A stretch of 64,000 nt of DNA from Caldisericia bacterium (lineage in GTDB: Bacteria > Caldisericota > Caldisericia > B22-G15). The notes under the pieces are model-generated. The model did no database searches, was not told the DNA's origin, and saw only the letters and a list, made by a program, of their open reading frames with translations. This document shows, one piece after another, positions 1-64,000 of the stretch; within the stretch, counting starts at the first letter, position 1, and the number at the start of each line of letters is the position of its first letter. The stretch lies in contig JASEFN010000001.1 of the NCBI GenBank assembly GCA_030018355.1, positions 1-64,000 on the forward strand, read 5' to 3'. The translations under genes were made by a program, and so were the position numbers.

Positions 1-1034
1 ATTCCTTCTTTTAATCTTTTTGTGTATGATGACGATATTCTCTTGTAATACCAAGAACCAATCTCTCTATCAACAAATTCTGACTCTCTAACAATTCTAT
101 ATCTATATCCTAAATTTTTAAATAAATAGAAAAATGCTTGAAAACCTGCGTTTTCAATTTCTCTTCTATCTTTATAATCCTTAATATAATAATTTATGTA
201 ATCTCTTAAAGATTTATTTAAGTAAAAAACAACTTCCTTCAAAAGATCCTTTTTGGTTTTGAAATATAGGTAAATTGTGCCAACTCCAATATTTGAGGCT
301 CTTGCTATCTGTGATATGTGAGTTTTTGAATATCCTCTCTTTCCAAAAAGTTTTTCAGAAACTTTTAAAATCTTTTCTTTTGTTCTATCTCCCCTTTTTT
401 CTTTCTCTTTTTCTTTTATCTCTTTATATTTTTTCTCTTCTATTAAGTATGGATAAAAGTCGCCTTTTTTGTCAATTCCATATTTTATAAAATCTAAAAG
501 AGAATATATCTCTTCAGAGGTTAAATCTTTATTTTCCCAAATAAGGTGATTAATTATAATAAAGTAAAAGGAACCAAGGATTGAATAAGAAAGAGCCTCG
601 CAATCACACTCTTTGATTTTCTCATTAAAAATTTCAGAAAGAATTTTAACTAATTCTTTATAGTAATATTTTGTTAAAGAAAGGTTAACAAATTCTGCTT
701 CTCTAAAGATATCATAAATTTCTCTATTTTCTTTTATAAAATCAATATATTCAATAACAAATCTTTCAATCTTCTCAATTGTTTTTTTTCTCTCTCTTAT
801 CTTCTCTTTTATTCTTTCAATTAATCTACTTTCAAAATCTTTTATTATAAAATTAAACAAATCTTTTTTATTTTTGAAATATCTATAAACTGATGAGTTT
901 TTTAATCCAAGTGATTCTGCAATTTTTTTTATGGAACTTTCACTATAACCAAATTCTCTAAAAATTTTAATTGCAGTATCAATAATTTTTTTCCTTGTCT
1001 CTTCTCCTTTTTTTGAAATTGAGCTCCTATTCAT
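1..1034 (-). CDS. Tandem TetR-family regulator (two TetR units fused), C-terminus off the window
   Basis: The frame is open from the ATG at 1034 to the left edge. It has two complete TetR DNA-binding domains. The first starts at about residue 10 (TRKKIIDTAIKIF, then SVYRYFKNKKDL). The second starts at about residue 218 (RTKEKILKVSEKLF, then GTIYLYFKTKKDL). Each is followed by a similar ligand-domain segment (FREAEFV...YYYKEL and VRESEFV...YYKRI), so the whole protein looks internally duplicated. Normal TetR proteins are about 190-220 residues with one HTH. The start overlaps the livM stop by 8 bases, so translation is probably coupled. As the last gene of the operon it probably regulates the promoter at 9387-9415. 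The ligand is unknown. Confidence 0.85.
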   Translation of the reverse strand, partial: MNRSSISKKGEETRKKIIDTAIKIFREFGYSESSIKKIAESLGLKNSSVYRYFKNKKDLFNFIIKDFESRLIERIKEKIRERKKTIEKIERFVIEYIDFIKENREIYDIFREAEFVNLSLTKYYYKELVKILSEIFNEKIKECDCEALSYSILGSFYFIIINHLIWENKDLTSEEIYSLLDFIKYGIDKKGDFYPYLIEEKKYKEIKEKEKEKRGDRTKEKILKVSEKLFGKRGYSKTHISQIARASNIGVGTIYLYFKTKKDLLKEVVFYLNKSLRDYINYYIKDYKDRREIENAGFQAFFYLFKNLGYRYRIVRESEFVDREIGSWYYKRISSSYTKRLKEG

Positions 1035-1968
1035 TATGAAATTTTAAACTCTCCCTTAATTTATAAATAATTTCTGAAAGCCCTCTTGGTAGGAAAAGAA
1101 CAACAAGAATAACTGCAATTCCAAAGAATACATTAGATAACATCTCAAATCTCGAGCCTATTACGAGAGGAAGAATAATCCACATAAATGCACCTAAAAT
1201 TGGACCCCAGAGAGTTGCAATTCCACCAATTATTATTATTGCAAGAAGTTCAACAGAAAGGGCAAGACCAAAATTCATTGGATGAAGATAAGAAATTGTA
1301 TGGGCATATAAAACTCCAGAAAGACCCGCAAAAGAAGAAGATAGAACAAAAGCAAGGAGTTTTGCTTTTGTAATATTAACTCCAACAGTTAAAGCACCAT
1401 ATTCAGAATCTCTCATCGCAATTAATGACTTACCACTCCTACTTTTAACAAAGTTCCTTGATATGAATATTATAACTAAAAATAGGGCAAGAATTAAATA
1501 AAACCTTGAGGTGTTTGAGGCAAATTCATATCCAAAAATTTTAATTGATGGAATATTTCTTAAACCATGATCTCCACCTGTAATTTTCAATCTTTTAATT
1601 ATATCTTGAACTACACTTCCAAGTGCCATTGTTGCTATTGCGAGATAAAAACCTTTAAGTCTTAGAGATGGAAAACCAATTATTAAACCAAAGAGTGCTG
1701 ATAATAAAATTCCACAAATCATAGCAAGAATAAATGGGTAATTATAATTCATAACAAGAATTGCTGATGTATAACCACCAATTGCCATAAATGCAGCATG
1801 ACCCAAAGAAATTTGACCAGCTATTCCCAAAAGCAAATTGAGTCCTTGTGCAGAAATTCCTAAAATTAAAACAATATTAAAGTAACCTATAAGAGAAGGT
1901 CTTGTCTTAAAAATTAGGGGTAAAAATAAAACAAAAATTAAAAAAATATAAGGTAAATATTTTTTCAT
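1027..1968 (-). CDS. livM: Branched-chain amino acid-type ABC transporter permease LivM
   Basis: This 313-residue polytopic membrane protein has the LivM hallmark region GLNLLLGIAGQISLGHAAF near residue 45 and a conserved cytoplasmic loop (RDSEYGALTVGVN) near residue 187. With LivH it forms the inner-membrane channel of a HAAT-family importer, powered by LivF and LivG. It starts one base after the livH stop, consistent with polycistronic translation. HAAT systems carry branched-chain amino acids, aromatic and short-chain acids, urea and others, so substrate cannot be read from this subunit. The flanking hydrolase, SDR and ketosynthase-like genes suggest a carboxylic-acid-type substrate rather than plain leucine; that is inference. 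Confidence 0.93.
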   Translation of the reverse strand: MKKYLPYIFLIFVLFLPLIFKTRPSLIGYFNIVLILGISAQGLNLLLGIAGQISLGHAAFMAIGGYTSAILVMNYNYPFILAMICGILLSALFGLIIGFPSLRLKGFYLAIATMALGSVVQDIIKRLKITGGDHGLRNIPSIKIFGYEFASNTSRFYLILALFLVIIFISRNFVKSRSGKSLIAMRDSEYGALTVGVNITKAKLLAFVLSSSFAGLSGVLYAHTISYLHPMNFGLALSVELLAIIIIGGIATLWGPILGAFMWIILPLVIGSRFEMLSNVFFGIAVILVVLFLPRGLSEIIYKLRESLKFHNE

Positions 1969-1969
1969 A

Positions 1970-2836
1970 TTATGCTCTCCTTATCTCTCTTTTTCCAAAT
2001 ATTCCACTTGGTAAGAAAAGAAGAACAAAAACAATTAAAATTAATGAGAAACTATCTTTAATTTGTGGTATATAAAAAGCAACAAGATTTTCAATTAAGC
2101 CAAGTAAAAATCCTCCAAAAACTGCACCTACAATTGAATTCATTCCACCCAAAACTGCTGCCATAAAACCTTTAAGTTGAATTACAATCATAAATGTTGG
2201 CTCAAGAGAAAGACGAGGAGCAACAAGCATTCCAGAGAGACCTGCAATTGCAAATGCAGATGACCAGATAAAAAGATAAATTGAGTTAATAGGAATACCA
2301 AGAATTTTTGCCCCATATTCATCTTGGGATAAACTTCTTGCTGCAATTCCAATTTTTGTTTTATATAAGATTATAAAGAAAATAAGTAACACAAAGATTG
2401 AAACAATAAAAGTAAAAATATCTTGTCTATCTAAAATAACTCCACTTATATTTACTGGTGGACCTGAAACTGCTTTTGGAAATAACATTGGAATTGTTCC
2501 AAAAAAGTATCCTATAAATCCTTCAAAAATCATTGTTAATGCAAGAGTTATCATAACCATTCCAATATGCGAAACTTTCCTTGCTCTACTCATCAAAAAT
2601 TTTTCAAGAGTGATTCCGAATACAAGACCAAGAAGAATTGTCATAACCATAACAAAAGGATATGGTAAATTTCTTAAAAGAAGGAAAAAGGCAAAATATG
2701 CAAGAAGCATTCCCATATCACCTTGAGCAAAATTCATAACATTTGTTGTTGAGAGAATTAAAACTATTCCCATACTTGTTAAACTATATATTGAACCATT
2801 CACAAGTCCTCTTAATATTAAGTTCAGAAGAACCAT
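1970..2836 (-). CDS. livH: Branched-chain amino acid-type ABC transporter permease LivH
   Basis: This 288-residue permease has typical LivH features: the N-terminal GLVNGSIYSLTSMGIVLI segment, NFAQGDMGM, and the coupling-helix region RSLSQDEYGAKILGI near residue 173. Hydrophobic segments cover most of the chain. It pairs with LivM to form the translocation pore. A GGGAGGT ribosome site lies just upstream of the ATG, and the gene sits 2 bases after livF. It is part of the leftward operon led from the promoter at 9415. Confidence 0.93.
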   Translation of the reverse strand: MVLLNLILRGLVNGSIYSLTSMGIVLILSTTNVMNFAQGDMGMLLAYFAFFLLLRNLPYPFVMVMTILLGLVFGITLEKFLMSRARKVSHIGMVMITLALTMIFEGFIGYFFGTIPMLFPKAVSGPPVNISGVILDRQDIFTFIVSIFVLLIFFIILYKTKIGIAARSLSQDEYGAKILGIPINSIYLFIWSSAFAIAGLSGMLVAPRLSLEPTFMIVIQLKGFMAAVLGGMNSIVGAVFGGFLLGLIENLVAFYIPQIKDSFSLILIVFVLLFLPSGIFGKREIRRA

Positions 2837-2838
2837 TT

Positions 2839-3543
2839 TTACCTCCCTAAATAAAGTTTTTTAACTTCTTCTTTATCTTTAAGTTCTTTGCTTTCACCAG
2901 AAAGAATTATTACTCCATTCATTAAAACATATGCTCTATCAGAAATTGCTAGTGCTTTTTTTGCATTTTGCTCAACAAGAAGAACAGAAAGTCCTTCTTT
3001 TTTTGAAAGATCATAAAGAATATTAAATATATTTGTTATTATAATTGGAGCAAGACCCAAAGATGGTTCATCTAAAAGAAGAATTTTAGGTTTTGACATA
3101 AGACCTCTTCCAATTGCAAGCATCTGTTGCTCTCCACCAGAAAGTGAACCTGCTTTTTGATTAATTCTCTCTTTTAATATTGGAAAAGTAAGAAAAACAT
3201 AATCAAGTTGATTTTTTATCTCTTTTTGATTTAAAAAGTATCCTCCTAAAAGAAGGTTCTCTTTAACTGTTAAATCAGGAAAAATATGTCTTCCTTCAGG
3301 AACATGAATTATTCCATGTTTTACAATAATAGAAGGATCAAGACCATTTATCACTTTTCCATCAAAAGTTATGACTCCGCTATTTGGTTTTAAAATTCCA
3401 GAAATTGTTTTTAAAATGGTTGTCTTTCCAGCACCATTTGATCCTAAAATTGAAACTATTTCTCTTTCTTTTATCTCAAAACTAACACCATGAATTGCCT
3501 CAATTGGACCATATGATACATGCAAATTCTCTACTTTAAGCAT
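2839..3543 (-). CDS. livF: Branched-chain amino acid-type ABC transporter ATPase LivF
   Basis: This 234-residue ABC ATPase has Walker A GSNGAGKTT near residue 34, the LivF-type VPEGRHIFPDLTVKENL stretch, signature LSGGEQQMLAIGRGLM, and Walker B LLLDEPSLGL. The 'EGRHIFP' stretch separates LivF from LivG. It acts on the cytoplasmic face with LivG to drive uptake through LivHM. It abuts livG with no gap. Confidence 0.93.
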   Translation of the reverse strand: MLKVENLHVSYGPIEAIHGVSFEIKEREIVSILGSNGAGKTTILKTISGILKPNSGVITFDGKVINGLDPSIIVKHGIIHVPEGRHIFPDLTVKENLLLGGYFLNQKEIKNQLDYVFLTFPILKERINQKAGSLSGGEQQMLAIGRGLMSKPKILLLDEPSLGLAPIIITNIFNILYDLSKKEGLSVLLVEQNAKKALAISDRAYVLMNGVIILSGESKELKDKEEVKKLYLGR

Positions 3544-4287
3544 TTATCCCTCCCCCAAATATGCTTCAATAACTTTTTTATCATTTGATACAAAATCTGG
3601 TGGTCCTTCACTTATTTTGTTTCCAAAACTCATAACTGTTATAACAGTTGAAATATCCATAATTAACTCCATATCATGTTCAACAATTAAAATTGTGTAT
3701 CCTAAATCTCTTAATTTCTTTAAAATTTCCATCAAATTAATTTTCTCTTCTTTTGTTAAACCTGCTGCTGGTTCATCAAGAAGAAGAAGTTTTGGTTCAC
3801 TAATTAATGCTCTACCAAGTTCCACTAATTTTTGAATTCCATATGGTAAAAAGATTGGATATGAGTTTTGATAGTATGTAATATTAAGTAAGTTTGTAAT
3901 TTCAAAAACTTTATTTTTAACGTCTTTACTTTTTAAAACATCAAAGCCAAAAATATCTTTAAAAAAGTTACTCTTAAGTTTTGTATATAAACCAAGAGCG
4001 ATGTTATCATAAACAGTTAGAGTTGGAAAAAGAGAAAGGTTTTGATAGGTTCTTGATATTCCAAGATAATTTAATTTATATGTTGGAAAGTTTTTTAAAT
4101 TTTTATCTAAAAACATAATTTTGCCTTTATATGGAACAAAATTATAGATTGCATTAAAAACTGTAGTTTTACCCGCACCGTTTGGACCTATTAATCCATG
4201 AATTTCACCTTCTTTAACCTCCATACTAAAATTATTAACAGCGACTAATTTTCCAAACTCAACAGTAAGATTTTCAATTTTAAGCAA
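3544..4287 (-). CDS. livG: Branched-chain amino acid-type ABC transporter ATPase LivG
   Basis: This 247-residue ABC ATPase has Walker A GPNGAGKTT near residue 34, the LivG-like SRTYQNLSLFPTLTVYDN region and Walker B LLLDEPAAGL. The signature motif is degenerate: where LivG normally has LSYGxQ this protein reads LPYGIQKLVELGRAL. The start is TTG with a GAGG ribosome site. A palindromic terminator lies upstream, between this gene and the binding-protein gene, so livGFHM probably depends on read-through. Confidence 0.9.
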   Translation of the reverse strand: MLKIENLTVEFGKLVAVNNFSMEVKEGEIHGLIGPNGAGKTTVFNAIYNFVPYKGKIMFLDKNLKNFPTYKLNYLGISRTYQNLSLFPTLTVYDNIALGLYTKLKSNFFKDIFGFDVLKSKDVKNKVFEITNLLNITYYQNSYPIFLPYGIQKLVELGRALISEPKLLLLDEPAAGLTKEEKINLMEILKKLRDLGYTILIVEHDMELIMDISTVITVMSFGNKISEGPPDFVSNDKKVIEAYLGEG

Positions 4288-4317
4288 GTTAACCTCACAC
4301 TCCTTTCATAAAAAGGT

Positions 4318-4348
4318 AAGGGGACTCCAAAATTTTGGAGTCCCCTTT
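4318..4348 (-). terminator. Perfect 13-bp-arm palindrome acting as intra-operon terminator/attenuator
   Basis: GGGGACTCC followed by AAAATTTT and GGAGTCCCC (4320-4345) forms a perfect inverted repeat, flanked by A/T runs on both sides. It lies between the binding-protein gene and livG. This placement is common in ABC operons. It lets the periplasmic component be made in excess over the membrane components, with partial read-through into livGFHM. Confidence 0.8.
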
Positions 4349-4367
4349 AAACTCTTTTAACTCACTT

Positions 4368-5942
4368 TTATGGTTTTTGGTAAACTGAAATCCAATCAGA
4401 AACTTTAATTAGTTGACCTTTTTCTATTCTCATAAAGAACATTGAGTATTTACCAGACCTTTCATTTGGACCATAGTTTATATCTTTTGCAACATAACCA
4501 CTCCATCCATAGAATGTCTCAAGAGCCCAAACAATAGCATCTCTTGTTGGATATGGACCAGCCCTTTTAAGTGCTTCAACAAAAATTTCTCCTGCAACAA
4601 ATCCTGCAACTGCATATGAGAAGAGGAGTGGGTTATCTTTCGGATAATACTTTAACCAAACTTCGTAAAACTTTTTAACACCTGGATCGTTTGGATTTGA
4701 AAAATCAACCCATCCTGTTACATAAACTCCTTCTGCTGCTTCTCCTGCTGCTGCATATATTCCTGAATGAGGATATGGTAAGAATATTTTTTGAGTTAAA
4801 CCAAGAGACTTTGCTGTTTTCAAAACATTTGCAACATTTGCAGAACTTGTTGGCTCATATAAAATTAGAGCATCTGCTCCACTATCTTTTACTTTAAGTA
4901 AGTAAGATGTGAAATCTGTCTCAGTTCCTGGAAATGGTGTTTTAAGAACAAGTTGTCCACCAAATCTTTCAATTCCCTTCTCAACTCCTTTTCTTCCTTC
5001 ATTTCCTGCATCATCATCTCTATAGAGAAGCGCAATTTTATTCATCTTTAACTCTTCTACAATATACTTAACAAAAATTTGCCCTTCATTAATATAGTTT
5101 GGTTGAACTGCAAAAACATATTTCTTTGGAGGTATTGCAAGAAGAGATGATCCTGAACCTTGATAAACAAATGGAACACCATTTTGATTTAAATAGTCCA
5201 TTACAGCAAGACACCCTGGTGTTCCAAGTCCTGCAACTATTGCAAAAACTTTATCCTCTTCAACCATCTTTTTAACACCAGTAACTGTTAATGCTGGGTT
5301 AAATTGATCATCAAAAGTTATAACTTTTATCTTTCTTCCATAAACACCACCTTGATCATTTATATAGTTTATATACGCTTGGAATCCATGGTTAAATGGA
5401 ACACCAATAATTGCAACTGGACCAGTAAGTGCTGCAAATGTCCCAATTTTTATCTCATCTTGCGATACTCCAGGAACAGTATATTTTGCTTTACTTCTTA
5501 TATAAACAAGTTTTCTCTGTGGTTCCCAATAAACAGAAAGACCAAGTGCTTCAGAGATGAATCTAATTGGAACCATTGTTCTTCCAGACTTAATATATGG
5601 TGCTGCCTCAAGTGAATAAGATTTTCCATCAATTGTTGCTATTGTTGAGCCAATTCTTAGTTTTATAACTTTTCCTTCTTGTTTTATAGTAACTTCTTTT
5701 AAAACACCATCCCACCCTACCTCTGCACCAAATGTTTCAGCCACAAGTCTTAATGGAACAAATGTTCTTCCAGCAACAATTTCAGGAGCAACATCCATTT
5801 GAAGTTGCATTCCATTTAAAACATAACTCTTAAGCCCAACAGTTAAAACAAGGAAAAATTCTTTTTGTGCCCTTGCTTTTGGTGTTAAAACTACACTAAG
5901 GAGAAGAGTTAAAATTAAAGAAAATAAAATTAATTTTTTCAT
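4368..5942 (-). CDS. LivK-type periplasmic binding protein with N-terminal copper-amine-oxidase-like stalk domain
   Basis: The protein is 524 residues, longer than the usual 370-400 for the family. Residues 1-25 are a signal peptide ending in ARA, with no lipobox cysteine. Residues about 30-150 hold two repeats of the copper amine oxidase N-terminal-like 'stalk' domain (VAGRTFVPLRLVAETFGAEV and SGRTMVPIRFISEALGLSV). From about 155 a type I periplasmic binding fold follows (IKIGTFAALTGPVAIIG, ending near residue 510). It should capture the substrate of LivFGHM. The stalk domain is a cell-surface or wall-associated module in other proteins. Its fusion here may tether or space the binding lobe. 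Ligand specificity cannot be read. Confidence 0.9.
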   Translation of the reverse strand: MKKLILFSLILTLLLSVVLTPKARAQKEFFLVLTVGLKSYVLNGMQLQMDVAPEIVAGRTFVPLRLVAETFGAEVGWDGVLKEVTIKQEGKVIKLRIGSTIATIDGKSYSLEAAPYIKSGRTMVPIRFISEALGLSVYWEPQRKLVYIRSKAKYTVPGVSQDEIKIGTFAALTGPVAIIGVPFNHGFQAYINYINDQGGVYGRKIKVITFDDQFNPALTVTGVKKMVEEDKVFAIVAGLGTPGCLAVMDYLNQNGVPFVYQGSGSSLLAIPPKKYVFAVQPNYINEGQIFVKYIVEELKMNKIALLYRDDDAGNEGRKGVEKGIERFGGQLVLKTPFPGTETDFTSYLLKVKDSGADALILYEPTSSANVANVLKTAKSLGLTQKIFLPYPHSGIYAAAGEAAEGVYVTGWVDFSNPNDPGVKKFYEVWLKYYPKDNPLLFSYAVAGFVAGEIFVEALKRAGPYPTRDAIVWALETFYGWSGYVAKDINYGPNERSGKYSMFFMRIEKGQLIKVSDWISVYQKP

Positions 5943-5977
5943 TTAAAACCTCCTTTTTAATAAAAAAATTTTTAAAA

Positions 5978-6718
5978 TTAAATGGTGAGACCACCATCAA
6001 CACTTAAAATTGCCCCTGTAATGAAAGATGCATCATCAGAGGCTAAAAAACATATTGCTTTTGCAACTTCAACCGCTTCACCCATTCTTCCAAGAGGTGT
6101 CTTTGAGATCATAAATTCAATAACTTTTTCTGGCACCTTTTCAGTCATTGGAGTTTTAATAAAACCTGGCGCAACTGCATTTACTCTAATTCCCTTTTTG
6201 CCAAACTCTTTTGCCCATCCCTTTGTCATTCCAATAACTCCTGCTTTGCTTGCAATGTAATTTGTTTGCCCTACATTTCCATAAATTGCAACAACTGATG
6301 AAACATTAATAATTACTCCGCTCTCCTTTTCATACATAAAAGGAATAACAGATTTTGTAAGGTTAAATGTTCCTGTAAGATTAACTGCTATTACCTTATC
6401 CCAATCTTCTTTTGTCATTTTTGTAAGAAAATTATCTCTTGTGATACCAGCATTATTAACTAATATATCGATTCTTTTATGTTTTTCATAAATCTGGTTT
6501 ACAACTTCATTAACTTTTTCATAATCTGTTATGTCAACTAAATATCCTTCTGCATAATTTCCTTCATTTTTAATCTCATTAAGAGTTTTATTCAGTTCTT
6601 CTTCATTCACATCAAAAATGATTACCTTTGCACCTTCTTTTGCAAAAAGTAATGCACACTCTTTTCCTATTCCTCTTGCTCCACCTGTAATTATTGCAAC
6701 TTTATCTTTAAACCTCAT
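5978..6718 (-). CDS. SDR-family oxidoreductase (FabG / acetoacetyl-CoA reductase-like)
   Basis: This 246-residue classical short-chain dehydrogenase has the nucleotide motif TGGARGIGKE near residue 11, NNAG near residue 88, catalytic Ser in NVSSV and the YIASK Tyr-Lys pair, plus the FabG-like C-terminus FITGAILSVDGG. FabG-type enzymes reduce 3-oxoacyl-ACP or -CoA with NAD(P)H. Next to a ketosynthase-like protein, two hydrolases and a HAAT transporter, a 3-oxoacyl or hydroxyacyl step in an acid catabolic route is plausible. A housekeeping fabG would normally sit with other fab genes, which are absent here. Confidence 0.88.
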   Translation of the reverse strand: MRFKDKVAIITGGARGIGKECALLFAKEGAKVIIFDVNEEELNKTLNEIKNEGNYAEGYLVDITDYEKVNEVVNQIYEKHKRIDILVNNAGITRDNFLTKMTKEDWDKVIAVNLTGTFNLTKSVIPFMYEKESGVIINVSSVVAIYGNVGQTNYIASKAGVIGMTKGWAKEFGKKGIRVNAVAPGFIKTPMTEKVPEKVIEFMISKTPLGRMGEAVEVAKAICFLASDDASFITGAILSVDGGLTI

Positions 6719-6730
6719 TTACTCTCCTCC

Positions 6731-7717
6731 TTATAACCACCTCATAAAATAAACAGCCATTGCGTATCCACCACCAGAAGCACACATAACAACAAGATCA
6801 CCTTTTTTAATTTTGTTATTCATAAGGGCATCATGAAGTGCCATAGGAATACATGCTGAACCTGTATAACCAAATTTATCCATCACCATATGTGTCTTCT
6901 CCAAAGGAAGATTCAGCACCTTCATAACATCTTCAATTGTTACTCTTCTCACTTGAGTGAAAAGAAGAAAATTAATGTCCTCTACCTTATACCCTCCTTT
7001 CTCAACAACTTCTTTTATTAATTTTGGCCACATCTCAAAATTTACATCTGGATATTTTTTGTTATATCTTACAAAATGTCTTCCAGTTCTAATATATTCT
7101 GGAGTTGGAACTGCTTGTGATCCTAAATATAAACCAAGATAATCCCAATATGTACCATCTGCAAAAAGTTTTGATGAGATAAACCCTTTTTCTTGAGATT
7201 CAATTTTTTCTAAAATTACCGCTCCTGCTCCATCTGAAAACATTGGTGCAGTTATTTTGTCATCCCAATTTAAAAATTTTGTCATAGCATAGGTTCCAAT
7301 AACCATTGCTCTTTTCATCTTTTCTTCTGTAAGAAGATATCTTGTTGCAATATCAAGTGCTGTAACAAAAGCAGCACATGCACAATTCACATCAAAAGTC
7401 GCAGCATTTTTAAGTCCAAGTTTTGCTTGAACTATTGAGGATGTTGCTGGAGAAAAGAAATCTGGAGTATCGGTTGCAACAATCAAAAGATCTATATCTA
7501 ATGGAGAAAGATTTCCATTTTTAAGCGCTTCTTCACCTGCTTTTTTTGCAAGATCTGAGGCTCCCTCCCAAGATTCAGATATTTTTTTGACATAAATTCC
7601 TAATTTTTCTACCATCCAATCTCTTGTTTCTTTTCCATACATCTCTTCAATTTTTTTATCTGTTAAAGTGAAAGGTGGTGAATAGATACCTGTTGATAAA
7701 ATTCTTGTGGTTATCAT
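6731..7717 (-). CDS. Ketoacyl synthase III-like protein lacking catalytic His and Asn
   Basis: The 328 residues align along the whole length of FabH. The nucleophile is present as Cys114 in DVNCACAAF. The other two members of the Cys-His-Asn triad are replaced. The HQAN motif reads TQVR (Thr254 at the His position), and the Asn of GNTSAAS is Tyr284 in FGYTGSAC. Family knowledge says His and Asn drive decarboxylative condensation. Their loss leaves acyl transfer to Cys possible but makes Claisen condensation unlikely. It may be an acyltransferase, thioesterase-like or other divergent KASIII enzyme. It lies inside the liv-SDR-hydrolase operon, 1 base after one hydrolase gene. Confidence 0.82.
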   Translation of the reverse strand: MITTRILSTGIYSPPFTLTDKKIEEMYGKETRDWMVEKLGIYVKKISESWEGASDLAKKAGEEALKNGNLSPLDIDLLIVATDTPDFFSPATSSIVQAKLGLKNAATFDVNCACAAFVTALDIATRYLLTEEKMKRAMVIGTYAMTKFLNWDDKITAPMFSDGAGAVILEKIESQEKGFISSKLFADGTYWDYLGLYLGSQAVPTPEYIRTGRHFVRYNKKYPDVNFEMWPKLIKEVVEKGGYKVEDINFLLFTQVRRVTIEDVMKVLNLPLEKTHMVMDKFGYTGSACIPMALHDALMNNKIKKGDLVVMCASGGGYAMAVYFMRWL

Positions 7718-7718
7718 A

Positions 7719-8519
7719 TTACCTCCCTAATAAAAAATTTTTAACAACCTCATTAAATTCTTCTGCTTTCTCAATAAAACAGAGATGACCAGCATCTTTT
7801 ATTATGTGAAGTTTTGAATTTTTTAAACTATTTTTTAAATTAATTCCATTTTGTTTTGGCACAATTTTATCTTTTTCTCCAATAATTACTAAAACTTCAT
7901 TTTCAATCTCATGGACCTCTTTTTCCATATTAAAACTTGCACCAGATGTTACTTGACCTTGATAAGCATATGGAGGTTGAGGAGTTTCAAGAAGGGAATT
8001 TACAATCTCTTCAATCAACTCTCTTTTCTCTTTTATAAACTTTTCTGTAAAACCAAGAGAAAGAGAATTAAATCCTTTTTCAAATGGAGTTTTTCCACCT
8101 CCTCCTGTCAACATGACATTTAAAACTTCCATAGATGGTGGAATGTAGTTTGGACCTCCATAAGCAGTGTTAACTAAAACTCCTTTATTTATCTCTTTTC
8201 CATATTTGTGTAAAACTTTTAAAGCAACAAATCCACCAAGAGAAACACCAAGAATATTTGGTTTATCCAATTTTAATCCTCTTATTAGCCCAATTGTATC
8301 ATCTGCGAAAATATCTACTGAATAGCCTGAAATTGGTTTATCAGATTTACCATTTCCCCTTAAATCAAATACAACAACTTTGAAGTAATTTTTTAAATAT
8401 TCAATTTGATATTTCCACATGAAAATATTTTGTGCAAGACCCTCAATTAAAACAAGAGGTGCTCCTTCTCCATAAATCTCATAATAAAGATTCACATCAT
8501 TAACTTTAAAGAACCCCAA
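7719..8519 (-). CDS. Alpha/beta hydrolase (3-oxoadipate enol-lactonase-like)
   Basis: This 266-residue alpha/beta hydrolase has nucleophile elbow GVSLGG (Ser93), acid in GEKDKIVP (Asp217) and His245 in DAGHLCFIE. The N-terminal VLIEGLAQ replaces the usual HG oxyanion motif. It starts at TTG behind an AAGGAGGGAG ribosome site. Relatives hydrolyse lactones, esters or C-C bonds of ring-cleavage products; the actual substrate cannot be told. It is the second gene of the operon, 2 bases after the first hydrolase. Confidence 0.85.
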   Translation of the reverse strand: MGFFKVNDVNLYYEIYGEGAPLVLIEGLAQNIFMWKYQIEYLKNYFKVVVFDLRGNGKSDKPISGYSVDIFADDTIGLIRGLKLDKPNILGVSLGGFVALKVLHKYGKEINKGVLVNTAYGGPNYIPPSMEVLNVMLTGGGGKTPFEKGFNSLSLGFTEKFIKEKRELIEEIVNSLLETPQPPYAYQGQVTSGASFNMEKEVHEIENEVLVIIGEKDKIVPKQNGINLKNSLKNSKLHIIKDAGHLCFIEKAEEFNEVVKNFLLGR

Positions 8520-8521
8520 AT

Positions 8522-9340
8522 CTACTCCCTCCTTTCATAAAATGATATTTTTTCAAGAAAACCTAAAACAACAGTTTTTATCTCCTCTTGTTTCTCAACT
8601 GTAATTGCGTGACCTGAATCTCCTACTATTAAAAGTTCACTTTGAGGAATATTTTTTTGAATTATTTTTGAAAATTTAATTGGTTTAAGAGTATCAAATT
8701 CCCCTGCAACAACAAGAGTTGGAACAGAGATGTTTTTTAACTTTGGTGTTAATGGATTTTTATAAAGGTTAAGGAATGATTCCATAAGTTTAATTGAAGC
8801 ATCATAATCAAAATTAAATAATGACTCTTTAAGTTTTTGCCTTAATATATTCTCATATTTTTCTAAAAAATCCTTTGAATAGACATCTTTTATCCAAGAG
8901 TTAATAAAAGATTCAACATTTTTAGTTTTCGCTCCTTCAATCCACCTTTCAATCTTTTCTTTTAACTCATCATCAACTTCACTAACTGATGAGATTATAA
9001 TTAGAGATTTAACTCTATCAGGAAAAAGAGTTGTAAAACAAAGTGCAACTTCACCACCATAAGAAATACCAACTAAATTAATCTTTTCAATTTGAAGTGA
9101 ATTTAATAACTCAAAAAAATCTTTTGAATGAAGTTCAAGTGAGTAAGAATCTCCTTCTTTTCCTGAATTCCATTGTCCTCTAAAATCGTGAAGTAAAACT
9201 TTATATTTTTTTGAAAAAGTGGGAACAAATTGAGAAAAACTTGATGTTGACATGAAAATGCCATTTAGTAAGGCGAGTGGCTCCACTTCACCATAAAGTT
9301 CATAATAAATTTTTGTATCATTAATATTCAAATACCCCAT
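8522..9340 (-). CDS. Alpha/beta hydrolase, first gene of the liv/hydrolase operon
   Basis: This 272-residue alpha/beta hydrolase has nucleophile elbow GISYGG (Ser93), acid in GEFDTLKP and a terminal His in GDSGHAITVEK. A longer reading from an ATG at 9415 is open but would begin inside the -35 box and translate through the operator. The ATG at 9340, preceded by AGGTG and matching the conserved family start (MGYLNINDTKIYYELYG), is the supported one. The fold matches the next gene, but the two are clearly divergent in sequence, so they probably act on different intermediates. Confidence 0.85.
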   Translation of the reverse strand: MGYLNINDTKIYYELYGEVEPLALLNGIFMSTSSFSQFVPTFSKKYKVLLHDFRGQWNSGKEGDSYSLELHSKDFFELLNSLQIEKINLVGISYGGEVALCFTTLFPDRVKSLIIISSVSEVDDELKEKIERWIEGAKTKNVESFINSWIKDVYSKDFLEKYENILRQKLKESLFNFDYDASIKLMESFLNLYKNPLTPKLKNISVPTLVVAGEFDTLKPIKFSKIIQKNIPQSELLIVGDSGHAITVEKQEEIKTVVLGFLEKISFYERRE

Positions 9341-9350
9341 TTTTAACACC

Positions 9351-9380
9351 TGATTCAAGTATAATTTTATACCTGAATCA
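9351..9380 (-). promoter_or_regulatory. 30-bp palindromic operator, probable TetR-TetR binding site
   Basis: TGATTCA at the left end and TGAATCA at the right end frame an inverted repeat in which 13 of 15 positions pair; inner arms are GTATAA and TTATAC. It begins where transcription from the adjacent promoter should start and ends 10 bases before the ATG. A repressor bound here would block initiation. The obvious candidate is the tandem TetR at the end of the same operon; the length exceeds a typical TetR operator and suits a doubled DNA-binding unit. Confidence 0.7.
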
Positions 9381-9386
9381 TATGTA

Positions 9387-9415
9387 ATTTTATACAAATA
9401 TCTCAACTTTGTCAA
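9387..9415 (-). promoter_or_regulatory. Sigma-70-type promoter of the liv/hydrolase operon
   Basis: On the minus strand a perfect TTGACA (9415-9410) is followed after 17 bases by TAAAAT (9392-9387), embedded in TATAAAAT. It drives the ten-gene leftward operon and is immediately followed by the palindrome at 9351-9380. Confidence 0.75.
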
Positions 9416-9430
9416 GTGGAATGTTAAATA

Positions 9431-9473
9431 AAAAGGTCAGGCATTTATAAAAAATTTTATTTTGCCTGACCCT
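9431..9473 (-). terminator. Rho-independent terminator after the HTH regulator gene
   Basis: GGTCAGGCA (9435-9443) and TGCCTGACC (9464-9472) pair. On the minus strand the stem is followed by TTTTTATTT. It ends the unit containing the 9513-9824 regulator and insulates the promoter at 9387-9415. Confidence 0.8.
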
Positions 9474-9512
9474 TAAATAAAAGAAATATTTAAAATTAAA
9501 TTATAATTTTTC

Positions 9513-9824
9513 TTATTTATTCATATTAAGAAAATCAAGCATGGATTTTCTATAAGTTTCATATGCAGAGAGTCCTTTAGGTGTTAGTCGACATATTGTT
9601 AATGGGAGTCTACCACGAAAAGTTTTTTCTATTTCAATATATCCTGCTTTCTCAAGTTTAGTAAGATGAACTGAAAGGTTGCCACGAGTTAGTTGAGTAG
9701 CATGTAATAAAAAAACAAAGTCAGCCTCTTTAACTATAGATAATATTGACATAATTGCTAAGCGTGCGGGTGAGTGAATAACTTCGTCAATATTTGGTAT
9801 TTTAGGTAAAGAATTTTTATTCAT
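9513..9824 (-). CDS. Winged-helix transcriptional regulator (HTH_34 / ArsR-MarR-like)
   Basis: This 103-residue winged-helix protein contains SPARLAIMSIL, TRGNLSVHLTKLEKAGYIEI as recognition helix and wing, and RLTPKGLSAYETY. It matches the small regulators that usually accompany integral membrane proteins of the type encoded immediately upstream (9836-10427). It probably autoregulates the perfect-consensus promoter at 10472-10500, where AAACTA/TAGTTT half-sites surround the -10 box. Confidence 0.85.
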   Translation of the reverse strand: MNKNSLPKIPNIDEVIHSPARLAIMSILSIVKEADFVFLLHATQLTRGNLSVHLTKLEKAGYIEIEKTFRGRLPLTICRLTPKGLSAYETYRKSMLDFLNMNK

Positions 9825-9835
9825 AATATTTACCT

Positions 9836-10063
9836 TTAATTAACAGAATACTTGTTCAAATATCTAATAAGAGTAATCAATCCACCAATTATCATTGAAA
9901 TACCTGTTATTGCAAACATCACTTCAACTGAGATTATATACAAACCACTTATTACACCAATGATTGCATAGATTAGATAACGAATATTTTTTTGAGAATA
10001 TGAAATAATTAATAAAAAGATTGCAAAAAAGAATGGCAACAGAATAGTGTAAAATTTTTTCAA
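9836..10063 (-). CDS. Integral membrane protein, C-terminal fragment (frameshifted)
   Basis: This 75-residue hydrophobic segment has two to three transmembrane helices. The reading frame extends upstream in the same frame as a membrane segment (VFFVAILLILIVIFILST) back to an 8-A tract at 10124-10131 (plus strand). There it would join the preceding ORF if the tract were one base shorter. It is therefore best read as the second half of a gene of about 197 codons. The apparent TTG start at 10063 is not convincing. Confidence 0.6.
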   Translation of the reverse strand: MKKFYTILLPFFFAIFLLIISYSQKNIRYLIYAIIGVISGLYIISVEVMFAITGISMIIGGLITLIRYLNKYSVN

Positions 10064-10067
10064 ACCT

Positions 10068-10427
10068 TCAATTCCTCTTGTAGATAAAATAAAAATTACA
10101 ATTAAAATAAGTAAAATTGCAACAAAAAAAACTATATAAAATTCTTAATGATAACTCTTTAGGAGTTGGTTTTTTATAAACAACATAACCTGTTCGAGGA
10201 TAAGTAAAATAAAATTTAATTTTATCAATAATGATACGACCAAATGCAATTAAAAATAATAAGGAGATATTTCTAAAAATTAATATTAAAGAAAACCCAA
10301 ATTTGGTATATAACATAGTTAGTATTGTATAGAGAATTAAACAGAATCCAATATACAAATCTGGCACACCATCAATTGTCCAATATTGAAAAGTTTTCTT
10401 TTTAACTTCATTAATTGATTCATTCAT
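10068..10427 (-). CDS. Integral membrane protein, N-terminal fragment (frameshifted)
   Basis: The ATG follows a TAGGAGGTCTACA ribosome site. The sequence contains DGVPDLYIGFCLILY near residue 19 and FYFTYPRTGYVVYKKPTP near residue 72. These motifs are typical of a roughly 200-residue membrane family found beside HTH_34 regulators. After residue 96 the frame becomes Cys/Phe-rich and ends (SFFCCNFTYF...), whereas the alternative frame continues as normal membrane sequence into 9836-10063. The break is at the 8-A tract 10124-10131. It may be a true frameshift, phase variation or a sequencing error. Confidence 0.7.
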   Translation of the reverse strand: MNESINEVKKKTFQYWTIDGVPDLYIGFCLILYTILTMLYTKFGFSLILIFRNISLLFLIAFGRIIIDKIKFYFTYPRTGYVVYKKPTPKELSLRILYSFFCCNFTYFNCNFYFIYKRN

Positions 10428-10471
10428 TGTAGACCTCCTAAAATAATTGTTTATTTTTTAAACTAGTTTAT

Positions 10472-10500
10472 ATTATATATTAGTTTGAAATATTTGTCAA
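10472..10500 (-). promoter_or_regulatory. Perfect-consensus sigma-70 promoter with flanking half-sites
   Basis: The minus strand reads TTGACA (10500-10495), 17 bases, TATAAT (10477-10472). AAACTA occurs between the boxes and TAAACTAGTTTA lies just downstream (10460-10471), giving a repeated inverted motif around the -10 box that may be the operator of the winged-helix regulator. It drives 10427 to 9513. Confidence 0.8.
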
Positions 10501-10516
10501 GAAATAAAAAAAATTT

Positions 10517-10573
10517 GGGGTCAGATCTATTAAAATTGCTTTTTAAAAATTAATTATTGAAAGATCTGACCCC
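10517..10573 (-). terminator. Strong terminator after the amidase-YvrJ cassette
   Basis: GGGGTCAGATCT (10517-10528) and AGATCTGACCCC (10562-10573) form a 12-bp stem. On the minus strand it is followed by an eight-T run. It closes the leftward cassette that ends with the YvrJ gene. Confidence 0.82.
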
Positions 10574-10583
10574 ATAATATAAA

Positions 10584-10754
10584 TTACCTATTTAATTCTT
10601 CTCTTAAAAGGGTTATTGCTTCTTTTAGTTCTAAAATTGCTTCTTTTAATTTATCCATCTTTCCATTATTTCTTATTAAAAGATAGGTTGCAACAACTAT
10701 TGGAAATCCAACCTGTCCAATTAGTCTTAATAAATCTTCAATTGTTAATTCCAA
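10584..10754 (-). CDS. YvrJ-family small membrane (holin-like) protein
   Basis: This small gene encodes 56 residues from a TTG start with a strong AGGAGGTGAG ribosome site. It has one N-terminal hydrophobic helix (IGQVGFPIVVATYLLIR) and a charged coiled-coil tail (KLKEAILELKEAITLL). This matches YvrJ proteins, which have the 'GFPIVV..YLL.R' pattern and are often compared with phage holin-like or hemolysin XhlA-type proteins. It is the last gene of the amidase-DUF1659-DUF2922 cassette and is preceded by a hairpin. A role in membrane permeabilisation with the amidase is possible but unproven. Confidence 0.82.
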   Translation of the reverse strand: MELTIEDLLRLIGQVGFPIVVATYLLIRNNGKMDKLKEAILELKEAITLLREELNR

Positions 10755-10775
10755 AGAGCCTCACCTCCTTTTTAA

Positions 10776-10808
10776 AAGGTGAGTAGGAGGTTACCTCCCA
10801 CTCACCTT
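10776..10808 (-). terminator. Hairpin between DUF2922 and YvrJ genes
   Basis: AAGGTGAGT pairs with ACTCACCTT (10776-10784 with 10800-10808). An inner GGAGG/CCTCC pairing is separated by one mismatched base. On the minus strand it is followed by TTTTAAAAAGGAGG. It is a partial terminator or mRNA-stabilising hairpin that could lower or uncouple YvrJ expression. Confidence 0.6.
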
Positions 10809-10817
10809 GAAATCTTC

Positions 10818-11045
10818 TTATGGAATTAAGTCGTTGAAGTTTCTTTCAACTATTCCACCATCTCTAACACTTACAAGTTCGCCATATCTTGTTAAGAAAA
10901 TGTTTTGTTGAATTATCCAGTTCATAAAGTCTTGAATCTGCTCACTGGTAATATTATCTTTTGGATTATTGAATCTCATAATGAAACTTCTTCCTTCAGT
11001 TTCAGTGTTAAATACAAGGACAAGTTGCTTATCCATAAATTTCAC
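10818..11045 (-). CDS. DUF2922 family protein
   Basis: These 75 residues match the DUF2922 pattern: LVLVFNTETEGRSFIMRFNNP, then EQIQDFMNWIIQQNIF and a closing ELVSVRDGGIVERNF. The family is small, beta-strand-rich and of unknown function. It almost always occurs next to DUF1659 and YvrJ genes in Firmicutes and related thermophiles, as here. The ribosome site AAAGGAGGTGAA lies upstream of the ATG. Confidence 0.85.
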   Translation of the reverse strand: MKFMDKQLVLVFNTETEGRSFIMRFNNPKDNITSEQIQDFMNWIIQQNIFLTRYGELVSVRDGGIVERNFNDLIP

Positions 11046-11081
11046 CTCCTTTCATTTTCAAAGTGCTTAAAAAAATAAAGA

Positions 11082-11276
11082 TTAACCGTATCTTTTTCTA
11101 ACAATTCTAAAAGAAGTATAGAGAGGATCATTAATTAATTGAGAAAGCCTTGTTACAAACTCTTCAACTTGAGCATCTGTAGCAGTTGGTTTAAGGAAAT
11201 TCTGAGTTTCACTTCTTGTGTTTCCCTCTGTCCCAAAAACAATTCTTATTGAATGTCTTTCATCTATTACTGCCAT
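11082..11276 (-). CDS. DUF1659 family protein
   Basis: This 64-residue protein fits DUF1659: an N-terminal strand (SIRIVFGTEGNTRSETQNF), then KPTATDAQVEEFVTRLSQL and a short C-terminal strand. Function is unknown. It overlaps the amidase stop by one base and is followed by the DUF2922 gene, the usual gene order of this cassette. Confidence 0.83.
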   Translation of the reverse strand: MAVIDERHSIRIVFGTEGNTRSETQNFLKPTATDAQVEEFVTRLSQLINDPLYTSFRIVRKRYG

Positions 11277-11872
11277 TAATTCTCACCTCCTTTCTTAATT
11301 TCAATTTCATAAAAATTCTTTAGAATCTGGGCAAGTGTTCCTAAATCAACAATTTCAGTTGGTTTATGGTCATTCTTTATCCAATTTTTCTCTTTTATAA
11401 ATTTAATTGCCTCTTCTCTCCAACTGCTATTCAAATTTGATTGAACTCTTTCTTTAAGTTCTTCAAATGGAAAATTTCTTCCTGGACAATTTGTTGGAAC
11501 TATATCACAATGTCTTAAAATTCTTTTTACTGGAATAGAAAAATCTTTTGCAAGTTCTGTTATCTTTAAAACTCCTAATTCAAATTGCTTTCTGTCAAGA
11601 ATTTCTAAATCAAAGTTTCCGAAGAAACAAATTGCAAGACTTCTAAAATTTATATAATCATCACCTGAATGAAATGCTGGAAGAGAAATTGGGTTTCCAT
11701 TAAATATTCTTAAATCTTTTGTTATTGCAAAGTGATAATCTGCAATGTACCATGGGTATCTACTTTTATATTTTGCTTGGTGATTTCTTTTTATTGATTC
11801 CCAAACAATGTATGGATCGTTTTCACCATTTTTTATACCAGAGTGATGTACAACAATGTATTCAATTTTCAA
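11276..11872 (-). CDS. N-acetylmuramoyl-L-alanine amidase (Amidase_2 family)
   Basis: This 198-residue protein has an Amidase_2/PGRP-type zinc fold. Likely zinc ligands are His9 (VVHHSG), His121 (LRHCD) and Cys129 (NCPG). YHFAI and HSGDDYINFRSLAICFFGNF are other family motifs. It would cleave the bond between MurNAc and the stem peptide. No signal peptide is present, which is typical of phage-type endolysins exported through a holin. It starts at TTG overlapping the preceding stop (TTGA). The C-terminal 60 residues have no recognised wall-binding domain. Confidence 0.88.
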   Translation of the reverse strand: MKIEYIVVHHSGIKNGENDPYIVWESIKRNHQAKYKSRYPWYIADYHFAITKDLRIFNGNPISLPAFHSGDDYINFRSLAICFFGNFDLEILDRKQFELGVLKITELAKDFSIPVKRILRHCDIVPTNCPGRNFPFEELKERVQSNLNSSWREEAIKFIKEKNWIKNDHKPTEIVDLGTLAQILKNFYEIEIKKGGEN

Positions 11873-12033
11873 AGTTCTTTCAACTCCTTTACACTTTTAA
11901 CAAGATTAAGTAATCTCTCAATATCCTCCTTCTCTTTTTTCTCCAAAATCTCTAATTTCCTTAAAATTTTTACCTTGTTTCTCTCACCCAAAACTCTTGC
12001 TAAAATTTCATAAATTATTTCTGTATCTTTCAA
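11869..12033 (-). CDS. Small coiled-coil protein leading the amidase cassette
   Basis: A 54-residue ORF starts at TTG behind GGAGGTGAT and ends overlapping the amidase start by four bases. The sequence is almost wholly charged helix (RKLEILEKKEKEDIERLLN). It is the first gene after the divergent promoter region, so it should be expressed with the lysis-like genes. I do not recognise a family. Placement resembles small leader or XhlA/regulatory proteins of phage cassettes. Confidence 0.6.
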   Translation of the reverse strand: MKDTEIIYEILARVLGERNKVKILRKLEILEKKEKEDIERLLNLVKSVKELKEL

Positions 12034-12050
12034 AAAATCACCTCCTTAAA

Positions 12051-12137
12051 TTATATCAATCTGTTTACATATATTATATCAATTACTTTTCATTTGTCAA
12101 GAGATTGATAGAAAATATAGAAACAATTTGATATAAT
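12051..12137. promoter_or_regulatory. Divergent promoter region with four spaced operator-like half-sites
   Basis: The leftward promoter is TTGACA (12100-12095), 16 bases, TATAAT (12078-12073). TATCAAT occurs at 12054-12060 and 12077-12083. Its complement-type ATTGATA/TTTGATA occurs at 12104-12110 and 12127-12133. The spacing is 23 bases within each pair, and the sites overlap the leftward -10 box and the rightward TATAAT near 12132-12137. This pattern suits cooperative binding by the S24-type repressor encoded at 12157, controlling both directions. Confidence 0.65.
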
Positions 12138-12156
12138 TAATATAAGGAGGCTAAAG

Positions 12157-12840
12157 TTGAACATTGGAGAAAGATTTAAAAAATTAAGAGAAGAACTGGG
12201 TTTAAGTCAAGAAGAGTTTGGAGAAAGATTAGGAGTTACTCGTCAAGCAATTTATCAGATTGAAAAGGGTCTTCGTACTCCTGGAATAAAATTTATTGTT
12301 AAAGCATCAGAAATCTTTAATGTACCAATATCATATTTTCTTGATGAAGATTCTCTTGTTATAACAAGAGATGAGAAATATTATCTTTTTAGTATTATAA
12401 AATCTTTAAATGAAGAAGAAAGAAAAAAAGTATTAGATTTTCTTTATAAAATGAAAGGGATTCCAGTTAAAAAGATACCAGTAATAGGTTTTGTTAGAGC
12501 AGGAGAACCTCTTCAAATTGAAAGAGAAGGAGAACCAATTAAATATCTTGAACTTCCATATGATGAAACAAAAAATGTTGAGTATGCTTTAATTGTTAAG
12601 GGAAATAGTATGATTGATGCAAAAATATATGAAGGAGATTATCTTCTTGTTAATGAAAAACTACAATGGGAGAATAATAGTTTAGTTGTTGCAATTATTA
12701 ATGGAAAAGCAACATTAAAAAGACTTGTTTTTGAAGGCGGTAAATGGAAATTAAAACCAGCAAATAAAGATTATCCAGAAATTGAATTAAATGAGCATGA
12801 TGATATTAAGATAATTAAAGTTGTTAAAACATGGAGATAA
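12157..12840 (+). CDS. XRE-HTH / S24 peptidase self-cleaving repressor (LexA/CI-type)
   Basis: Of its 227 residues, 1-60 form an XRE helix-turn-helix (LSQEEFGERLGVTRQAIYQIEKG) and 105-227 an S24 domain. The autocleavage site is Ala115-Gly116 in GFVRAGEP. Catalytic residues are Ser151 (KGNSMIDA) and Lys188 (ATLKRL). These proteins repress until RecA-activated self-cleavage after DNA damage. The start is TTG behind AAGGAGG. The XRE-type head, rather than LexA's winged helix, is typical of phage CI and related repressors. It faces the amidase cassette across repeated operator-like sites. Confidence 0.9.
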   Translation: MNIGERFKKLREELGLSQEEFGERLGVTRQAIYQIEKGLRTPGIKFIVKASEIFNVPISYFLDEDSLVITRDEKYYLFSIIKSLNEEERKKVLDFLYKMKGIPVKKIPVIGFVRAGEPLQIEREGEPIKYLELPYDETKNVEYALIVKGNSMIDAKIYEGDYLLVNEKLQWENNSLVVAIINGKATLKRLVFEGGKWKLKPANKDYPEIELNEHDDIKIIKVVKTWR

Positions 12841-12847
12841 ATAAAGA

Positions 12848-13393
12848 TTAAATTACTTTTGCAATCTCATCAAAACTTTTTCTTGCTGGCCTTTCTAATT
12901 CTTGTGATTTCTGTTTGTCAGTTAAAATGTCTCTAATCTCTTCTCTTTTTTTACCAAAAACAACTAAAGTGATAACTGTATATTCATTAGGAATACCTAA
13001 AATATCTTTCACTTTATCTTCATCATAACCTGCAATTGGATGAGCGACAAGTCCAAGTTCAGTTGCCCTTAAAAGCAAAAATCCAATAGCTAAACCAGTA
13101 TCAAAAAGATAATATTCTCTTCCTTTGATATCACAATCTAACTCCTTTTTTGAATATACAACTAAGATCATCGAACTAAATTTTACCCAGTCATTATTTT
13201 TAGAAAGTGCTTCAAAAAGTTCATTTAATTTCTCTTTATTTTTTACAAAAATAAATCTCTCTGGCTGGTTATTAAAACATGATGGTGCAAGAATTGCTGA
13301 ATTAAAAAGATCTTTTATTAACTCTTCACTAATTTCAATTTGATTTAATGATCTATATGCCCTTCTTTTTTCAATTGCCTCCTTAACATTCAT
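12848..13393 (-). CDS. Nitroreductase-family FMN oxidoreductase
   Basis: This 181-residue nitroreductase fold has RRAYRSLNQ near the N-terminus, APSCFNNQPERFIFV, and GLAIGFLLLRATELGLVAHPIAGYD. It uses FMN and NAD(P)H to reduce nitro compounds, quinones or similar. A longer TTG start at 13405 contains the GGAGG ribosome site itself, so the ATG at 13393 is chosen. It lies 3 bases after the 13409-15073 gene and is probably co-transcribed with it. Confidence 0.87.
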   Translation of the reverse strand: MNVKEAIEKRRAYRSLNQIEISEELIKDLFNSAILAPSCFNNQPERFIFVKNKEKLNELFEALSKNNDWVKFSSMILVVYSKKELDCDIKGREYYLFDTGLAIGFLLLRATELGLVAHPIAGYDEDKVKDILGIPNEYTVITLVVFGKKREEIRDILTDKQKSQELERPARKSFDEIAKVI

Positions 13394-13408
13394 ACTATCC
13401 TCCAAAAT

Positions 13409-15073
13409 TTAAAAAAGTCTTATTTTTTCTTTTTTTAATTTTAAAATAAGTTTAATTAAAATTCTTTTAACTTTTACTCTATCCCATTTTGAAAAATAGT
13501 ATAAAGAAAGAATCAAAAAGTCAAAATTTAGTTTTAAACTTTCTGAAATTTCTTTCAATAAAATATAATTTTCAAATTTAACATTTAAATTAATTGATAA
13601 TCTCGAAAATCTTATGTAATTTCTTAAAAATATATCTAAAATTTCTCTTTCTTTCTCTTTTAAATTTAAATAAAAATCAATAAATCTATTTAATTCATCA
13701 ACATTCAAGTGGTTTAGAAATTTTAAAATAAGATCTCTTCTTCCTTTGATAAATGGATTTGGGTTGATAATATTAAAAACAAAATAGATGAATTCTAAGT
13801 TTGTCTTTAGGTATTCCTTCAACTTATCAAAATTATTTTCATAAAGATAGAACAATTTCTTTAAAACATCTCTTCTTGAAAGAGTTTTAAAATCTTTTTC
13901 TCTATTAAATAGAGAAATATATGTTGCTATAACAAGTTTTTTTCCATAATTTAAATTTTTCTTTTCAAGAAAAGAGAGGCCTTTTTCAAAATTGTTAAAT
14001 AATTTAAGTTTTATAATCTCATTAAAAATTTCTTTTGGAGTATCACTCTCAATTTCAAAACTAAATCCATTTATAAATTTCTTTAATGTTTCACCTCTAA
14101 TGACTTTTGTTTTATTGTTCAAAATACTTCTAATTGTATATCTTGGAAGATTTGTTAATTTTGAAGCAAGAGTAATATTTTTTATTTTCTCTCTTAAATA
14201 TTTTTTTAATTTAGTTGAATTTTCATATAAACTTTTTTCTAAATCAACCAAAAATTTCTTTGACTCTTTAAAAAGAGTTGAATATCTCTCTTTTAAATAG
14301 ATATCACCATCATAATTATTTATTAATTTAGAAATTTCAAATATTCTATAATAATTGAAATTTCTTTGAATCCAAAATGAAGTGTCTAAAAGATAAAAAT
14401 ACATTTTTGGATCTTCATAGAAAAAGCCAAGATTATAAAGCCCTTTTTCTGAAAAATAAAGAGATTTAAAAGGTTTAATATCTTTAAGATACCATGAAAT
14501 ATCATTTAGACAGGTTATTATTCCTGAAGGATGTGGAATGGTTTTACCAATTTTATATCCTTTAAGATAATAATTTATCCCCTCTTCAATTTTATTCTCT
14601 TTTATTTTTTCTCTTGCTTTTCTAATCAAAAGAAAGAGTTTTGTTGATTTTGATAATTCTTTTTCTTTGCTCCAAAATCTTGATTTTGAAAGACTGCTTT
14701 TATTTGATATTAATGGATAATTTATTAAAAATTGATTTAAAATTTTTCTTATAGTTGGCGGAGCCTTTTTTAAATTTCTTTTAATTTCTCTATATAAAAA
14801 TTCAAATTCCTTCTCTTTTAAAAAGTAAGAGATAACAAATTTATTTGATAACAAAAGATAAAATACAGAAATATTTTTCTTACAAAGTTTCAAACCAAGT
14901 TCAATTTCTTTTTTTGCCTTATCATATTCTCTTTTCCAAATAAATTCAAGAGATCGTAAATAGTGCCTTAAAGGTGGATCTACTTTATTTTCAAGAATAA
15001 AATTTAATAGAGGTTTTGTATAAGAACCTAAATCAAGTATTTTTTTAGATAAATAAGGTACTTTAATATTCAT
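13409..15073 (-). CDS. Large helical protein with TPR-like repeats and central XRE-type HTH; function unknown
   Basis: The 554 residues are almost entirely helical and Lys-rich. Residues about 35-100 and 150-260 look like TPR-type repeats (WKREYDKAKKEIELGLKLC; KIEEGINYYLKGYKIGKTI). Residues about 298-335 form an XRE-like helix-turn-helix (ITLASKLTNLPRYTIRSIL, then GETLKKF). Further helices follow. No signal peptide is visible. Peptide-responsive RRNPP regulators combine HTH and TPR modules, but there the HTH is N-terminal; here it is internal. The gene is divergent from a small secreted peptide gene at 15243. Identity remains open. Confidence 0.6.
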   Translation of the reverse strand: MNIKVPYLSKKILDLGSYTKPLLNFILENKVDPPLRHYLRSLEFIWKREYDKAKKEIELGLKLCKKNISVFYLLLSNKFVISYFLKEKEFEFLYREIKRNLKKAPPTIRKILNQFLINYPLISNKSSLSKSRFWSKEKELSKSTKLFLLIRKAREKIKENKIEEGINYYLKGYKIGKTIPHPSGIITCLNDISWYLKDIKPFKSLYFSEKGLYNLGFFYEDPKMYFYLLDTSFWIQRNFNYYRIFEISKLINNYDGDIYLKERYSTLFKESKKFLVDLEKSLYENSTKLKKYLREKIKNITLASKLTNLPRYTIRSILNNKTKVIRGETLKKFINGFSFEIESDTPKEIFNEIIKLKLFNNFEKGLSFLEKKNLNYGKKLVIATYISLFNREKDFKTLSRRDVLKKLFYLYENNFDKLKEYLKTNLEFIYFVFNIINPNPFIKGRRDLILKFLNHLNVDELNRFIDFYLNLKEKEREILDIFLRNYIRFSRLSINLNVKFENYILLKEISESLKLNFDFLILSLYYFSKWDRVKVKRILIKLILKLKKEKIRLF

Positions 15074-15194
15074 TATAACTAAATTTTATCATATAATATG
15101 GTAAATTACAAATTCAAAAATTTAAAATTTTTTTGTATGTTAATTTTATATTTAAAAATTTATGAATTAATGATTAAAAGTTTATGCCAAAAAT

Positions 15195-15222
15195 TTGACA
15201 ATCACTTGATATGTTTTAAATT
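15195..15222 (+). promoter_or_regulatory. Promoter of the small secreted peptide gene
   Basis: TTGACA at 15195-15200 is followed after 16 bases by TAAATT at 15217-15222. An AGGAGGTG ribosome site (15231-15238) lies ahead of the ATG at 15243. The -35 is perfect and the ribosome site very strong, suggesting high expression. Confidence 0.6.
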
Positions 15223-15242
15223 AATAAAAAAGGAGGTGTAGA

Positions 15243-15380
15243 ATGAAAAAATTTTTGATTTTTGTTTTAATTGTGTTAGTGCTTATAACTTTTGTTAGAT
15301 TTAAGGTTTTTGCAGACCCTTCTGATACTGGTGGTTCTCCATTAAAACAATCAACTCCAATTGAGTTAGTTCAAGAGTAA
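15243..15380 (+). CDS. Small secreted peptide precursor (45 residues)
   Basis: The peptide starts MKKFLIFVLIVLVLIT, a clear signal sequence, with a probable signal peptidase site after VFA (residue 24). The predicted mature part is 21 residues, polar, with DPSDTGGSPLKQ near its start and ending IELVQE. It has a strong promoter and ribosome site. No cysteines or transmembrane tail are present, so a lantibiotic or disulfide peptide is unlikely. It may be a signalling peptide or small exported factor. It is divergent from the TPR-like/HTH protein gene and followed by an HD-GYP gene. Confidence 0.6.
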   Translation: MKKFLIFVLIVLVLITFVRFKVFADPSDTGGSPLKQSTPIELVQE

Positions 15381-15528
15381 TTAAATTTAATTTAAAAATT
15401 AAAAAGAGGTTTTTATAGAAAAGAAAAATAAAGATAAGTTTATTAATTTTTTAAATAAAGCGCCTTCTCCTTTATTAAAGGATATAAAGATATTTAATTT
15501 AAATAAGAAGTTTAACTCTGAATATAAA

Positions 15529-16569
15529 ATGTTATTAGAAAAATATAAATTTTATGATATTTTTAGAAATATTAATAGAATAATAATTAATTCTAAAAAA
15601 ATCCAAACCTTCATAAAAAAGACTTTTAAAGAAATAGAAAAAATTGATTTTATTGACATCTCAATAATTTATTTAAAGAAAAGGGATAGAGTTTTTAGAT
15701 TTAATAGAGATTGTAAAATAAATGAAAAAGAGATTAAAAATGAGTTAAAAATAATTTTAAATAAATTAGAAAAAGAGGAGTATTTAATTAAAAAATCTGA
15801 AAATTTTTTAAATTATAAATATTCAATCTTTTTTCCTCTAAAATATGAAAAAGAGTTAATTGGTTTAATTAATTTTCTTTCAAATAATTCTATTGTATTA
15901 AAAAGACAAAATTTAGTTTATCTAAAAGAAATTTCAAATAGCATTAATCTTGGTATATCAAAATTTATTGACAAGGAGAGGATTATGGAAAAAGAAAGAG
16001 AACATGAAAAAAAATTAAATCTTATACTTAATGCATTCTTAAAAATCATTAAAATGAGAGAACCATATACTGGAGATCATTCTTTAAGGGTATCAAAAAT
16101 TTCATCTTTAATTGGAAAAGAGTTAAATTTGAAAAACGATAGTTTAAAGGCATTAAAATATGCTTCTTTTCTTCATGATCTTGGAAAAATTTTTGTTCCT
16201 TCTGAAATTTTAAATAAATATGGAAAATTAAATGAAAGAGAATATAGTTTAATAAAAGAACATGTGATTAAAAGTTATGAAATAGTAAAAGATATGAATC
16301 TTCCTGAACCCACTGACAAAATAATTCTTCAACATCATGAAAGATTAGATGGATCTGGTTATCCATATGGACTTAAAAATGATGAAATTTTAATTGAAGC
16401 AAGAATACTTGCAGTTGCAGATGTAGTCGATGCTATGCTTTCAAATAGACCATATAGAGCTTCATTAAGCAAAGAGATGGTAAAAGATGAACTTAATAAA
16501 TATAAAGGTATTTTATATGATGAAAAAGTAGTAGAAGTAGCATTGAAAATAATAGAAAAATTAGTTTAA
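15529..16569 (+). CDS. HD-GYP domain protein, probable c-di-GMP phosphodiesterase, with GAF-like N-terminus
   Basis: It is 346 residues from the ATG. Residues about 35-145 look like a GAF-type sensor (KYSIFFPLKYEKELIGLINF); about 165-345 is an HD-GYP domain with His216-Asp217 in FLHDLGKI, HHERLDGSGYP (Gly-Tyr-Pro 277-279) and ADVVDAMLSNRPYR. Such enzymes hydrolyse c-di-GMP. Protein-like sequence continues upstream in frame to about 15415 (NFLNKAPSPLLKDIK), where an AAGAGGT site precedes an ATA codon but no ATG/GTG/TTG. The true start may therefore be non-canonical at 15415, adding 38 codons. Confidence 0.85.
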   Translation: MLLEKYKFYDIFRNINRIIINSKKIQTFIKKTFKEIEKIDFIDISIIYLKKRDRVFRFNRDCKINEKEIKNELKIILNKLEKEEYLIKKSENFLNYKYSIFFPLKYEKELIGLINFLSNNSIVLKRQNLVYLKEISNSINLGISKFIDKERIMEKEREHEKKLNLILNAFLKIIKMREPYTGDHSLRVSKISSLIGKELNLKNDSLKALKYASFLHDLGKIFVPSEILNKYGKLNEREYSLIKEHVIKSYEIVKDMNLPEPTDKIILQHHERLDGSGYPYGLKNDEILIEARILAVADVVDAMLSNRPYRASLSKEMVKDELNKYKGILYDEKVVEVALKIIEKLV

Positions 16570-16597
16570 GTTAGTTATAATAAAATTAAGAGGAAAT

Positions 16598-17515
16598 ATG
16601 GCAAGAGAAAGGAAAGTTCAAACAGAAACAAAAGAAGAAGAGTCTTTACAAAAAGAACAGAGTGAAGAACAAAAAGTAGTTAAAGAGAGTATTTTTACAG
16701 GTAGCAAAGCGCTTGAAGTTGCTCCTAAAATTTACGGAGTTCAAACTGGTGTTGAAGGTTTAGATAATCTTTTCTTCACAGTTGAAAGTGAAAATGGAAA
16801 AATTATTAAAAAAAGTTTAAATGGAATTCCTTCTTATTCTGTTTTTAATATAACTGGAGTATCTGACACAGGTAAATCATTAATGGTTGAACAATTTGCA
16901 GTTGAACAGGCAAGAAGAGGAAATGTGGTTTGTTTTATAACAGTTGAATCACCGGCAAATTTTGTTGTTGTTTCAATGAAACATAGAGCAGAAGCACTTG
17001 GTTATGATTTTTCCAAATTTGAAAATAATATAATTTTAATAGATGCTGCTTCTCATTCTGTTTTAAGAGAAAACATTCCAGATTTACTATCAACACTTGC
17101 ATATGTTATAAAAACTTACAAAGTAAAATTTACTATCATTGATTCAGTTACAGGACTTTATGAAAATAAAGAGATGATGGCAAGAGCAGTTGTAAGAATT
17201 CTTTTTAACTTTATGAAAAAGTGGTATCAAACAGCACTTTTTGTTTCTCAAAAAAGAAGCGGACACGAAGAGTTTACAGCAGAAGCGGCAGGAGGTTATG
17301 CAGTTGGTCATATAGTTGATGGAACAATGGTTTTTGCAAAAGAAATGATTGATTCTGGAATTAAAGCAAAATTATACAAAAAGGAGATTGGCGATATTGT
17401 AAGATTATTCAGAATTGATGGATGCAGAATGTGTGGACATGATACAAAAACACACTTTATGGAGATAACAGATTTAGGTTTAATAAGAATTCTTGATCCA
17501 ATTTCTACAAGATAA
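16598..17515 (+). CDS. KaiC-like RecA-superfamily ATPase
   Basis: This 305-residue protein has a single KaiC/RecA domain: Walker A GVSDTGKS (residues 87-94), Glu in ITVES, Walker B-like FTIIDSVTGLY and a C-terminal QKRSGHEEFT...AGGYAVGHIVDG region. Residues 1-45 are charged and disordered. A possible zinc knuckle, Cys276, Cys279, His281 and His286, lies near the C-terminus. Single-domain KaiC homologues are common in archaea and thermophilic bacteria as signalling or regulatory ATPases; partners are unknown. The stop lies 2 bases from the convergent gene at 17518. Confidence 0.85.
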   Translation: MARERKVQTETKEEESLQKEQSEEQKVVKESIFTGSKALEVAPKIYGVQTGVEGLDNLFFTVESENGKIIKKSLNGIPSYSVFNITGVSDTGKSLMVEQFAVEQARRGNVVCFITVESPANFVVVSMKHRAEALGYDFSKFENNIILIDAASHSVLRENIPDLLSTLAYVIKTYKVKFTIIDSVTGLYENKEMMARAVVRILFNFMKKWYQTALFVSQKRSGHEEFTAEAAGGYAVGHIVDGTMVFAKEMIDSGIKAKLYKKEIGDIVRLFRIDGCRMCGHDTKTHFMEITDLGLIRILDPISTR

Positions 17516-17517
17516 AT

Positions 17518-19242
17518 TTAAGGAGTTATTTTCACAATAAACTGAACACTACTTTCACTTGATTCTGGCTTTCCAATAAAATAATCAAATTTTTTAGTTA
17601 ATTCTTTCTTTTTGTTTAAATTCTCTTTTTGTTTCTCAATTTCTTTATTAGCACTTTCTATTCCAACTTTTATATTATTTATTCCATTTAATGTATCCTC
17701 AATTCCATAAAAATAGAGATTCTTAACTTTACCACCTTTTATTAAAATATTAAGTGAGTTAATTAGTTCTTTAAAACTTTCACTTATTTTATTTTGAATT
17801 AAATTTAACCCTTCTTTTAATTTATTTAAGCCAGTATTTAATAAATTAGATAAGTTATTAAATCCTGGTAAAGATTTTCCTTCAATTACACCACCATTTA
17901 CAACTTTATCTAAAGTGTCTTTCATCTTTATATTTAAATCAATAAGTGAATTTAATCCATAAAGAGTCATTTTTAAATTTTCAAGACCATTCACTATTGT
18001 TTCATATCCATCATATAATTTTTTAATATTATCCTTAAGTTCTTTCAAAGAGATTATATAAATTGTCTCATTCAATTTTCCACCATTTAATAAGATATTA
18101 ATTAAAGAACTCTCAATTTCAAGATTTTCAATTAATTTTAATTTCAAATCATCATTAATACTTTTTGCTAAATTTTTATTTATTTCATTTAAATTTTTAA
18201 TCCTATTTATAATTTCTAAATATCCATCAATTAAATTCTGAATAGATAAAAGATTTTTGTTGATCTCCTTTAAATTATTTATTATTAAATCAAAAGTTTG
18301 AGGCAACATTTTAAGAGAATTTAATTGTTGAACATCAATTCCTTTTGATATTTCTAATAAAATATTTGAGTGAAGGTTAATCCCTTGTGATATAAGCATG
18401 AGGTCAGAGATTCCTTTTTCGATTTCATTGAGATTAGATAAATCTAATTTTGTTAAATTATTTTTTATCTCTTCAACATAAATTTTTTGATATTCAATAA
18501 GTTTTGATAGTCCAATGGTTCCTTGAATTAAGTTTTTCCATAGAGATGAAAAATCTGGTAATTCAAAAGAAATAATTCCAGGAGATATAGATATTAAAAT
18601 TTCTGGTAATTCAATTTTTTCACTTGTGAATTCAAAATAAACCTCACCTTTTGGATCAAGAACTGTCATTAAACTTATTTGATATTTTTTGCCTAAAATT
18701 TGTGGTTTTAAATTATTACTTAAATTTATCTCCTTTATTTTTGATGAATCAAGAGATGAAGTTAAAACAAATATTAATGGAACTATTCCATTATTTACTT
18801 TAACTTTACTTTCTCCTTTAACTAAAACTTTGGCTTTTCCACTTTTCCCTTTTATATCTTGTGGGTTAGACTCTTTTCCATTTAGGAAATATTTAACTGA
18901 AATGTTAAACGGAAGTTCACCACTATAATTTCCTCTATAATATGTATCTTGATAATTTTTGCTTGCACCCTTAATTATTACTTTATCTTCTTTCACTTCA
19001 ATTTCACCTTCTCCAAAAATTTTTTTAATTTGTGTTAGATTTTTAATCGGATCAAAAATTTCATAATTACCTTCTCCTTTTACTCTTATCCAATCAACTA
19101 AAATTGCATCTTTAACATTTCCATATGAATCACATAAAACATAAATATTTTCATTATCATAAACTTTTATTTGAGAATTAATTGATAAAAGAGGAATAAA
19201 TATTAATGTAAGAAACAAAAATATTAAAATTATTTTCTTCAT
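17518..19242 (-). CDS. Exported coiled-coil protein of the RND exporter operon
   Basis: After an N-terminal signal sequence (IILIFLFLTLIFIPLL) there is a beta-rich domain to about residue 230. Long Leu/Ile/Asn-rich coiled-coil repeats follow to the end (NLNEINKNLAKSINDDLK and similar). There is no C-terminal membrane anchor. Comparable proteins sit beside MMPL/RND transporters of Firmicutes and may form a periplasmic or external spacer. I cannot assign a family. The ATG at 19242 is preferred because the GTG at 19248 lies within the AGGAGGTGA ribosome site. Confidence 0.65.
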   Translation of the reverse strand: MKKIILIFLFLTLIFIPLLSINSQIKVYDNENIYVLCDSYGNVKDAILVDWIRVKGEGNYEIFDPIKNLTQIKKIFGEGEIEVKEDKVIIKGASKNYQDTYYRGNYSGELPFNISVKYFLNGKESNPQDIKGKSGKAKVLVKGESKVKVNNGIVPLIFVLTSSLDSSKIKEINLSNNLKPQILGKKYQISLMTVLDPKGEVYFEFTSEKIELPEILISISPGIISFELPDFSSLWKNLIQGTIGLSKLIEYQKIYVEEIKNNLTKLDLSNLNEIEKGISDLMLISQGINLHSNILLEISKGIDVQQLNSLKMLPQTFDLIINNLKEINKNLLSIQNLIDGYLEIINRIKNLNEINKNLAKSINDDLKLKLIENLEIESSLINILLNGGKLNETIYIISLKELKDNIKKLYDGYETIVNGLENLKMTLYGLNSLIDLNIKMKDTLDKVVNGGVIEGKSLPGFNNLSNLLNTGLNKLKEGLNLIQNKISESFKELINSLNILIKGGKVKNLYFYGIEDTLNGINNIKVGIESANKEIEKQKENLNKKKELTKKFDYFIGKPESSESSVQFIVKITP

Positions 19243-19244
19243 AT

Positions 19245-21287
19245 TCACCTCCTTAAAATAGATAATTTTTGAGTTAATTTATCTAAACTTTTTGAAATAG
19301 AGGGTAAGAAAATAAGAGAAAATATTAAAGAAAGAAATGCACCTCTCCCTAAACTTCCCATCGTAAAGTTTACTAGAGGAATTTTTGATAAAATTGCTGC
19401 TGGAAGTGTCATAAGAATCATTGTCCCAGCACTTGTAATTAATGAATTAGAACTCCATTTTACACTCTCAATAACACTTTCATTTATATTTAGACCTTTC
19501 CTTCTTTCTTCTTCATATCTTGAATAAACAAGAACTGAATAATCTATTGTTGCTCCAAGTTGAATTGTATTCAACATTGTTGGAATAAAAAATGGAGAAG
19601 AAATTCCAATTAATATATAATATGCTATATTTGTCCATATTGCACCTTTAACTATAAAAATTAAAATTAATGGAACAATAAGAGATAAAAATCCTAAGAA
19701 AATTAAAATTATAATAAAGATAAAAGATAGTTTTGTTGTCTTTGTTTGATCTTCCATTGCAATTTTTTTAAGGTCAGATAAGAAAAGAGAATCACCTGTT
19801 AAATATGTATCATAAAGACCATTAATTTTAATTAAATTTTCGATTTCTTTTCTTAAAGATTCTCCTTCTCTTTCATCTATTTTATATTTTGAATAAATAA
19901 TTGCCAATTCATAATTTTCTGATAAAAATTTTTTAAAAATCTCTTCTGAAATAAATTCTTGAGGAATTAAAGGATCTAAAATTGTTGAATAGTGAACAAT
20001 TTCATTAACTCCATCAAGATTCTTTATTTTTGAAAGAAGATTTAAGAAATTATTATTTTCTCTATTTGAAACAAGATAAAGAACTTCTTTTTCTCCAAAA
20101 ATTTCATTTATTTTATTTAAAACCTCAATTGATTTTAGATCTTTTGGATAAAAATTCTTTAAATCATAAATAAGATTTATTCTATTTGACCCAAAATATG
20201 AAAAGATTATTATAAAAATAAAAATTAATGTAAATACAAAAGAGTATTTACTTAAAAATTTTCCTAACTTTTCCAACTTAAATGTAAATATTTTATGTTC
20301 TCCACCTATTGCAAATTTATCAAAAATCACAAGAAGAGAGGGTAAGAATAAAAATGTGGAAAGGAGAGAAAGCGAAACTCCTCTTACAAGAATCCAACCA
20401 GCCTCACTAAAAATTGTTATTCTTCCAAATGTCAAAGCATAAAAACCAGCAATTGTTGTTAATCCACTTAATAAAATAGGTTTAAATGTTTTTAATAGCG
20501 CTTCTTCCATTGCTTCTTCTTTTTCAAATTTTTTTCTTTCTTCAATATACCTATGGTACAAAAAGAGGGAATAATCAAGGGTTACTGCAAGTTGAAGAAT
20601 TGAAACAATAGTAAATGCAAGAAAATAAATTTCAGTTTTTAAAAAACCAGAAATACCAATATTTATTAAAACACCTGTAACCATTGAAATGAGTATAAAA
20701 ATTGGTCCAAAAATAGTTGGAAAAGTAAATAAAAGGAAAATTAAAACAAGAATAACTCCAATTAAAAAATATCTTTCAGTTGTTCCTTTAAAACTTTCTC
20801 TTAACTCTTCAGATATGACTTCACTTCCAGTAAGTGATGCATTCTCTGGTAAAACTTTTCTTAAAGAAGCAATTTGAGATGAATAATTTTCACTTTTTTT
20901 AAGTGCAACCTCAATTCTAAAATATCCATCTTTATACCAAGATTTAACCTCTTCTTTCCAAAATTCTTCTGGTAAAGAAATATCAGTGTAATCTTTTATT
21001 GAATTTATTGATTCAACAAAAGGAAGAGACTCAATTTCAAAAATAGTTTTTTCTAACTCCTCTATTTTATCTGTTTTAATAAGAATTGTTAAATTTGCAC
21101 CTCTTGAAAATTCTTTATTTAAAATTTCTATGCCTTTAATTGAATCAATATCTTTAGGAAGAAGTTTAAAAATATCATATGTAATTTTTACATTTCTGAA
21201 ATAAAAGAGTGAGATAACAATTAAAATTATAAATACAATAAAAATTATTAATCTATTTTTTACAATAAACCTAAATATACTCTTCAT
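19245..21287 (-). CDS. RND-superfamily MMPL-type exporter
   Basis: This 680-residue membrane protein has two repeats, each with one N-terminal helix, a large extracytoplasmic loop and about five helices. Conserved membrane motifs include TLDYSLFLYHRYIEER in the first half and ATIDYSVLVYSRYEEERR in the second, with the paired Asp-Tyr of MMPL/HpnN proteins. These proton-driven transporters export lipids or hydrophobic drugs. It lies between its TetR regulator gene (1 base upstream) and the coiled-coil partner gene (TGA overlapping the ribosome site). Confidence 0.9.
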   Translation of the reverse strand: MKSIFRFIVKNRLIIFIVFIILIVISLFYFRNVKITYDIFKLLPKDIDSIKGIEILNKEFSRGANLTILIKTDKIEELEKTIFEIESLPFVESINSIKDYTDISLPEEFWKEEVKSWYKDGYFRIEVALKKSENYSSQIASLRKVLPENASLTGSEVISEELRESFKGTTERYFLIGVILVLIFLLFTFPTIFGPIFILISMVTGVLINIGISGFLKTEIYFLAFTIVSILQLAVTLDYSLFLYHRYIEERKKFEKEEAMEEALLKTFKPILLSGLTTIAGFYALTFGRITIFSEAGWILVRGVSLSLLSTFLFLPSLLVIFDKFAIGGEHKIFTFKLEKLGKFLSKYSFVFTLIFIFIIIFSYFGSNRINLIYDLKNFYPKDLKSIEVLNKINEIFGEKEVLYLVSNRENNNFLNLLSKIKNLDGVNEIVHYSTILDPLIPQEFISEEIFKKFLSENYELAIIYSKYKIDEREGESLRKEIENLIKINGLYDTYLTGDSLFLSDLKKIAMEDQTKTTKLSFIFIIILIFLGFLSLIVPLILIFIVKGAIWTNIAYYILIGISSPFFIPTMLNTIQLGATIDYSVLVYSRYEEERRKGLNINESVIESVKWSSNSLITSAGTMILMTLPAAILSKIPLVNFTMGSLGRGAFLSLIFSLIFLPSISKSLDKLTQKLSILRR

Positions 21288-21288
21288 T

Positions 21289-21831
21289 TTAACCTCCCAA
21301 AATTCTTAAAACTCTTTTACTTAACTCTTTGACATCAATCATCTCATTCTCAAACAAAATCTTTCCCCACAAAGAAAGAGTAATTCCCCATAAAATAGTT
21401 GTGTCAATTTCATCAACATCTTTTTTAAAAATTTTTAAAAAATTTCTTATTTTTTCTTTTATTTCTTTTAAAAGAGCATCTCTTAAACTCTCTCTAACCT
21501 TTTTGGGAGAAAAACCTATATCTCTAATAATTGTTAAAACATATGAAGAGAATTCCTTTGCAAGTGAAATATTAAATTCAAAAAAATCAATAAGATATTC
21601 AACTTTATCCTTTTTCTCTTTTTCAATAATGCTTAAGAATCTTTTCTCAACATTACTCAATAGTTCTTTTACAATTGTTTCTAATAGTTCTTCTTTTGAT
21701 TTGAAATATGTGTAAAAACTACCTTTTGAAATTGAAGATGCTTTTGTTATCTCATCAACACTTGTTTCATTAAAACCTTTTTCTAAAAATAGTTTTAATG
21801 CCTCTTCAACAATTCTATCCTTTTTATTCAT
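21289..21831 (-). CDS. TetR-family repressor of the RND exporter operon
   Basis: This 180-residue single TetR protein has an HTH in residues 1-48 (RIVEEALKLFLEKGFNETSV, SISKGSFYTYFKSKEELLE) and a helical ligand domain. It is the first gene of the RND operon, and a 24-bp palindrome lies directly upstream, indicating autorepression relieved by an exporter substrate. No Shine-Dalgarno is visible before the ATG; the leader predicted from the promoter is about 20 bases. Confidence 0.9.
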   Translation of the reverse strand: MNKKDRIVEEALKLFLEKGFNETSVDEITKASSISKGSFYTYFKSKEELLETIVKELLSNVEKRFLSIIEKEKKDKVEYLIDFFEFNISLAKEFSSYVLTIIRDIGFSPKKVRESLRDALLKEIKEKIRNFLKIFKKDVDEIDTTILWGITLSLWGKILFENEMIDVKELSKRVLRILGG

Positions 21832-21886
21832 AATTGACTGACCAGTTAGTCAATTATAATTATAGTAAATAGATTAAAAGTGTCAA
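21832..21886 (-). promoter_or_regulatory. Promoter and TetR operator of the RND operon
   Basis: On the minus strand TTGACA (21886-21881), 16 bases and TATAAT (21864-21859) form a promoter. Downstream, 21832-21855 is an inverted repeat, AATTGACT...AGTCAATT, with 10 of 12 positions pairing and inner GACC/GGTC-like bases. It lies between the -10 box and the ATG, so repressor binding would block transcription. Confidence 0.8.
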
Positions 21887-21947
21887 TATTCAAAATTTAC
21901 TTAATTGAAGTTATTGAAATATTTAGAAATTATTTTAGTAGTTTTAT

Positions 21948-23174
21948 TTAAGTTGTGTAATTATAAATTAATTTGTTGTTTACTTTATAACCTTTACATA
22001 ATTTATTAATTGTGCAATCTGAACATTTTGGATTACTATGATTAAAACAATATTTGAGCCCAATATTAATGAGACCATTATCAAAATCGGCAATTGAATA
22101 ATTTTTATTAAACTCATTATTTAATTTATAAATCAATAAATTAGGAAATCTTTGAATTTCAATTACTTTGATAGTTTTTCTAACATTTTCTTTAAAAAAT
22201 TTATTTATGATATATCTATATTCTTCAAATAAATTTTCATTTATGTTATTTTTTATTTTTTTATTTCTTAAATTAGTAACTCTTATATAACTTTTCCCTT
22301 CTTTACCTTTTCCTTTTTGTATTACATTCCATTGAATGAGATCCATTTCATTCGCTAATTCAAATAAAAATCCTGTTCTAAATAATACTCTGCCAGCATT
22401 ACTATCAAAAGGAACTTCATATGATATATTTGACCATCCAGTATTATTTTTTTTAACTAAAGAAAATATACTTACATATAATTTTGCAAAGAGATGGGAA
22501 GCTTTATCACCTATAGCATTACCCAGTCCATATCTATTATGACTTTTTAAATTTTTAGTCATTAATTCTGCTGAAGGGTAAGACTCAATATATTCAACTA
22601 ATGGTTCTTCAGAAATCACATTTTGATTATTTAAATCTTTTTCTAATAAATATAAAAAAGATAATGGAACACCTATTCTATGAATTGCAAAGTCTAAGAC
22701 TTTATTTGGAACTATACCTCTTTGTGATTGTGCAAAAAATAATGAATATTTTAATGGATTTGTATTATTTTCTAAGGCCCATTCATTAGCTCTAATTTTC
22801 TTAATTGAATCATGCTGTATTAATAATTCATCTATTGCAATATTTAATTCTTTAAAAAAGTCAATTGGTCTATGTAATATTCTTATTTCTTTACGATATA
22901 ATTCGTTAATAACATTTTTTAAAAATATTCTATTTCCTTTTATATCTGGTCCTTGATCCAAAATTACACTTAATAAAATATATCTAGATAATATCTCTCT
23001 TCTAGTAAATTTTCCATCATAGTCATCAAGTTCATCACTTTTTAATCTATCATTTTCGAAGTAATATTTAAAAATTTCTACATCATTAATGGATAATATA
23101 TTTTTATTTTTTAAACCGATTTCGCACAAATTAGAAGTTAATTCGAACAAAAATTTTAAATCCATATTTATCAT
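21948..23174 (-). CDS. Putative methyltransferase-linked DNA-processing protein with endonuclease III-like Fe-S loop
   Basis: It is 408 residues. The C-terminus has four cysteines, Cys376-x7-Cys384-x2-Cys387-x5-Cys393, closely resembling the [4Fe-4S] loop of endonuclease III/MutY glycosylases (C-x6-C-x2-C-x5-C). The remaining sequence is helical, with FDSNAGRVLFRTGFLFELA around residue 250; no canonical HhH-GPD motif is obvious. It overlaps the methyltransferase stop by 4 bases. The pairing suggests a restriction or repair partner of the methyltransferase. A known relative could not be named. Confidence 0.6.
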   Translation of the reverse strand: MINMDLKFLFELTSNLCEIGLKNKNILSINDVEIFKYYFENDRLKSDELDDYDGKFTRREILSRYILLSVILDQGPDIKGNRIFLKNVINELYRKEIRILHRPIDFFKELNIAIDELLIQHDSIKKIRANEWALENNTNPLKYSLFFAQSQRGIVPNKVLDFAIHRIGVPLSFLYLLEKDLNNQNVISEEPLVEYIESYPSAELMTKNLKSHNRYGLGNAIGDKASHLFAKLYVSIFSLVKKNNTGWSNISYEVPFDSNAGRVLFRTGFLFELANEMDLIQWNVIQKGKGKEGKSYIRVTNLRNKKIKNNINENLFEEYRYIINKFFKENVRKTIKVIEIQRFPNLLIYKLNNEFNKNYSIADFDNGLINIGLKYCFNHSNPKCSDCTINKLCKGYKVNNKLIYNYTT

Positions 23175-23977
23175 TTATTAAATAAATAATTTTCAACAAT
23201 TTCTTTTGTATCTTTTAATTTATATATATTATTTTCTAATCTTTTTTTTGCAAACTCATAAGATTCTTTCACAATTTCAAAACCAATGAATTGTCTATTC
23301 ATCATTTTACTAATAAAAACAACTTGCCCTGAACCTAAAAATGGATCAAGAATAATATCATTTTCTTTGCTTGAATACATAATAATTTTTTTGATTAATT
23401 CAGATGGTAATTTTGTTGGTGTTTTTTGAGCACCAGTCCAATATTCTCTTTTTATAAACCAAACATCTTCTCTATCAAGATAGTGTAATTTTCGCCCTTT
23501 ATCATCTTTGTCATCTTTATTGTATCTTGCGTATGGATAAAACTTTCTTAATTTATCATTTTTACAAACATATAATATGTGATAATGTGAAGTAATATAT
23601 TTTCTATTAGTTACAACTCCAAATTGATATTTCCAAATTAAATGATTAACAAGTATAAATTTTTGTTCGTCTAATGCAATTAAAATATCTTTAAGATTAT
23701 TCCATCCTGAAAAAATATACATGCTACCACTCTCTTTTAATACTCTATATGCTTCTTTAATCCAATTGGTTGTAAATTTATAATATTCCTCCTTTGGTAT
23801 TTCATTATAACCCTTTATTACTCTTGATTCTTTTCTATTATAGTTGCTTTTCTTAGATTTAAAATCAATTGCAAAAGGTGGATCGGTAATAATTAAGTCA
23901 ATTGAATTAGATGGTATTAACTTCATGCCTTCAATGCAATCCATGTTGTATATTTGATTAAACTCTAAATACTTCAT
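23171..23977 (-). CDS. Beta-class DNA amino-methyltransferase (N6-adenine or N4-cytosine)
   Basis: This 268-residue protein has the catalytic motif TDPPF at residues 31-35 preceding the SAM-binding motif DPFLGSG near residue 213, the order that defines beta-class amino-methyltransferases. The target recognition region lies between (KRESRVIKGY to WTGAQKTPTK). It should methylate adenine N6 or cytosine N4 in a specific DNA site. It is followed in an overlapping frame by the Fe-S protein gene, suggesting a restriction-modification-like pair. Specificity cannot be read. Confidence 0.88.
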   Translation of the reverse strand: MKYLEFNQIYNMDCIEGMKLIPSNSIDLIITDPPFAIDFKSKKSNYNRKESRVIKGYNEIPKEEYYKFTTNWIKEAYRVLKESGSMYIFSGWNNLKDILIALDEQKFILVNHLIWKYQFGVVTNRKYITSHYHILYVCKNDKLRKFYPYARYNKDDKDDKGRKLHYLDREDVWFIKREYWTGAQKTPTKLPSELIKKIIMYSSKENDIILDPFLGSGQVVFISKMMNRQFIGFEIVKESYEFAKKRLENNIYKLKDTKEIVENYLFNK

Positions 23978-25024
23978 CTTAATATAATTTTATAATAATA
24001 ATAATTAAAATAAAGTGCCTCTTTAAGTAACGGTTTAAAATTAAAATCATAAATTATCATGATTAATCTTCTTTAAATTCTAATTTCAATTATTGATTTA
24101 ATTTTAACTTTAATTGCTCTATATTTTAATTGATTCTTTAGAATTAATATTCTATAAATTTAAATTTTTAAATAAATCCATAATCTATTTCTATAAAATT
24201 TTTAAATAAAATATGAGAATATATTCTTTTTTATCCCACTTTACATTACTTTGAAATAAAGTAATAAACATTTAATATATTTGAATAGTATTAATTATTT
24301 GTATTTGATAAACCAAAAATTATTATTCTTAATTTTATACGTTTGATTGTAAAATATAATTATTTTCTCAATATATTTTTTACAGATCTAATTCTAAAAC
24401 ATTCTGAATAATAAAAATATTAAATTATTTAAAAGTGTTTATTTTAATTTTATTTTCTAATAACTTACACTTATTATTCATTTTAATTTCTTTGTCTAAT
24501 CTAAATTTCCAATTCCTTATAGTTTAATTATCAAAGGAATTATAAAAAATAAATATCAATTATATTATCAATAGTTCTCTTTAACAAATTAAAGATTTAT
24601 TTTTTAAAACTTAACTTTTTAAAATTATTGATTCAGTACTTGCAAATATAAACTTTGATTAACAAAATATTCATTTTCTCAAATTTTATCAATGTTTTAT
24701 TAAATAATTATTGTTTACAAATATAATCATTTTTCAAAATTGACCCAAATAAGTTTTATTTTCGAATTCTTATTTTATCTTAATCTTCTTTTATTTTATA
24801 TTTTTTATTCTGCAACCCTTTTATCATTTCACATGTTTTTTCAAAGATAAATTTCTAATATTAAATCTTAGAAATTTAAAATAGATAAATTTTTAAAATA
24901 TAAAATATAATAACTGATTAATATTTTGAGTATATTTTTATTAATATGCTCTTGAAATATAATTTATACTTAAAATTCTTTGGTAGATAAGATAAAATTA
25001 ACTTTAATTTAAAACCTTCTCTAT
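23978..25024. other. Gene-free, extremely AT-rich interval of about 1 kb
   Basis: No ORF above 60 codons, no RNA gene, no long direct repeat and no CRISPR-like array can be seen. Base composition is more AT-biased than surrounding genes, with many TTTAAAT, ATATAAT and AAATTT runs. The methyltransferase promoter should lie within the first 50 bases. The rest may be decayed sequence left after loss of restriction-modification or mobile genes, or a structural AT-rich region. Everywhere else in the window intergenic gaps are under 200 bases. Confidence 0.6.
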
Positions 25025-26110
25025 TTACTCAATAGGTAATTCTTTTTCTTCTCTTTCTATCTTTAATTTTGGTAATTTATCAATTAATCCACTATTTGTT
25101 AAACTGTTTACAAGTAAAGAAATATATGGTGCTCCATTTTCTATTTCGTGTAAATTTCTAACTATATAATCTATTGCATCTTGTGGAGTTAATTTTATAT
25201 CTTCAACAATATCTCCTATAAATGTAAAAACTTGAGTAAATTCTCCAACTCTTTTAAGTTTTAAGATCAATTTATCATAAATTTCACTATCTACTTCTTT
25301 TAATGAATTTAAGAAATTATTTATTGTATCAATTAAATTATCTTTTTCACTTTGTGTCCAACTTAAAAGATCAAGTCCAACTTCAAGATTTGTTAATTTT
25401 GTAAGGAAATCATAAATTAAGTCTCCTTTAATTACATCTCCATGTTGAGGTGCAATAACTTCTGGAAGTGGATTTAGAAGACCAATTCTATCAATTGTAA
25501 GTAAAAGAGCCTTTTTGGAAGGCATATAAATTTGATGAAATATGGAAATACCCTCAAAAGATTCTTCTGTTGCATAAACTCCTTCTTTCTTTTTTGTGTT
25601 AACTCCTGCTAAAAAATCTCCACTAAACAAAACTCTACTTTCAAAATCATAAACCATCATTGCTCCTCTAAAGTGGCAAAAGTAGGCTGGAACAAATTGA
25701 ATCATATGTCCTGTTCTTGAAATTTTTACAACATCTCTTTTAAGAGTTTCAACTCCTTTAAAATTTCTTTCAGAAATTCCATACATTGAAACTAATCTAA
25801 ATGTATCAATTGATCCTAAAATTAAAGCATTTGGATTTGCTGAAAGAAATGTTTTTAAATTTGATGTGATATCAGGATCTTGATGGCTAATAAAAATTAA
25901 ATTTATATTTTGAACTCCTCCTATTAAATCTTTGAGAATTTTAAAAAGTTGTTCATAATCAAGTGGAGTTCCTGGATCAAAAATCATATTGACCCTCTCT
26001 TTTCTATCGCTACTTATAAATCTTTTTAAATATATATTTCTATGTAGTTCCTTTTCAGGAGACCTAATTAAGAAAAATTCTTTTCCAATTTCTTGAACAA
26101 TATAATCCAT
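25025..26110 (-). CDS. Metallo-beta-lactamase-fold protein of the ODP (diiron, flavodiiron-like) type
   Basis: This 361-residue protein has an MBL/ODP domain in about residues 15-250: FISHQDPDIT takes the place of HxExD, CHFRGAMMVYD supplies a His, LFSGDFLAG the bridging Asp and APQHGDVI the last His. The C-terminal 100 residues are helical and lack a flavodoxin domain. ODP proteins bind dioxygen or NO at a diiron site, as in flavodiiron reductases and bacterial sensor proteins. Without a flavodoxin domain it may be a sensor or need a separate electron donor. It is divergent from the HTH gene at 26193. Confidence 0.82.
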   Translation of the reverse strand: MDYIVQEIGKEFFLIRSPEKELHRNIYLKRFISSDRKERVNMIFDPGTPLDYEQLFKILKDLIGGVQNINLIFISHQDPDITSNLKTFLSANPNALILGSIDTFRLVSMYGISERNFKGVETLKRDVVKISRTGHMIQFVPAYFCHFRGAMMVYDFESRVLFSGDFLAGVNTKKKEGVYATEESFEGISIFHQIYMPSKKALLLTIDRIGLLNPLPEVIAPQHGDVIKGDLIYDFLTKLTNLEVGLDLLSWTQSEKDNLIDTINNFLNSLKEVDSEIYDKLILKLKRVGEFTQVFTFIGDIVEDIKLTPQDAIDYIVRNLHEIENGAPYISLLVNSLTNSGLIDKLPKLKIEREEKELPIE

Positions 26111-26192
26111 AAAAAACCTCCAAAATTGTAATAATTTTAAAAAAATTTTTAAATACTAAAAATATTATAATAAATTTATAGGAGGTTTTAAA

Positions 26193-26837
26193 ATGGTTAT
26201 AGAGGTAAAAGGGCCAGAGATAGAGAAAGATGACATTGAAATTTTGGCAGGAAGAGTATTTTTTAAGTGTATTGATCTTCTTGGTGGATTAAATAAACTT
26301 GCACTATATAGAACTTTAACTTGGCTTCCATCTTTGGCTCGTGCATCATTTGCTATTGTTTTAAAAGAGGAGTATCTTAAAACAGAAGATGAAATTGCAA
26401 AACATGTAGGACTTACAAAAAATAGTGTAAGAAACATTTTAAGGGCAAAGTTGGATATCCCACCTCAAGAACTTGAAGAGTTTCTTGAAGAGCAAAAAGA
26501 GAAGGGTAAAGATTTAAAATTTCATGTTGCTGGAAGCATTGCGAAACTTGCGTATAAACTTGTTAAAGAAGGTGAAGAATCGCAAATTTTAATTGAATTT
26601 TCAAGAAAAATTTCTCAAGATGCAATTTATGAATTTGATATACCTTGGGCTTATCTTGTTTTAAAAAATACAAAGGGTTTAAAATATCCAATAAAATCTC
26701 AAGATGATTTAGTTGATAAAATTGGCGAAATTAAATTACCTAATGGAAAAGAAATAAAGGATTTCCTTTCTAATTTAAAATATCCGATAAAAAATCCAAG
26801 TGAATTATTACATGAAATAAAGGAGAAGATGGGATAA
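26193..26837 (+). CDS. HTH-containing regulatory protein upstream of reverse gyrase
   Basis: Of 214 residues, the first half contains EDEIAKHVGLTKNSVRNILRAKL (about residues 68-90), a clear helix-turn-helix. The start MVIEVKGPEIEKDDIEILAGRVFFKCIDLLGG and the second half (LKFHVAGSIAKLAYKLVKEGEE) are helical with no recognised family. AGGAGGT lies upstream of the ATG. It is the first gene of the rightward run, 9 bases before reverse gyrase, and divergent from the ODP protein. It may regulate one or both; that is inference. Confidence 0.65.
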   Translation: MVIEVKGPEIEKDDIEILAGRVFFKCIDLLGGLNKLALYRTLTWLPSLARASFAIVLKEEYLKTEDEIAKHVGLTKNSVRNILRAKLDIPPQELEEFLEEQKEKGKDLKFHVAGSIAKLAYKLVKEGEESQILIEFSRKISQDAIYEFDIPWAYLVLKNTKGLKYPIKSQDDLVDKIGEIKLPNGKEIKDFLSNLKYPIKNPSELLHEIKEKMG

Positions 26838-26846
26838 TAGTTTAAA

Positions 26847-29800
26847 ATGGAAGAAAAAATTCAAACAATTTATAAAGGATTGTGTCCTAATTGTGGAAAT
26901 AATATATCTTCAGAAAGACTTTTAATGGGTCTTCCATGTGATAATTGTTTAAAAGAAGAAGTCTCTAAGGAAAATTTGTGCGAATTTATTTTAGAAGGAA
27001 AAATAAAGAGTATATGTGAATTAAAACAAAATTTAAATGATTTTAAAAAGATTTTTATCTCCTCTATAAATTTTGAACCCTGGTCTCTTCAAGAAACTTG
27101 GGCAATAAGATTTTTCATGGATACCTCTTTTGCATTAATTGCCCCGACAGGCATTGGAAAAACAACTTTTGGGCTTATCTTATCAAAATATATTGTGGAA
27201 AAAGAGTTGGGGAAAGTGTATCTTATTTTTCCAACAAATCTTCTTGTAAATCAAGCAAAAGAGAAACTTTTGAGTTTTGGAGTTAATGAAGGAAAAATTC
27301 TTGCTTATTCTTCAAAATATTTTAAAACTAAAAAACTTCAGGATCAGGCTAAAAAAAGAATTAAAAGTGGCGATTTTAATATATTAATTACAACAACAAA
27401 CTTTTTATATAAAAATTTTGAAATCTTCCCTAAGGGTGAGTTTAAATTAATTTTTATTGATGATGTTGATTCTATTTTAAAGAAAGCCAAAAATATTGAT
27501 AAAATTATCTATCTTTTTGGTTTTGAAAAGAGCGATTTGGAAAAAGTTTATCAATTTATAAATTTAAAGAAAAATTTACTTAATAATGAATCAAAAGAGA
27601 ACGAAAATTTTATTAATAAATATAATGAATTGAAGGAAGAAATTGAGAAAATTAAAAATAAAAGAAAAGGAGTTTTAATTGTCTCTTCAGCAACATCAAA
27701 TCCAAAATCAACTAGAATTTTACTATTTAGAGAACTATTTGATTTTGAAATTGGTAGAACTCAAATAAGTTTAAGAAATATAGAAGAAATATATGAAAAT
27801 TTGGTTGAAAAAGATTTATATTCATTAAGTTTAGAGAGAATAAAAAAACTTGGAAATGGAGGTCTTGTTTTTCTATCAGGTGATAAAACAAAAGAGGATT
27901 TAGAGACTTACATTGATTTTTTAAATAAAAATGGAGTTAAGGCAATATCATATGAAGATTTAGATAAAAAATTGAATGCTTTCAAAAGAGGAAGAGTAAA
28001 AGTTGTAGTTGGATTTTCAAGTTTTAAAAATCCACTTGCAAGAGGTCTTGATCTTCCAGAAGTAGTTAGATATGCACTTTTTCTTGGTGTTCCAAAAATA
28101 AAAATTTATTTGAAATTCGAAAATTTTAAAGGTATATACTATTTCTTACTTTCTCTTCTTCCAATATTAACTAAAAAGAAAATTATAACAGATGAAGAAA
28201 GTAATAAATTATATAAAAACATGAAGTTTCTTGAATCATTTCTATTTATAGAAGAAAAAGATATTTCCAAAATAAAAATTTCTAAAATCGAAAAAATAGT
28301 TGAAGAGATAAAAGAAATCTTTTCAAAAGAGGAAAATTTAAAAAGATTTGAAGAATTAAAAGATATTGAAATCAAAAAAGAAAATGATGTTTTAACAATT
28401 TTTATTCCAGATATAATTGGATATGTACAAGCCTCAGGAAGAGTTTCAAGACTTTATCCAGGAGGCCTTACTAAGGGTTTATCATACATAATTGTTGATA
28501 ACATTCGTCTTTTTGAATCACTAAAAAGAAAATTAAATTGGATGTTAGAAGATTTTGAATTTAAAGAAATAGATAAAGTTAATATAGATGAAATTTTAAG
28601 AGAGATTGATAAAGATAGAGACAAAGTAAAAAGAATAAAGAAGGGTGAAAAGATAGAAGAAAAAATTGATTTTACAACTTCTCTTGTTGTTGTTGAATCA
28701 CCAAATAAAGCAAGAACAATTGCAAATTTCTTTGGAAAACCTCTTAGAAGAAAAGTTGGAGATATTGATGTTTATGAAATTTCAATAGAGAATAAATTCT
28801 TAATAATTATTGCAACAAAAGGTCATATTTTTGATCTTAATAAAGAAGAAGGCATTTTTGGAGTTTTAAAGAAAAATGGAGAGTTTATACCAATATTTGA
28901 ACCAATAGATGAAAATAGATTTAAAATAATTGAATCAATTAGAAACCTTGGAATTGAAGTGAAGGAGATCTACCTTGCAACTGATCCTGATACAGAAGGT
29001 GAAAAAATAAGTTTTGATATATTTTTAACTATAAATCCAATAAATCAAAACATAAAAAGAATTGAATTTCATGAAGTCACAAAAAAGGCATTTATAAATT
29101 CAATCAAAAATATGAGAGATATAAATTATGACCTTGTAAAATCTCAACTTCTAAGAAGAATTTCAGATCGCTGGATAGGTTTTACAGTATCACAATATAT
29201 TCAAAGAAAATTAAACTCATTGAATCTTTCTGCTGGAAGAGTTCAAACACCTGTTTTAGAGTGGATTGTAAATAGATATTTTGAAAGGAATAGAAAACTA
29301 TTTGTTGTTAGTTTAGAAATAGATGAAGAAAAAATAGATTTTGAATTTGAAGATAAAAATTTTGGTCAATGGTTTTTTGTAAATGTTAAGGGAATAAAGG
29401 TAGTAAAAGAGAGTGAAGAGATTGAGGAAAACTATATAAAACCTTTTACAACAGATACTCTTTTATCAAACTCATCAAGTAAACTTAAATTTTCTCCACA
29501 AAAAACAATGGAACTTGCTCAAGATCTTTTTGAGTTAGGATTAATAACCTATCACAGAACTGACTCAATAAGAGTTTCTGATGCTGGAGTAAAAGTAGCA
29601 ATTGAGTATATTAAAGAAAATTTTGGGGAGGAATTTATAAAGGTAAGGACATTTGAAAAAGAACTTCACGCACATGAATGTATAAGACCAACTAGAAGCG
29701 TCGATTCAGAGGAGTTAAAATCTTATATAATATACTCCAATATCCAAGGAGTAACTGATGAACATATTAAACTTTATGATCTTATTTTTAAACAATTTAT

Positions 29801-30335
29801 TGCTTCTCAAATGAGAGAGGTTAAAGTAAAAAAGATAAATATAAGATATATTCCAATTTGTGATTCAAAAGAGATGCCAGACTTAGGAAAAAAAGAGAAA
29901 AAGTTAGCACAAATTGTACAAAATGGTTATAATTTAATTTTGCCAATAAAACTTGATAAAATTTATGAGGGTGAATTTAAATTTAGAAATAAAAGTTACT
30001 ATTATAAACCAGTTTCTCCTCCATATACATTTGCAACTCTTATTCAAGAAATGAAAGAAAAGGGAATTGGAAGACCTTCAACTTATGCAATAACAATAGA
30101 CAAACTTCTTAAAAGAGGATATATTTATGAAAAAGGTGGTTTTCTTTTTCCAACACAACTTGGAATAGAGGTTATAAATTTAATAAAGAAAAGAAAAGAC
30201 ATTTACTCTTTTGTTAGAGAAAGTTATACAAAAGAACTTGAAGAAGTGATGGATAAAATAGAGAGTAGAGAGAGTGATTATAAGATTGAACTGAACAAAC
30301 TTTATGAAAATTTGAAAAGAGAAAATCTCTTATGA
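26847..30335 (+). CDS. rgy: Reverse gyrase
   Basis: This 1162-residue protein introduces positive supercoils into DNA using ATP, the hallmark enzyme of hyperthermophiles and many thermophiles. In order it has an N-terminal zinc finger (Cys13, Cys16, Cys31, Cys34), SF2 helicase-like domain (Walker A TGIGKTT at about 101-107, DDVDS as motif II, ASGRVSRLYPGG as motif VI) and TOPRIM from about 611 (VVVESPNKA; ATDPDTEGEK). The topoisomerase IA part carries catalytic Tyr902 in ITYHRTDS. The second zinc finger found before TOPRIM in some reverse gyrases is missing. Fused, full-length and intact. Confidence 0.97.
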   Translation: MEEKIQTIYKGLCPNCGNNISSERLLMGLPCDNCLKEEVSKENLCEFILEGKIKSICELKQNLNDFKKIFISSINFEPWSLQETWAIRFFMDTSFALIAPTGIGKTTFGLILSKYIVEKELGKVYLIFPTNLLVNQAKEKLLSFGVNEGKILAYSSKYFKTKKLQDQAKKRIKSGDFNILITTTNFLYKNFEIFPKGEFKLIFIDDVDSILKKAKNIDKIIYLFGFEKSDLEKVYQFINLKKNLLNNESKENENFINKYNELKEEIEKIKNKRKGVLIVSSATSNPKSTRILLFRELFDFEIGRTQISLRNIEEIYENLVEKDLYSLSLERIKKLGNGGLVFLSGDKTKEDLETYIDFLNKNGVKAISYEDLDKKLNAFKRGRVKVVVGFSSFKNPLARGLDLPEVVRYALFLGVPKIKIYLKFENFKGIYYFLLSLLPILTKKKIITDEESNKLYKNMKFLESFLFIEEKDISKIKISKIEKIVEEIKEIFSKEENLKRFEELKDIEIKKENDVLTIFIPDIIGYVQASGRVSRLYPGGLTKGLSYIIVDNIRLFESLKRKLNWMLEDFEFKEIDKVNIDEILREIDKDRDKVKRIKKGEKIEEKIDFTTSLVVVESPNKARTIANFFGKPLRRKVGDIDVYEISIENKFLIIIATKGHIFDLNKEEGIFGVLKKNGEFIPIFEPIDENRFKIIESIRNLGIEVKEIYLATDPDTEGEKISFDIFLTINPINQNIKRIEFHEVTKKAFINSIKNMRDINYDLVKSQLLRRISDRWIGFTVSQYIQRKLNSLNLSAGRVQTPVLEWIVNRYFERNRKLFVVSLEIDEEKIDFEFEDKNFGQWFFVNVKGIKVVKESEEIEENYIKPFTTDTLLSNSSSKLKFSPQKTMELAQDLFELGLITYHRTDSIRVSDAGVKVAIEYIKENFGEEFIKVRTFEKELHAHECIRPTRSVDSEELKSYIIYSNIQGVTDEHIKLYDLIFKQFIASQMREVKVKKINIRYIPICDSKEMPDLGKKEKKLAQIVQNGYNLILPIKLDKIYEGEFKFRNKSYYYKPVSPPYTFATLIQEMKEKGIGRPSTYAITIDKLLKRGYIYEKGGFLFPTQLGIEVINLIKKRKDIYSFVRESYTKELEEVMDKIESRESDYKIELNKLYENLKRENLL

Positions 30336-31369
30336 GAAATTTTAAAAGAAATTTAACTTTTGCTCTCTTATTAAGTTTAACTGTAATCATTCTATTATTT
30401 CTAATATCTTTTTTAAAAGAAGGAAGAGAAATTTTCAATGTTAAATTAAATTATAAATATATTTTATATGCGTTTCTCTTACTCATATCAATATGGATTT
30501 TTGAAGTTTTAAGATTAAAAATTTTACTAAAATTTTTTAATATAAAATTATCTTCTCTCTATTTGCTTTACACTTATCTTCTCTCATATTTCTTTTCAAC
30601 AATAACACCAATGGGAATTGGTGGTTTTATAGCAAAAGTTTATCTTATATCAAAAAAGAGAAATTTTGAAGTTGGAAATATAATAAGTATTTTAACATTT
30701 CTTTATCTTTTTAACATGTTTATTTATCTTATAATTTCTATTGTTCTTATATTTTTTATTAAAAATTTAACAATAAGTTTTAAATTTGGTGAGAGATTGA
30801 TTCTATTTCTCATAATATTTATTTTTCTATTAAGTTTTGTTATTTTTCTTATAACAATAAAGCCAGAGGTTTTTAGACAAATAGCACATAAAATATTAAA
30901 TCTATTTAAAAAAATAGTTCAAGAAAAAAGAGAAAAAATAGAGAAATTAATTGATGATAATTTTTCAAGATTTGTTGATGGAATGAGAAGAGTAAAAAAT
31001 TTAAATTTAAAAATTATTCCAATATTTCTATTAACAATTTCGTCTTTTATCTTTTTAAATTCACTTTCATATTTTTTAATCAGATCTTTAGGAGTTCATG
31101 TTAATTTTTATAATCCGTTTCTTTTACAATTTATCTATCACTTCTTTGCTGGTTGGAGTATAACACCTGGAGGAAGTGGTATAACAGAAGCAATTTATTC
31201 TACATTATTTTTAACTCAAGTTGAATTACCAAAAATTTTACCACTTGTAATTCTTTTTAAATTTTTTACATATTACATATATATAATAATTGGTGGAGTT
31301 TTAACTTTTAAAGAAATAAAGGAGTTCCTTGAAATTAAAAAAATTTATGAAGAGGGAAGAAGTTATTAA
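30332..31369 (+). CDS. Lysylphosphatidylglycerol synthase TM-domain / flippase-like membrane protein (UPF0104)
   Basis: This 345-residue polytopic protein has about eight hydrophobic segments and family motifs ITPMGIGGFIAKVYLI near residue 90 and FAGWSITPGGSGITEAIY near residue 270. UPF0104/LPG_synthase_TM proteins are lipid-flippase-related proteins of uncertain function. The ATG overlaps the reverse gyrase stop by 4 bases, so the two are translationally coupled. Confidence 0.85.
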   Translation: MRNFKRNLTFALLLSLTVIILLFLISFLKEGREIFNVKLNYKYILYAFLLLISIWIFEVLRLKILLKFFNIKLSSLYLLYTYLLSYFFSTITPMGIGGFIAKVYLISKKRNFEVGNIISILTFLYLFNMFIYLIISIVLIFFIKNLTISFKFGERLILFLIIFIFLLSFVIFLITIKPEVFRQIAHKILNLFKKIVQEKREKIEKLIDDNFSRFVDGMRRVKNLNLKIIPIFLLTISSFIFLNSLSYFLIRSLGVHVNFYNPFLLQFIYHFFAGWSITPGGSGITEAIYSTLFLTQVELPKILPLVILFKFFTYYIYIIIGGVLTFKEIKEFLEIKKIYEEGRSY

Positions 31370-32015
31370 AAAATTTTTAAAAGAAGAGGAGAGACTCAAA
31401 AGGAGTTTTCAAATAAAAAAACTCGAAAAAGTTCCTAATATTATTGTTTTTCTTGATTCATCATATTTTAATGATAAAATTATCTCTTGCTTTTTGTTTT
31501 ATGATTTTATTAACAAAATTACACTAAAGAAAAAATATTTATTGAATAAGGTTAAATTTCCATATATACCAACATATCTCTCTTTAAGAGAGGGTGAATT
31601 TTATATAAAGGGGTTAAAAAATGAAAAATTTGATTTAATTGTGGTTGATGGTCAAGGAATTGCTCATCCGAGAAAAATTGGAGTTGCAACATATTTAGGT
31701 TTAAAACTAAATAAACCTTCAATTGGAATTGCAAAAAATCTTCTTTATGGAGAATATAATTCATTAGGAAACAAAAGATGGGATTTAAGTTTTATAAAAG
31801 ATAAAGAAGGTAGTGTTCTTGGTTTTGCATTAAGAACAAGAGAAAATACAAAACCAATTTTTGTTTCAATTGGAAATTTAATTGATATAGAAGATATTCT
31901 TTTTATAATAAAAAATCTTGAGATAAAAACAAGAATTCCAGAGCCACTAAGAGAGGTTCATTTATATTCAAAAGAGTTAAAAAGGAGGATTTTTGAAAAT
32001 ATTCATAACAGGTGA
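31329..32015 (+). CDS. nfi: Endonuclease V (deoxyinosine 3'-endonuclease)
   Basis: This 228-residue protein has EndoV motifs: catalytic Asp in VFLDSSYF, a region beginning IPTYLSLREG, DGQGIAHPRKIGVATYLG and SIGIAKNLLYGEY. It nicks DNA near deaminated adenine (inosine), a frequent lesion at high temperature. The TTG start at 31329 has AAAGGAG upstream and overlaps the previous gene by 41 bases; the ATG at 31347 is an alternative. Location in the reverse gyrase operon fits thermal genome maintenance. Confidence 0.9.
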   Translation: MKLKKFMKREEVIKKFLKEEERLKRSFQIKKLEKVPNIIVFLDSSYFNDKIISCFLFYDFINKITLKKKYLLNKVKFPYIPTYLSLREGEFYIKGLKNEKFDLIVVDGQGIAHPRKIGVATYLGLKLNKPSIGIAKNLLYGEYNSLGNKRWDLSFIKDKEGSVLGFALRTRENTKPIFVSIGNLIDIEDILFIIKNLEIKTRIPEPLREVHLYSKELKRRIFENIHNR

Positions 32016-32484
32016 AAGTGGAGTTGGAAAAACAACTTTAATTGAAGAAATAGGGGAGATTTTAAAAAGCAAAGGAATAAAAATATCTGGATTTATAACA
32101 AAAGAGGAAAGAAAAGATGGAAAAAGAATTGGTTTTAAAATTGTAGATCTTGTCTCTAAAAAAGAGTATCTATTTGCATCAAAATTGATCTCAAGTGAAA
32201 TTAAATTTGGAAATTATTTTCTTCACATTGAAAATTTAGAAAAAGTTTTAAATGAATCATTAAAGATTCCCTTTAAATATTTAATAATCGATGAAATAGG
32301 GAAAATGGAGTTTTATTCAAATTTTTTTAAAGAAAAAGTTTTTAATCTTATGAAAAGTGAGAAAAATATAATTTCAGTTCTTCATAGAGATTTTGTTGAT
32401 ATTTTTAAAAATTATGGGAAAATTTTTATATTAACAAGAGAAAATAGAGATTCAATAAAAAAAGAGATTTTAAAATTAATTTAA
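31993..32484 (+). CDS. THEP1-type nucleoside-triphosphatase
   Basis: This 163-residue P-loop NTPase has Walker A GESGVGKTT at about residues 7-15, GFITKEERKDGKRIGF and Walker B YLIIDEIGKME, all typical of the THEP1/cancer-related NTPase family studied in Aquifex and archaea. It hydrolyses nucleoside triphosphates; the physiological role is unclear. The start is TTG behind AAAGGAGGA, overlapping the end of endonuclease V by 23 bases. Confidence 0.88.
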   Translation: MKIFITGESGVGKTTLIEEIGEILKSKGIKISGFITKEERKDGKRIGFKIVDLVSKKEYLFASKLISSEIKFGNYFLHIENLEKVLNESLKIPFKYLIIDEIGKMEFYSNFFKEKVFNLMKSEKNIISVLHRDFVDIFKNYGKIFILTRENRDSIKKEILKLI

Positions 32485-32497
32485 AAGGAGATTAAAA

Positions 32498-33076
32498 ATG
32501 AATAAAGAGAGTAAAGAGGGTGAGTTAAAGTGGGAAATTGATATACCACTTTTAAATAACAGGATATTTATGAAACAAATATTTTTTGCTTTTTTCATAA
32601 CCTTTATTATAGTTTCAACACTTATGTCTATAATTTTTCTTTATCAGGGTGAATCTGAATCTATAAAAATGTTAATATTAATATTTTTTCTTGTCTGTTT
32701 AGGGCTATTTGTTTTATCAATTCTTGTTATGTTAATTATATTTGGAAACAAAATGACTCTAAGATTTACTATTAACAATAAAGGCGTCCTTTATGAAATG
32801 ATAGATAAAAGAGGAAAAAAACTAACTAGTTTAGCTATAATTGCTGGTGCTCTTTCTGGTAAACCAATACCTACGGGTTCAGGACTAATTGCAAAATCTT
32901 CTGAAAAAGTTTTTATAAATTATAAAAATGTCATAAAAATAGAACCAAGAGATAGAGATAAAGTGATTCTATTAAAAAATAAATGGAGAACGCTAATAGC
33001 AATATATTGTAAAAAAGAAAATTATGATGAGGTAAAGAAGTTTTTAAATGAAATTTTTGAAACTTATAAAAATTAA
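32498..33076 (+). CDS. Membrane protein with two TM helices, unknown function
   Basis: It is 192 residues. After a 25-residue hydrophilic N-terminus there are two transmembrane segments (about 30-50 and 60-88). A cytoplasmic beta-rich domain follows, with GKPIPTGSGLIAKSSEKVFINYKNV split over residues 125-150. The basic C-terminal part looks PH-like, but no family is recognised with confidence. An AAAGGAG site precedes the ATG. It is the last gene of the reverse-gyrase run. Confidence 0.7.
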   Translation: MNKESKEGELKWEIDIPLLNNRIFMKQIFFAFFITFIIVSTLMSIIFLYQGESESIKMLILIFFLVCLGLFVLSILVMLIIFGNKMTLRFTINNKGVLYEMIDKRGKKLTSLAIIAGALSGKPIPTGSGLIAKSSEKVFINYKNVIKIEPRDRDKVILLKNKWRTLIAIYCKKENYDEVKKFLNEIFETYKN

Positions 33077-33123
33077 ATTTAAATAGATTAAAACTTTTAA
33101 AATTTAAAGGAGGTTATATATAA

Positions 33124-33702
33124 ATGGGAGATATTCTTGAAATTATTAAAACAAGGAGAAGTATAAGACATTATAAAAAGGAAAAAATAAAAGAAGATGA
33201 GATTTTAAAAATCTTAGAAGCAGGAAGGTGGGCTCCATCAGCAAGTAATAATCAACCATGGAGATTTATTGTAATTTATGATGAAAATCAAATAAAAAAG
33301 ATAGGTGAAGTTGCAAAAATATTAACTATAAACAATTTTGTTGCATCAGCGCCTTTAATAATAGTTATTTATACTGAAAGAAAACATAGATGGGTTGATC
33401 TTGATTGTGGAATGTGTGCAGAAAATATGATGCTTGAGGCTCACTCTTTAGGAATTGGAAGTTGTTTTATAGGAGCATTTAGAGAGAATAAATTAAAACA
33501 GATCCTTAATTTACCAAAAGATTTCTATATTGTTGGTTTAATAACATTTGGATATCCAGAAGGAGAAATAAAAGCAAAAGAAAGAATTGAACTTTCTCAA
33601 CTTGTTAAATATAATTACTACTCTAAAGAGAATTTTAAACCTAAATTAAACTTTAAAAATATTTTTCTTAATATAATTGGAAAATTTTTCAAAAGCAAAT
33701 AG
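33124..33702 (+). CDS. Nitroreductase-family FMN oxidoreductase
   Basis: This 192-residue nitroreductase has RRSIRHYKKEKI, APSASNNQPWRFIVI, and DCGMCAENMMLEAHSLGIGSC motifs, binding FMN between subunits. The C-terminal 20 residues are Lys/Phe-rich. AAAGGAGGT lies before the ATG. It is distinct from the nitroreductase at 12848, being closer to the classical nitroreductase group with MxLEAHSLGIGSC. Confidence 0.88.
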   Translation: MGDILEIIKTRRSIRHYKKEKIKEDEILKILEAGRWAPSASNNQPWRFIVIYDENQIKKIGEVAKILTINNFVASAPLIIVIYTERKHRWVDLDCGMCAENMMLEAHSLGIGSCFIGAFRENKLKQILNLPKDFYIVGLITFGYPEGEIKAKERIELSQLVKYNYYSKENFKPKLNFKNIFLNIIGKFFKSK

Positions 33703-34405
33703 ACTAATTTATTTACCATTTGATGGAAAAGGTTATTTTATAGAAAGAAAAAACAAATTTCTTGGATTAATCGAATTTAATAAAAAAATTTTTGAAGCAC
33801 ATATACATGACCCAGGTAGATTAGAAAAAATTCTTTTCAAAGGAAATGAGATATTATTTCAAAAAAATTTTAATCCAAAAAGAAAAACAAAATATGAAAT
33901 TATTTTTGGTAAATATTTAGATGAATTTATTTTGATTAATTCAAAATACCATAATAGCATTGCAGAAAAATTAATTTCATTAGGATATATTAATGAGATT
34001 AAAAAGTTAAAATTGATAAAAAAAGAAGTTAGAATAAACGAAAGTAAAATTGATTTTTTGGTTATTAATGAAGAGGGTAAAGAGTATTTCATAGAAGTTA
34101 AAGGATGCACTCTTGAAAATGAAAAGGTTGCTCTTTTTCCTGATGCTCCAACTAAAAGAGGTTCAAGACATCTTAAAGAATTGTGTAATTTATTAGAAAA
34201 ACATAAAAATTCTATATTAATTTTTCTTATATTTACAAAACAAGCAGAATATTTCTCACCAAACAAAGAAATTGATAAAAATTTTTATGAAAATTTTATA
34301 AATTGTATAAAAAGGGGATTAAGTGTTTATTCATTTAGAATTGAATATAACATTAATGATAAACATTTATACTTGAGTCAAATTATACCATTAAAAATTA
34401 TTTAA
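33677..34405 (+). CDS. sfsA: SfsA-family DNA/RNA nuclease
   Basis: This 242-residue protein has SfsA signatures: HIHDPGRLEKILF near the N-terminus, KIDFLVIN...EYFIEVKGCTL (PD-(D/E)xK-type catalytic Asp, Glu, Lys) and FPDAPTKRGSRHLKEL. SfsA was named as a sugar fermentation stimulation protein and is now thought to be a nuclease. The TTG at 33677 overlaps the nitroreductase by 26 bases and has no clear ribosome site, so the exact start is uncertain. Confidence 0.85.
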   Translation: MENFSKANRLIYLPFDGKGYFIERKNKFLGLIEFNKKIFEAHIHDPGRLEKILFKGNEILFQKNFNPKRKTKYEIIFGKYLDEFILINSKYHNSIAEKLISLGYINEIKKLKLIKKEVRINESKIDFLVINEEGKEYFIEVKGCTLENEKVALFPDAPTKRGSRHLKELCNLLEKHKNSILIFLIFTKQAEYFSPNKEIDKNFYENFINCIKRGLSVYSFRIEYNINDKHLYLSQIIPLKII

Positions 34406-34414
34406 CTTCTTTTT

Positions 34415-34455
34415 AATTTTATTAATTAAATACTAATTTTTAAATAAAATTTTTT
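34415..34455 (+). terminator. Possible AT-only terminator after sfsA
   Basis: AATTTTATT (34415-34423) pairs with AATAAAATT (34443-34451), followed by TTTT. The stem lacks G-C pairs and would be weak, especially at high temperature, so this is only a candidate. Confidence 0.3.
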
Positions 34456-34464
34456 ATATACCTC

Positions 34465-34496
34465 TTGACAAAATTAAATAATATGTTAATATTATT
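34465..34496 (+). promoter_or_regulatory. -35 element and AT-rich dyad upstream of the 34533 ORF
   Basis: TTGACA at 34465-34470 is followed by a dyad, AATAATAT (34477-34484), four bases, ATATTATT (34489-34496). A -10 box is ambiguous (TAATAT or TATTAT depending on spacing). It may be the promoter with operator for the small ORF, DUF2089 and DUF4097 genes. Confidence 0.45.
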
Positions 34497-34532
34497 AAAA
34501 GAAGGTTTAATATTTTAAAAAGGAGGTATTTC

Positions 34533-34685
34533 ATGAAAGTTTTAACAATCAACGCAGAAAATTTTTTAAAAAGAAAGGAAAAAGAAATTAAAAAAGTTTT
34601 TAATTTTAATGAAAAAAAGTTAAATAATGTTATAATTGAGACAGGCAAAAGATTAATATTATCACCTTTTAATAGTTTTAAATAA
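34533..34685 (+). CDS. Small basic protein of 50 residues, unknown
   Basis: The ORF has an AAAAGGAGGTATTTC ribosome site before the ATG. It encodes a Lys/Asn-rich, soluble, helix-and-strand-like peptide (KVLTINAENFLKRK; ending LILSPFNSFK). It sits 12 bases before the DUF2089 gene and after a promoter-like region. The strong ribosome site and operon position support a real gene; no family is recognised. Confidence 0.5.
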   Translation: MKVLTINAENFLKRKEKEIKKVFNFNEKKLNNVIIETGKRLILSPFNSFK

Positions 34686-34697
34686 TAGGAGGAGACT

Positions 34698-35096
34698 ATG
34701 AAAAAATTACCATCAAAGTGCCCATCATGTGGAGCAAATTTAATAATAACAGAACTCGCTTGTGAAAAGTGTAAAACAATTGTAAGAGGTGAGTTTCCTC
34801 TTAATAGGTTTCTTTTACTTTCGCCTCAAGAAGAAAATTTTCTTCTTGTATTTTTAATTTCAAGAGGAAATTTAAAAGAGGTTCAGGAAAGATTAAATAT
34901 TTCTTATCCAACTGCAAAAAGTCGTCTTGAAGAAGTAATAAAATCGTTGGGTTTAAGTGAAGAGGAGAAGAAGGAAAAAGAAGAAAGGGAAAAAGGAAAA
35001 ATTGAAAAAATTGAAGATATATTAAAAAAAATTGAAAGTGGAGATTTAACAGGAGAAGAAGCCTTAAAATTGATTGAGGAGGAAGAGAATGAGTGA
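34698..35096 (+). CDS. DUF2089 zinc-ribbon/HTH protein
   Basis: This 132-residue protein opens with a zinc ribbon, CPSCGANL (Cys9, Cys12) and CEKCKT. A helix-turn-helix-like segment follows (LKEVQERLNISYPTAKSRLEEVIKSLGL, split over 56-83), then an acidic Lys/Glu-rich tail. DUF2089 proteins are probable regulators and commonly precede DUF4097 proteins. AGGAGGAGA lies upstream of the ATG. Confidence 0.87.
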   Translation: MKKLPSKCPSCGANLIITELACEKCKTIVRGEFPLNRFLLLSPQEENFLLVFLISRGNLKEVQERLNISYPTAKSRLEEVIKSLGLSEEEKKEKEEREKGKIEKIEDILKKIESGDLTGEEALKLIEEEENE

Positions 35097-36003
35097 AAGA
35101 GATGAACTTATTAAAAAAATTCAAGAACTATTTAATCAGGGAAAGATAAGTGAATCTATTATGAAAAGATTGATTGATGAGGTTAATAAAAGATTAAAGG
35201 AAGAGAAAATAGAGAAAAGGTTTAAAAAAATTTTTCTTGAATCAATATCTGAAGATATAAAAATTATTGGAAGAGATGATATAAATGGAGTTGTTTTTGA
35301 TTATGGAAAAGAGGGTTTTAATATTGAGGAGAAAGAAGATGCTCTTTATATAAGATCCAAAATTAAAAGTCTAAGTATCAATATAAATATTCTTGGATTT
35401 TTAACAAAAGAGGAGTCTTTAGGTGAAAGTTTAAAAATTTTTGTACCAACTGATGTAGATTTATTTGTAAGCACTATATCTGGAGATATAAATATTGAAA
35501 ACATAAGTGGATCTTTAAAAGTTAAAAGTGTTAGCGGTGATATTGAAGTTAAGAATATTGATGGTGAAATCGATTTATACTCAATTAGTGGCGATATTGA
35601 TGTAGAAGAAATTAAAGGTAATTTTAAATTAAATACAAAATCTGGAGATATAAATGCAAAAAAAATTAATAAAAGCGGATTTATTAAGAGTTATTCTGGT
35701 GATATAGAAATAAAAGAAGGAGATTTAGAAAAAGGGTATTTTTCAACTTTCAGTGGCGACATCTCACTTTTAAATATTTCACTAAAAGAATCGATTGAAA
35801 TAAAAACAATCTCAGGAGATATTAATTTAATTACACCAACAAAAGACATAGATATAATAATCGACACAAAAACTGGCGAGGGAGAAATTGTTTATGAAGG
35901 AGAGAAAACAAAAATAACAAAAGGTGAAATTGGTTTTGGATTAAAGGACAAGATATTAAACATTAAAACTTTAAGCGGGAATTATAAAATTGAAGTTGTT
36001 TAA
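35089..36003 (+). CDS. DUF4097 beta-solenoid protein with N-terminal helical (SHOCT-like) region
   Basis: Of 304 residues, 1-55 form a short helical region (ELIKKIQELFNQGKISESIM), like SHOCT or DUF1707 heads. Residues 120-304 have repeated 'SGDI' turns (TISGDINIEN, SVSGDIEVKN, SISGDIDVEE, TKSGDINAKK), the mark of DUF4097 beta-helices. LiaG/LiaX-like envelope-stress proteins share this module. There is no signal peptide. The ATG at 35089, 6 bases after GGAGG, is preferred to the TTG at 35074, which contains the ribosome site. It overlaps the DUF2089 stop by 8 bases. Confidence 0.85.
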   Translation: MSERDELIKKIQELFNQGKISESIMKRLIDEVNKRLKEEKIEKRFKKIFLESISEDIKIIGRDDINGVVFDYGKEGFNIEEKEDALYIRSKIKSLSININILGFLTKEESLGESLKIFVPTDVDLFVSTISGDINIENISGSLKVKSVSGDIEVKNIDGEIDLYSISGDIDVEEIKGNFKLNTKSGDINAKKINKSGFIKSYSGDIEIKEGDLEKGYFSTFSGDISLLNISLKESIEIKTISGDINLITPTKDIDIIIDTKTGEGEIVYEGEKTKITKGEIGFGLKDKILNIKTLSGNYKIEVV

Positions 36004-37094
36004 GTTATCCTCTTTAATTTTTTTGAATAATAAAGGGATGTATCAAGTTCTTTTAAAAGATCTTCATAAATTAATTCTGAACTTAATTCTTTTGCTTTTG
36101 TGGACAAATTAGTGTAATATTCTAAAAAGTTAATTGACCCATAAGAAATTCCAACATTTAAATTTTTTATTGAATTTGAAAATATTTTTCTAAATTCTCT
36201 ATTTATTCTTTCCATTACTATTTCTGGTGTTGGGGGAGGAGTATTTGGAAGAAGAATAAGAAATTCATCTCCACCATATCTAAAAACAAAATCAATTTTT
36301 CTTACATTTCTTTTTAATAAATTACCAAAATTAATTAAAAAATTGTCTCCTTCAAGATGCCCATAATTATCATTAATAGATTTAAAATTATCAATATCAA
36401 TCATAATAATTTGAAAGTTTTCATTTCTTCTCAAAAATGTTTCAATATTATAAAGTACAACTTCTTTAAATTTTCTTCTGTTAAGAAGATTAGTTAAAGG
36501 ATCTGTGCATGATAAATCTTCCAATTTTAAATTCAGTGCTCTAATATCTTTTATCGTCTCATCTTTTTCATAAATTGTTGAAATTATTTTTGAGAATGTT
36601 TTAAGGTATCTTAAATCTTTGTCTTTAAATTTTCCCACTTTTTTTGAATCAACATTTAAAATAGCAACAACCTCTCCCTTAAAAATTATAGGTACACCTA
36701 TGTAAGATCTTAAGTCTGTCAATTTTATCCAATAAGGCACTTTATAAACATCATCAAGTTTCAGAAGGCGTTTTGTTTCTTTTATCTCTTCAAGATTTTT
36801 AGGTTTTTTTACTTTAAATTCATTTTCTATTTTATAAATTACATCATCTTTAATATTCTCCCATGCAACAAATTTATATTCTCCATTTCTAATTTCAATT
36901 ATAGATGCTGAATCTGCATCAACAAGTTCTCTTGCAATTTTTAAAATATTTTTTAAAAAACTCTCTCTATCTCCTAAATAAGAAGTTAATAAAAGAGCCC
37001 CTTCTCTAATTAAATCTTCTATTCTTTTTTCTCTATTTAAATTTAATATAATTTTACTAGCAAAAAGAGAGAAAATTATTAAATACATACCCAC
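36000..37094 (-). CDS. GAF-GGDEF diguanylate cyclase, C-terminal part of a frameshifted membrane protein
   Basis: It is 364 residues. A final membrane helix is followed by a GAF domain (ADSASIIEIRNGEYKF; YIGVPIIFKGEVVAILNVDS) and a GGDEF domain with the active site RYGGDEFLILLPN near residue 273. The inhibitory RxxD site is absent. It should make c-di-GMP. The frame is open upstream of the nominal start, with membrane sequence (FSSENVEITFPFVFQRSLIVG), and joins the 37127-37606 frame after one base change near the 5-A tract at 37176-37180. The stop overlaps the convergent DUF4097 stop by 4 bases. Confidence 0.85.
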   Translation of the reverse strand: MGMYLIIFSLFASKIILNLNREKRIEDLIREGALLLTSYLGDRESFLKNILKIARELVDADSASIIEIRNGEYKFVAWENIKDDVIYKIENEFKVKKPKNLEEIKETKRLLKLDDVYKVPYWIKLTDLRSYIGVPIIFKGEVVAILNVDSKKVGKFKDKDLRYLKTFSKIISTIYEKDETIKDIRALNLKLEDLSCTDPLTNLLNRRKFKEVVLYNIETFLRRNENFQIIMIDIDNFKSINDNYGHLEGDNFLINFGNLLKRNVRKIDFVFRYGGDEFLILLPNTPPPTPEIVMERINREFRKIFSNSIKNLNVGISYGSINFLEYYTNLSTKAKELSSELIYEDLLKELDTSLYYSKKLKRIT

Positions 37095-37126
37095 TATTAA
37101 ACTTCTTTGAAAAACAAATGGAAATG

Positions 37127-37606
37127 TTATTTCAACATTTTCTGATGAAAAGTAATTAATATAATTAAAAATACCAAAAATTGACCATAAACAAGAATAA
37201 TATATGAGATAAAAGATAAAATTCCAACAATAAAGGATATATTAATAATTCTATATGCAGCAATTGATAATACTATAATTAAATATATTACAAAAAGTGA
37301 ACTTGTTATTCCACCTGTATAATAAATTAGAATAGTTGTTAATATTATCTCAATAATAGATAAAAACAAATAATAATAGATAAAAATTTTCTCTGATTTA
37401 AATTTTCTGAAAACAAAATGAAAAAAGATTAATAAAAATAAATAAATTATTGATATATAAAGAAATGGCGAAAGTGGGTATTTTGTGAATTTAAAATAAA
37501 GAGACGATGTATACATTAATACACCAATAAGTGGTATTAATAATTTTAATTCAAAAACTTCATTTTCTATTTCGATTAACTCATCTTTAGATAAAACTAT
37601 ATTCAT
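37127..37606 (-). CDS. Membrane sensor (MASE-like) N-terminal part of the frameshifted diguanylate cyclase
   Basis: These 159 residues have four to five transmembrane helices (LIPLIGVLMYTSSLYF; FLYISIIYLFLLIFF; FLSIIEIILTTILIYYTGG). Such membrane domains typically precede GGDEF proteins. After residue 140 the sequence (FLVFLIILITFHQKMLK) departs from expected, while the neighbouring frame continues as a normal helix into the GAF-GGDEF part. It is therefore best read as the first third of one gene spanning 36000-37606. Confidence 0.7.
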   Translation of the reverse strand: MNIVLSKDELIEIENEVFELKLLIPLIGVLMYTSSLYFKFTKYPLSPFLYISIIYLFLLIFFHFVFRKFKSEKIFIYYYLFLSIIEIILTTILIYYTGGITSSLFVIYLIIVLSIAAYRIINISFIVGILSFISYIILVYGQFLVFLIILITFHQKMLK

Positions 37607-37659
37607 TTTTTATTTAATTATATCTTTATATTATAATAAAAGTCAAAAGGAGAAATTTT

Positions 37660-38625
37660 ATGAAAGGAGTATATTTTGGTCATTATGAGGATTTTGAAGG
37701 AATAACAGGAGTTTCAGTTTTAATTTTTCCAGAAGGAGTAGTTGCAAGTTGCGATGTAAGAGGTTCTGCACCAGGAACAAGAGAAATCTCTCTTCTTGAA
37801 CCAATAAGGTTAATAAATAAAATTCATGGTATATCTCTTGCAGGGGGAAGCGCTTTTGGTCTTTCTGCTGCCTCTGGTGTTATGAGGTATTTAAGAGAAA
37901 AAAATATCGGTTTTGAAACACCTTTTGGAAAAGTTCCAATAGTTTCATCTGCTATAATTTTTGATCTTGGTATTGGAAAGAGAGATGCCTTTCCAGACGA
38001 AGAGATGGGTTATAAGGCTTGTCTTTCCTTATCAGAAGAGCCTCATGAAGGCTCCTTTGGTGCTGGAACTGGTGCAACAGTTGGTAAAATTTTAGGGATG
38101 GATAGAGCAATGAAAAGCGGTGTTGGTTTTTATTCTGATAAAATTTTGGGGGTTGAAGTTGCTGCGTTTTCAGTGGTGAATGCTTTTGGTGATATTTATG
38201 AAGATGGAAAAATAATTGCTGGTGCAAGAAAATTAATTGGAAAAGGTTTTTTAAATACTGAAGAATATCTTAAATCTTTTTTAGGAAAACTTACAATAAG
38301 TAAAATTGAAAATACAACTCTTGTGGTTGTAATAACTGATGCAAAGATTGAGAAATGGGAGGCTAAAAAAATAAGTGAAATGGCTCATGATGGAATAGCA
38401 AGAGCAATAAAACCAGTTCATACTATGATTGATGGTGATATTGTTTTTACTGTTAGCACATGTAAAGGAAAAGAAATTGACCTTACAACTCTTGGAACTT
38501 ATGCTGCAAAAGTAACTGAAAAATCTATAATAAGAGCAGTAAAGGTTTCAAAAAGTTTAGGGGGGATTCCCTCATATGAAGATTTAAAAAATTCTATCCA
38601 AGAAGATAATCAAGAATCATCATAA
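37660..38625 (+). CDS. P1-family (DmpA-like) aminopeptidase
   Basis: This 321-residue DmpA/P1 peptidase has GVSVLIFPEGVVASCDVRG, AGGSAFGLSAASGVMRYL and GAGTGATVGK. A self-cleavage region ENTTLVVVITDA (about 223-234) should yield the Thr nucleophile after Asn-Thr processing. The family are Ntn-type L-aminopeptidases/D-esterases or beta-aminopeptidases. AAAGGAG precedes the ATG. The 3' end overlaps the convergent ZIP gene by 32 bases. Confidence 0.9.
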   Translation: MKGVYFGHYEDFEGITGVSVLIFPEGVVASCDVRGSAPGTREISLLEPIRLINKIHGISLAGGSAFGLSAASGVMRYLREKNIGFETPFGKVPIVSSAIIFDLGIGKRDAFPDEEMGYKACLSLSEEPHEGSFGAGTGATVGKILGMDRAMKSGVGFYSDKILGVEVAAFSVVNAFGDIYEDGKIIAGARKLIGKGFLNTEEYLKSFLGKLTISKIENTTLVVVITDAKIEKWEAKKISEMAHDGIARAIKPVHTMIDGDIVFTVSTCKGKEIDLTTLGTYAAKVTEKSIIRAVKVSKSLGGIPSYEDLKNSIQEDNQESS

Positions 38626-39337
38626 CAATAAAACCTAAAATTATTGAAAATGTTGCCTCTTTTTCATAACCATTTTTATGACTTTCTGGAATAATTTCAT
38701 CTGAAATTACATAAAGCATCGCTCCTCCTGCAAAAGACAAAGCAAATGGAAGAATTTTTATAAATATTTTTACAAGTAAAAAACCTAAAAAAGCCATTAT
38801 TGGTTCAAAAATTCCTGTTAAAAATGAAATCCCAAGAGATTTTCCCTTTGAATATCCTTCACCAAAAAGGGGAAGGGCAACAGCAAGACCTTCTGGCATA
38901 TTTTGAAGACCAATCGCAGTTGCAATTATAAAACCAGATTTAAAATCACCTGAACCAAAACCAACTCCAACAGCAAGACCTTCTGGCAAATTGTGAAGAG
39001 TAATTGCATAAATAAAAAGCCATATCTTTTTTAATCTTGAACTTGGTCCTTCGTTTCCTTTTATAAAATGGGTATGTGGGGTTATTTTATCAAGAATCGA
39101 TAGAAATATAGCACCAGAAATTAATCCAAAGATTGTTATTAAAATTCCACCCATTTTAAGAGATGGTAAAAGTAAACTGAAAAAGGTTGCAGCAAGCATA
39201 ACTCCTGCTGCAAATCCAAGAAGTGCATCTATATATTTAAATGAGATGTTCTTTTTTATAAACAAAATTGGTAAAGAACCAATTCCTGTTAAAAGTCCAG
39301 GAATAATAAGTCCTAAAAAAATTGCCCAATTCATCAA
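38594..39337 (-). CDS. ZIP-family metal transporter
   Basis: This 247-residue protein of about eight helices has two ZIP motifs, HNLPEGLAVGVGFG near residue 117 (helix IV) and NMPEGLAVALPLFGEG (helix V), plus a histidine-containing loop (ITPHTHFIKG). ZIP proteins move zinc, iron or other divalent metals into the cytoplasm. It lies 10 bases after the esterase-fusion gene and seems to be the last gene of the feo-led run. Confidence 0.9.
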   Translation of the reverse strand: MMNWAIFLGLIIPGLLTGIGSLPILFIKKNISFKYIDALLGFAAGVMLAATFFSLLLPSLKMGGILITIFGLISGAIFLSILDKITPHTHFIKGNEGPSSRLKKIWLFIYAITLHNLPEGLAVGVGFGSGDFKSGFIIATAIGLQNMPEGLAVALPLFGEGYSKGKSLGISFLTGIFEPIMAFLGFLLVKIFIKILPFALSFAGGAMLYVISDEIIPESHKNGYEKEATFSIILGFIVMMILDYLLG

Positions 39338-39347
39338 AAAAATTATA

Positions 39348-41684
39348 TCAAACTTTTATTTGTTCAAGTGAAAATTTTAGTGCTTCAAAAGCAATATCAA
39401 ATCTATTGGGACTAATTAATCCACCAATAGGTTTAAAACCATGACCTCCATTTTTAACTCTTATAAATTTAACTAAAATTCCTTCTTTTAATAAAGCATT
39501 ATATAAAATCTCGCTTTGTTCAATTGGTACTGCATCATCCTTTTCGCCATGAATAATTAAAAATGGAGGATCGTCTTTAGATACATAATAAATAGGACTA
39601 TATTTTAATAAATTATTTTCGTCAATTGAACCAAAAATGGGTATTAAACCATTTTTATTTGGCATTCTCGATAAATCTGTTGGACCAAAATAATCAATAA
39701 CAAAGTTGACTCTACTTGAATATAAAAGATTTTCTCCAACATCAAAACCATTAGTTGAATCTGTTGTTCCTAAAAGAGAAACAAGATGACCACCTGCACT
39801 TGTTCCAAAAGCACCAATTTTATTTATATCTATTCCAAATTTTTCACTTTCTTTTCTTAAAAACCTTATAGCACTTTTGGAATCTTCTATTTGTGCTGGA
39901 AATTTATATTGAGGAGCGAGTCTATAATCTATTGAAACTACAATAAAACCAAAATTTCTAAACATATGAAATTCTGGATTGTTTCTAATATTTTCTTTTG
40001 AACCACTAACCCATGCTCCACCATGAATATACACAATACAAGGCAAAAGAGAATTTGCAAAATTTGGATAATATATATCAAATTTTAATTCAACTCCTTC
40101 AACCTTTTTATAAGTTATATTTTTTATATTTTTTCCTAAATTTGCTTCAACATAATCAATCAATCCATTTCCATCTGTGTCTTTTTTAAGAGGATTAAAC
40201 ATAAATTTATACTCTTCTTTTATTGTTAATGAATCATTATCATAATCACTATTTAAATTAATTGAGATTATTTTTATTTTATTTTGATCAGGAATCCATT
40301 CTATTTTATAATTTAATGCCTCAACAAAAACTCTTAATGGAACATAAGTTCTTCCTGAAATAATAATAGGCGGAACATCAAGTAATAATTTTTTATCATT
40401 AACAAAATAGTAGTTTGAGTTTATAAAAAATGAGATTTTAACAACACCTTTCAATGTATCAATATTAATATCTACTCTTTTTTCAGAACCATTCCAAAAA
40501 ACTTTACCTCCGAGAATTTCTGTTATAAATCTTATTGGAACTAAAGTTCTTCCTTTTATAATTAAGGGTGGAGAATCAATTATAAATTTTTCATTATTGA
40601 AATATCCAAATTTTTCATTAACAAAAAGTTCAATTTTATTAAGGGCTTCTTCTGGCTGATTATCAATTTCAAAAAGAGTTTCAGGAACATATTTATTTTT
40701 ATTATAATTTTCCTCCCATTCAATATATTCATTATACATTTCTGAAAATGTTGCCCATTTTATTTTTCCTTCCTTAACAAGAGGATCAACCACATTCTTT
40801 ATAAAATCTTCAAGTAATTTAATTTGAAATTCTCCTGGATGAATAGTTATATGAAAAACATTTACTAAATTTTTAGATTTAACTGAAATAGACTTTAAGA
40901 GAAATTCTTTTAATTTATTAAACCACTCCTCATCGCTAATTTTGTTTTTATTTTTAAAAATTTCAGGATCATATAAACCCTCTGGAAGAAAAACTACATT
41001 TCCTTTAGGATCATGAATAACAAATTCATCAAGGTTAGCTGGTCCATCTGATGGCCTAAAAGGATTTATTCCAATAATCCTATAATCTGTCTCTTGAGTT
41101 TTGGGATTTTTATAATCACCAATAATTTTAATACCTGCACAAGATGCTGCTTTTAAAAGATCTTTATATAAATTTCCACCACTCATATATAAAATTTCAT
41201 TTTTTACATTACATTTTTTAATTAAAGAGATCTCTTCTTTAATTACATTGCACCATTCATTAAAAGAAAGTAATTCAGAATTTTTTCCAAGATGAGCATC
41301 TTCATGAAAATGAAGCGCTATTTCATGTCCTCTTTTTTCAATATCACTAAGTAATGTCTCTTTTTTATTTATAATAACTTCTGTAAAAGGTGATTGAACT
41401 TGAATTGTTGCTTTACCATTATATTTTTCTATCATATCAAGAAAATTAAGTATATAATTTTTATGATTTTCAAATAATTGATCATTATAATAACCACCAA
41501 CTTTTTGTAAATCTTTATTTTGAAATGTTGGACCGAGTGGTTCAATATGCATTCCAATTCCAAATAAAAGCGGTGAATTATTTTCATTTGTTTCACTTAC
41601 TTTAGAAAGAATAATTTTACCATTATATCCTATAGATAAAATAATTAAAATTAAAAAAAATAAAATTTTATAATTTTTATTCAT
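39348..41684 (-). CDS. Exported multidomain protein: NodB-like, stalk, EF-hand, alpha/beta esterase
   Basis: It is 778 residues with an N-terminal signal segment. In order: a polysaccharide deacetylase (NodB)-like domain about 40-330 ([21 protein letters not shown]), two copper-amine-oxidase-like stalk repeats about 350-475 ([36 protein letters not shown]) and calcium-binding EF-hand/type-3-like repeats ([26 protein letters not shown]). The last is an esterase domain with oxyanion HGGAW, nucleophile GTSAGG, Asp in GEKDDAVP and His in GGHGFKP. It may deacetylate or de-esterify extracellular polysaccharide. Confidence 0.82.
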
Positions 41685-41702
41685 ATATACCTCCTAATAT
41701 AA

Positions 41703-44700
41703 CTAATTTTTAGGAATTCCAAAGTGTTGAGCATTTACAAATCTTGCAATATCATGAAATGTTGAGTGAACAAAATCTCCAACTACAACAATTCCAAGTA
41801 GTGGATGATATACCATTCCATAATCAAATGCTCTATTATTTCCTAATCCAAGAAGATATGTCTTTTTAGGATCAGCGAAGGTACCAGTTGGATCTCTTAG
41901 AAGAAGTTGTATTACCTCATTGGGCCAATTTATTCCATCAGGTGAAAATGCAAATACATTATATTCTTGTAAATAACGAGCTAAAAGATAATATCCTTGT
42001 GGAGTAATTGCAATCGCTGGATCATGGAAATTAATATAAAGTTTATTAATATATTCCCAATGAAGTCCCTCGTCTTTAGACATAAAGAGCGCTAAACATC
42101 CTGGTCCTTTTCCATCAGATACAGTGAATATGCCAGCAAGTCTATTGTCTTTTAAACGAAAAACCCTTCCATGACCAATTTCAAGCCAAGGACTTTGAGG
42201 ATCACCATTTTTGTTATCAATAACAACACCTTCATCTATAAATGTATATCCACCATCATTTGATATTGCAGATCTAATATGAAAATCTTTCGGAGCTCCT
42301 GGAGTTTTCAAAAGTTTTCCACAATTAGTAAAAAGTCTATATCTTCCATCTAAAAGTTTAATAACTGATGGTCCTTGTATTGCTCTCATTCGGTCGTTAT
42401 CATCCTTTGCTCCCTCTATTGCTATTTCTTTATCTATCCAATTTAATCCATCATTAGATACAGCAACACGAATGCTATCTCCTATAGGGAGTGGTTGTGC
42501 CACATGATAATACATCCTCCATGTGCCATCTTCCATGATGTGAATATCTGGCATTCCAACCTCATGAATATTAACATTACCAACAGATTTTCCAAAAATT
42601 ATCTTTTCAAAGTCATAGATTACTGAACCTGTAATAACAACTTTATTAAAAACTTGAGATTCTATAGATGGCATTATATTTACATCAAACTGATATACTT
42701 TTGCTTTAGGCATATCTGTAACAAAATATACACCTTCTTCTAAATTAAAATAACAATTACTAGGTATAGTTTTGCTTTTGTTTATCTTATAACTAGCAAT
42801 AATATTATTAGTCTTTTTGTTTATCACAACAAATGTTTCTTCTCCATCTTCTTCTAAACAATTTCCAAACATTATATTATCTTTTATATCAAGTACTCTA
42901 TCTATAAATTTCTCTGGTTGTCCTATGTTTAAAGGATTTATATTTACAGGATAAGGACCAAGATATATTTGTTTTGTAGATGGTAAAATTCTAAATATCT
43001 CCTGATTATATGTCTTAGGTTCAAGCCTCACTGGTACAGAGGCAATCTCTTTACCATTCATATCATATTGAATCAATTTACCCTGTTTATCAATATAAAG
43101 AAGAATGTATTTCCCATCATTTGATATTTGTACGTGCCACTCTCCAGGCCCTTCATCAAAAAGTGGAGTAGCTCCTTTTGGTTTTATTCTTTTACTCATT
43201 TTAGAATCAACATTAAGAATTACGAGATCTGCTGTCTCAGGAAACCCAGCCACAATAATTCCAGAATTCTCATTAAATGCCATATAACTCATTGTGTCTG
43301 ATTTTGATCCTATTATGCCTAAAGATAATTTATCAATAACCTCAAATTTTTCTGTATCTATTACATATATTTTTGCTTCATAATGACTCATCACATACAA
43401 TTTTTTTCTTGAAGGAGAAAAAGCCATATCTACAGGCCAACTGCCAGCAATTAGTGTATTAAACTCCCCTGTCTTTAAATTGTATCTATATATCTCACTA
43501 CCACCAAGCCTGTTCATAATATACACTACATCTTTTTCTTTATCATATATTACTTCTTCAGCAGAAGATGCCACTCTATAAGTATTTTTTAATTTTCTTG
43601 AGTTCCAATCAATAATTGAAACACTAGCATCGCCACCATTACCAATACATAAATTGTTATGTGTTTTATCCAGTGCCATATTTTGTGCTTCAAATCTTAC
43701 TTGAGTAGTAGATATATATTTCCCATCTTTTGCTCTATAAAAATCAACACATGATGGCTTACCACCTTCCTCTTTATTTGCATGGCCATCTTTAAATATT
43801 AAAGCAATTACACCTTTATAATACACCATAGAGTTTGGTAAATCTGCAATCTTTATGCTCCATAATTCTTTTCCTTTATTATCAATACAACTTAGTGCTT
43901 GACCTAAAAGATAAAAGTTTCCTTTTTCATCTATCGTAAACTCCTTTTCAGGTATTGTTCTTTTTGTTATTATAGAAATTATCTCGCTGATATTACCTTT
44001 ATCTACATTTATTCTTGAGAATTTTAATATAGATTTACCTTTTTCACTAGACGACACAACAATTGATCTATAAAATTCAGACCAACAAAGGGATATTGGA
44101 GTATTAGTAAGCTTTATTTTTTTAATTTGAGAAAGTTGATCATTAAATACATATATAGCCTCTTCTTCCCTACATAGCACCAAAAGAAAACCAGAATTTT
44201 TATCAACTGCTATCTCAGGAAATATAAGTTTCTCATTTTTATTAGTAACATTTATCCCTTGATAAGAATATGTCCCTTTCTTTGAGCCAGATTTAAGATC
44301 AAAGGAACATATTCTTCCATCTGTTGTTACATAAAATAATGTTTTGGAGAGAGAAGATATTGCTAATTTTACATAATGTGTCCCAGAGAGTTCTGTATCA
44401 AAATAACGAAGTACTTTCCCAGAATCACTTGATACTTCATAAATACCACTAGTTAAAATACCTGTAAGGTAAATATTTCCAGTTGTTTCATCAACAGTAA
44501 TATACATTCCTTTCAATATATTTGGAAAATTATGTCCTAACCTTAGAGAATTTATATCAATAATTCTTTTTAGAGTTAGCACCTTTAATTGATCAAGTTG
44601 AGGTTGTGGTAATTGTTGTTCACCTTCAGGTAATTTTATAAATATTTGAATAAAAAGTGAAACTGCTAAGAGCATTAAAATAAAAAAAATTATACCTTTT

Positions 44701-44705
44701 TTCAA
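41703..44705 (-). CDS. Exported beta-propeller protein with C-terminal GH43/sialidase-like domain
   Basis: It is 1000 residues. A signal anchor (residues 1-22) is followed by YVTN/WD40-like propeller repeats to about 670 (GNIYLTGILTSGIYEVSSDS; KKLYVMSHYEAKIYVIDTE). A second five-bladed-type domain runs from about 680 to 1000 (GMPDIHIMEDGTWRMYYHV; FHIRSAISNDGGYTFIDEG; HDPAIAITPQGYYLLARY), resembling glycoside hydrolase 43 or BNR sialidases. The start is TTG behind GGAGG. The substrate may be a surface or environmental glycan. It is co-oriented with the NodB-esterase protein 18 bases downstream. Confidence 0.7.
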   Translation of the reverse strand: MKKGIIFFILMLLAVSLFIQIFIKLPEGEQQLPQPQLDQLKVLTLKRIIDINSLRLGHNFPNILKGMYITVDETTGNIYLTGILTSGIYEVSSDSGKVLRYFDTELSGTHYVKLAISSLSKTLFYVTTDGRICSFDLKSGSKKGTYSYQGINVTNKNEKLIFPEIAVDKNSGFLLVLCREEEAIYVFNDQLSQIKKIKLTNTPISLCWSEFYRSIVVSSSEKGKSILKFSRINVDKGNISEIISIITKRTIPEKEFTIDEKGNFYLLGQALSCIDNKGKELWSIKIADLPNSMVYYKGVIALIFKDGHANKEEGGKPSCVDFYRAKDGKYISTTQVRFEAQNMALDKTHNNLCIGNGGDASVSIIDWNSRKLKNTYRVASSAEEVIYDKEKDVVYIMNRLGGSEIYRYNLKTGEFNTLIAGSWPVDMAFSPSRKKLYVMSHYEAKIYVIDTEKFEVIDKLSLGIIGSKSDTMSYMAFNENSGIIVAGFPETADLVILNVDSKMSKRIKPKGATPLFDEGPGEWHVQISNDGKYILLYIDKQGKLIQYDMNGKEIASVPVRLEPKTYNQEIFRILPSTKQIYLGPYPVNINPLNIGQPEKFIDRVLDIKDNIMFGNCLEEDGEETFVVINKKTNNIIASYKINKSKTIPSNCYFNLEEGVYFVTDMPKAKVYQFDVNIMPSIESQVFNKVVITGSVIYDFEKIIFGKSVGNVNIHEVGMPDIHIMEDGTWRMYYHVAQPLPIGDSIRVAVSNDGLNWIDKEIAIEGAKDDNDRMRAIQGPSVIKLLDGRYRLFTNCGKLLKTPGAPKDFHIRSAISNDGGYTFIDEGVVIDNKNGDPQSPWLEIGHGRVFRLKDNRLAGIFTVSDGKGPGCLALFMSKDEGLHWEYINKLYINFHDPAIAITPQGYYLLARYLQEYNVFAFSPDGINWPNEVIQLLLRDPTGTFADPKKTYLLGLGNNRAFDYGMVYHPLLGIVVVGDFVHSTFHDIARFVNAQHFGIPKN

Positions 44706-44750
44706 CCTCCGCCTCCTTCATTTATAAATACAAATTTTTGGATTTTTTTG

Positions 44751-46667
44751 TTACAAAATAAAATTTAATAAACCACCCATTAAAATTGCAAATATAATTT
44801 CAAAAATTGTTATAAGAAGGGCATTTAATAAACCAATTTCTCTTCTTAAAACTGCAAAAGTTGCAATGCATGGGAAATAAAAAAGTGTAACTATAGAATA
44901 AATTATAATCTGTTTTGGTGTCATAAAAGAAGTGACTTTCTCTGTTCCAAAAAGGGAGAAAAGCATTAAAAGAGTTAATTCTTTTCTTAAAATTCCAAAA
45001 ATTAATGGAATTGATGTTAATGGAGGGAGACCTAAAAATTTTGTAAAAAATGGAGAAATTAAATTAACAAAATAGTTTAATATATTTGTTAAACTAAGTA
45101 TTTGAAGTAAAAAACCTCCAAAAATGATAATTGGAAATGCAAAATAAATGAAATCTTTTATTCTAAACCACGATTGTCTTAAAACAATCTTTAATGATGG
45201 CTTTCTTAAAGGAGGCATCTCCATAATTAGACCATAACTTTTTCCAGGTACTAATAATGAGAAAATTTTCCCAACAATAAAAATGATAAGTATATCTATA
45301 ATATAAACTATTAAAACATATTTAAAACCCAGAAAAACACCAACAAGACCAAGAATAACAATTGTTCTTGCACTACATGGCACAAGAGTAGCAAGAGTTG
45401 CAGTTAAAAATTTTTGCTTTTTTGTTTCAAGAATTCTTGATCCAAGAACTGCTGGAACATTGCATCCAAAACCAAGCATAAGTGGGAAAAATGCTTTTCC
45501 ATGAAGACCAATAAAATGCATGAATGAATCAGTAAAAAATGCCATTCTTGCAAGGTATCCAGAATCTTCAAGAAGTGATAGAAGTATATAAAAAGGTATA
45601 AGATATGGAAGAGCAACTGAAAGTCCACCAATTACTCCATCTAAAATTCCATCAACAAAAATTTTTTTTGATAAATTTGAAATTGGTAAGTTAAGAAGAA
45701 TAGTTTTTATTTTTTCAAATATTGTATCAAGAAAATCACTAATAATAGAACCAATACCAAAGATTGAATAAAATATTAAAAAGAGTAAGATTAGAAGTAT
45801 TATATAACCAAAAAATGGGTGTAATAAAAATTTATCAAAATAATTTGAAAAATTAAATTTTTTTTCTTTTTTAATTAAAACTTCTCTTGTAATTTTATTA
45901 CTCAAATTGTATTTTTCTTGGGTTAAAATAAGGGAAATTGGTTCCCCATGAATATTTTCAAGTTCTTGAGCAAGATTTTTTGCTTTTGAAATAATCTTTT
46001 CATCCTTAAATCTTTTTAGAACATCTTCATCATTTTCAAGTAGTTTAATTGCAAGCCATCTTTTTGGATATGAAGAATTTTCTGGAAGTTGATCCAGTAA
46101 AACTTTAATTCTTTCCTCAACCTCTTTCCCATACTTAATTTCAAATGGTTTAACTTTTATATCTTTCTCATAAATCTCAATACACTTTTCAATTAATTTA
46201 TCTATTCCTTTATTTTCAATTGCTATAGTTGGAACAATTGGAACTCCTAAAATATTTTGAAGTTTATCTATATTAATTGTTAAACCAGTTTTTTCAAGTA
46301 AATCCATCTGATTTAGGGCAATTATTAAATTTACATTAAGTTCTATGAGTTGAAGAGTAAAAAATAGATTTCTCTCAAGATTAACTGCATCAACAACATT
46401 TATTACAAAATCTGGTTTTTCCTCTAAAATAAAATTTCTTGCAATTAACTCTTCTTCTGAATATGTTGAGAAAGAATAAATTCCTGGTAAATCAATGACT
46501 TTTATTTTATAACCTTTATAAATAAGATAACCCTCTTTTCTTTCAATTGTTTTTCCTGGCCAATTACCAATTATTTGATGAGATGCTGTCAATTGATTAA
46601 ATATTACACTTTTACCTACATTTGCATTACCAGCAAGAGCGATTACGAACTCTTTTTTCTTACCCAT
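44751..46667 (-). CDS. feoB: Ferrous iron transporter FeoB
   Basis: This 638-residue protein has an N-terminal G-protein domain (G1 GNANVGKS at 13-20, G3 DLPGIYS, G4 NQMD), a helical spacer and a membrane domain with paired gates (GFGCNVPAVLGSRIL; PCSARTIVILGL). It imports Fe2+ under anoxic conditions. The start overlaps the DtxR/FeoA gene by 25 bases, linking transporter and regulator. Confidence 0.95.
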   Translation of the reverse strand: MGKKKEFVIALAGNANVGKSVIFNQLTASHQIIGNWPGKTIERKEGYLIYKGYKIKVIDLPGIYSFSTYSEEELIARNFILEEKPDFVINVVDAVNLERNLFFTLQLIELNVNLIIALNQMDLLEKTGLTINIDKLQNILGVPIVPTIAIENKGIDKLIEKCIEIYEKDIKVKPFEIKYGKEVEERIKVLLDQLPENSSYPKRWLAIKLLENDEDVLKRFKDEKIISKAKNLAQELENIHGEPISLILTQEKYNLSNKITREVLIKKEKKFNFSNYFDKFLLHPFFGYIILLILLFLIFYSIFGIGSIISDFLDTIFEKIKTILLNLPISNLSKKIFVDGILDGVIGGLSVALPYLIPFYILLSLLEDSGYLARMAFFTDSFMHFIGLHGKAFFPLMLGFGCNVPAVLGSRILETKKQKFLTATLATLVPCSARTIVILGLVGVFLGFKYVLIVYIIDILIIFIVGKIFSLLVPGKSYGLIMEMPPLRKPSLKIVLRQSWFRIKDFIYFAFPIIIFGGFLLQILSLTNILNYFVNLISPFFTKFLGLPPLTSIPLIFGILRKELTLLMLFSLFGTEKVTSFMTPKQIIIYSIVTLFYFPCIATFAVLRREIGLLNALLITIFEIIFAILMGGLLNFIL

Positions 46668-47188
46668 ATTTTTGAAACAACTCCTCTTCCAAGTGCGAGA
46701 TTATAGCCTCTTACAGAAATCTCAATTGGTCCAAATGGTGCTTTTCTTAAAATTTTTATTTTTGTATTTGGAGTCAACCCAAGATCACATAATCTTTGAA
46801 CAAAACCTCTACCACCTCTTATTAAAACAACCTCAACTTCTTCGCCTTCTTTTACCTCAGAAAGAGGAATTAAACTTTTATATTTATCTTCTTTTATGTG
46901 ATGTTCAATTTCACAAGCCTTTTCATGAGCAAAATTTTCAGGTACTCCAATGTTTTTTAAAAAATCTTCAACAAACTCATGTTTATTTTTTATATCCTCT
47001 CCTTCAATTGATCCCTTTTCTGTTAATAATATTTTTCCATTCTCAATAATTATTTTGTTTTCATTAATAAGTGAATTTAATATCTCATCTAAATTTATAA
47101 AATTAAACTCCTTTTTTATCTCTTCTGTTGATGCTTCTCCTTTTTTTCTAAATAAATATTCTAAAATCTCTTCTTTTTCCTCTTTCAT
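46643..47188 (-). CDS. DtxR-like metalloregulator with FeoA/SH3 domain
   Basis: Of 181 residues, 1-60 form a winged helix (ILEYLFRKKGEASTEEI), about 65-100 resemble the iron-dependent repressor dimerisation/metal-site domain (HEFVEDFLKNIGVPE; HEKACEIEHHI) and 103-181 an FeoA/SH3 domain (LIPLSEVKEGEEVEVV; LGLTPNTKIKILRKAPFGP). This is the DtxR/MntR/IdeR layout, in the place usually held by FeoA. It may sense iron, repress the operon and contact FeoB. A -10-like TATAAT lies about 35 bases upstream; the -35 is poor. Confidence 0.82.
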   Translation of the reverse strand: MKEEKEEILEYLFRKKGEASTEEIKKEFNFINLDEILNSLINENKIIIENGKILLTEKGSIEGEDIKNKHEFVEDFLKNIGVPENFAHEKACEIEHHIKEDKYKSLIPLSEVKEGEEVEVVLIRGGRGFVQRLCDLGLTPNTKIKILRKAPFGPIEISVRGYNLALGRGVVSKIWVRKKSS

Positions 47189-47258
47189 ATATCAAATTCC
47201 TGAAAAATATTTTCAATTATATTTTACCATATAAATAAAAAGAGTAGAATTTAAAATT

Positions 47259-47286
47259 TTGAAAAAAATGATTTTTTTATTAAAAT
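47259..47286 (+). promoter_or_regulatory. Promoter for the PgaD/PgaC-hyp gene run
   Basis: TTGAAA at 47259-47264 is followed after 16 bases by TAAAAT at 47281-47286. The ATG follows only 6 bases later, at 47293, with no ribosome site, so the transcript may be leaderless if this promoter is used. Confidence 0.45.
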
Positions 47287-47292
47287 TTATTT

Positions 47293-47661
47293 ATGAAGAG
47301 GCTAATAATCTTTATAACTTCTATATTAGGTTGGTTTATTATTATCTATTTAATAATACCACTTATTACTGCAATTGCATGGATTTTTTGGTCGCTTTTT
47401 ATATATAAAAAATTATTTATAAAAGAAGAATTTAAAGGAACAATTTATGTTTTCTTTCTTCTTTTAATAATTAGTTTAATCTATTTTATTGTGCTTAAAG
47501 CATGGGCAAAATATAATTATAAAAAATATTATTTAAAAAACAAAAGAAATATAATTCCAATAAAAAACAATTATGAAAGGTTAGATATCAAAAAAATCGA
47601 ATATTCAGGGGAAGAAATAGATGAACTTATTAAGATATTTTGTAATAAAAATAATACCTAA
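47293..47661 (+). CDS. PgaD-like small membrane protein
   Basis: This 122-residue protein has two N-terminal transmembrane helices (LGWFIIIYLIIPLITAIAWIFW split over 14-35; TIYVFFLLLIISLIYFIVL) followed by KAWAKYNYKK, matching the W-x-YN pattern after helix 2 in PgaD. PgaD and PgaC form the c-di-GMP-responsive poly-N-acetylglucosamine synthase. It overlaps the glycosyltransferase gene by 41 bases. The match is on topology and short motifs only. Confidence 0.65.
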   Translation: MKRLIIFITSILGWFIIIYLIIPLITAIAWIFWSLFIYKKLFIKEEFKGTIYVFFLLLIISLIYFIVLKAWAKYNYKKYYLKNKRNIIPIKNNYERLDIKKIEYSGEEIDELIKIFCNKNNT

Positions 47662-48862
47662 CTTTTTATTTTGGTTTCCAGTTATAACAAGTATATTTTG
47701 GACAATCTCAGCAATTCACTTTTATAACACAAAAGAGAAAAAGGAGTATAAAATAGATGAAAAATCTTTACCTCCAGTTACAATTATTATTGCTGCTCAT
47801 AACGAAGAGAAATTTATAAAAGATACACTTGAAGCATTAAAAAATTTAAATTATCCAAAATATGATGTAATTGTTGTTGATGATGCAAGTAAAGATAAAA
47901 CTCCTAAAATCGTTGAAGAATATTTAAAATTTGAAAATTTTCATTTTATTAAATTAAATAAAAATGTAGGCAAAGCAATGGCAGTTAATATTGGAGTGCT
48001 TCATTCTAAAACAGATTTAGTTGTAGTGATTGATGCTGATACAATTTTAGATAAAGATTCACTTAAATATGTGGCTCATCATTTTAAAAAAATTCCAAGA
48101 CTTGCTGCTGTTACTGGAAATCCAAGAGTTTTAAATAGAACAAATATATTAACATATATACAGACTGCTGAATTTAGTTCAATTATAAGTCTTCTTAAAA
48201 GATCACAAAGATCTATTGGGAGAATATTTACTGTTAGTGGAGCATTTACAACTTACAATAAAAATGTCCTTAAAGAGGTAGGGTGTTTTTCACATCTTAC
48301 TGCAACTGAGGATATAGATATAACATGGAGAATAGAAAAAAATTTTTATAATGTTTTTTATGAACCAAAAGCTATTGCATGGATAAGAGTTCCAGAAAGT
48401 TTAAAAGAGTTAATAAGACAAAGAAAAAGATGGGCTCTTGGTGGATGGCATATGTTAAGAATACATTTTGATATTCTATTTAATTTTAAATATAAACGTC
48501 TCTTTATAGCATTTATCGAGTTTGTTTTAGCATACATTTGGAGTATTTTATTTATAGTTTTTTCTTTTCTTTGGATTCTTTCAAAATTATTTTTATATAA
48601 AGGATTTACAATTTCACCAATTCCAACTTGGTATGGAGCATTTATAAGTTTAGTTTGTCTTGTTCAATTTTTTGTATCTTCTCTACTTGATAAAAAATAT
48701 GACAAAGGTATTTTTAAATATTATTTTTTTGTTGTTTGGTATCCAATAATATATTGGACTCTTAATCCAATTCTTGTATTTATAACACTAAAAGAAGGAC
48801 TTTTTGGCATACTTGAAGGAAAAGGCATCTGGCATCCCCCAGACAGAAAAATTAAATTTTGA
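47621..48862 (+). CDS. PgaC-like processive glycosyltransferase (GT2, poly-N-acetylglucosamine synthase)
   Basis: This 413-residue GT2 enzyme has an N-terminal helix, VTIIIAAHNEE, DDASKDKTP, IDADTILDKDS, TEDIDITWRIE and QRKRWALGGWHML (Q-xx-RW processivity motif), then three to four C-terminal transmembrane helices. This is the synthase layout of PgaC/hyaluronan synthase. With the PgaD-like partner it likely makes a beta-linked amino-sugar polymer for biofilm. PgaA and PgaB homologues are not adjacent. Confidence 0.85.
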   Translation: MNLLRYFVIKIIPNFLFWFPVITSIFWTISAIHFYNTKEKKEYKIDEKSLPPVTIIIAAHNEEKFIKDTLEALKNLNYPKYDVIVVDDASKDKTPKIVEEYLKFENFHFIKLNKNVGKAMAVNIGVLHSKTDLVVVIDADTILDKDSLKYVAHHFKKIPRLAAVTGNPRVLNRTNILTYIQTAEFSSIISLLKRSQRSIGRIFTVSGAFTTYNKNVLKEVGCFSHLTATEDIDITWRIEKNFYNVFYEPKAIAWIRVPESLKELIRQRKRWALGGWHMLRIHFDILFNFKYKRLFIAFIEFVLAYIWSILFIVFSFLWILSKLFLYKGFTISPIPTWYGAFISLVCLVQFFVSSLLDKKYDKGIFKYYFFVVWYPIIYWTLNPILVFITLKEGLFGILEGKGIWHPPDRKIKF

Positions 48863-48885
48863 ATGTTATAATTAATTTACTTAAG

Positions 48886-51129
48886 ATGAAAACTTATTTT
48901 TTTAAGATATATGGAAGAGTACAGGGGGTTGGGTTTAGACCTTTCATTTATAAAATTGCAAAAGAGTTAGGTCTTAAAGGATATGTTTTAAATACCTCAA
49001 GTTGTGTTGAGGTTGCACTTCAAGGTGAAGCCTCTTTAATAAAAAAATTTATTGAAAAGATAAAAAATGATTCACCTCCACTTTCAAAAATTGAAAAGAT
49101 AGAAGAATTTGAAATTAAAGAAGAAGAGTTTTTTGATTTTTACATAAAAGAGAGCAAAGAAGATAAAGGATTCAATTTTATTTCACCTGATATTGCAATA
49201 TGTGATGATTGTCTCAAAGAACTTTTTAATCCAAATGATAGAAGATATAAATACCCATTTATAAATTGTACAAATTGTGGTCCAAGATATACTATAATTG
49301 AAGATCTTCCATATGATAGAGAAAAAACAACTATGAAGATCTTTAGAATGTGTGAATTATGTGAAAAAGAGTATAAAGATCCAACTTCAAGAAGATTTCA
49401 CGCTCAACCCAATGCATGTTTTGATTGTGGTCCAGAAATTTGGATTGAAGATATAGAAGAAAAAAAAGTCACAAAGGTAAATGTTTTCAAAGAGATTTCA
49501 AAACTTTTAAGTATTGGAGAAATAATTCTAATTAAAGGAATTGGCGGATTTCATATTGCATGTGATGCAACAAATGATGAAACAGTAAAAAAATTGAGAG
49601 AAAGAAAAAAAAGACCAACAAAACCATTTGCACTTATGATGAAAGATATTGAACAGATTAAAAATTATTGTTTTGTTTCAGAAGAAGAGGAAGAAATTTT
49701 AATATCAAAAGAAAGGCCAATTGTTCTACTTAAAATAAAGAATTTAGGTGATTTAAGCCCTTTAGTTGCACCTGAAAATGAATATTTAGGAATTATGCTA
49801 CCATATGCACCATATCACTATCTTATTTTTGAAGAATTCAATAAACCTTTAATTATGACAAGTGGAAATTTATCAGATGAGCCTATTATAAAAGATAATA
49901 GAGATGCAATTGAAAAGTTAAACCATATTTCAAAATATTTTGTTTTTCACGATAGAGAAATTAAACATAGAATTGATGATAGTGTAGTTTTTGTTGAAAA
50001 GAAGGAGTTAAATTTTATAAGAAGAGCAAGAGGTTATGCTCCAGACCCTATTAAAATTAATATTAATTTAAAACCAACACTATCTCTTGGTGGAGAACTC
50101 AAAAATACTTTTTCTCTTGGATACAAAAACTATGTTTTTATGAGCCCTCATATAGGAGACCTTAAAGATAAAGACACTCTTCAAGTTTATGAAGATACTA
50201 TTTTTGAATTTATTAAACTCTTTAAAATAAATCCTGAAATTCTTGTTTGTGATCTTCATCCACAATATCTTTCAACGCAATTTGGAGAAAAATTTAAAAA
50301 TCTTCTTGAAGTAAAATATATTCAACATCACAAAGCACACGCTTATAGTTTGCTCCTTGATAGAGAAATAAAAGACCTGTCTTTAATATTTGCTTTTGAT
50401 GGTACAGGTTTTGGTGAGGATGAAAAAATTTGGGGAGGTGAAGTTTTTTTAGGAGATTTAGAAGGATTAAAGAGGGTTGCTCACATAAAGTATTTTCCTA
50501 TGGCAAGAGGAGATTATACAATTGAATATCCAAAAAGAATTCTTTATACTTATCTTTCAAAATATTTACCAGAGGATTTAAGTAAATTTTCATATAAATT
50601 TACAAATCTTGAAATTGAAATATTTAAAAAAATGATCCAAAAAGGAGAAAATCTCATTGAAACATCTTCTATGGGAAGAATTTTTGATATGGTTTCAAGT
50701 TTACTTGATATAAAAGATAAGGTGAGTTTTGAGGGAGAGGCGGCAATTTCTCTTGAAATGATCTCATTAAAAAATGATACAAAAGATACTTATAAATATA
50801 AATTAATTTATGGGGACATGATTGAAATTGATTTTAAAAATGTTATAAAAGGAGTAATCGATGAAAAGGATATTTATCCAAAAGAGTATATCGGAAAAAA
50901 ATTTCACAATACAATTGCTAAAATGATTTTTGATATTTCAAACATTTTTGAAGAAAAAGAAGGAATAAAAAATATTGGATTTAGTGGTGGTGTTTTTCAA
51001 AATCGACTTCTGATAAACTTAATATATGAATATTTTTATAAAACTCAATTTAAAATTTATTTTCATAAGAGAGTTCCAACAAATGATGGTGGAATATCTC
51101 TTGGTCAAATAATTTTAGGAAAGGAGTGA
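48886..51129 (+). CDS. hypF: Carbamoyltransferase HypF
   Basis: This 747-residue HypF has an acylphosphatase domain (GRVQGVGFRPF at about 9-19), two zinc fingers (CDDC/CTNC and CELC/CFDC), a YrdC domain (LIKGIGGFHIACDAT; KRPTKPFALMM) and a Kae1-like domain (HHKAHAYSLLLD; FSGGVFQNRLL). It transfers the carbamoyl group from carbamoyl phosphate to the HypE cysteine for CN ligand synthesis. The longer TTG start at 48859 would add residues before the conserved N-terminus; the ATG at 48886 is preferred. Confidence 0.95.
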   Translation: MKTYFFKIYGRVQGVGFRPFIYKIAKELGLKGYVLNTSSCVEVALQGEASLIKKFIEKIKNDSPPLSKIEKIEEFEIKEEEFFDFYIKESKEDKGFNFISPDIAICDDCLKELFNPNDRRYKYPFINCTNCGPRYTIIEDLPYDREKTTMKIFRMCELCEKEYKDPTSRRFHAQPNACFDCGPEIWIEDIEEKKVTKVNVFKEISKLLSIGEIILIKGIGGFHIACDATNDETVKKLRERKKRPTKPFALMMKDIEQIKNYCFVSEEEEEILISKERPIVLLKIKNLGDLSPLVAPENEYLGIMLPYAPYHYLIFEEFNKPLIMTSGNLSDEPIIKDNRDAIEKLNHISKYFVFHDREIKHRIDDSVVFVEKKELNFIRRARGYAPDPIKININLKPTLSLGGELKNTFSLGYKNYVFMSPHIGDLKDKDTLQVYEDTIFEFIKLFKINPEILVCDLHPQYLSTQFGEKFKNLLEVKYIQHHKAHAYSLLLDREIKDLSLIFAFDGTGFGEDEKIWGGEVFLGDLEGLKRVAHIKYFPMARGDYTIEYPKRILYTYLSKYLPEDLSKFSYKFTNLEIEIFKKMIQKGENLIETSSMGRIFDMVSSLLDIKDKVSFEGEAAISLEMISLKNDTKDTYKYKLIYGDMIEIDFKNVIKGVIDEKDIYPKEYIGKKFHNTIAKMIFDISNIFEEKEGIKNIGFSGGVFQNRLLINLIYEYFYKTQFKIYFHKRVPTNDGGISLGQIILGKE

Positions 51130-51135
51130 AATTTT

Positions 51136-51357
51136 ATGTGCCTTGGTGTACCACTTAAAGTAATTAAAATAATAGACAATGAAAAAGCAATGGTTTCAAT
51201 GGGAGAATCTTTTCTTGAAATAAACACAATTTTTACACCTGAAGTGAAAGAGGGAGATTATGTTATAGTTCATGCAGGTTTTTCGATTTCAATTCTTTCT
51301 GAAGAGGATGCAAAAGAGATAAATTCAATTTTAAGTGAATTAAAAAATGGAAACTAA
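51136..51357 (+). CDS. hypC: Hydrogenase maturation chaperone HypC
   Basis: This 73-residue HypC starts MCLGVPLKVIKI with the essential Cys2 that binds the Fe(CN)2CO unit and hands it to the large subunit. The GDYVIVHAGFSISIL segment matches the family beta barrel. It overlaps hypD by 11 bases and lies 6 bases after hypF. Confidence 0.95.
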   Translation: MCLGVPLKVIKIIDNEKAMVSMGESFLEINTIFTPEVKEGDYVIVHAGFSISILSEEDAKEINSILSELKNGN

Positions 51358-52417
51358 ACAAAAAGAGGCAATTTTAAAGATTTCAGAGTTAATTAAAAAA
51401 ATATCTAAAAAAGAGAAAACAATTATGGAATTTTGTGGAACTCATACACATGAAATTTTTAGATTTGGAATAAGAGAACTTTTGCCTAAAAATATAAATC
51501 TTCTTTCTGGTCCAGGTTGCCCTGTGTGTGTAACATCACAAGAAGATATTGATTATATAATTAAAGTTTCTTATGAAGAAAATTTTGGAGTAATTACATT
51601 TGGAGATCTTGTTAATGTTAAGGGAAGTGAGATGAGTTTAAACGATTTAAGAATATTAGGAAGAGAGGTTCATATTGTCTATAATCCTTTTGATGCAATA
51701 AATATTGCATCAAAAAATAGAAATAAAAATTACATTTTGATAGGAATTGGTTTTGAAACAACAGCACCAAATTTAGGTTATACATTAATAAAAGCAAAAG
51801 AAATGAACCTTAAGAACCTTTTTTACTATTCATTAAATAAATTAACTCCTCCTGCTATGGAAGCAATACTTAAAATGGGTGAGGTTAAATTAAACGGAAT
51901 AATAGGTCCAGGTCATGTATCAACAATTATTGGAAAAGAGGGTTGGATGAATGTTTTTAATGAATACAAAATACCTTTTGTAATTATGGGTTTTGAACCA
52001 CTTGACTTGATTTATGGAATTTATCTTCTTGTTAAAATGATTGAAAATGATGAAGCAAAATTAATAAATGCTTATAAAAGGAGTGTAAAAGACGAAGGGA
52101 ATAAAAAAGCAAAAGAGATTTTAAATAAGGTTTTTAAAGTTTCAGACGCGAATTGGAGAGGCTTTGGAACTCTCAAAAATAGTGGTTTATTTTTGAAGGA
52201 TGAATTTGAAATTTTTGAGATAAGAAATTATTTTAAATATGAAATAAAAAGTAAAAAATTTTTGAGTTGTAGATGTGATGAAGTTATAAGAGGAGTTATA
52301 AAACCTTTTGAGTGTCCACTTTTTAAAAAAGTTTGTACTCCACATAATCCAGTCGGTCCCTGTATGGTTTCAAGTGAAGGTGCTTGTTCTGCATATTATC
52401 TTTATGGAGAAAATTAA
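51347..52417 (+). CDS. hypD: Hydrogenase maturation protein HypD
   Basis: This 356-residue HypD has EFCGTHTHEIFRFG, LLSGPGCPVCVTS (thiol redox pair), GIGFETTAPN, GPGHVSTIIG and C-terminal cluster cysteines (FLSCRCDEVIRG, FKKVCTPHNPVGPCMVSSEGACSAYY). With HypC and HypE it assembles Fe(CN)2CO. Confidence 0.96.
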   Translation: METKQKEAILKISELIKKISKKEKTIMEFCGTHTHEIFRFGIRELLPKNINLLSGPGCPVCVTSQEDIDYIIKVSYEENFGVITFGDLVNVKGSEMSLNDLRILGREVHIVYNPFDAINIASKNRNKNYILIGIGFETTAPNLGYTLIKAKEMNLKNLFYYSLNKLTPPAMEAILKMGEVKLNGIIGPGHVSTIIGKEGWMNVFNEYKIPFVIMGFEPLDLIYGIYLLVKMIENDEAKLINAYKRSVKDEGNKKAKEILNKVFKVSDANWRGFGTLKNSGLFLKDEFEIFEIRNYFKYEIKSKKFLSCRCDEVIRGVIKPFECPLFKKVCTPHNPVGPCMVSSEGACSAYYLYGEN

Positions 52418-52419
52418 AA

Positions 52420-53418
52420 ATGAATGAAAAGATTACACTTTTTCATGGAAGCGGAGGAGAGGGAACAAAAATTCTTATTGATAAAATTTTAAAAGAGTTA
52501 AATAATGAAGTTCTCACAGAACTGCTTGACTCTGCAATATTAAATTTAAAAGAAACTATTGCTTTTACAACAGATTCTTATGTTATTTCCCCTCCATTTT
52601 TCAAAGGAGGAGATATTGGGAAATTAAGCATTTTTGGAACTGTAAATGATCTATCTGTCGTTGGGGCAGAGCCACTTTTTTTAAGTTTAAGTTTGATAAT
52701 TGAAGAGGGTTTTGAATTAAGTGAGTTTGAAAGAATAATTGCATCTATTAAAGAAGCAAGTGAAATTGCAAAAGTAAAAATTGTCACTGGAGATACAAAA
52801 GTTGTGGAAAAAGGAAAAGGAGACAAAATTTTTATAAATACCTCTGGAATTGGGGTAATTAAAGAGAATAGAAATATAAGAAATAGAAAAATTGAGTGTG
52901 GAGATCTCATTTTAATAAATGGTGGAATAGGAGAACATGGTCTCTCAATTATGCTTGAAAGATTAGAAGTTAAAATAGGTGATGAAGTAAAATCTGATCT
53001 TGCTCCCTTGAACTCTTTAATTTTACCACTTTTAGATAATTTTAAAGGGATAAAATTTTTAAGAGATCCAACAAGGGGAGGAGTTGCAACTGTTTTAAAT
53101 GAGATTTCAAAAAAATTTAATTTTGAAATTGAAATTTGGGAGGAAAATTTACCAATAAAAAATTGGGTTAAAGAAGCATCAAATATTCTTGGTATTGATC
53201 CATTATACACAGCAAATGAGGGAAAAGTTATTTTAGTTGTACAAAGGGATGAAGCGAAAAAAGTTTTAGAATTTTTAAGAAATCACCCTCTTGGAAAAGA
53301 TGCAAATATAATTGGTGAAGTTAAGGGAAGCGGAGATAAAGTTTATTTAAAAACAGAAATAGGCACAAGAAGAATTTTAGACACATTAAAGAGGGATTTG
53401 CTTCCAAGAATTTGTTAA
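52420..53418 (+). CDS. hypE: Hydrogenase maturation protein HypE
   Basis: This 332-residue PurM-fold protein has HGSGGEGT near the start, DLSVVGAEPLFLSLSLI, GDTKVVEKG and a C-terminus ending DLLPRIC, where the final Cys332 accepts the carbamoyl group from HypF and is dehydrated to thiocyanate. The ATG at 52420 gives the standard N-terminus; a longer reading from 52384 lies within hypD. Confidence 0.95.
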   Translation: MNEKITLFHGSGGEGTKILIDKILKELNNEVLTELLDSAILNLKETIAFTTDSYVISPPFFKGGDIGKLSIFGTVNDLSVVGAEPLFLSLSLIIEEGFELSEFERIIASIKEASEIAKVKIVTGDTKVVEKGKGDKIFINTSGIGVIKENRNIRNRKIECGDLILINGGIGEHGLSIMLERLEVKIGDEVKSDLAPLNSLILPLLDNFKGIKFLRDPTRGGVATVLNEISKKFNFEIEIWEENLPIKNWVKEASNILGIDPLYTANEGKVILVVQRDEAKKVLEFLRNHPLGKDANIIGEVKGSGDKVYLKTEIGTRRILDTLKRDLLPRIC

Positions 53419-53433
53419 ACATTAAACAATAAC

Positions 53434-53462
53434 TTGAATTTATATTTTAAAATGAGTATAAT
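53434..53462 (+). promoter_or_regulatory. Promoter for hypA and the hydrogenase genes
   Basis: TTGAAT (53434-53439), 17 bases, TATAAT (53457-53462). The expected start of transcription is about 8 bases before the hypA ATG at 53477, and no ribosome site is seen, so the hypA transcript may be leaderless. This splits hypFCDE from hypA-hypB-hoxUYHW. Confidence 0.6.
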
Positions 53463-53476
53463 TTTAGATATAAAAA

Positions 53477-53875
53477 ATGCATGAATGGGCTTTAGCAGAA
53501 GCAGTAGTTGAATCATCATTAAACTTAATAAAAGAAAAAAAACTAGAAAAAGTTAATGAAATTTATATAAAAGTTGGAGAACTTCAAAATATTGATATTG
53601 AAATTTTTGATTTTGCCTTAAAAGAACTTATAAAACAAACTAATTTAGAAAATTCAAAGATAATTTATATAAATGAACCGGCTATATTAAAATGTAATTT
53701 GTGTGGAACTCAATGGAAATTTAAAGATAGTTTTGAAAAATTGAGTGATGAAGAAAAAGAAGCAATTCATTTTATCCCTGAAACTTTGCATATTTATATA
53801 AAGTGTCCAAATTGTTCAAGTTTTGATTTCGAAATTTTTAGTGGGAGAGGAGTTTTTTTAGAGGATATAAAATGA
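53477..53875 (+). CDS. hypA: Nickel chaperone HypA
   Basis: This 132-residue HypA starts MHEWALAEAVV with nickel-ligand His2. Its zinc site is CNLCGTQWKF and CPNCSS, separated by about 40 residues (longer than in Escherichia coli HypA but like the Thermococcus type). It carries nickel to the hydrogenase large subunit, helped by the following ATPase. It overlaps the next gene by 4 bases. Confidence 0.94.
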   Translation: MHEWALAEAVVESSLNLIKEKKLEKVNEIYIKVGELQNIDIEIFDFALKELIKQTNLENSKIIYINEPAILKCNLCGTQWKFKDSFEKLSDEEKEAIHFIPETLHIYIKCPNCSSFDFEIFSGRGVFLEDIK

Positions 53876-54612
53876 GTCTTGACCCAAGAGTTACCTATCT
53901 CGAAAAGAAATTAGATAGAATAAAAAGAGTTTGGGCAGTTGTAAGTGGAAAGGGAGGTGTAGGAAAAAGTACTATTGCATCAGTTATTTCACTGCTTTTA
54001 AAAGAAAAAGGGTTCAAGACAGGATTACTTGATTTAGATATTTATGGTCCATCTACTCATATCATTTTAGGAGTTAAAAATTTTAATCTAATTGAAGAAA
54101 AAGGCGTTCTTCCTCAAAATATAGATGGTTTAGAGTATCTTTCAATTTTATCTTTTACAAAAAATAAACCTTTTTCTTTAAGAGGAGATGAACTTACAGA
54201 AATTTTTCTTGAATTATTTACAATAACAAATTGGGGAGATCTTGATTTTTTAATAATTGACATGCCACCAGGACTTGGAGATACAACCTTAGACTTAATG
54301 AAATTTATCAAGAAAAGTGAATATTTACTTATATCAAATAGTTCAAGAGTTTCAATGGAAACTGTTTTAAAACTTTTTGAAATTTTAAAATATAACAATA
54401 AAAAAATTTTAGGTTTAATTGAAAATATGAAATTTTCTGATGATGAATTTGTTTTAAAAGAGTGTGAAAAAAGAGGTATAAATTATCTTGGAAGTTTAAA
54501 CTTTTATTTTGATTTAGATTATTTATATGGAAATGTTTATGGTATCATTAATTCAGATTTATCACTATTTTTATATAAAATTTTAGAGAGAATTTTAAAT
54601 CAAAACTTTTAA
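53872..54612 (+). CDS. Mrp/MinD-type ATPase acting as HypB (HypB-AT)
   Basis: This 246-residue deviant-Walker ATPase has SGKGGVGKST at residues 25-34, LLDLDIYGPSTH, PFSLRGDEL, LFTITNWGDLDFLIIDMPPG (split) and a C-terminal helical part. It is a Mrp/MinD family member, not the GTPase HypB. In Thermococcus kodakarensis an atypical Mrp/MinD protein (HypBAT) raises HypA nickel affinity. Several stretches here (DPR start, LRG, TITxWxxLD, IDMPPGLGD) resemble what is known of that protein. Location directly after hypA supports this role. Confidence 0.85.
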   Translation: MSLDPRVTYLEKKLDRIKRVWAVVSGKGGVGKSTIASVISLLLKEKGFKTGLLDLDIYGPSTHIILGVKNFNLIEEKGVLPQNIDGLEYLSILSFTKNKPFSLRGDELTEIFLELFTITNWGDLDFLIIDMPPGLGDTTLDLMKFIKKSEYLLISNSSRVSMETVLKLFEILKYNNKKILGLIENMKFSDDEFVLKECEKRGINYLGSLNFYFDLDYLYGNVYGIINSDLSLFLYKILERILNQNF

Positions 54613-54627
54613 AGAGAGAGGGTGATT

Positions 54628-56304
54628 ATGGAAAAGATTAAAATCAAAATTAATGACAATGAAGTTGAAGTAGAACAAGGAAAAACAATTCTTCAAGTCG
54701 CAAAAGAGTTGAATTTGCATATTCCTACCTTGTGTTATCTTGAACCTCTTTCACCTCAGGGAGCCTGTAGATTGTGTCTTGTTGAGGATAGGGGTAAACT
54801 TGTAACATCCTGCACCACTCCTGTTGCTCCAAATATGGATATTAAACTTGACACACCAAATGTTGTAAATTCAAGAAAATTGATTCTTCAACTTTTATTT
54901 ACAGAAAGAAACCACTATTGTATGTATTGTGAACAATCTGGTAATTGCGAACTTCAAAATTTGGGTTATGAGTTTGGTTTAGATCATTTTGAATTCTCTA
55001 CCTATGAGAAAAAATTTAGTATTGACAACTCACATGACTACATTATTATGGATCCAAATAGATGTGTCCTTTGTAGAAGATGTGTTAGAGCATGTTCAGA
55101 ACTTGCAGGTCATTTTGTTTTAGGAGAGATGAATAGAGGTATTGAAACTCTTATAATTGCAGATATGAATGTTCCTCTTGGAGAATCAAGTTGTACATCA
55201 TGTGGTTTGTGCGCACAAGTTTGTCCAACTGGAGCAATTGTTGATAAAAGAAGCGTTTATCTTGGAAAAGATGTTCAAACAGATATAATTTACTCAAACT
55301 GCAATGAATGTGCAGTAGGTTGTGGAACAAAAGTTTATAAAAAGAAAAACTCAAATTTCATTGTAAAAATTTATGGAGATATGGACTCAGAAATTAATGG
55401 CGGAGTTCTCTGCAAAATTGGAAGATTCTCTGCTCTATTTGATGAAAAGCCAAGAGTTATATCATCAAAAATTAAAGATGATTTTGGATTTAGAAAATTA
55501 GATTCAGATAAAATTATGAAATTAATCTCTGAAAAGATGGATGAACTGTATGTTTATGTTGATGGCTCACTTTTCAATGAAGAGTTAGAGTTAATCAAAA
55601 GTATTTTTAAAGACAAAGTTTACTCCCTATATCCAAACGAACCACAAATTCCATCAAATGTAACACTTAATGATCTAAAAAACGCAAATGAATTTATCGT
55701 TATTGGAGTTGATTTAAACAGAGAATTTGGAGTTATTGGATCTTTTGTAAAAAGAAAAGTTTTAGGTGGTGATGGGAAACTCGCAGTTTTTGATTCTAAT
55801 TTTAACTCTCTCGCACAAATTTCTCATTATACATTCAATTTAAATGAACTAAAAGATGGCCTTGAGAAATTAAAAGAATTTAAATCTCCTATTGTAATTT
55901 ATAAAGAGTTGCCTAAAGATATAATTGAAATTTTAAAAGGAAAGGAGAATTTAAAATACCTTTGGTTGCCACCTGAAACAAATTCAATTGGTTTAAACAA
56001 ATTGAACATAAAGCATGAGATAAAAAATTCAAAAACAATACTTTTCTTTGGAGAAAACATTGAAGCATTAAAGAATTTTGATAAAAATACATTTATAATT
56101 GCTTTTACTCCATATGAACCAGAAGATCTTTTAAGAAGAGCAAATGTTATTGTTGGAATATCTAATGGATTCGAAAGAGATGGAACATTTTATAATCTTG
56201 ATGGAAAACTCCTTAAAAAAGAAAAAATACTTTCTCCAAAATTTGAAACCCTTGATCTTAAAAAGTTTTTAAATGAATTTAAAAATGTAAGTTTAGTTAA
56301 ATGA
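54628..56304 (+). CDS. NuoG/HoxU-like iron-sulfur subunit of the hydrogenase
   Basis: It is about 558 residues. It has an N-terminal [2Fe-2S] ferredoxin domain (ACRLCLVED, SCTTPV), the NuoG His-Cys cluster (HYCMYCEQSGNCELQN), two [4Fe-4S] sites (CVLCRRCVRAC; CTSCGLCAQVCPTGA) and a further CNECAVGCGTK site. A shortened molybdopterin-like domain follows, ending near FYNLDGKLL. HoxU is only about 240 residues; the extra half resembles NuoG. It would relay electrons between HoxYH and an acceptor. The GTG at 54622 is an alternative start. Confidence 0.82.
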   Translation: MEKIKIKINDNEVEVEQGKTILQVAKELNLHIPTLCYLEPLSPQGACRLCLVEDRGKLVTSCTTPVAPNMDIKLDTPNVVNSRKLILQLLFTERNHYCMYCEQSGNCELQNLGYEFGLDHFEFSTYEKKFSIDNSHDYIIMDPNRCVLCRRCVRACSELAGHFVLGEMNRGIETLIIADMNVPLGESSCTSCGLCAQVCPTGAIVDKRSVYLGKDVQTDIIYSNCNECAVGCGTKVYKKKNSNFIVKIYGDMDSEINGGVLCKIGRFSALFDEKPRVISSKIKDDFGFRKLDSDKIMKLISEKMDELYVYVDGSLFNEELELIKSIFKDKVYSLYPNEPQIPSNVTLNDLKNANEFIVIGVDLNREFGVIGSFVKRKVLGGDGKLAVFDSNFNSLAQISHYTFNLNELKDGLEKLKEFKSPIVIYKELPKDIIEILKGKENLKYLWLPPETNSIGLNKLNIKHEIKNSKTILFFGENIEALKNFDKNTFIIAFTPYEPEDLLRRANVIVGISNGFERDGTFYNLDGKLLKKEKILSPKFETLDLKKFLNEFKNVSLVK

Positions 56305-56312
56305 GGTGAGAG

Positions 56313-56855
56313 ATGAAAAAAATAAAAGTTGCATCAATTTGGTGTGAGAGTTGTTCAGGGTGTCACATGTCTATTCTTGATATGGATGAGAGATTGGTTG
56401 AGTTAATAAATAAAGGACTTGAACTAAATGCAACACCAATCACAGATCTTAAAGTTCCAGATGATGATACAGATATTGGAATAATTGAAGGTGCAGTTGC
56501 AACAGATCACCATGAAGAGGAAGTTAAAATGATGAGAGAGAAGTGCAAGTTTATAGTTGCAATCGGAGATTGTGCAGTTTTTGGAGGAATTGTTACCATG
56601 AGAAATTATGTTCCTCTCAATGAACTTCTTAAAAGAGGTTATATTGAAACAGAAAGTACAGTTGATGGAAAAATTCCAACATCTCCTGAACTTGGAAAAC
56701 ATCTACCAAAAGTTAAAGCAGTTAATGAAGTTATTAAAGTTGACTACTATATTCCAGGATGTCCACCATCTGCAGATGCAATTTATCATGTATTAAAAGA
56801 AATTTTAGAGGGTAAAACACCTGTTTTAACAGGTGAACTACTAAAATATGAGTGA
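56313..56855 (+). CDS. hoxY: [NiFe] hydrogenase small subunit HoxY-like
   Basis: This 180-residue subunit is short, like group 3 HoxY/SHdelta. The proximal cluster is held by CESCSGCH (Cys11, Cys14/17), GDCAVFGG and PGCPPSADAIYHVL. No twin-arginine signal is present, so the enzyme is cytoplasmic. GAVATDHHEEEVKMM is the family's conserved middle. A TGAGGTGAG site precedes the ATG. Confidence 0.9.
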   Translation: MKKIKVASIWCESCSGCHMSILDMDERLVELINKGLELNATPITDLKVPDDDTDIGIIEGAVATDHHEEEVKMMREKCKFIVAIGDCAVFGGIVTMRNYVPLNELLKRGYIETESTVDGKIPTSPELGKHLPKVKAVNEVIKVDYYIPGCPPSADAIYHVLKEILEGKTPVLTGELLKYE

Positions 56856-56867
56856 TGAGGTGAGATT

Positions 56868-58295
56868 ATGGATAAGAAAAAAATAACAATAAGTCCTGTA
56901 ACAAGAATTGAAGGACATGCAAGAGTAACAATATTTTTAAATGATGATGGGAAAGTGGATGAGGCATATCTTCATATAGACCAATTTAGAGGATTTGAAA
57001 AGTTTTCTGAAGGTCGTTATTTTGCAGAAATGCCAGTTATTACCCCAAGAATTTGTGGAATATGTCCAATAAGCCACCACCTTGCATCTGCAAAAGCAAC
57101 TGATGATATTTTAGGAGTTGAAATTCCTAAAGTTGCAAAACTTTTAAGAGAATTAATTCATATGGGTCAAATAATTCAATCACACTCAATGCACTTTTTT
57201 GAACTCGCAGGTCCAGATCTAATTTTAGGTTGGGATGCTGATCCAAGAATAAGAAATGTTGTTGGTTTAATTCAAGCAAATCCTGAACTTGCTCTTAAGG
57301 CTGTTAAATTAAGAAAATATGGTCAAAGAATAATTGAACTGGTTGCTGGAAGAAGAATACATCCAACATTTGCAATTCCAGGAGGAGTTAATCAAGCACT
57401 TTCAGAAGAGGCAAGAGACGAAATTTTATCAGGAATTGATGAGATGATCTCTTATATTCAAGAGGGAATAAAAATTGCACTTGATTTCATTGAGAAAAAT
57501 AAAGAACTTTGTGATAAATTTGCTTCATTTCCAAGTGGATATATGGGTCTTGTTAAAGAAGATGGATCTTTAGAATTATATGATGGAAAAATTAGATTTA
57601 TGGATAAGTTTGGAAATGTTGTAAAGGAGTTTAAAGAGAAATATTACTTAAAATATATTGGAGAAAGAGTCGAAGATTGGAGTTACCTTAAATTCCCATA
57701 TTATAAACCCTTTGGATGGCCAGAAGGAGTCTATAGAGTTGGACCATTGGGAAGATTAAATGCTTCTGATAAAATATCAACTCCACTAGCAAATGAAGAG
57801 TTTAAGAAATATAAAGAAATGGATAATGGTAAACCAGTTGAAGGTTCAATTTACTATCATTATGCAAGATTAATTGAAACAATTTATGCACTTGAAAGAG
57901 CAAGAGAAATTTTAGAAGATCCAGAAGTGATGTCGAAAGACACATTTGTTACTGGAAAACCAACAAATGAGGAAGGAATAGGAGTTGTTGAGGCACCACG
58001 TGGAACACTTATTCACCACTATTGGGTTGATGAAAAAGGAACAATTGAAAAAGTAAATCTTATTGTTTCAACAGGACACAACAACTGGGCAATGAGTAAA
58101 GCAGTTGAACTTGTTGCAAAAGGTTTTATTGATGGTAAAAATTTAACTGAAGGAATGTTAAATAGAGTTGAAGGTGCAATTAGATGTTATGATCCATGTT
58201 TATCTTGCTCTACTCATGCAATAGGAAAAATGCCAATTGTTATTGAACTTTATGATAGTAAAGGAAATTTAATAAATTTTGTTAAAAGAGACTAA
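56868..58295 (+). CDS. hoxH: [NiFe] hydrogenase large subunit HoxH-like
   Basis: This 475-residue subunit has the N-terminal nickel pair RICGICPISHH (Cys63, Cys66) and the C-terminal pair DPCLSCSTH (Cys444, Cys447, His450). A 25-residue C-terminal extension after His450 (AIGKMPIV...) should be removed by the maturation protease after nickel insertion. The length and motifs fit group 3 cytoplasmic bidirectional hydrogenases (3b-3d). It overlaps the protease gene by 17 bases. Confidence 0.93.
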   Translation: MDKKKITISPVTRIEGHARVTIFLNDDGKVDEAYLHIDQFRGFEKFSEGRYFAEMPVITPRICGICPISHHLASAKATDDILGVEIPKVAKLLRELIHMGQIIQSHSMHFFELAGPDLILGWDADPRIRNVVGLIQANPELALKAVKLRKYGQRIIELVAGRRIHPTFAIPGGVNQALSEEARDEILSGIDEMISYIQEGIKIALDFIEKNKELCDKFASFPSGYMGLVKEDGSLELYDGKIRFMDKFGNVVKEFKEKYYLKYIGERVEDWSYLKFPYYKPFGWPEGVYRVGPLGRLNASDKISTPLANEEFKKYKEMDNGKPVEGSIYYHYARLIETIYALERAREILEDPEVMSKDTFVTGKPTNEEGIGVVEAPRGTLIHHYWVDEKGTIEKVNLIVSTGHNNWAMSKAVELVAKGFIDGKNLTEGMLNRVEGAIRCYDPCLSCSTHAIGKMPIVIELYDSKGNLINFVKRD

Positions 58296-58722
58296 AAGAG
58301 TAATTTTAGTCGGATTTGGAAACGAATTTAGGAGAGATGACAGTTTAGGAATAAGGCTCCTGGACCTTATAGAAGATGAGAGAGTAGAAAAAATTAAGGT
58401 TCAGGAGCTTTCATATTCTATAATTGATGAGATAAAAGATTTTGACATTGTAATTTTCATTGATGCAAGCATTGAAGGGAATGATATAAATTTTAAAAAA
58501 ATAGAAAAAAAAGAAAAATTTTCTCCATTAACACATCATATACCTCCGGAAGAACTTTTAATTTGGGCAGAATTTATAAATAAAAAAAAGTATGATTTTT
58601 ATGTTTTATCAATAAGGGGTTATGATTTTGATTTTGGTGAAGAGTTATCGGAGAATGCAAAAAAAAATTTACAAAAAGGAGTCATATTTTTAAAAAATTT
58701 CTTAAAAAGTTTAAACATTTAA
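58279..58722 (+). CDS. Hydrogenase maturation endopeptidase (HycI/HoxW family)
   Basis: This 147-residue protease has VGFGNEFRRDDSLGIRLLDLIED with the nickel-sensing Asp/Glu residues, IFIDASIEG (second acidic ligand) and PLTHHIPPEELL (His ligand). It removes the C-terminal extension of HoxH. The TTG start lies within the end of hoxH. Confidence 0.9.
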   Translation: MLKETKRVILVGFGNEFRRDDSLGIRLLDLIEDERVEKIKVQELSYSIIDEIKDFDIVIFIDASIEGNDINFKKIEKKEKFSPLTHHIPPEELLIWAEFINKKKYDFYVLSIRGYDFDFGEELSENAKKNLQKGVIFLKNFLKSLNI

Positions 58723-58819
58723 TTTTAATAGATCCAAATCTTAAATATTAGATAAAATTAATTTAAGAAGATTTAGATTTATAATTTATTTGATTTAATT
58801 CTTTTTTTGGAGGATTTAG

Positions 58820-61183
58820 ATGATTAATAAAATTAATGATTATTTTAAAGCGTGTTGTTATATAGCAGCAGGAATGATATACCTTCAGGATAATCCTCTT
58901 CTAAAGGAGCCATTAAGAAAAGAACATATTAAAAATAGATTACTTGGACATTGGGGAGCAAGTCCAGGTTTAAGTTTTGTTTATGTTCACTCAAATAGAG
59001 TCATTAATAAATATGAGATAAATGCTATCTTCATTCCAGGGCCTGGTCATGGCGCACCTGGTGTAATTGCGCCAGTTTATCTTGAGGGAACCTTAAGTGA
59101 AATTTATTCTGAATTTAGTCAAGATGAAAGAGGTCTTAAAAACCTATTTAAAGCATTTTCTTTTCCAGGAGGCTTCGGTAGCCATTGCACACCAGAACTT
59201 CCGGGATCAATTCAAGAGGGTGGAGAGTTAGGATATTCACTCTCACATGCATTTGGCGCAGTATTTGATAATAAAGATCTTATCGCTATAACTGTTGTTG
59301 GTGATGGAGAAGCAGAAACAGGGCCTCTTGCAACTTCATGGCATTCAAATAAATTTTTAAATCCAGTTACAGATGGAATGGTTTTACCAGTTTTACTTTT
59401 AAATGGTTATAAAATAAATAATCCAACTGTTTTATCAAGAATTGAAAATGAAGAACTTTTGTCTTTATTCAAAGGTTATGGATATGAACCTATTTTAGTG
59501 GAAGGAGTAGAAATATTAGATCTTCATGAAAAAATGATTAAAGCAATGGACTATTCAATTGAAAAAATTTTTTCAATTTGGGATTCAACAAGAAAAAGTG
59601 GAAATCCTAAAAGATATCCATATCCTATGATAATTTTAAAAATTCCTAAAGGTATTACTGCTCCAAAAAAATATAGAAACTACTTTATTGAAGGGTATTG
59701 GAGATCACATCAAGTTCCATTCCAAGACGCAAAAGAAAATGAAGAAAGTTTAAAAAAGTTAGAAGAGTGGCTTTTAAGTTATGAACCAAATAAATTATTT
59801 GATGAGAAGGGATCTTTAAGAGAAGATTTAAAAGAGTTATCACCAAAAGGAAACAAAAGAATGAGTGCAAATCCGATTACAAATTGTGGATTAATTCGAA
59901 AAAGTTTAATTTTACCAGAAGTTTATAATTTTAAAGTTGATGTAAAAGAAAGGGTTAAAGACACATTTGAAAATACAAAACCTCTTGGTTTATTTTTAAA
60001 AGAGGTGATAAATTTAAATAGAAATAATTTTAGAGTTTTTGGACCAGATGAAACAAAATCAAATAGGTTAGATGCAACTTTTGAATTTGGAAAAGTTTGG
60101 ATGGCAAAAACTCTTCCAGAAGATTTAGATGAAGGATATCTTTCACCTTATGGTAGAGTTATGGAATATCTTTCAGAACACACTATTGAGGGATGGCTTG
60201 AAGGATATCTTTTAACAGGAAGACATGGTTTTTTAAACACTTACGAAGGTTTCTCTCAAATTATCTCTTCTATGGTTAATCAATTTGGCAAGTGGATTGA
60301 TATATCAACTGATGTATCTTGGAGGGCACCAATTTCATCTTTAAATTTACTCCTAACATCTGTTGTTTGGAGGCAGGATCATAATGGTTTTACTCATCAA
60401 GATCCAGGATTTATAAATTCAATTGTGGATAAATGGCCAAATGTTGTGAGAGTTTATTTTCCACCAGATGCAAACACTCTTTTATGGGTTGTATGGCATG
60501 CACTTCAAACAACAAACAGAATTAATATTATAGTTATTGATAAACAAAAACACCCTCAATATCTTACAATTGATGAAGCAAAAAAACATGCAACAAAAGG
60601 TATTGGAATTTGGGATTTTGCATCAACTTATCCAAATGAAGAACCAGATGTTTGCATTGCAAGTTGTGGTGATATACCTACAAAAGAGGCAATATACGCA
60701 GTAAATATTTTAAAAGAGAATTTTAAAGATTTAAAAATTAGATTTATTAATGTTTTAAATCTTTTTACTCTAACCCCTAATTCAGAACATCCAGATGGAC
60801 TAAGTGATAAAGAGTTCGACTCATATTTTACAAAAGATAAGCCAATAATTTTTAATTTTCACGGTTATCCATGGTTAATTCATAGGTTAACTTATAGAAG
60901 AACAAATCACAAGAATCTACATGTAAGAGGATATAGAGAAAATAGAAAAATTGGAATTGACTCATCATATCTTGCCTCATTTCTAAAAGGAAGAGGAGGA
61001 ATTACAACTCCACTTCAACTTGCAATTTTAAATCAAATAGATAGATATAGTATCGCAATTGATGTTATTGAGAGAGTAGAAAAAATTAGGGAAAAGGGTG
61101 CAAATTTAAAAGACAAATTAAAAGACATGCAAATAGAAGCACTTGATTATGCATATAAAAATGGAATAGATAAAGAGAGTTAA
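58820..61183 (+). CDS. xfp: Xylulose-5-phosphate/fructose-6-phosphate phosphoketolase
   Basis: This 787-residue TPP enzyme has phosphoketolase motifs GPGHGAPGVIAPVYLEG, SFPGGFGSHCTPELPGSIQEGGELGYS (split), GDGEAETGPLATSWHSNK for TPP binding and YEGFSQIISSMVNQ. It splits xylulose-5-phosphate (or fructose-6-phosphate) with phosphate into acetyl phosphate and glyceraldehyde-3-phosphate (or erythrose-4-phosphate). GGAGG precedes the ATG. It is a separate unit after the hydrogenase genes, and the 3' end overlaps the next gene by 4 bases. Confidence 0.96.
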   Translation: MINKINDYFKACCYIAAGMIYLQDNPLLKEPLRKEHIKNRLLGHWGASPGLSFVYVHSNRVINKYEINAIFIPGPGHGAPGVIAPVYLEGTLSEIYSEFSQDERGLKNLFKAFSFPGGFGSHCTPELPGSIQEGGELGYSLSHAFGAVFDNKDLIAITVVGDGEAETGPLATSWHSNKFLNPVTDGMVLPVLLLNGYKINNPTVLSRIENEELLSLFKGYGYEPILVEGVEILDLHEKMIKAMDYSIEKIFSIWDSTRKSGNPKRYPYPMIILKIPKGITAPKKYRNYFIEGYWRSHQVPFQDAKENEESLKKLEEWLLSYEPNKLFDEKGSLREDLKELSPKGNKRMSANPITNCGLIRKSLILPEVYNFKVDVKERVKDTFENTKPLGLFLKEVINLNRNNFRVFGPDETKSNRLDATFEFGKVWMAKTLPEDLDEGYLSPYGRVMEYLSEHTIEGWLEGYLLTGRHGFLNTYEGFSQIISSMVNQFGKWIDISTDVSWRAPISSLNLLLTSVVWRQDHNGFTHQDPGFINSIVDKWPNVVRVYFPPDANTLLWVVWHALQTTNRINIIVIDKQKHPQYLTIDEAKKHATKGIGIWDFASTYPNEEPDVCIASCGDIPTKEAIYAVNILKENFKDLKIRFINVLNLFTLTPNSEHPDGLSDKEFDSYFTKDKPIIFNFHGYPWLIHRLTYRRTNHKNLHVRGYRENRKIGIDSSYLASFLKGRGGITTPLQLAILNQIDRYSIAIDVIERVEKIREKGANLKDKLKDMQIEALDYAYKNGIDKES

Positions 61184-62475
61184 AAAATAATTGAATCAAA
61201 ATTTTCTTGAAGTTCTTTTTTGTTGAATAAACCTTTTATATCAACAATTAAAGCATCTTTTTTTATAAAGTTTTTTAAATCTTCTATTTTTAAATTTTCA
61301 TAATCTTTTTGAATTACACTTATTACAACAACATCTGCATCTTTAATTGCTAAATTTAAATCACTTATTTTTTCTTTTAGATCAATTTCAACCATATTAT
61401 CATAAGCAACTATCTCTTTGAAATATTTTTTTGAAATTTTTAAAAATTTTAAAGATGGACTCTCTCTTGTATCTTTTGAATAATCTTTCATTGCAAGACC
61501 AATAAGAGCAAGTTTTGAATTTTTAGGATCTTTTCCTTTTTTATTTAATTTATCAATAATCAATTTTAAAACTCTTTTTGGCATATTATCATTTATTTTT
61601 CTTCCTAATTCAAAAATAGAAAGGTCTTTTTTATTTATTTTTACGCTCTCTTTTAAATAGTAATAAGCATAAGGTAGGCAATGACCTCCAACTCCAAGTC
61701 CAGGAGAAAGAAGACTTTTCACTCTTTTATGAGTTTTTGCAGCCTCAATAACTTCATTTGGAATTATATCCATATTTAATAAAATATTTGCTAAAGAATT
61801 TACCATAGCAATATTTAAATCTCTTTGAAGATTTTCAATTATTTTTGATGCTTCTGCAATTTCAACTTTGTTAACAATATGATATTCTCCATTAAAGTTT
61901 GACTTAAAGAAATTAAGGGTTTTTTCAATGCTCTTTTCTCCTATACCACCAATCAATGTTGTCATATTAATTAATTCCTCAAACGCTTTTCCTTCTGCCA
62001 TTCTTTCAGGAACATAAGATAAATAAAAATCTTTCTCAACTTTTAATCCAGAATAACCTTCAAGAAGGGGTAAAACCAATTTTCTTGTTGTGCCTATTGG
62101 AACTGTGCTTCTTAAAATAATAAGAGTATCCTTTTTTAAATTTTTCCCAATATTTTCAATTCCATTAATTAAAAAATCATAATTAATCTCTTTGTTTCTT
62201 TTTAAAGGAAGAGGAATTGTTATCATAATAATTTCAGAATTTAATATTGCTTCTTTAAAATCTATTGTTGGAATAAAATTTCCTTTTTTAATTTCATCTA
62301 AAACTATCTCATCAATGCTTTTATCATTATAAAATTCAAAAAGTGAAGTTTTTCCAGATTTTATATCTTCAATTCTTTTCTTATTTATATCAACTCCATA
62401 TACTTTAAGACCCTTCATACTTAAAATAAGCGAGAGTGGAAGACCAACAGCGCCAAGACCAAAAACAGAAATCAT
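61180..62475 (-). CDS. Nucleotide-sugar dehydrogenase (UDP-sugar 6-dehydrogenase family, WecC-like)
   Basis: This 431-residue NAD enzyme has GLGAVGLPLSLILS near residue 6, PERMAEGKAFEEL, catalytic Cys in GVGGHCLPYAYYYL and the C-terminal NAD/sugar domain (LIGLAMKDYSKDTRESPSLK). It oxidises a UDP-hexose or UDP-N-acetylhexosamine to the uronate; the GGHCLP form suits the UDP-ManNAc/GlcNAc group. It overlaps the glycosyltransferase gene by one base. Confidence 0.9.
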   Translation of the reverse strand: MISVFGLGAVGLPLSLILSMKGLKVYGVDINKKRIEDIKSGKTSLFEFYNDKSIDEIVLDEIKKGNFIPTIDFKEAILNSEIIMITIPLPLKRNKEINYDFLINGIENIGKNLKKDTLIILRSTVPIGTTRKLVLPLLEGYSGLKVEKDFYLSYVPERMAEGKAFEELINMTTLIGGIGEKSIEKTLNFFKSNFNGEYHIVNKVEIAEASKIIENLQRDLNIAMVNSLANILLNMDIIPNEVIEAAKTHKRVKSLLSPGLGVGGHCLPYAYYYLKESVKINKKDLSIFELGRKINDNMPKRVLKLIIDKLNKKGKDPKNSKLALIGLAMKDYSKDTRESPSLKFLKISKKYFKEIVAYDNMVEIDLKEKISDLNLAIKDADVVVISVIQKDYENLKIEDLKNFIKKDALIVDIKGLFNKKELQENFDSIIF

Positions 62476-63758
62476 TAAAGAACTCCTCCTTCTTTTAAAG
62501 ATTCTATAAAAATTTTTGATAAGTTTTCCATTGAAAATTTATCTATCTCTTCTTTATTATATTTAACTTCAACTCCATTTAAATAATCTAAATAGATTTT
62601 TTTCAAAGTCTCCTTTATTTTATCAACATCATCGGGTTCAACAATATCTTTTACGCCACATCTTGATAAAATATCTTTACACTCTCCATCTGGTACAAGT
62701 GCAATTATTCTTCTTCCACTACCTAAATATTCAAAAGTTTTTTGTGGAACAGTTACCTCACCGCCTCTTCCAAGGAATAAGAAAAGTAGGCTTGATCCAA
62801 GAATATAACTTATTGCATCTTTATGTGGAAGAAACCCAGAAATTTTAACAAAATCACTTAAATTCATCTCATCTACAATTTTTTTAACATTCTCTTCAAA
62901 TGGCGAAAGTATATAAACTTTTGCATCTTTTTTAAATTTTTCATTTTCATTGATTAGAAGTTGAAATGCTTTTAAAAAGAAAACTGGAGTTTGCAAAGAG
63001 TAAAAACTTCCAATGTAAGAGATTGAAAAACCATCTAATTTTTTACTTTCAACTTCAAAATCTTTTTTATCAAACCCTCCATAAACAATTTTTATCTTAT
63101 TTTCATTTAGAAATGCAAACTCTTTGAGTAAAACTTTCTTAAATGATTCTGTTACAACAACTATTAAATCACACTCTTTCAAACATTTTTCTTCAACTTT
63201 TCTATTTTTAATTTTTGATGATAGAGAATATTCTATAAATGGATTCTCAGACCAAAGATCTCTTAGATCCATAACCCATTTAATATTTATTCTTTTCTTT
63301 AAATTTAAACCAATAAGATGAGTTGAGTGTGGAGGACCAGATGTTATAACAATATTAATTTTCTCTTTTTCAATAATTTTCTTTGCTTCTTTAAAAGCAT
63401 CTTTTACCCATTTTATCTTATCATCTGGGATAAATAATTTTAATCTTAACTTTGTTAAAAGAGAACTCTTTAATACTCTATATTTATCCAAGATATCTTT
63501 CTCTTCCTTTTTTTCTCTTTTTAAAACTCTATATAAAAATTTAGGTATAAAAATTCGTGGATCTTTAAATTTAACTCTAATCACCTTTACATCTTCTGGA
63601 ATTCTTGAAGAGTCATCTCTATATTTATATGTTGGATAATCGCTTGTTAAAAGATATTTTTCATAATCTTTTATATATTTTAAAAGTTTTATGACTCTTT
63701 CACCACCACCACTTCCAATTGGGGGAGAAAAAAATGAAACAAAAAGAATTTTTTTCAT
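62475..63758 (-). CDS. Glycosyltransferase, GT4-like
   Basis: This 427-residue GT-B protein has a FFSPPIGSGGGERVIKL start, an N-terminal Rossmann domain with TSGPPHSTHLIGL, a central VYGGFDKKDFEVES and a C-terminal nucleotide-sugar site (GFLPHKDAISYILGSSLLFLFLG split; PQKTFEYLGSGRRIIALVPDGE). It likely adds sugars to a surface polysaccharide. It starts overlapping the preceding glycosyltransferase stop (ATGA). Confidence 0.87.
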   Translation of the reverse strand: MKKILFVSFFSPPIGSGGGERVIKLLKYIKDYEKYLLTSDYPTYKYRDDSSRIPEDVKVIRVKFKDPRIFIPKFLYRVLKREKKEEKDILDKYRVLKSSLLTKLRLKLFIPDDKIKWVKDAFKEAKKIIEKEKINIVITSGPPHSTHLIGLNLKKRINIKWVMDLRDLWSENPFIEYSLSSKIKNRKVEEKCLKECDLIVVVTESFKKVLLKEFAFLNENKIKIVYGGFDKKDFEVESKKLDGFSISYIGSFYSLQTPVFFLKAFQLLINENEKFKKDAKVYILSPFEENVKKIVDEMNLSDFVKISGFLPHKDAISYILGSSLLFLFLGRGGEVTVPQKTFEYLGSGRRIIALVPDGECKDILSRCGVKDIVEPDDVDKIKETLKKIYLDYLNGVEVKYNKEEIDKFSMENLSKIFIESLKEGGVL

Positions 63759-64000
63759 CTAATAACCTCTTTATAAACATTAAATGTTTTTTCAATCATA
63801 TTTTCTTTTGTAAATTTTTCTGATACCTTTTTTCTATTTCTCTCTCCAAACTCCTTTCTTTTATCTTCATCTAAAAAATATAATATCTTTCCAACAAAAT
63901 CCTCTTTATTCAACTTTTTTATTATAAATCCATTTATTCCATCTTCAACAATATCTCTTACACCTAAGGAGTCAAAAGTGATAACTGGAAGAGAAGATGA
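63755..64000 (-). CDS. Glycosyltransferase C-terminal end, truncated by window edge
   Basis: 81 codons are open to the right edge. The start reads SSSLPVITFDSLGVRDIVEDG, followed by INGFIIKK, as in the C-terminal donor domain of GT4 enzymes, with helical KKVSEKFTKENMIEKTFNVY closing the protein. It is the upstream member of the leftward polysaccharide genes. The N-terminal part lies outside the window. Confidence 0.8.
   Translation of the reverse strand, partial: SSSLPVITFDSLGVRDIVEDGINGFIIKKLNKEDFVGKILYFLDEDKRKEFGERNRKKVSEKFTKENMIEKTFNVYKEVIR

Follow-up and report, generated by a model that had tools for sequence, protein, structure and literature searches.

What does a 408-residue protein with a cysteine loop like that of endonuclease III (EndoIII) do beside a DNA methyltransferase? 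The two genes, here called M (the methyltransferase) and R (its partner), lie in the window analysed, a stretch of 64,000 nucleotides from a Caldisericia bacterium (contig JASEFN010000001.1). The initial annotation proposed for R either an unusual restriction enzyme of the glycosylase or Fe-S type or a mismatch-repair partner. The former is now favoured by structural matches, by stable pairing with methyltransferases and by avoidance of AGCT. We consider it probable that M and R form a mobile Type II-like restriction-modification system for AGCT, in which R is a glycosylase/AP lyase of the EndoIII superfamily that excises a normal base. The pairing, conservation, fold, partner exchange, gene decay and site avoidance were all computed in this study, and we infer the activity of R.

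Organization of the locus

The annotated overlap of a beta-class methyltransferase with a 408-residue protein holds: both ORFs were confirmed on the minus strand, M first and then R, and share four nucleotides (Table 1), which likely couples their translation. M was identified by a Pfam profile search and by the Type II methyltransferase models of PADLOC, and its nearest solved relative in a PDB sequence search is CcrM (4e-27). The DPPF form of motif IV is the one usual in m6A enzymes. By its sequence, M is an ordinary enzyme of the beta-class N6-adenine/N4-cytosine type and is predicted to form m6A in this genome. The nearest homologue of M within the phylum (L011:1465-3127, 40% identity) has as its neighbour an unrelated protein of 295 aa, which might be a conventional Type II restriction enzyme.

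About 1 kb directly upstream of M (23978-25020) is free of ORFs and has a G+C content of 14.7%, against a window average of 26.6%. Adjoining the pair on the minus strand (17518-21831) are a TetR-like regulator, an MMPL/RND-type transporter and another membrane-associated protein, likely one operon. The 1.4 Mb genome also encodes, on the plus strand of the window (26847-30335), a reverse gyrase-like protein of 1162 aa, and the host is therefore probably a hyperthermophile or thermophile.

Table 1. Position of the M and R genes and of their conserved motifs in the window.
Feature	Coordinates	Strand	Evidence
M, beta-class amino-methyltransferase, DPPF motif, predicted m6A, 268 aa	23171..23977	-	PF01555 (E 1e-42); PADLOC Type II MTase; CcrM in PDB
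M motif IV DPPF, residues 32-35	23873..23884	-	motif reading of methyltransferases
ATGA, 4 nt, stop of M overlapping start of R	23171..23174	-	sequence; overlaps of 4-32 nt in most relatives
R, putative restriction glycosylase/lyase of HhH-GPD/Fe-S family, 408 aa	21948..23174	-	ORF; AF2 pLDDT 87; Foldseek to EndoIII/MutY; relatives
R residues 73-77, invariant motif DQGPD, placed like the EndoIII Gln41 loop	22944..22958	-	32/32 members
R HhH-like hairpin GLGNAIGDKASHLF, residues 216-229, invariant Lys224 (EndoIII Lys120 position)	22488..22529	-	alignment; model helix 223-236; same register in hhalign, alone not significant
R VPFDSNAGRVLFRTG, residues 254-268, invariant Asp257 (EndoIII Asp138 position)	22371..22415	-	alignment; Asp257 immediately precedes model helix 258-266
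R basic insert GKGKEGKSYIRVTNLR, residues 288-303, no EndoIII counterpart	22266..22313	-	K291, Y296, R298, T300, N301 and R303 invariant in 32/32
R [4Fe-4S]-type loop, C376-X7-C384-X2-C387-X5-C393	21996..22049	-	invariant in complete relatives; hhalign to EndoIII E 4.7e-5; mutY model 19/19

Conserved motifs and predicted fold of R

The sole profile match of R is the NCBIfam model mutY, which covers the Fe-S loop (residues 349-401, E 2e-4) and matches all nineteen aligned members of the R family (best E 1.7e-7). Nothing exceeded the curated cut-offs in Pfam or NCBIfam, the Pfam HhH-GPD model (PF00730) gave no match, and none was obtained from PADLOC, PHROGs or PDB sequences. The first spacing of the four cysteines, X7-X2-X5, is one residue longer than in EndoIII and MutY (X6-X2-X5), and the cysteines are invariant in 31/31 complete members. 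This loop had been described as the only recognisable feature of R. The loop itself is real, but it is not alone, since alignment of the relatives reveals DQGPD, G-x-K224 and PxDSN, the last of which contains D257. Gln74, Lys224, Asp257 and Arg262 do not vary in any of the 32 members. In the model Lys224 opens its helix and Asp257 stands just before the next one (Table 1); Lys120 and Asp138 of EndoIII occupy such helix-start positions. The lysine suggests a bifunctional glycosylase/lyase. The Glu used by MutY has no conserved counterpart in R, the matching residue 69 varying among S, N, Q, M and E. The basic insert GKGKEGKSYIRVTNLR is a candidate for reading the target sequence. A separate, ordinary EndoIII is present in the same genome (L047).

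The AF2 model of R built with 18 relatives reached pLDDT 87 and pTM 0.87, whereas the lone sequence gave pLDDT 35. Its best 16 PDB matches in Foldseek were all Fe-S HhH-GPD glycosylases, namely EndoIII-3, MUTYH, MutY, NTHL1 and Mig (1kea). The probability rose to 0.99 for EndoIII-3, yet E was 0.07 and TM 0.3-0.5, modest values which we attribute to two large inserts. When R was aligned to EndoIII by hhalign, the Fe-S loop alone was significant, and the HhH/Asp core was not (p about 0.08), with the hairpin and the Asp motif in the expected register. R thus plausibly belongs to the HhH-GPD superfamily, to judge from the Fe-S loop, the catalytic residues and the modelled fold, with a core that lacks significance in sequence. 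As the initial annotation held, PabI is of unrelated fold: its HALFPIPE fold is absent among the PDB matches listed for the R model, the top ones all being HhH-GPD.

No nuclease family or fold was found for R in Pfam, NCBIfam, PADLOC, PHROGs, PDB sequence or Foldseek searches, and an ordinary nuclease with the cysteines as a zinc site was dropped as a candidate. This bears also on the idea that R restricts at AGCT by phosphodiester hydrolysis, with an unrecognised active site and an HhH-GPD-like fold and Fe-S cluster that merely bind DNA. R does carry spare invariant acidic residues (D73, D77 and E253), and the pairing, decay and AGCT avoidance described below are all independent of the chemistry. 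However, besides the lack of a nuclease match in these searches, the glycosylase/lyase Lys and Asp of EndoIII are in position and invariant in R, and we regard hydrolysis as unlikely.

Relatives of R and pairing with methyltransferases

Plain single-protein queries with R, whose automatic patterns fell on unconserved stretches, found no relatives in genomes of the phylum, plasmids, phages, viral contigs or genome contigs. Three EndoIII-like stretches were read by eye in R (VILDQGPD, AIGDKASHLF and VPFDSNAGRVLFRTG), along with the cysteine loop, and a query weighted on them was run over 257 billion bases of genomes. Invented rows keeping the suspected motifs (alignments A1-A6) steered the degenerate patterns only; they were not folded and are not used as evidence. 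The weighted query returned 25 loci of the R family, mostly full length and with 41-63% identity. This outcome serves as a check on the guess, since conservation in the query was confined to the guessed motifs and the relatives recovered were full length.

The relatives come from at least a dozen phyla of bacteria and archaea. The names of their records include Omnitrophota, Thermoplasmata, Nitrospirae, Aenigmatarchaeota, WOR-3, Anaerolineae, Elusimicrobia, Methylomirabilis, Fibrobacterales, Thioalkalivibrio, Sumerlaeota, Micrarchaeota, Altiarchaeales, Nitrospina, Ignavibacterium, Dehalococcoidia and Methanocaldococcaceae, among others. An amino-methyltransferase adjoins the R gene in 24 of the 25 loci, and the contig of the remaining one (L044) ends inside the gene. 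In most cases the methyltransferase precedes the R gene and overlaps it by 4-32 nt; in two it follows.

A survey less dependent on the motifs was performed with the real alignment A8 against whole genomes. R was carried by 12/396 genomes of Anaerolineae, 1/54 of the window's phylum, and 4/35, 2/396 and 3/156 of the phyla of L020, L022 and L025, respectively. Every new full-length case examined, and two partial ones, stand beside a methyltransferase. Taken together, and excluding the window, an amino-methyltransferase is next to the R gene in 38/38 loci with readable flanks, which is far beyond chance; a solitary methyltransferase in relatives, named in advance as an argument against the pair, was not what we found. 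Among loci with readable flanks, R stands without a methyltransferase only as small remnants such as the C-terminal one of L087. The count leaves out L092, located at the end of a contig, and the N-terminal remnant L097.

The neighbourhood comparison gave no recurrent third gene at the R loci, and a three-gene system was dropped. When searched with the real alignment and with other queries, viral contigs and plasmids still yielded no relatives of R; a phage-borne origin of the R gene was considered and dropped. An empty-site comparison was made with G003, a congener from the same genus in which the pair is absent, and the flanks were not matched within 140 kb of G003. M and R appear to be a mobile unit travelling together.

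Avoidance of AGCT

If R restricts DNA, its carriers should avoid its site. Observed to expected ratios (O/E) of 136 tetranucleotides were compared in Anaerolineae between 10 carriers and 16 non-carriers. AGCT was the sole strong outlier, with a log ratio of -1.25 against -0.23 for the next tetranucleotide. Its O/E is 0.25 in carriers (0.04-0.51) and 0.85 in non-carriers (0.35-1.10), a difference with p 4e-5 by Mann-Whitney, p 1e-5 by permutation and p 1.6e-4 after one of each near-identical pair was removed. Depletion is mild in two of the ten carriers (0.37 and 0.51). The loss of AGCT is present in all flanking contexts, which indicates a four-base site. Deamination as the source of the loss was ruled out, as AGTT/AACT are not in excess in carriers. 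CTAG is scarce in carriers and controls alike and so unspecific, and GTAC was dropped as a candidate site, being no outlier with O/E 0.77 in G000.

The same tetranucleotide is depleted in the window's genome (O/E 0.20; 84 sites, 304 kb) relative to 46 short loci of the phylum (0.98). In the flanks of 19 diverse R loci the median is 0.37, compared with 0.80 in controls (p 2e-6). Depletion is strongest at L020, L022, L032, L038 and L041 (0.00-0.16), which include both m6A and m4C partners; L035 (1.11) and L034 (0.64) are exceptions, not clearly depleted. The avoidance of AGCT is a correlation with the presence of the pair, and because many words were searched and sampling was unequal, AGCT as the site of R is a strong prediction rather than a result. 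A lake archaeon which has an AGCT m4C enzyme and for which no partner is reported retains 6,224 occurrences of the AGCT motif in about 1.5 Mb (PMC6329791); methylation alone therefore need not deplete the sites.

The congener G003 has an AGCT O/E of 0.51, perhaps the relic of an earlier system or the effect of a different AGCT system. Footprints of other restriction systems were also seen, with GGCC at O/E 0.13 in G056 and one GATC where 76 are expected at L033. The avoidance might likewise come from ancestry or from another AGCT system, while the M/R pair targets something else. Such footprints, the value of G003 and the partnerless AGCT m4C enzymes common in some archaea (PMC10609329) all lend this some weight. 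We nevertheless hold it improbable, as AGCT is the consistent outlier in Anaerolineae and in the window's genome, for both partner types, and likewise at loci named Omnitrophota, Nitrospirae, Fibrobacterales and Dehalococcoidia.

Exchange of partners and decay of R

The partner methyltransferases fall into DPPF/DPPY enzymes close to M, a second DPPF group with about 33% identity, and SPPY enzymes, predicted from their motif to be of the N4-cytosine (m4C) type. All are amino-methyltransferases and no C5-cytosine methyltransferase was found among them. On the tree of the R family, where archaeal and bacterial members are interleaved, the labels of partner type switch six times, at least five of them on well-supported branches. 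The m6A and m4C methyltransferases were thus exchanged at least five times while R stayed. One conserved R with antidotes of two chemistries fits a fixed palindrome holding both A and C, and it does not fit the repair of one particular methylation by-product.

The R gene is broken while the methyltransferase remains open at L031, L040, L042, L043 and L037, by an in-frame TGA in the first two, a frameshift in L043 and loss of the C-terminus in L037. This asymmetry is merely suggestive because there are five cases and R is the longer gene, and errors in MAGs could contribute.

These data weigh against the mismatch-repair partner raised in the initial annotation and, more generally, against R as a glycosylase repairing damage from its partner's methylation in the manner of Mig/M.MthTI or Vsr. 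Most relatives of EndoIII and MutY do repair DNA, and Mig is among the fold matches. A Methanothermobacter plasmid carries such a methyltransferase/thymine-DNA glycosylase pair: M.MthTI makes m5C, and Mig.MthI repairs the deamination of m5C. The likeness to M/R is that an EndoIII-type glycosylase adjoins a DNA methyltransferase. The partners of R, in contrast, make m6A or m4C, come from several clades and are never C5 enzymes, so that no single lesion fits. Nor does repair predict an avoided site, the AGTT/AACT excess is absent, and the gene that breaks is R. A repair function is accordingly decidedly improbable.

Proposed mechanism and comparison with known systems

In the restriction system that we favour, M would methylate the AGCT sites of its own genome, giving m6A here and m4C in other lineages. 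R would scan the DNA, bind unmethylated AGCT, insert Gln74 and flip out a normal base, for which A or C are the candidates because methylation of either serves as the antidote. Asp257 and Lys224, as the Schiff-base lysine, would cleave the glycosidic bond, and beta-elimination from the Schiff base would leave the strand nicked or broken. A methylated A or C in AGCT would block R. Base excision, the leaving base, the lyase activity, protection by M and defence against phages and plasmids are all parts of the proposal. Against excision, unmodified bases are poor leaving groups and unusual catalysis would be needed; PabI proves that it is feasible.

R might instead excise m6A or m4C itself, as a methylation-dependent, demethylating or Type IV-like glycosylase with M as its regulator or counterpart. 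ROS1 and DEMETER, which are also Fe-S HhH-GPD enzymes, excise methylated cytosine (PMC10273834). Such an enzyme, however, would attack the host's own M-modified DNA, and two partner chemistries make a single methyl-base substrate unlikely; we give this very little credence.

The term Type II-like refers to the adjacent, co-inherited methyltransferase and partner and to the short palindrome avoided in the host. We think it likely, with marginally less confidence than in the system itself, that R represents a second class of restriction glycosylase, one that evolved independently, is spread across bacteria and archaea, and in which an Fe-S enzyme of the EndoIII/MutY type excises a normal base at unmethylated AGCT and m6A and m4C antidotes are interchangeable. 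If so, base-excision restriction arose more than once, scaffolds of this type are able to recognise a palindrome free of damage, and a Type II restriction enzyme contains a redox-sensitive cofactor, the Fe-S cluster. A family absent from the Pfam, NCBIfam and PADLOC libraries searched can now be named, and a direct test requires one oligonucleotide with one predicted site and two catalytic residues.

R resembles EndoIII, MutY and NTHL1 in its predicted fold, its Fe-S loop and the positions of the catalytic Lys and Asp. It differs from them in being twice the size, with conserved inserts at about 97-200 and 282-340, in its longer cysteine spacing and in its link to a methyltransferase. The predicted site is shared with AluI-type AGCT systems and with archaeal AGCT m4C methyltransferases, whose methylation is documented (PMC10609329, PMC6329791); the persistent archaeal enzymes differ in being orphans, with no glycosylase partner reported.

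In the passages searched, a 2023 review of base-excision restriction (PMC10273834) and papers from 2025-2026 (PMC12707154, PMC12366791, PMC13092281, PMC13160076) make no mention of an HhH-GPD restriction enzyme, and the restriction glycosylases they describe are the unrelated PabI/HALFPIPE enzymes only; members of the R family may be listed in REBASE as putative. By analogy, R would be a restriction glycosylase working like PabI on an unrelated fold, and outside the PabI family. That family (R.PabI, R.CcoLI and R.HpyAXII) likewise combines a glycosylase-type partner beside an amino-methyltransferase, mobility, a frequently broken R gene and avoidance of a 4-bp palindrome (PMC10273834, PMC12366791, PMC4615327). 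The differences are HALFPIPE there and an HhH-GPD-like fold with an Fe-S loop in R, the 408 aa of R, its m6A and m4C partners, and its predicted AGCT in place of GTAC, which Helicobacter avoids on account of PabI (PMC12366791). Broken R genes are also reported for PabI (PMC10273834), and mobile-element insertions are known in R.PabI homologs (PMC4615327). An IS607-type element, with a serine recombinase and TnpB, was found inside the R gene of a Methanocaldococcaceae MAG (L042:1203-3130).
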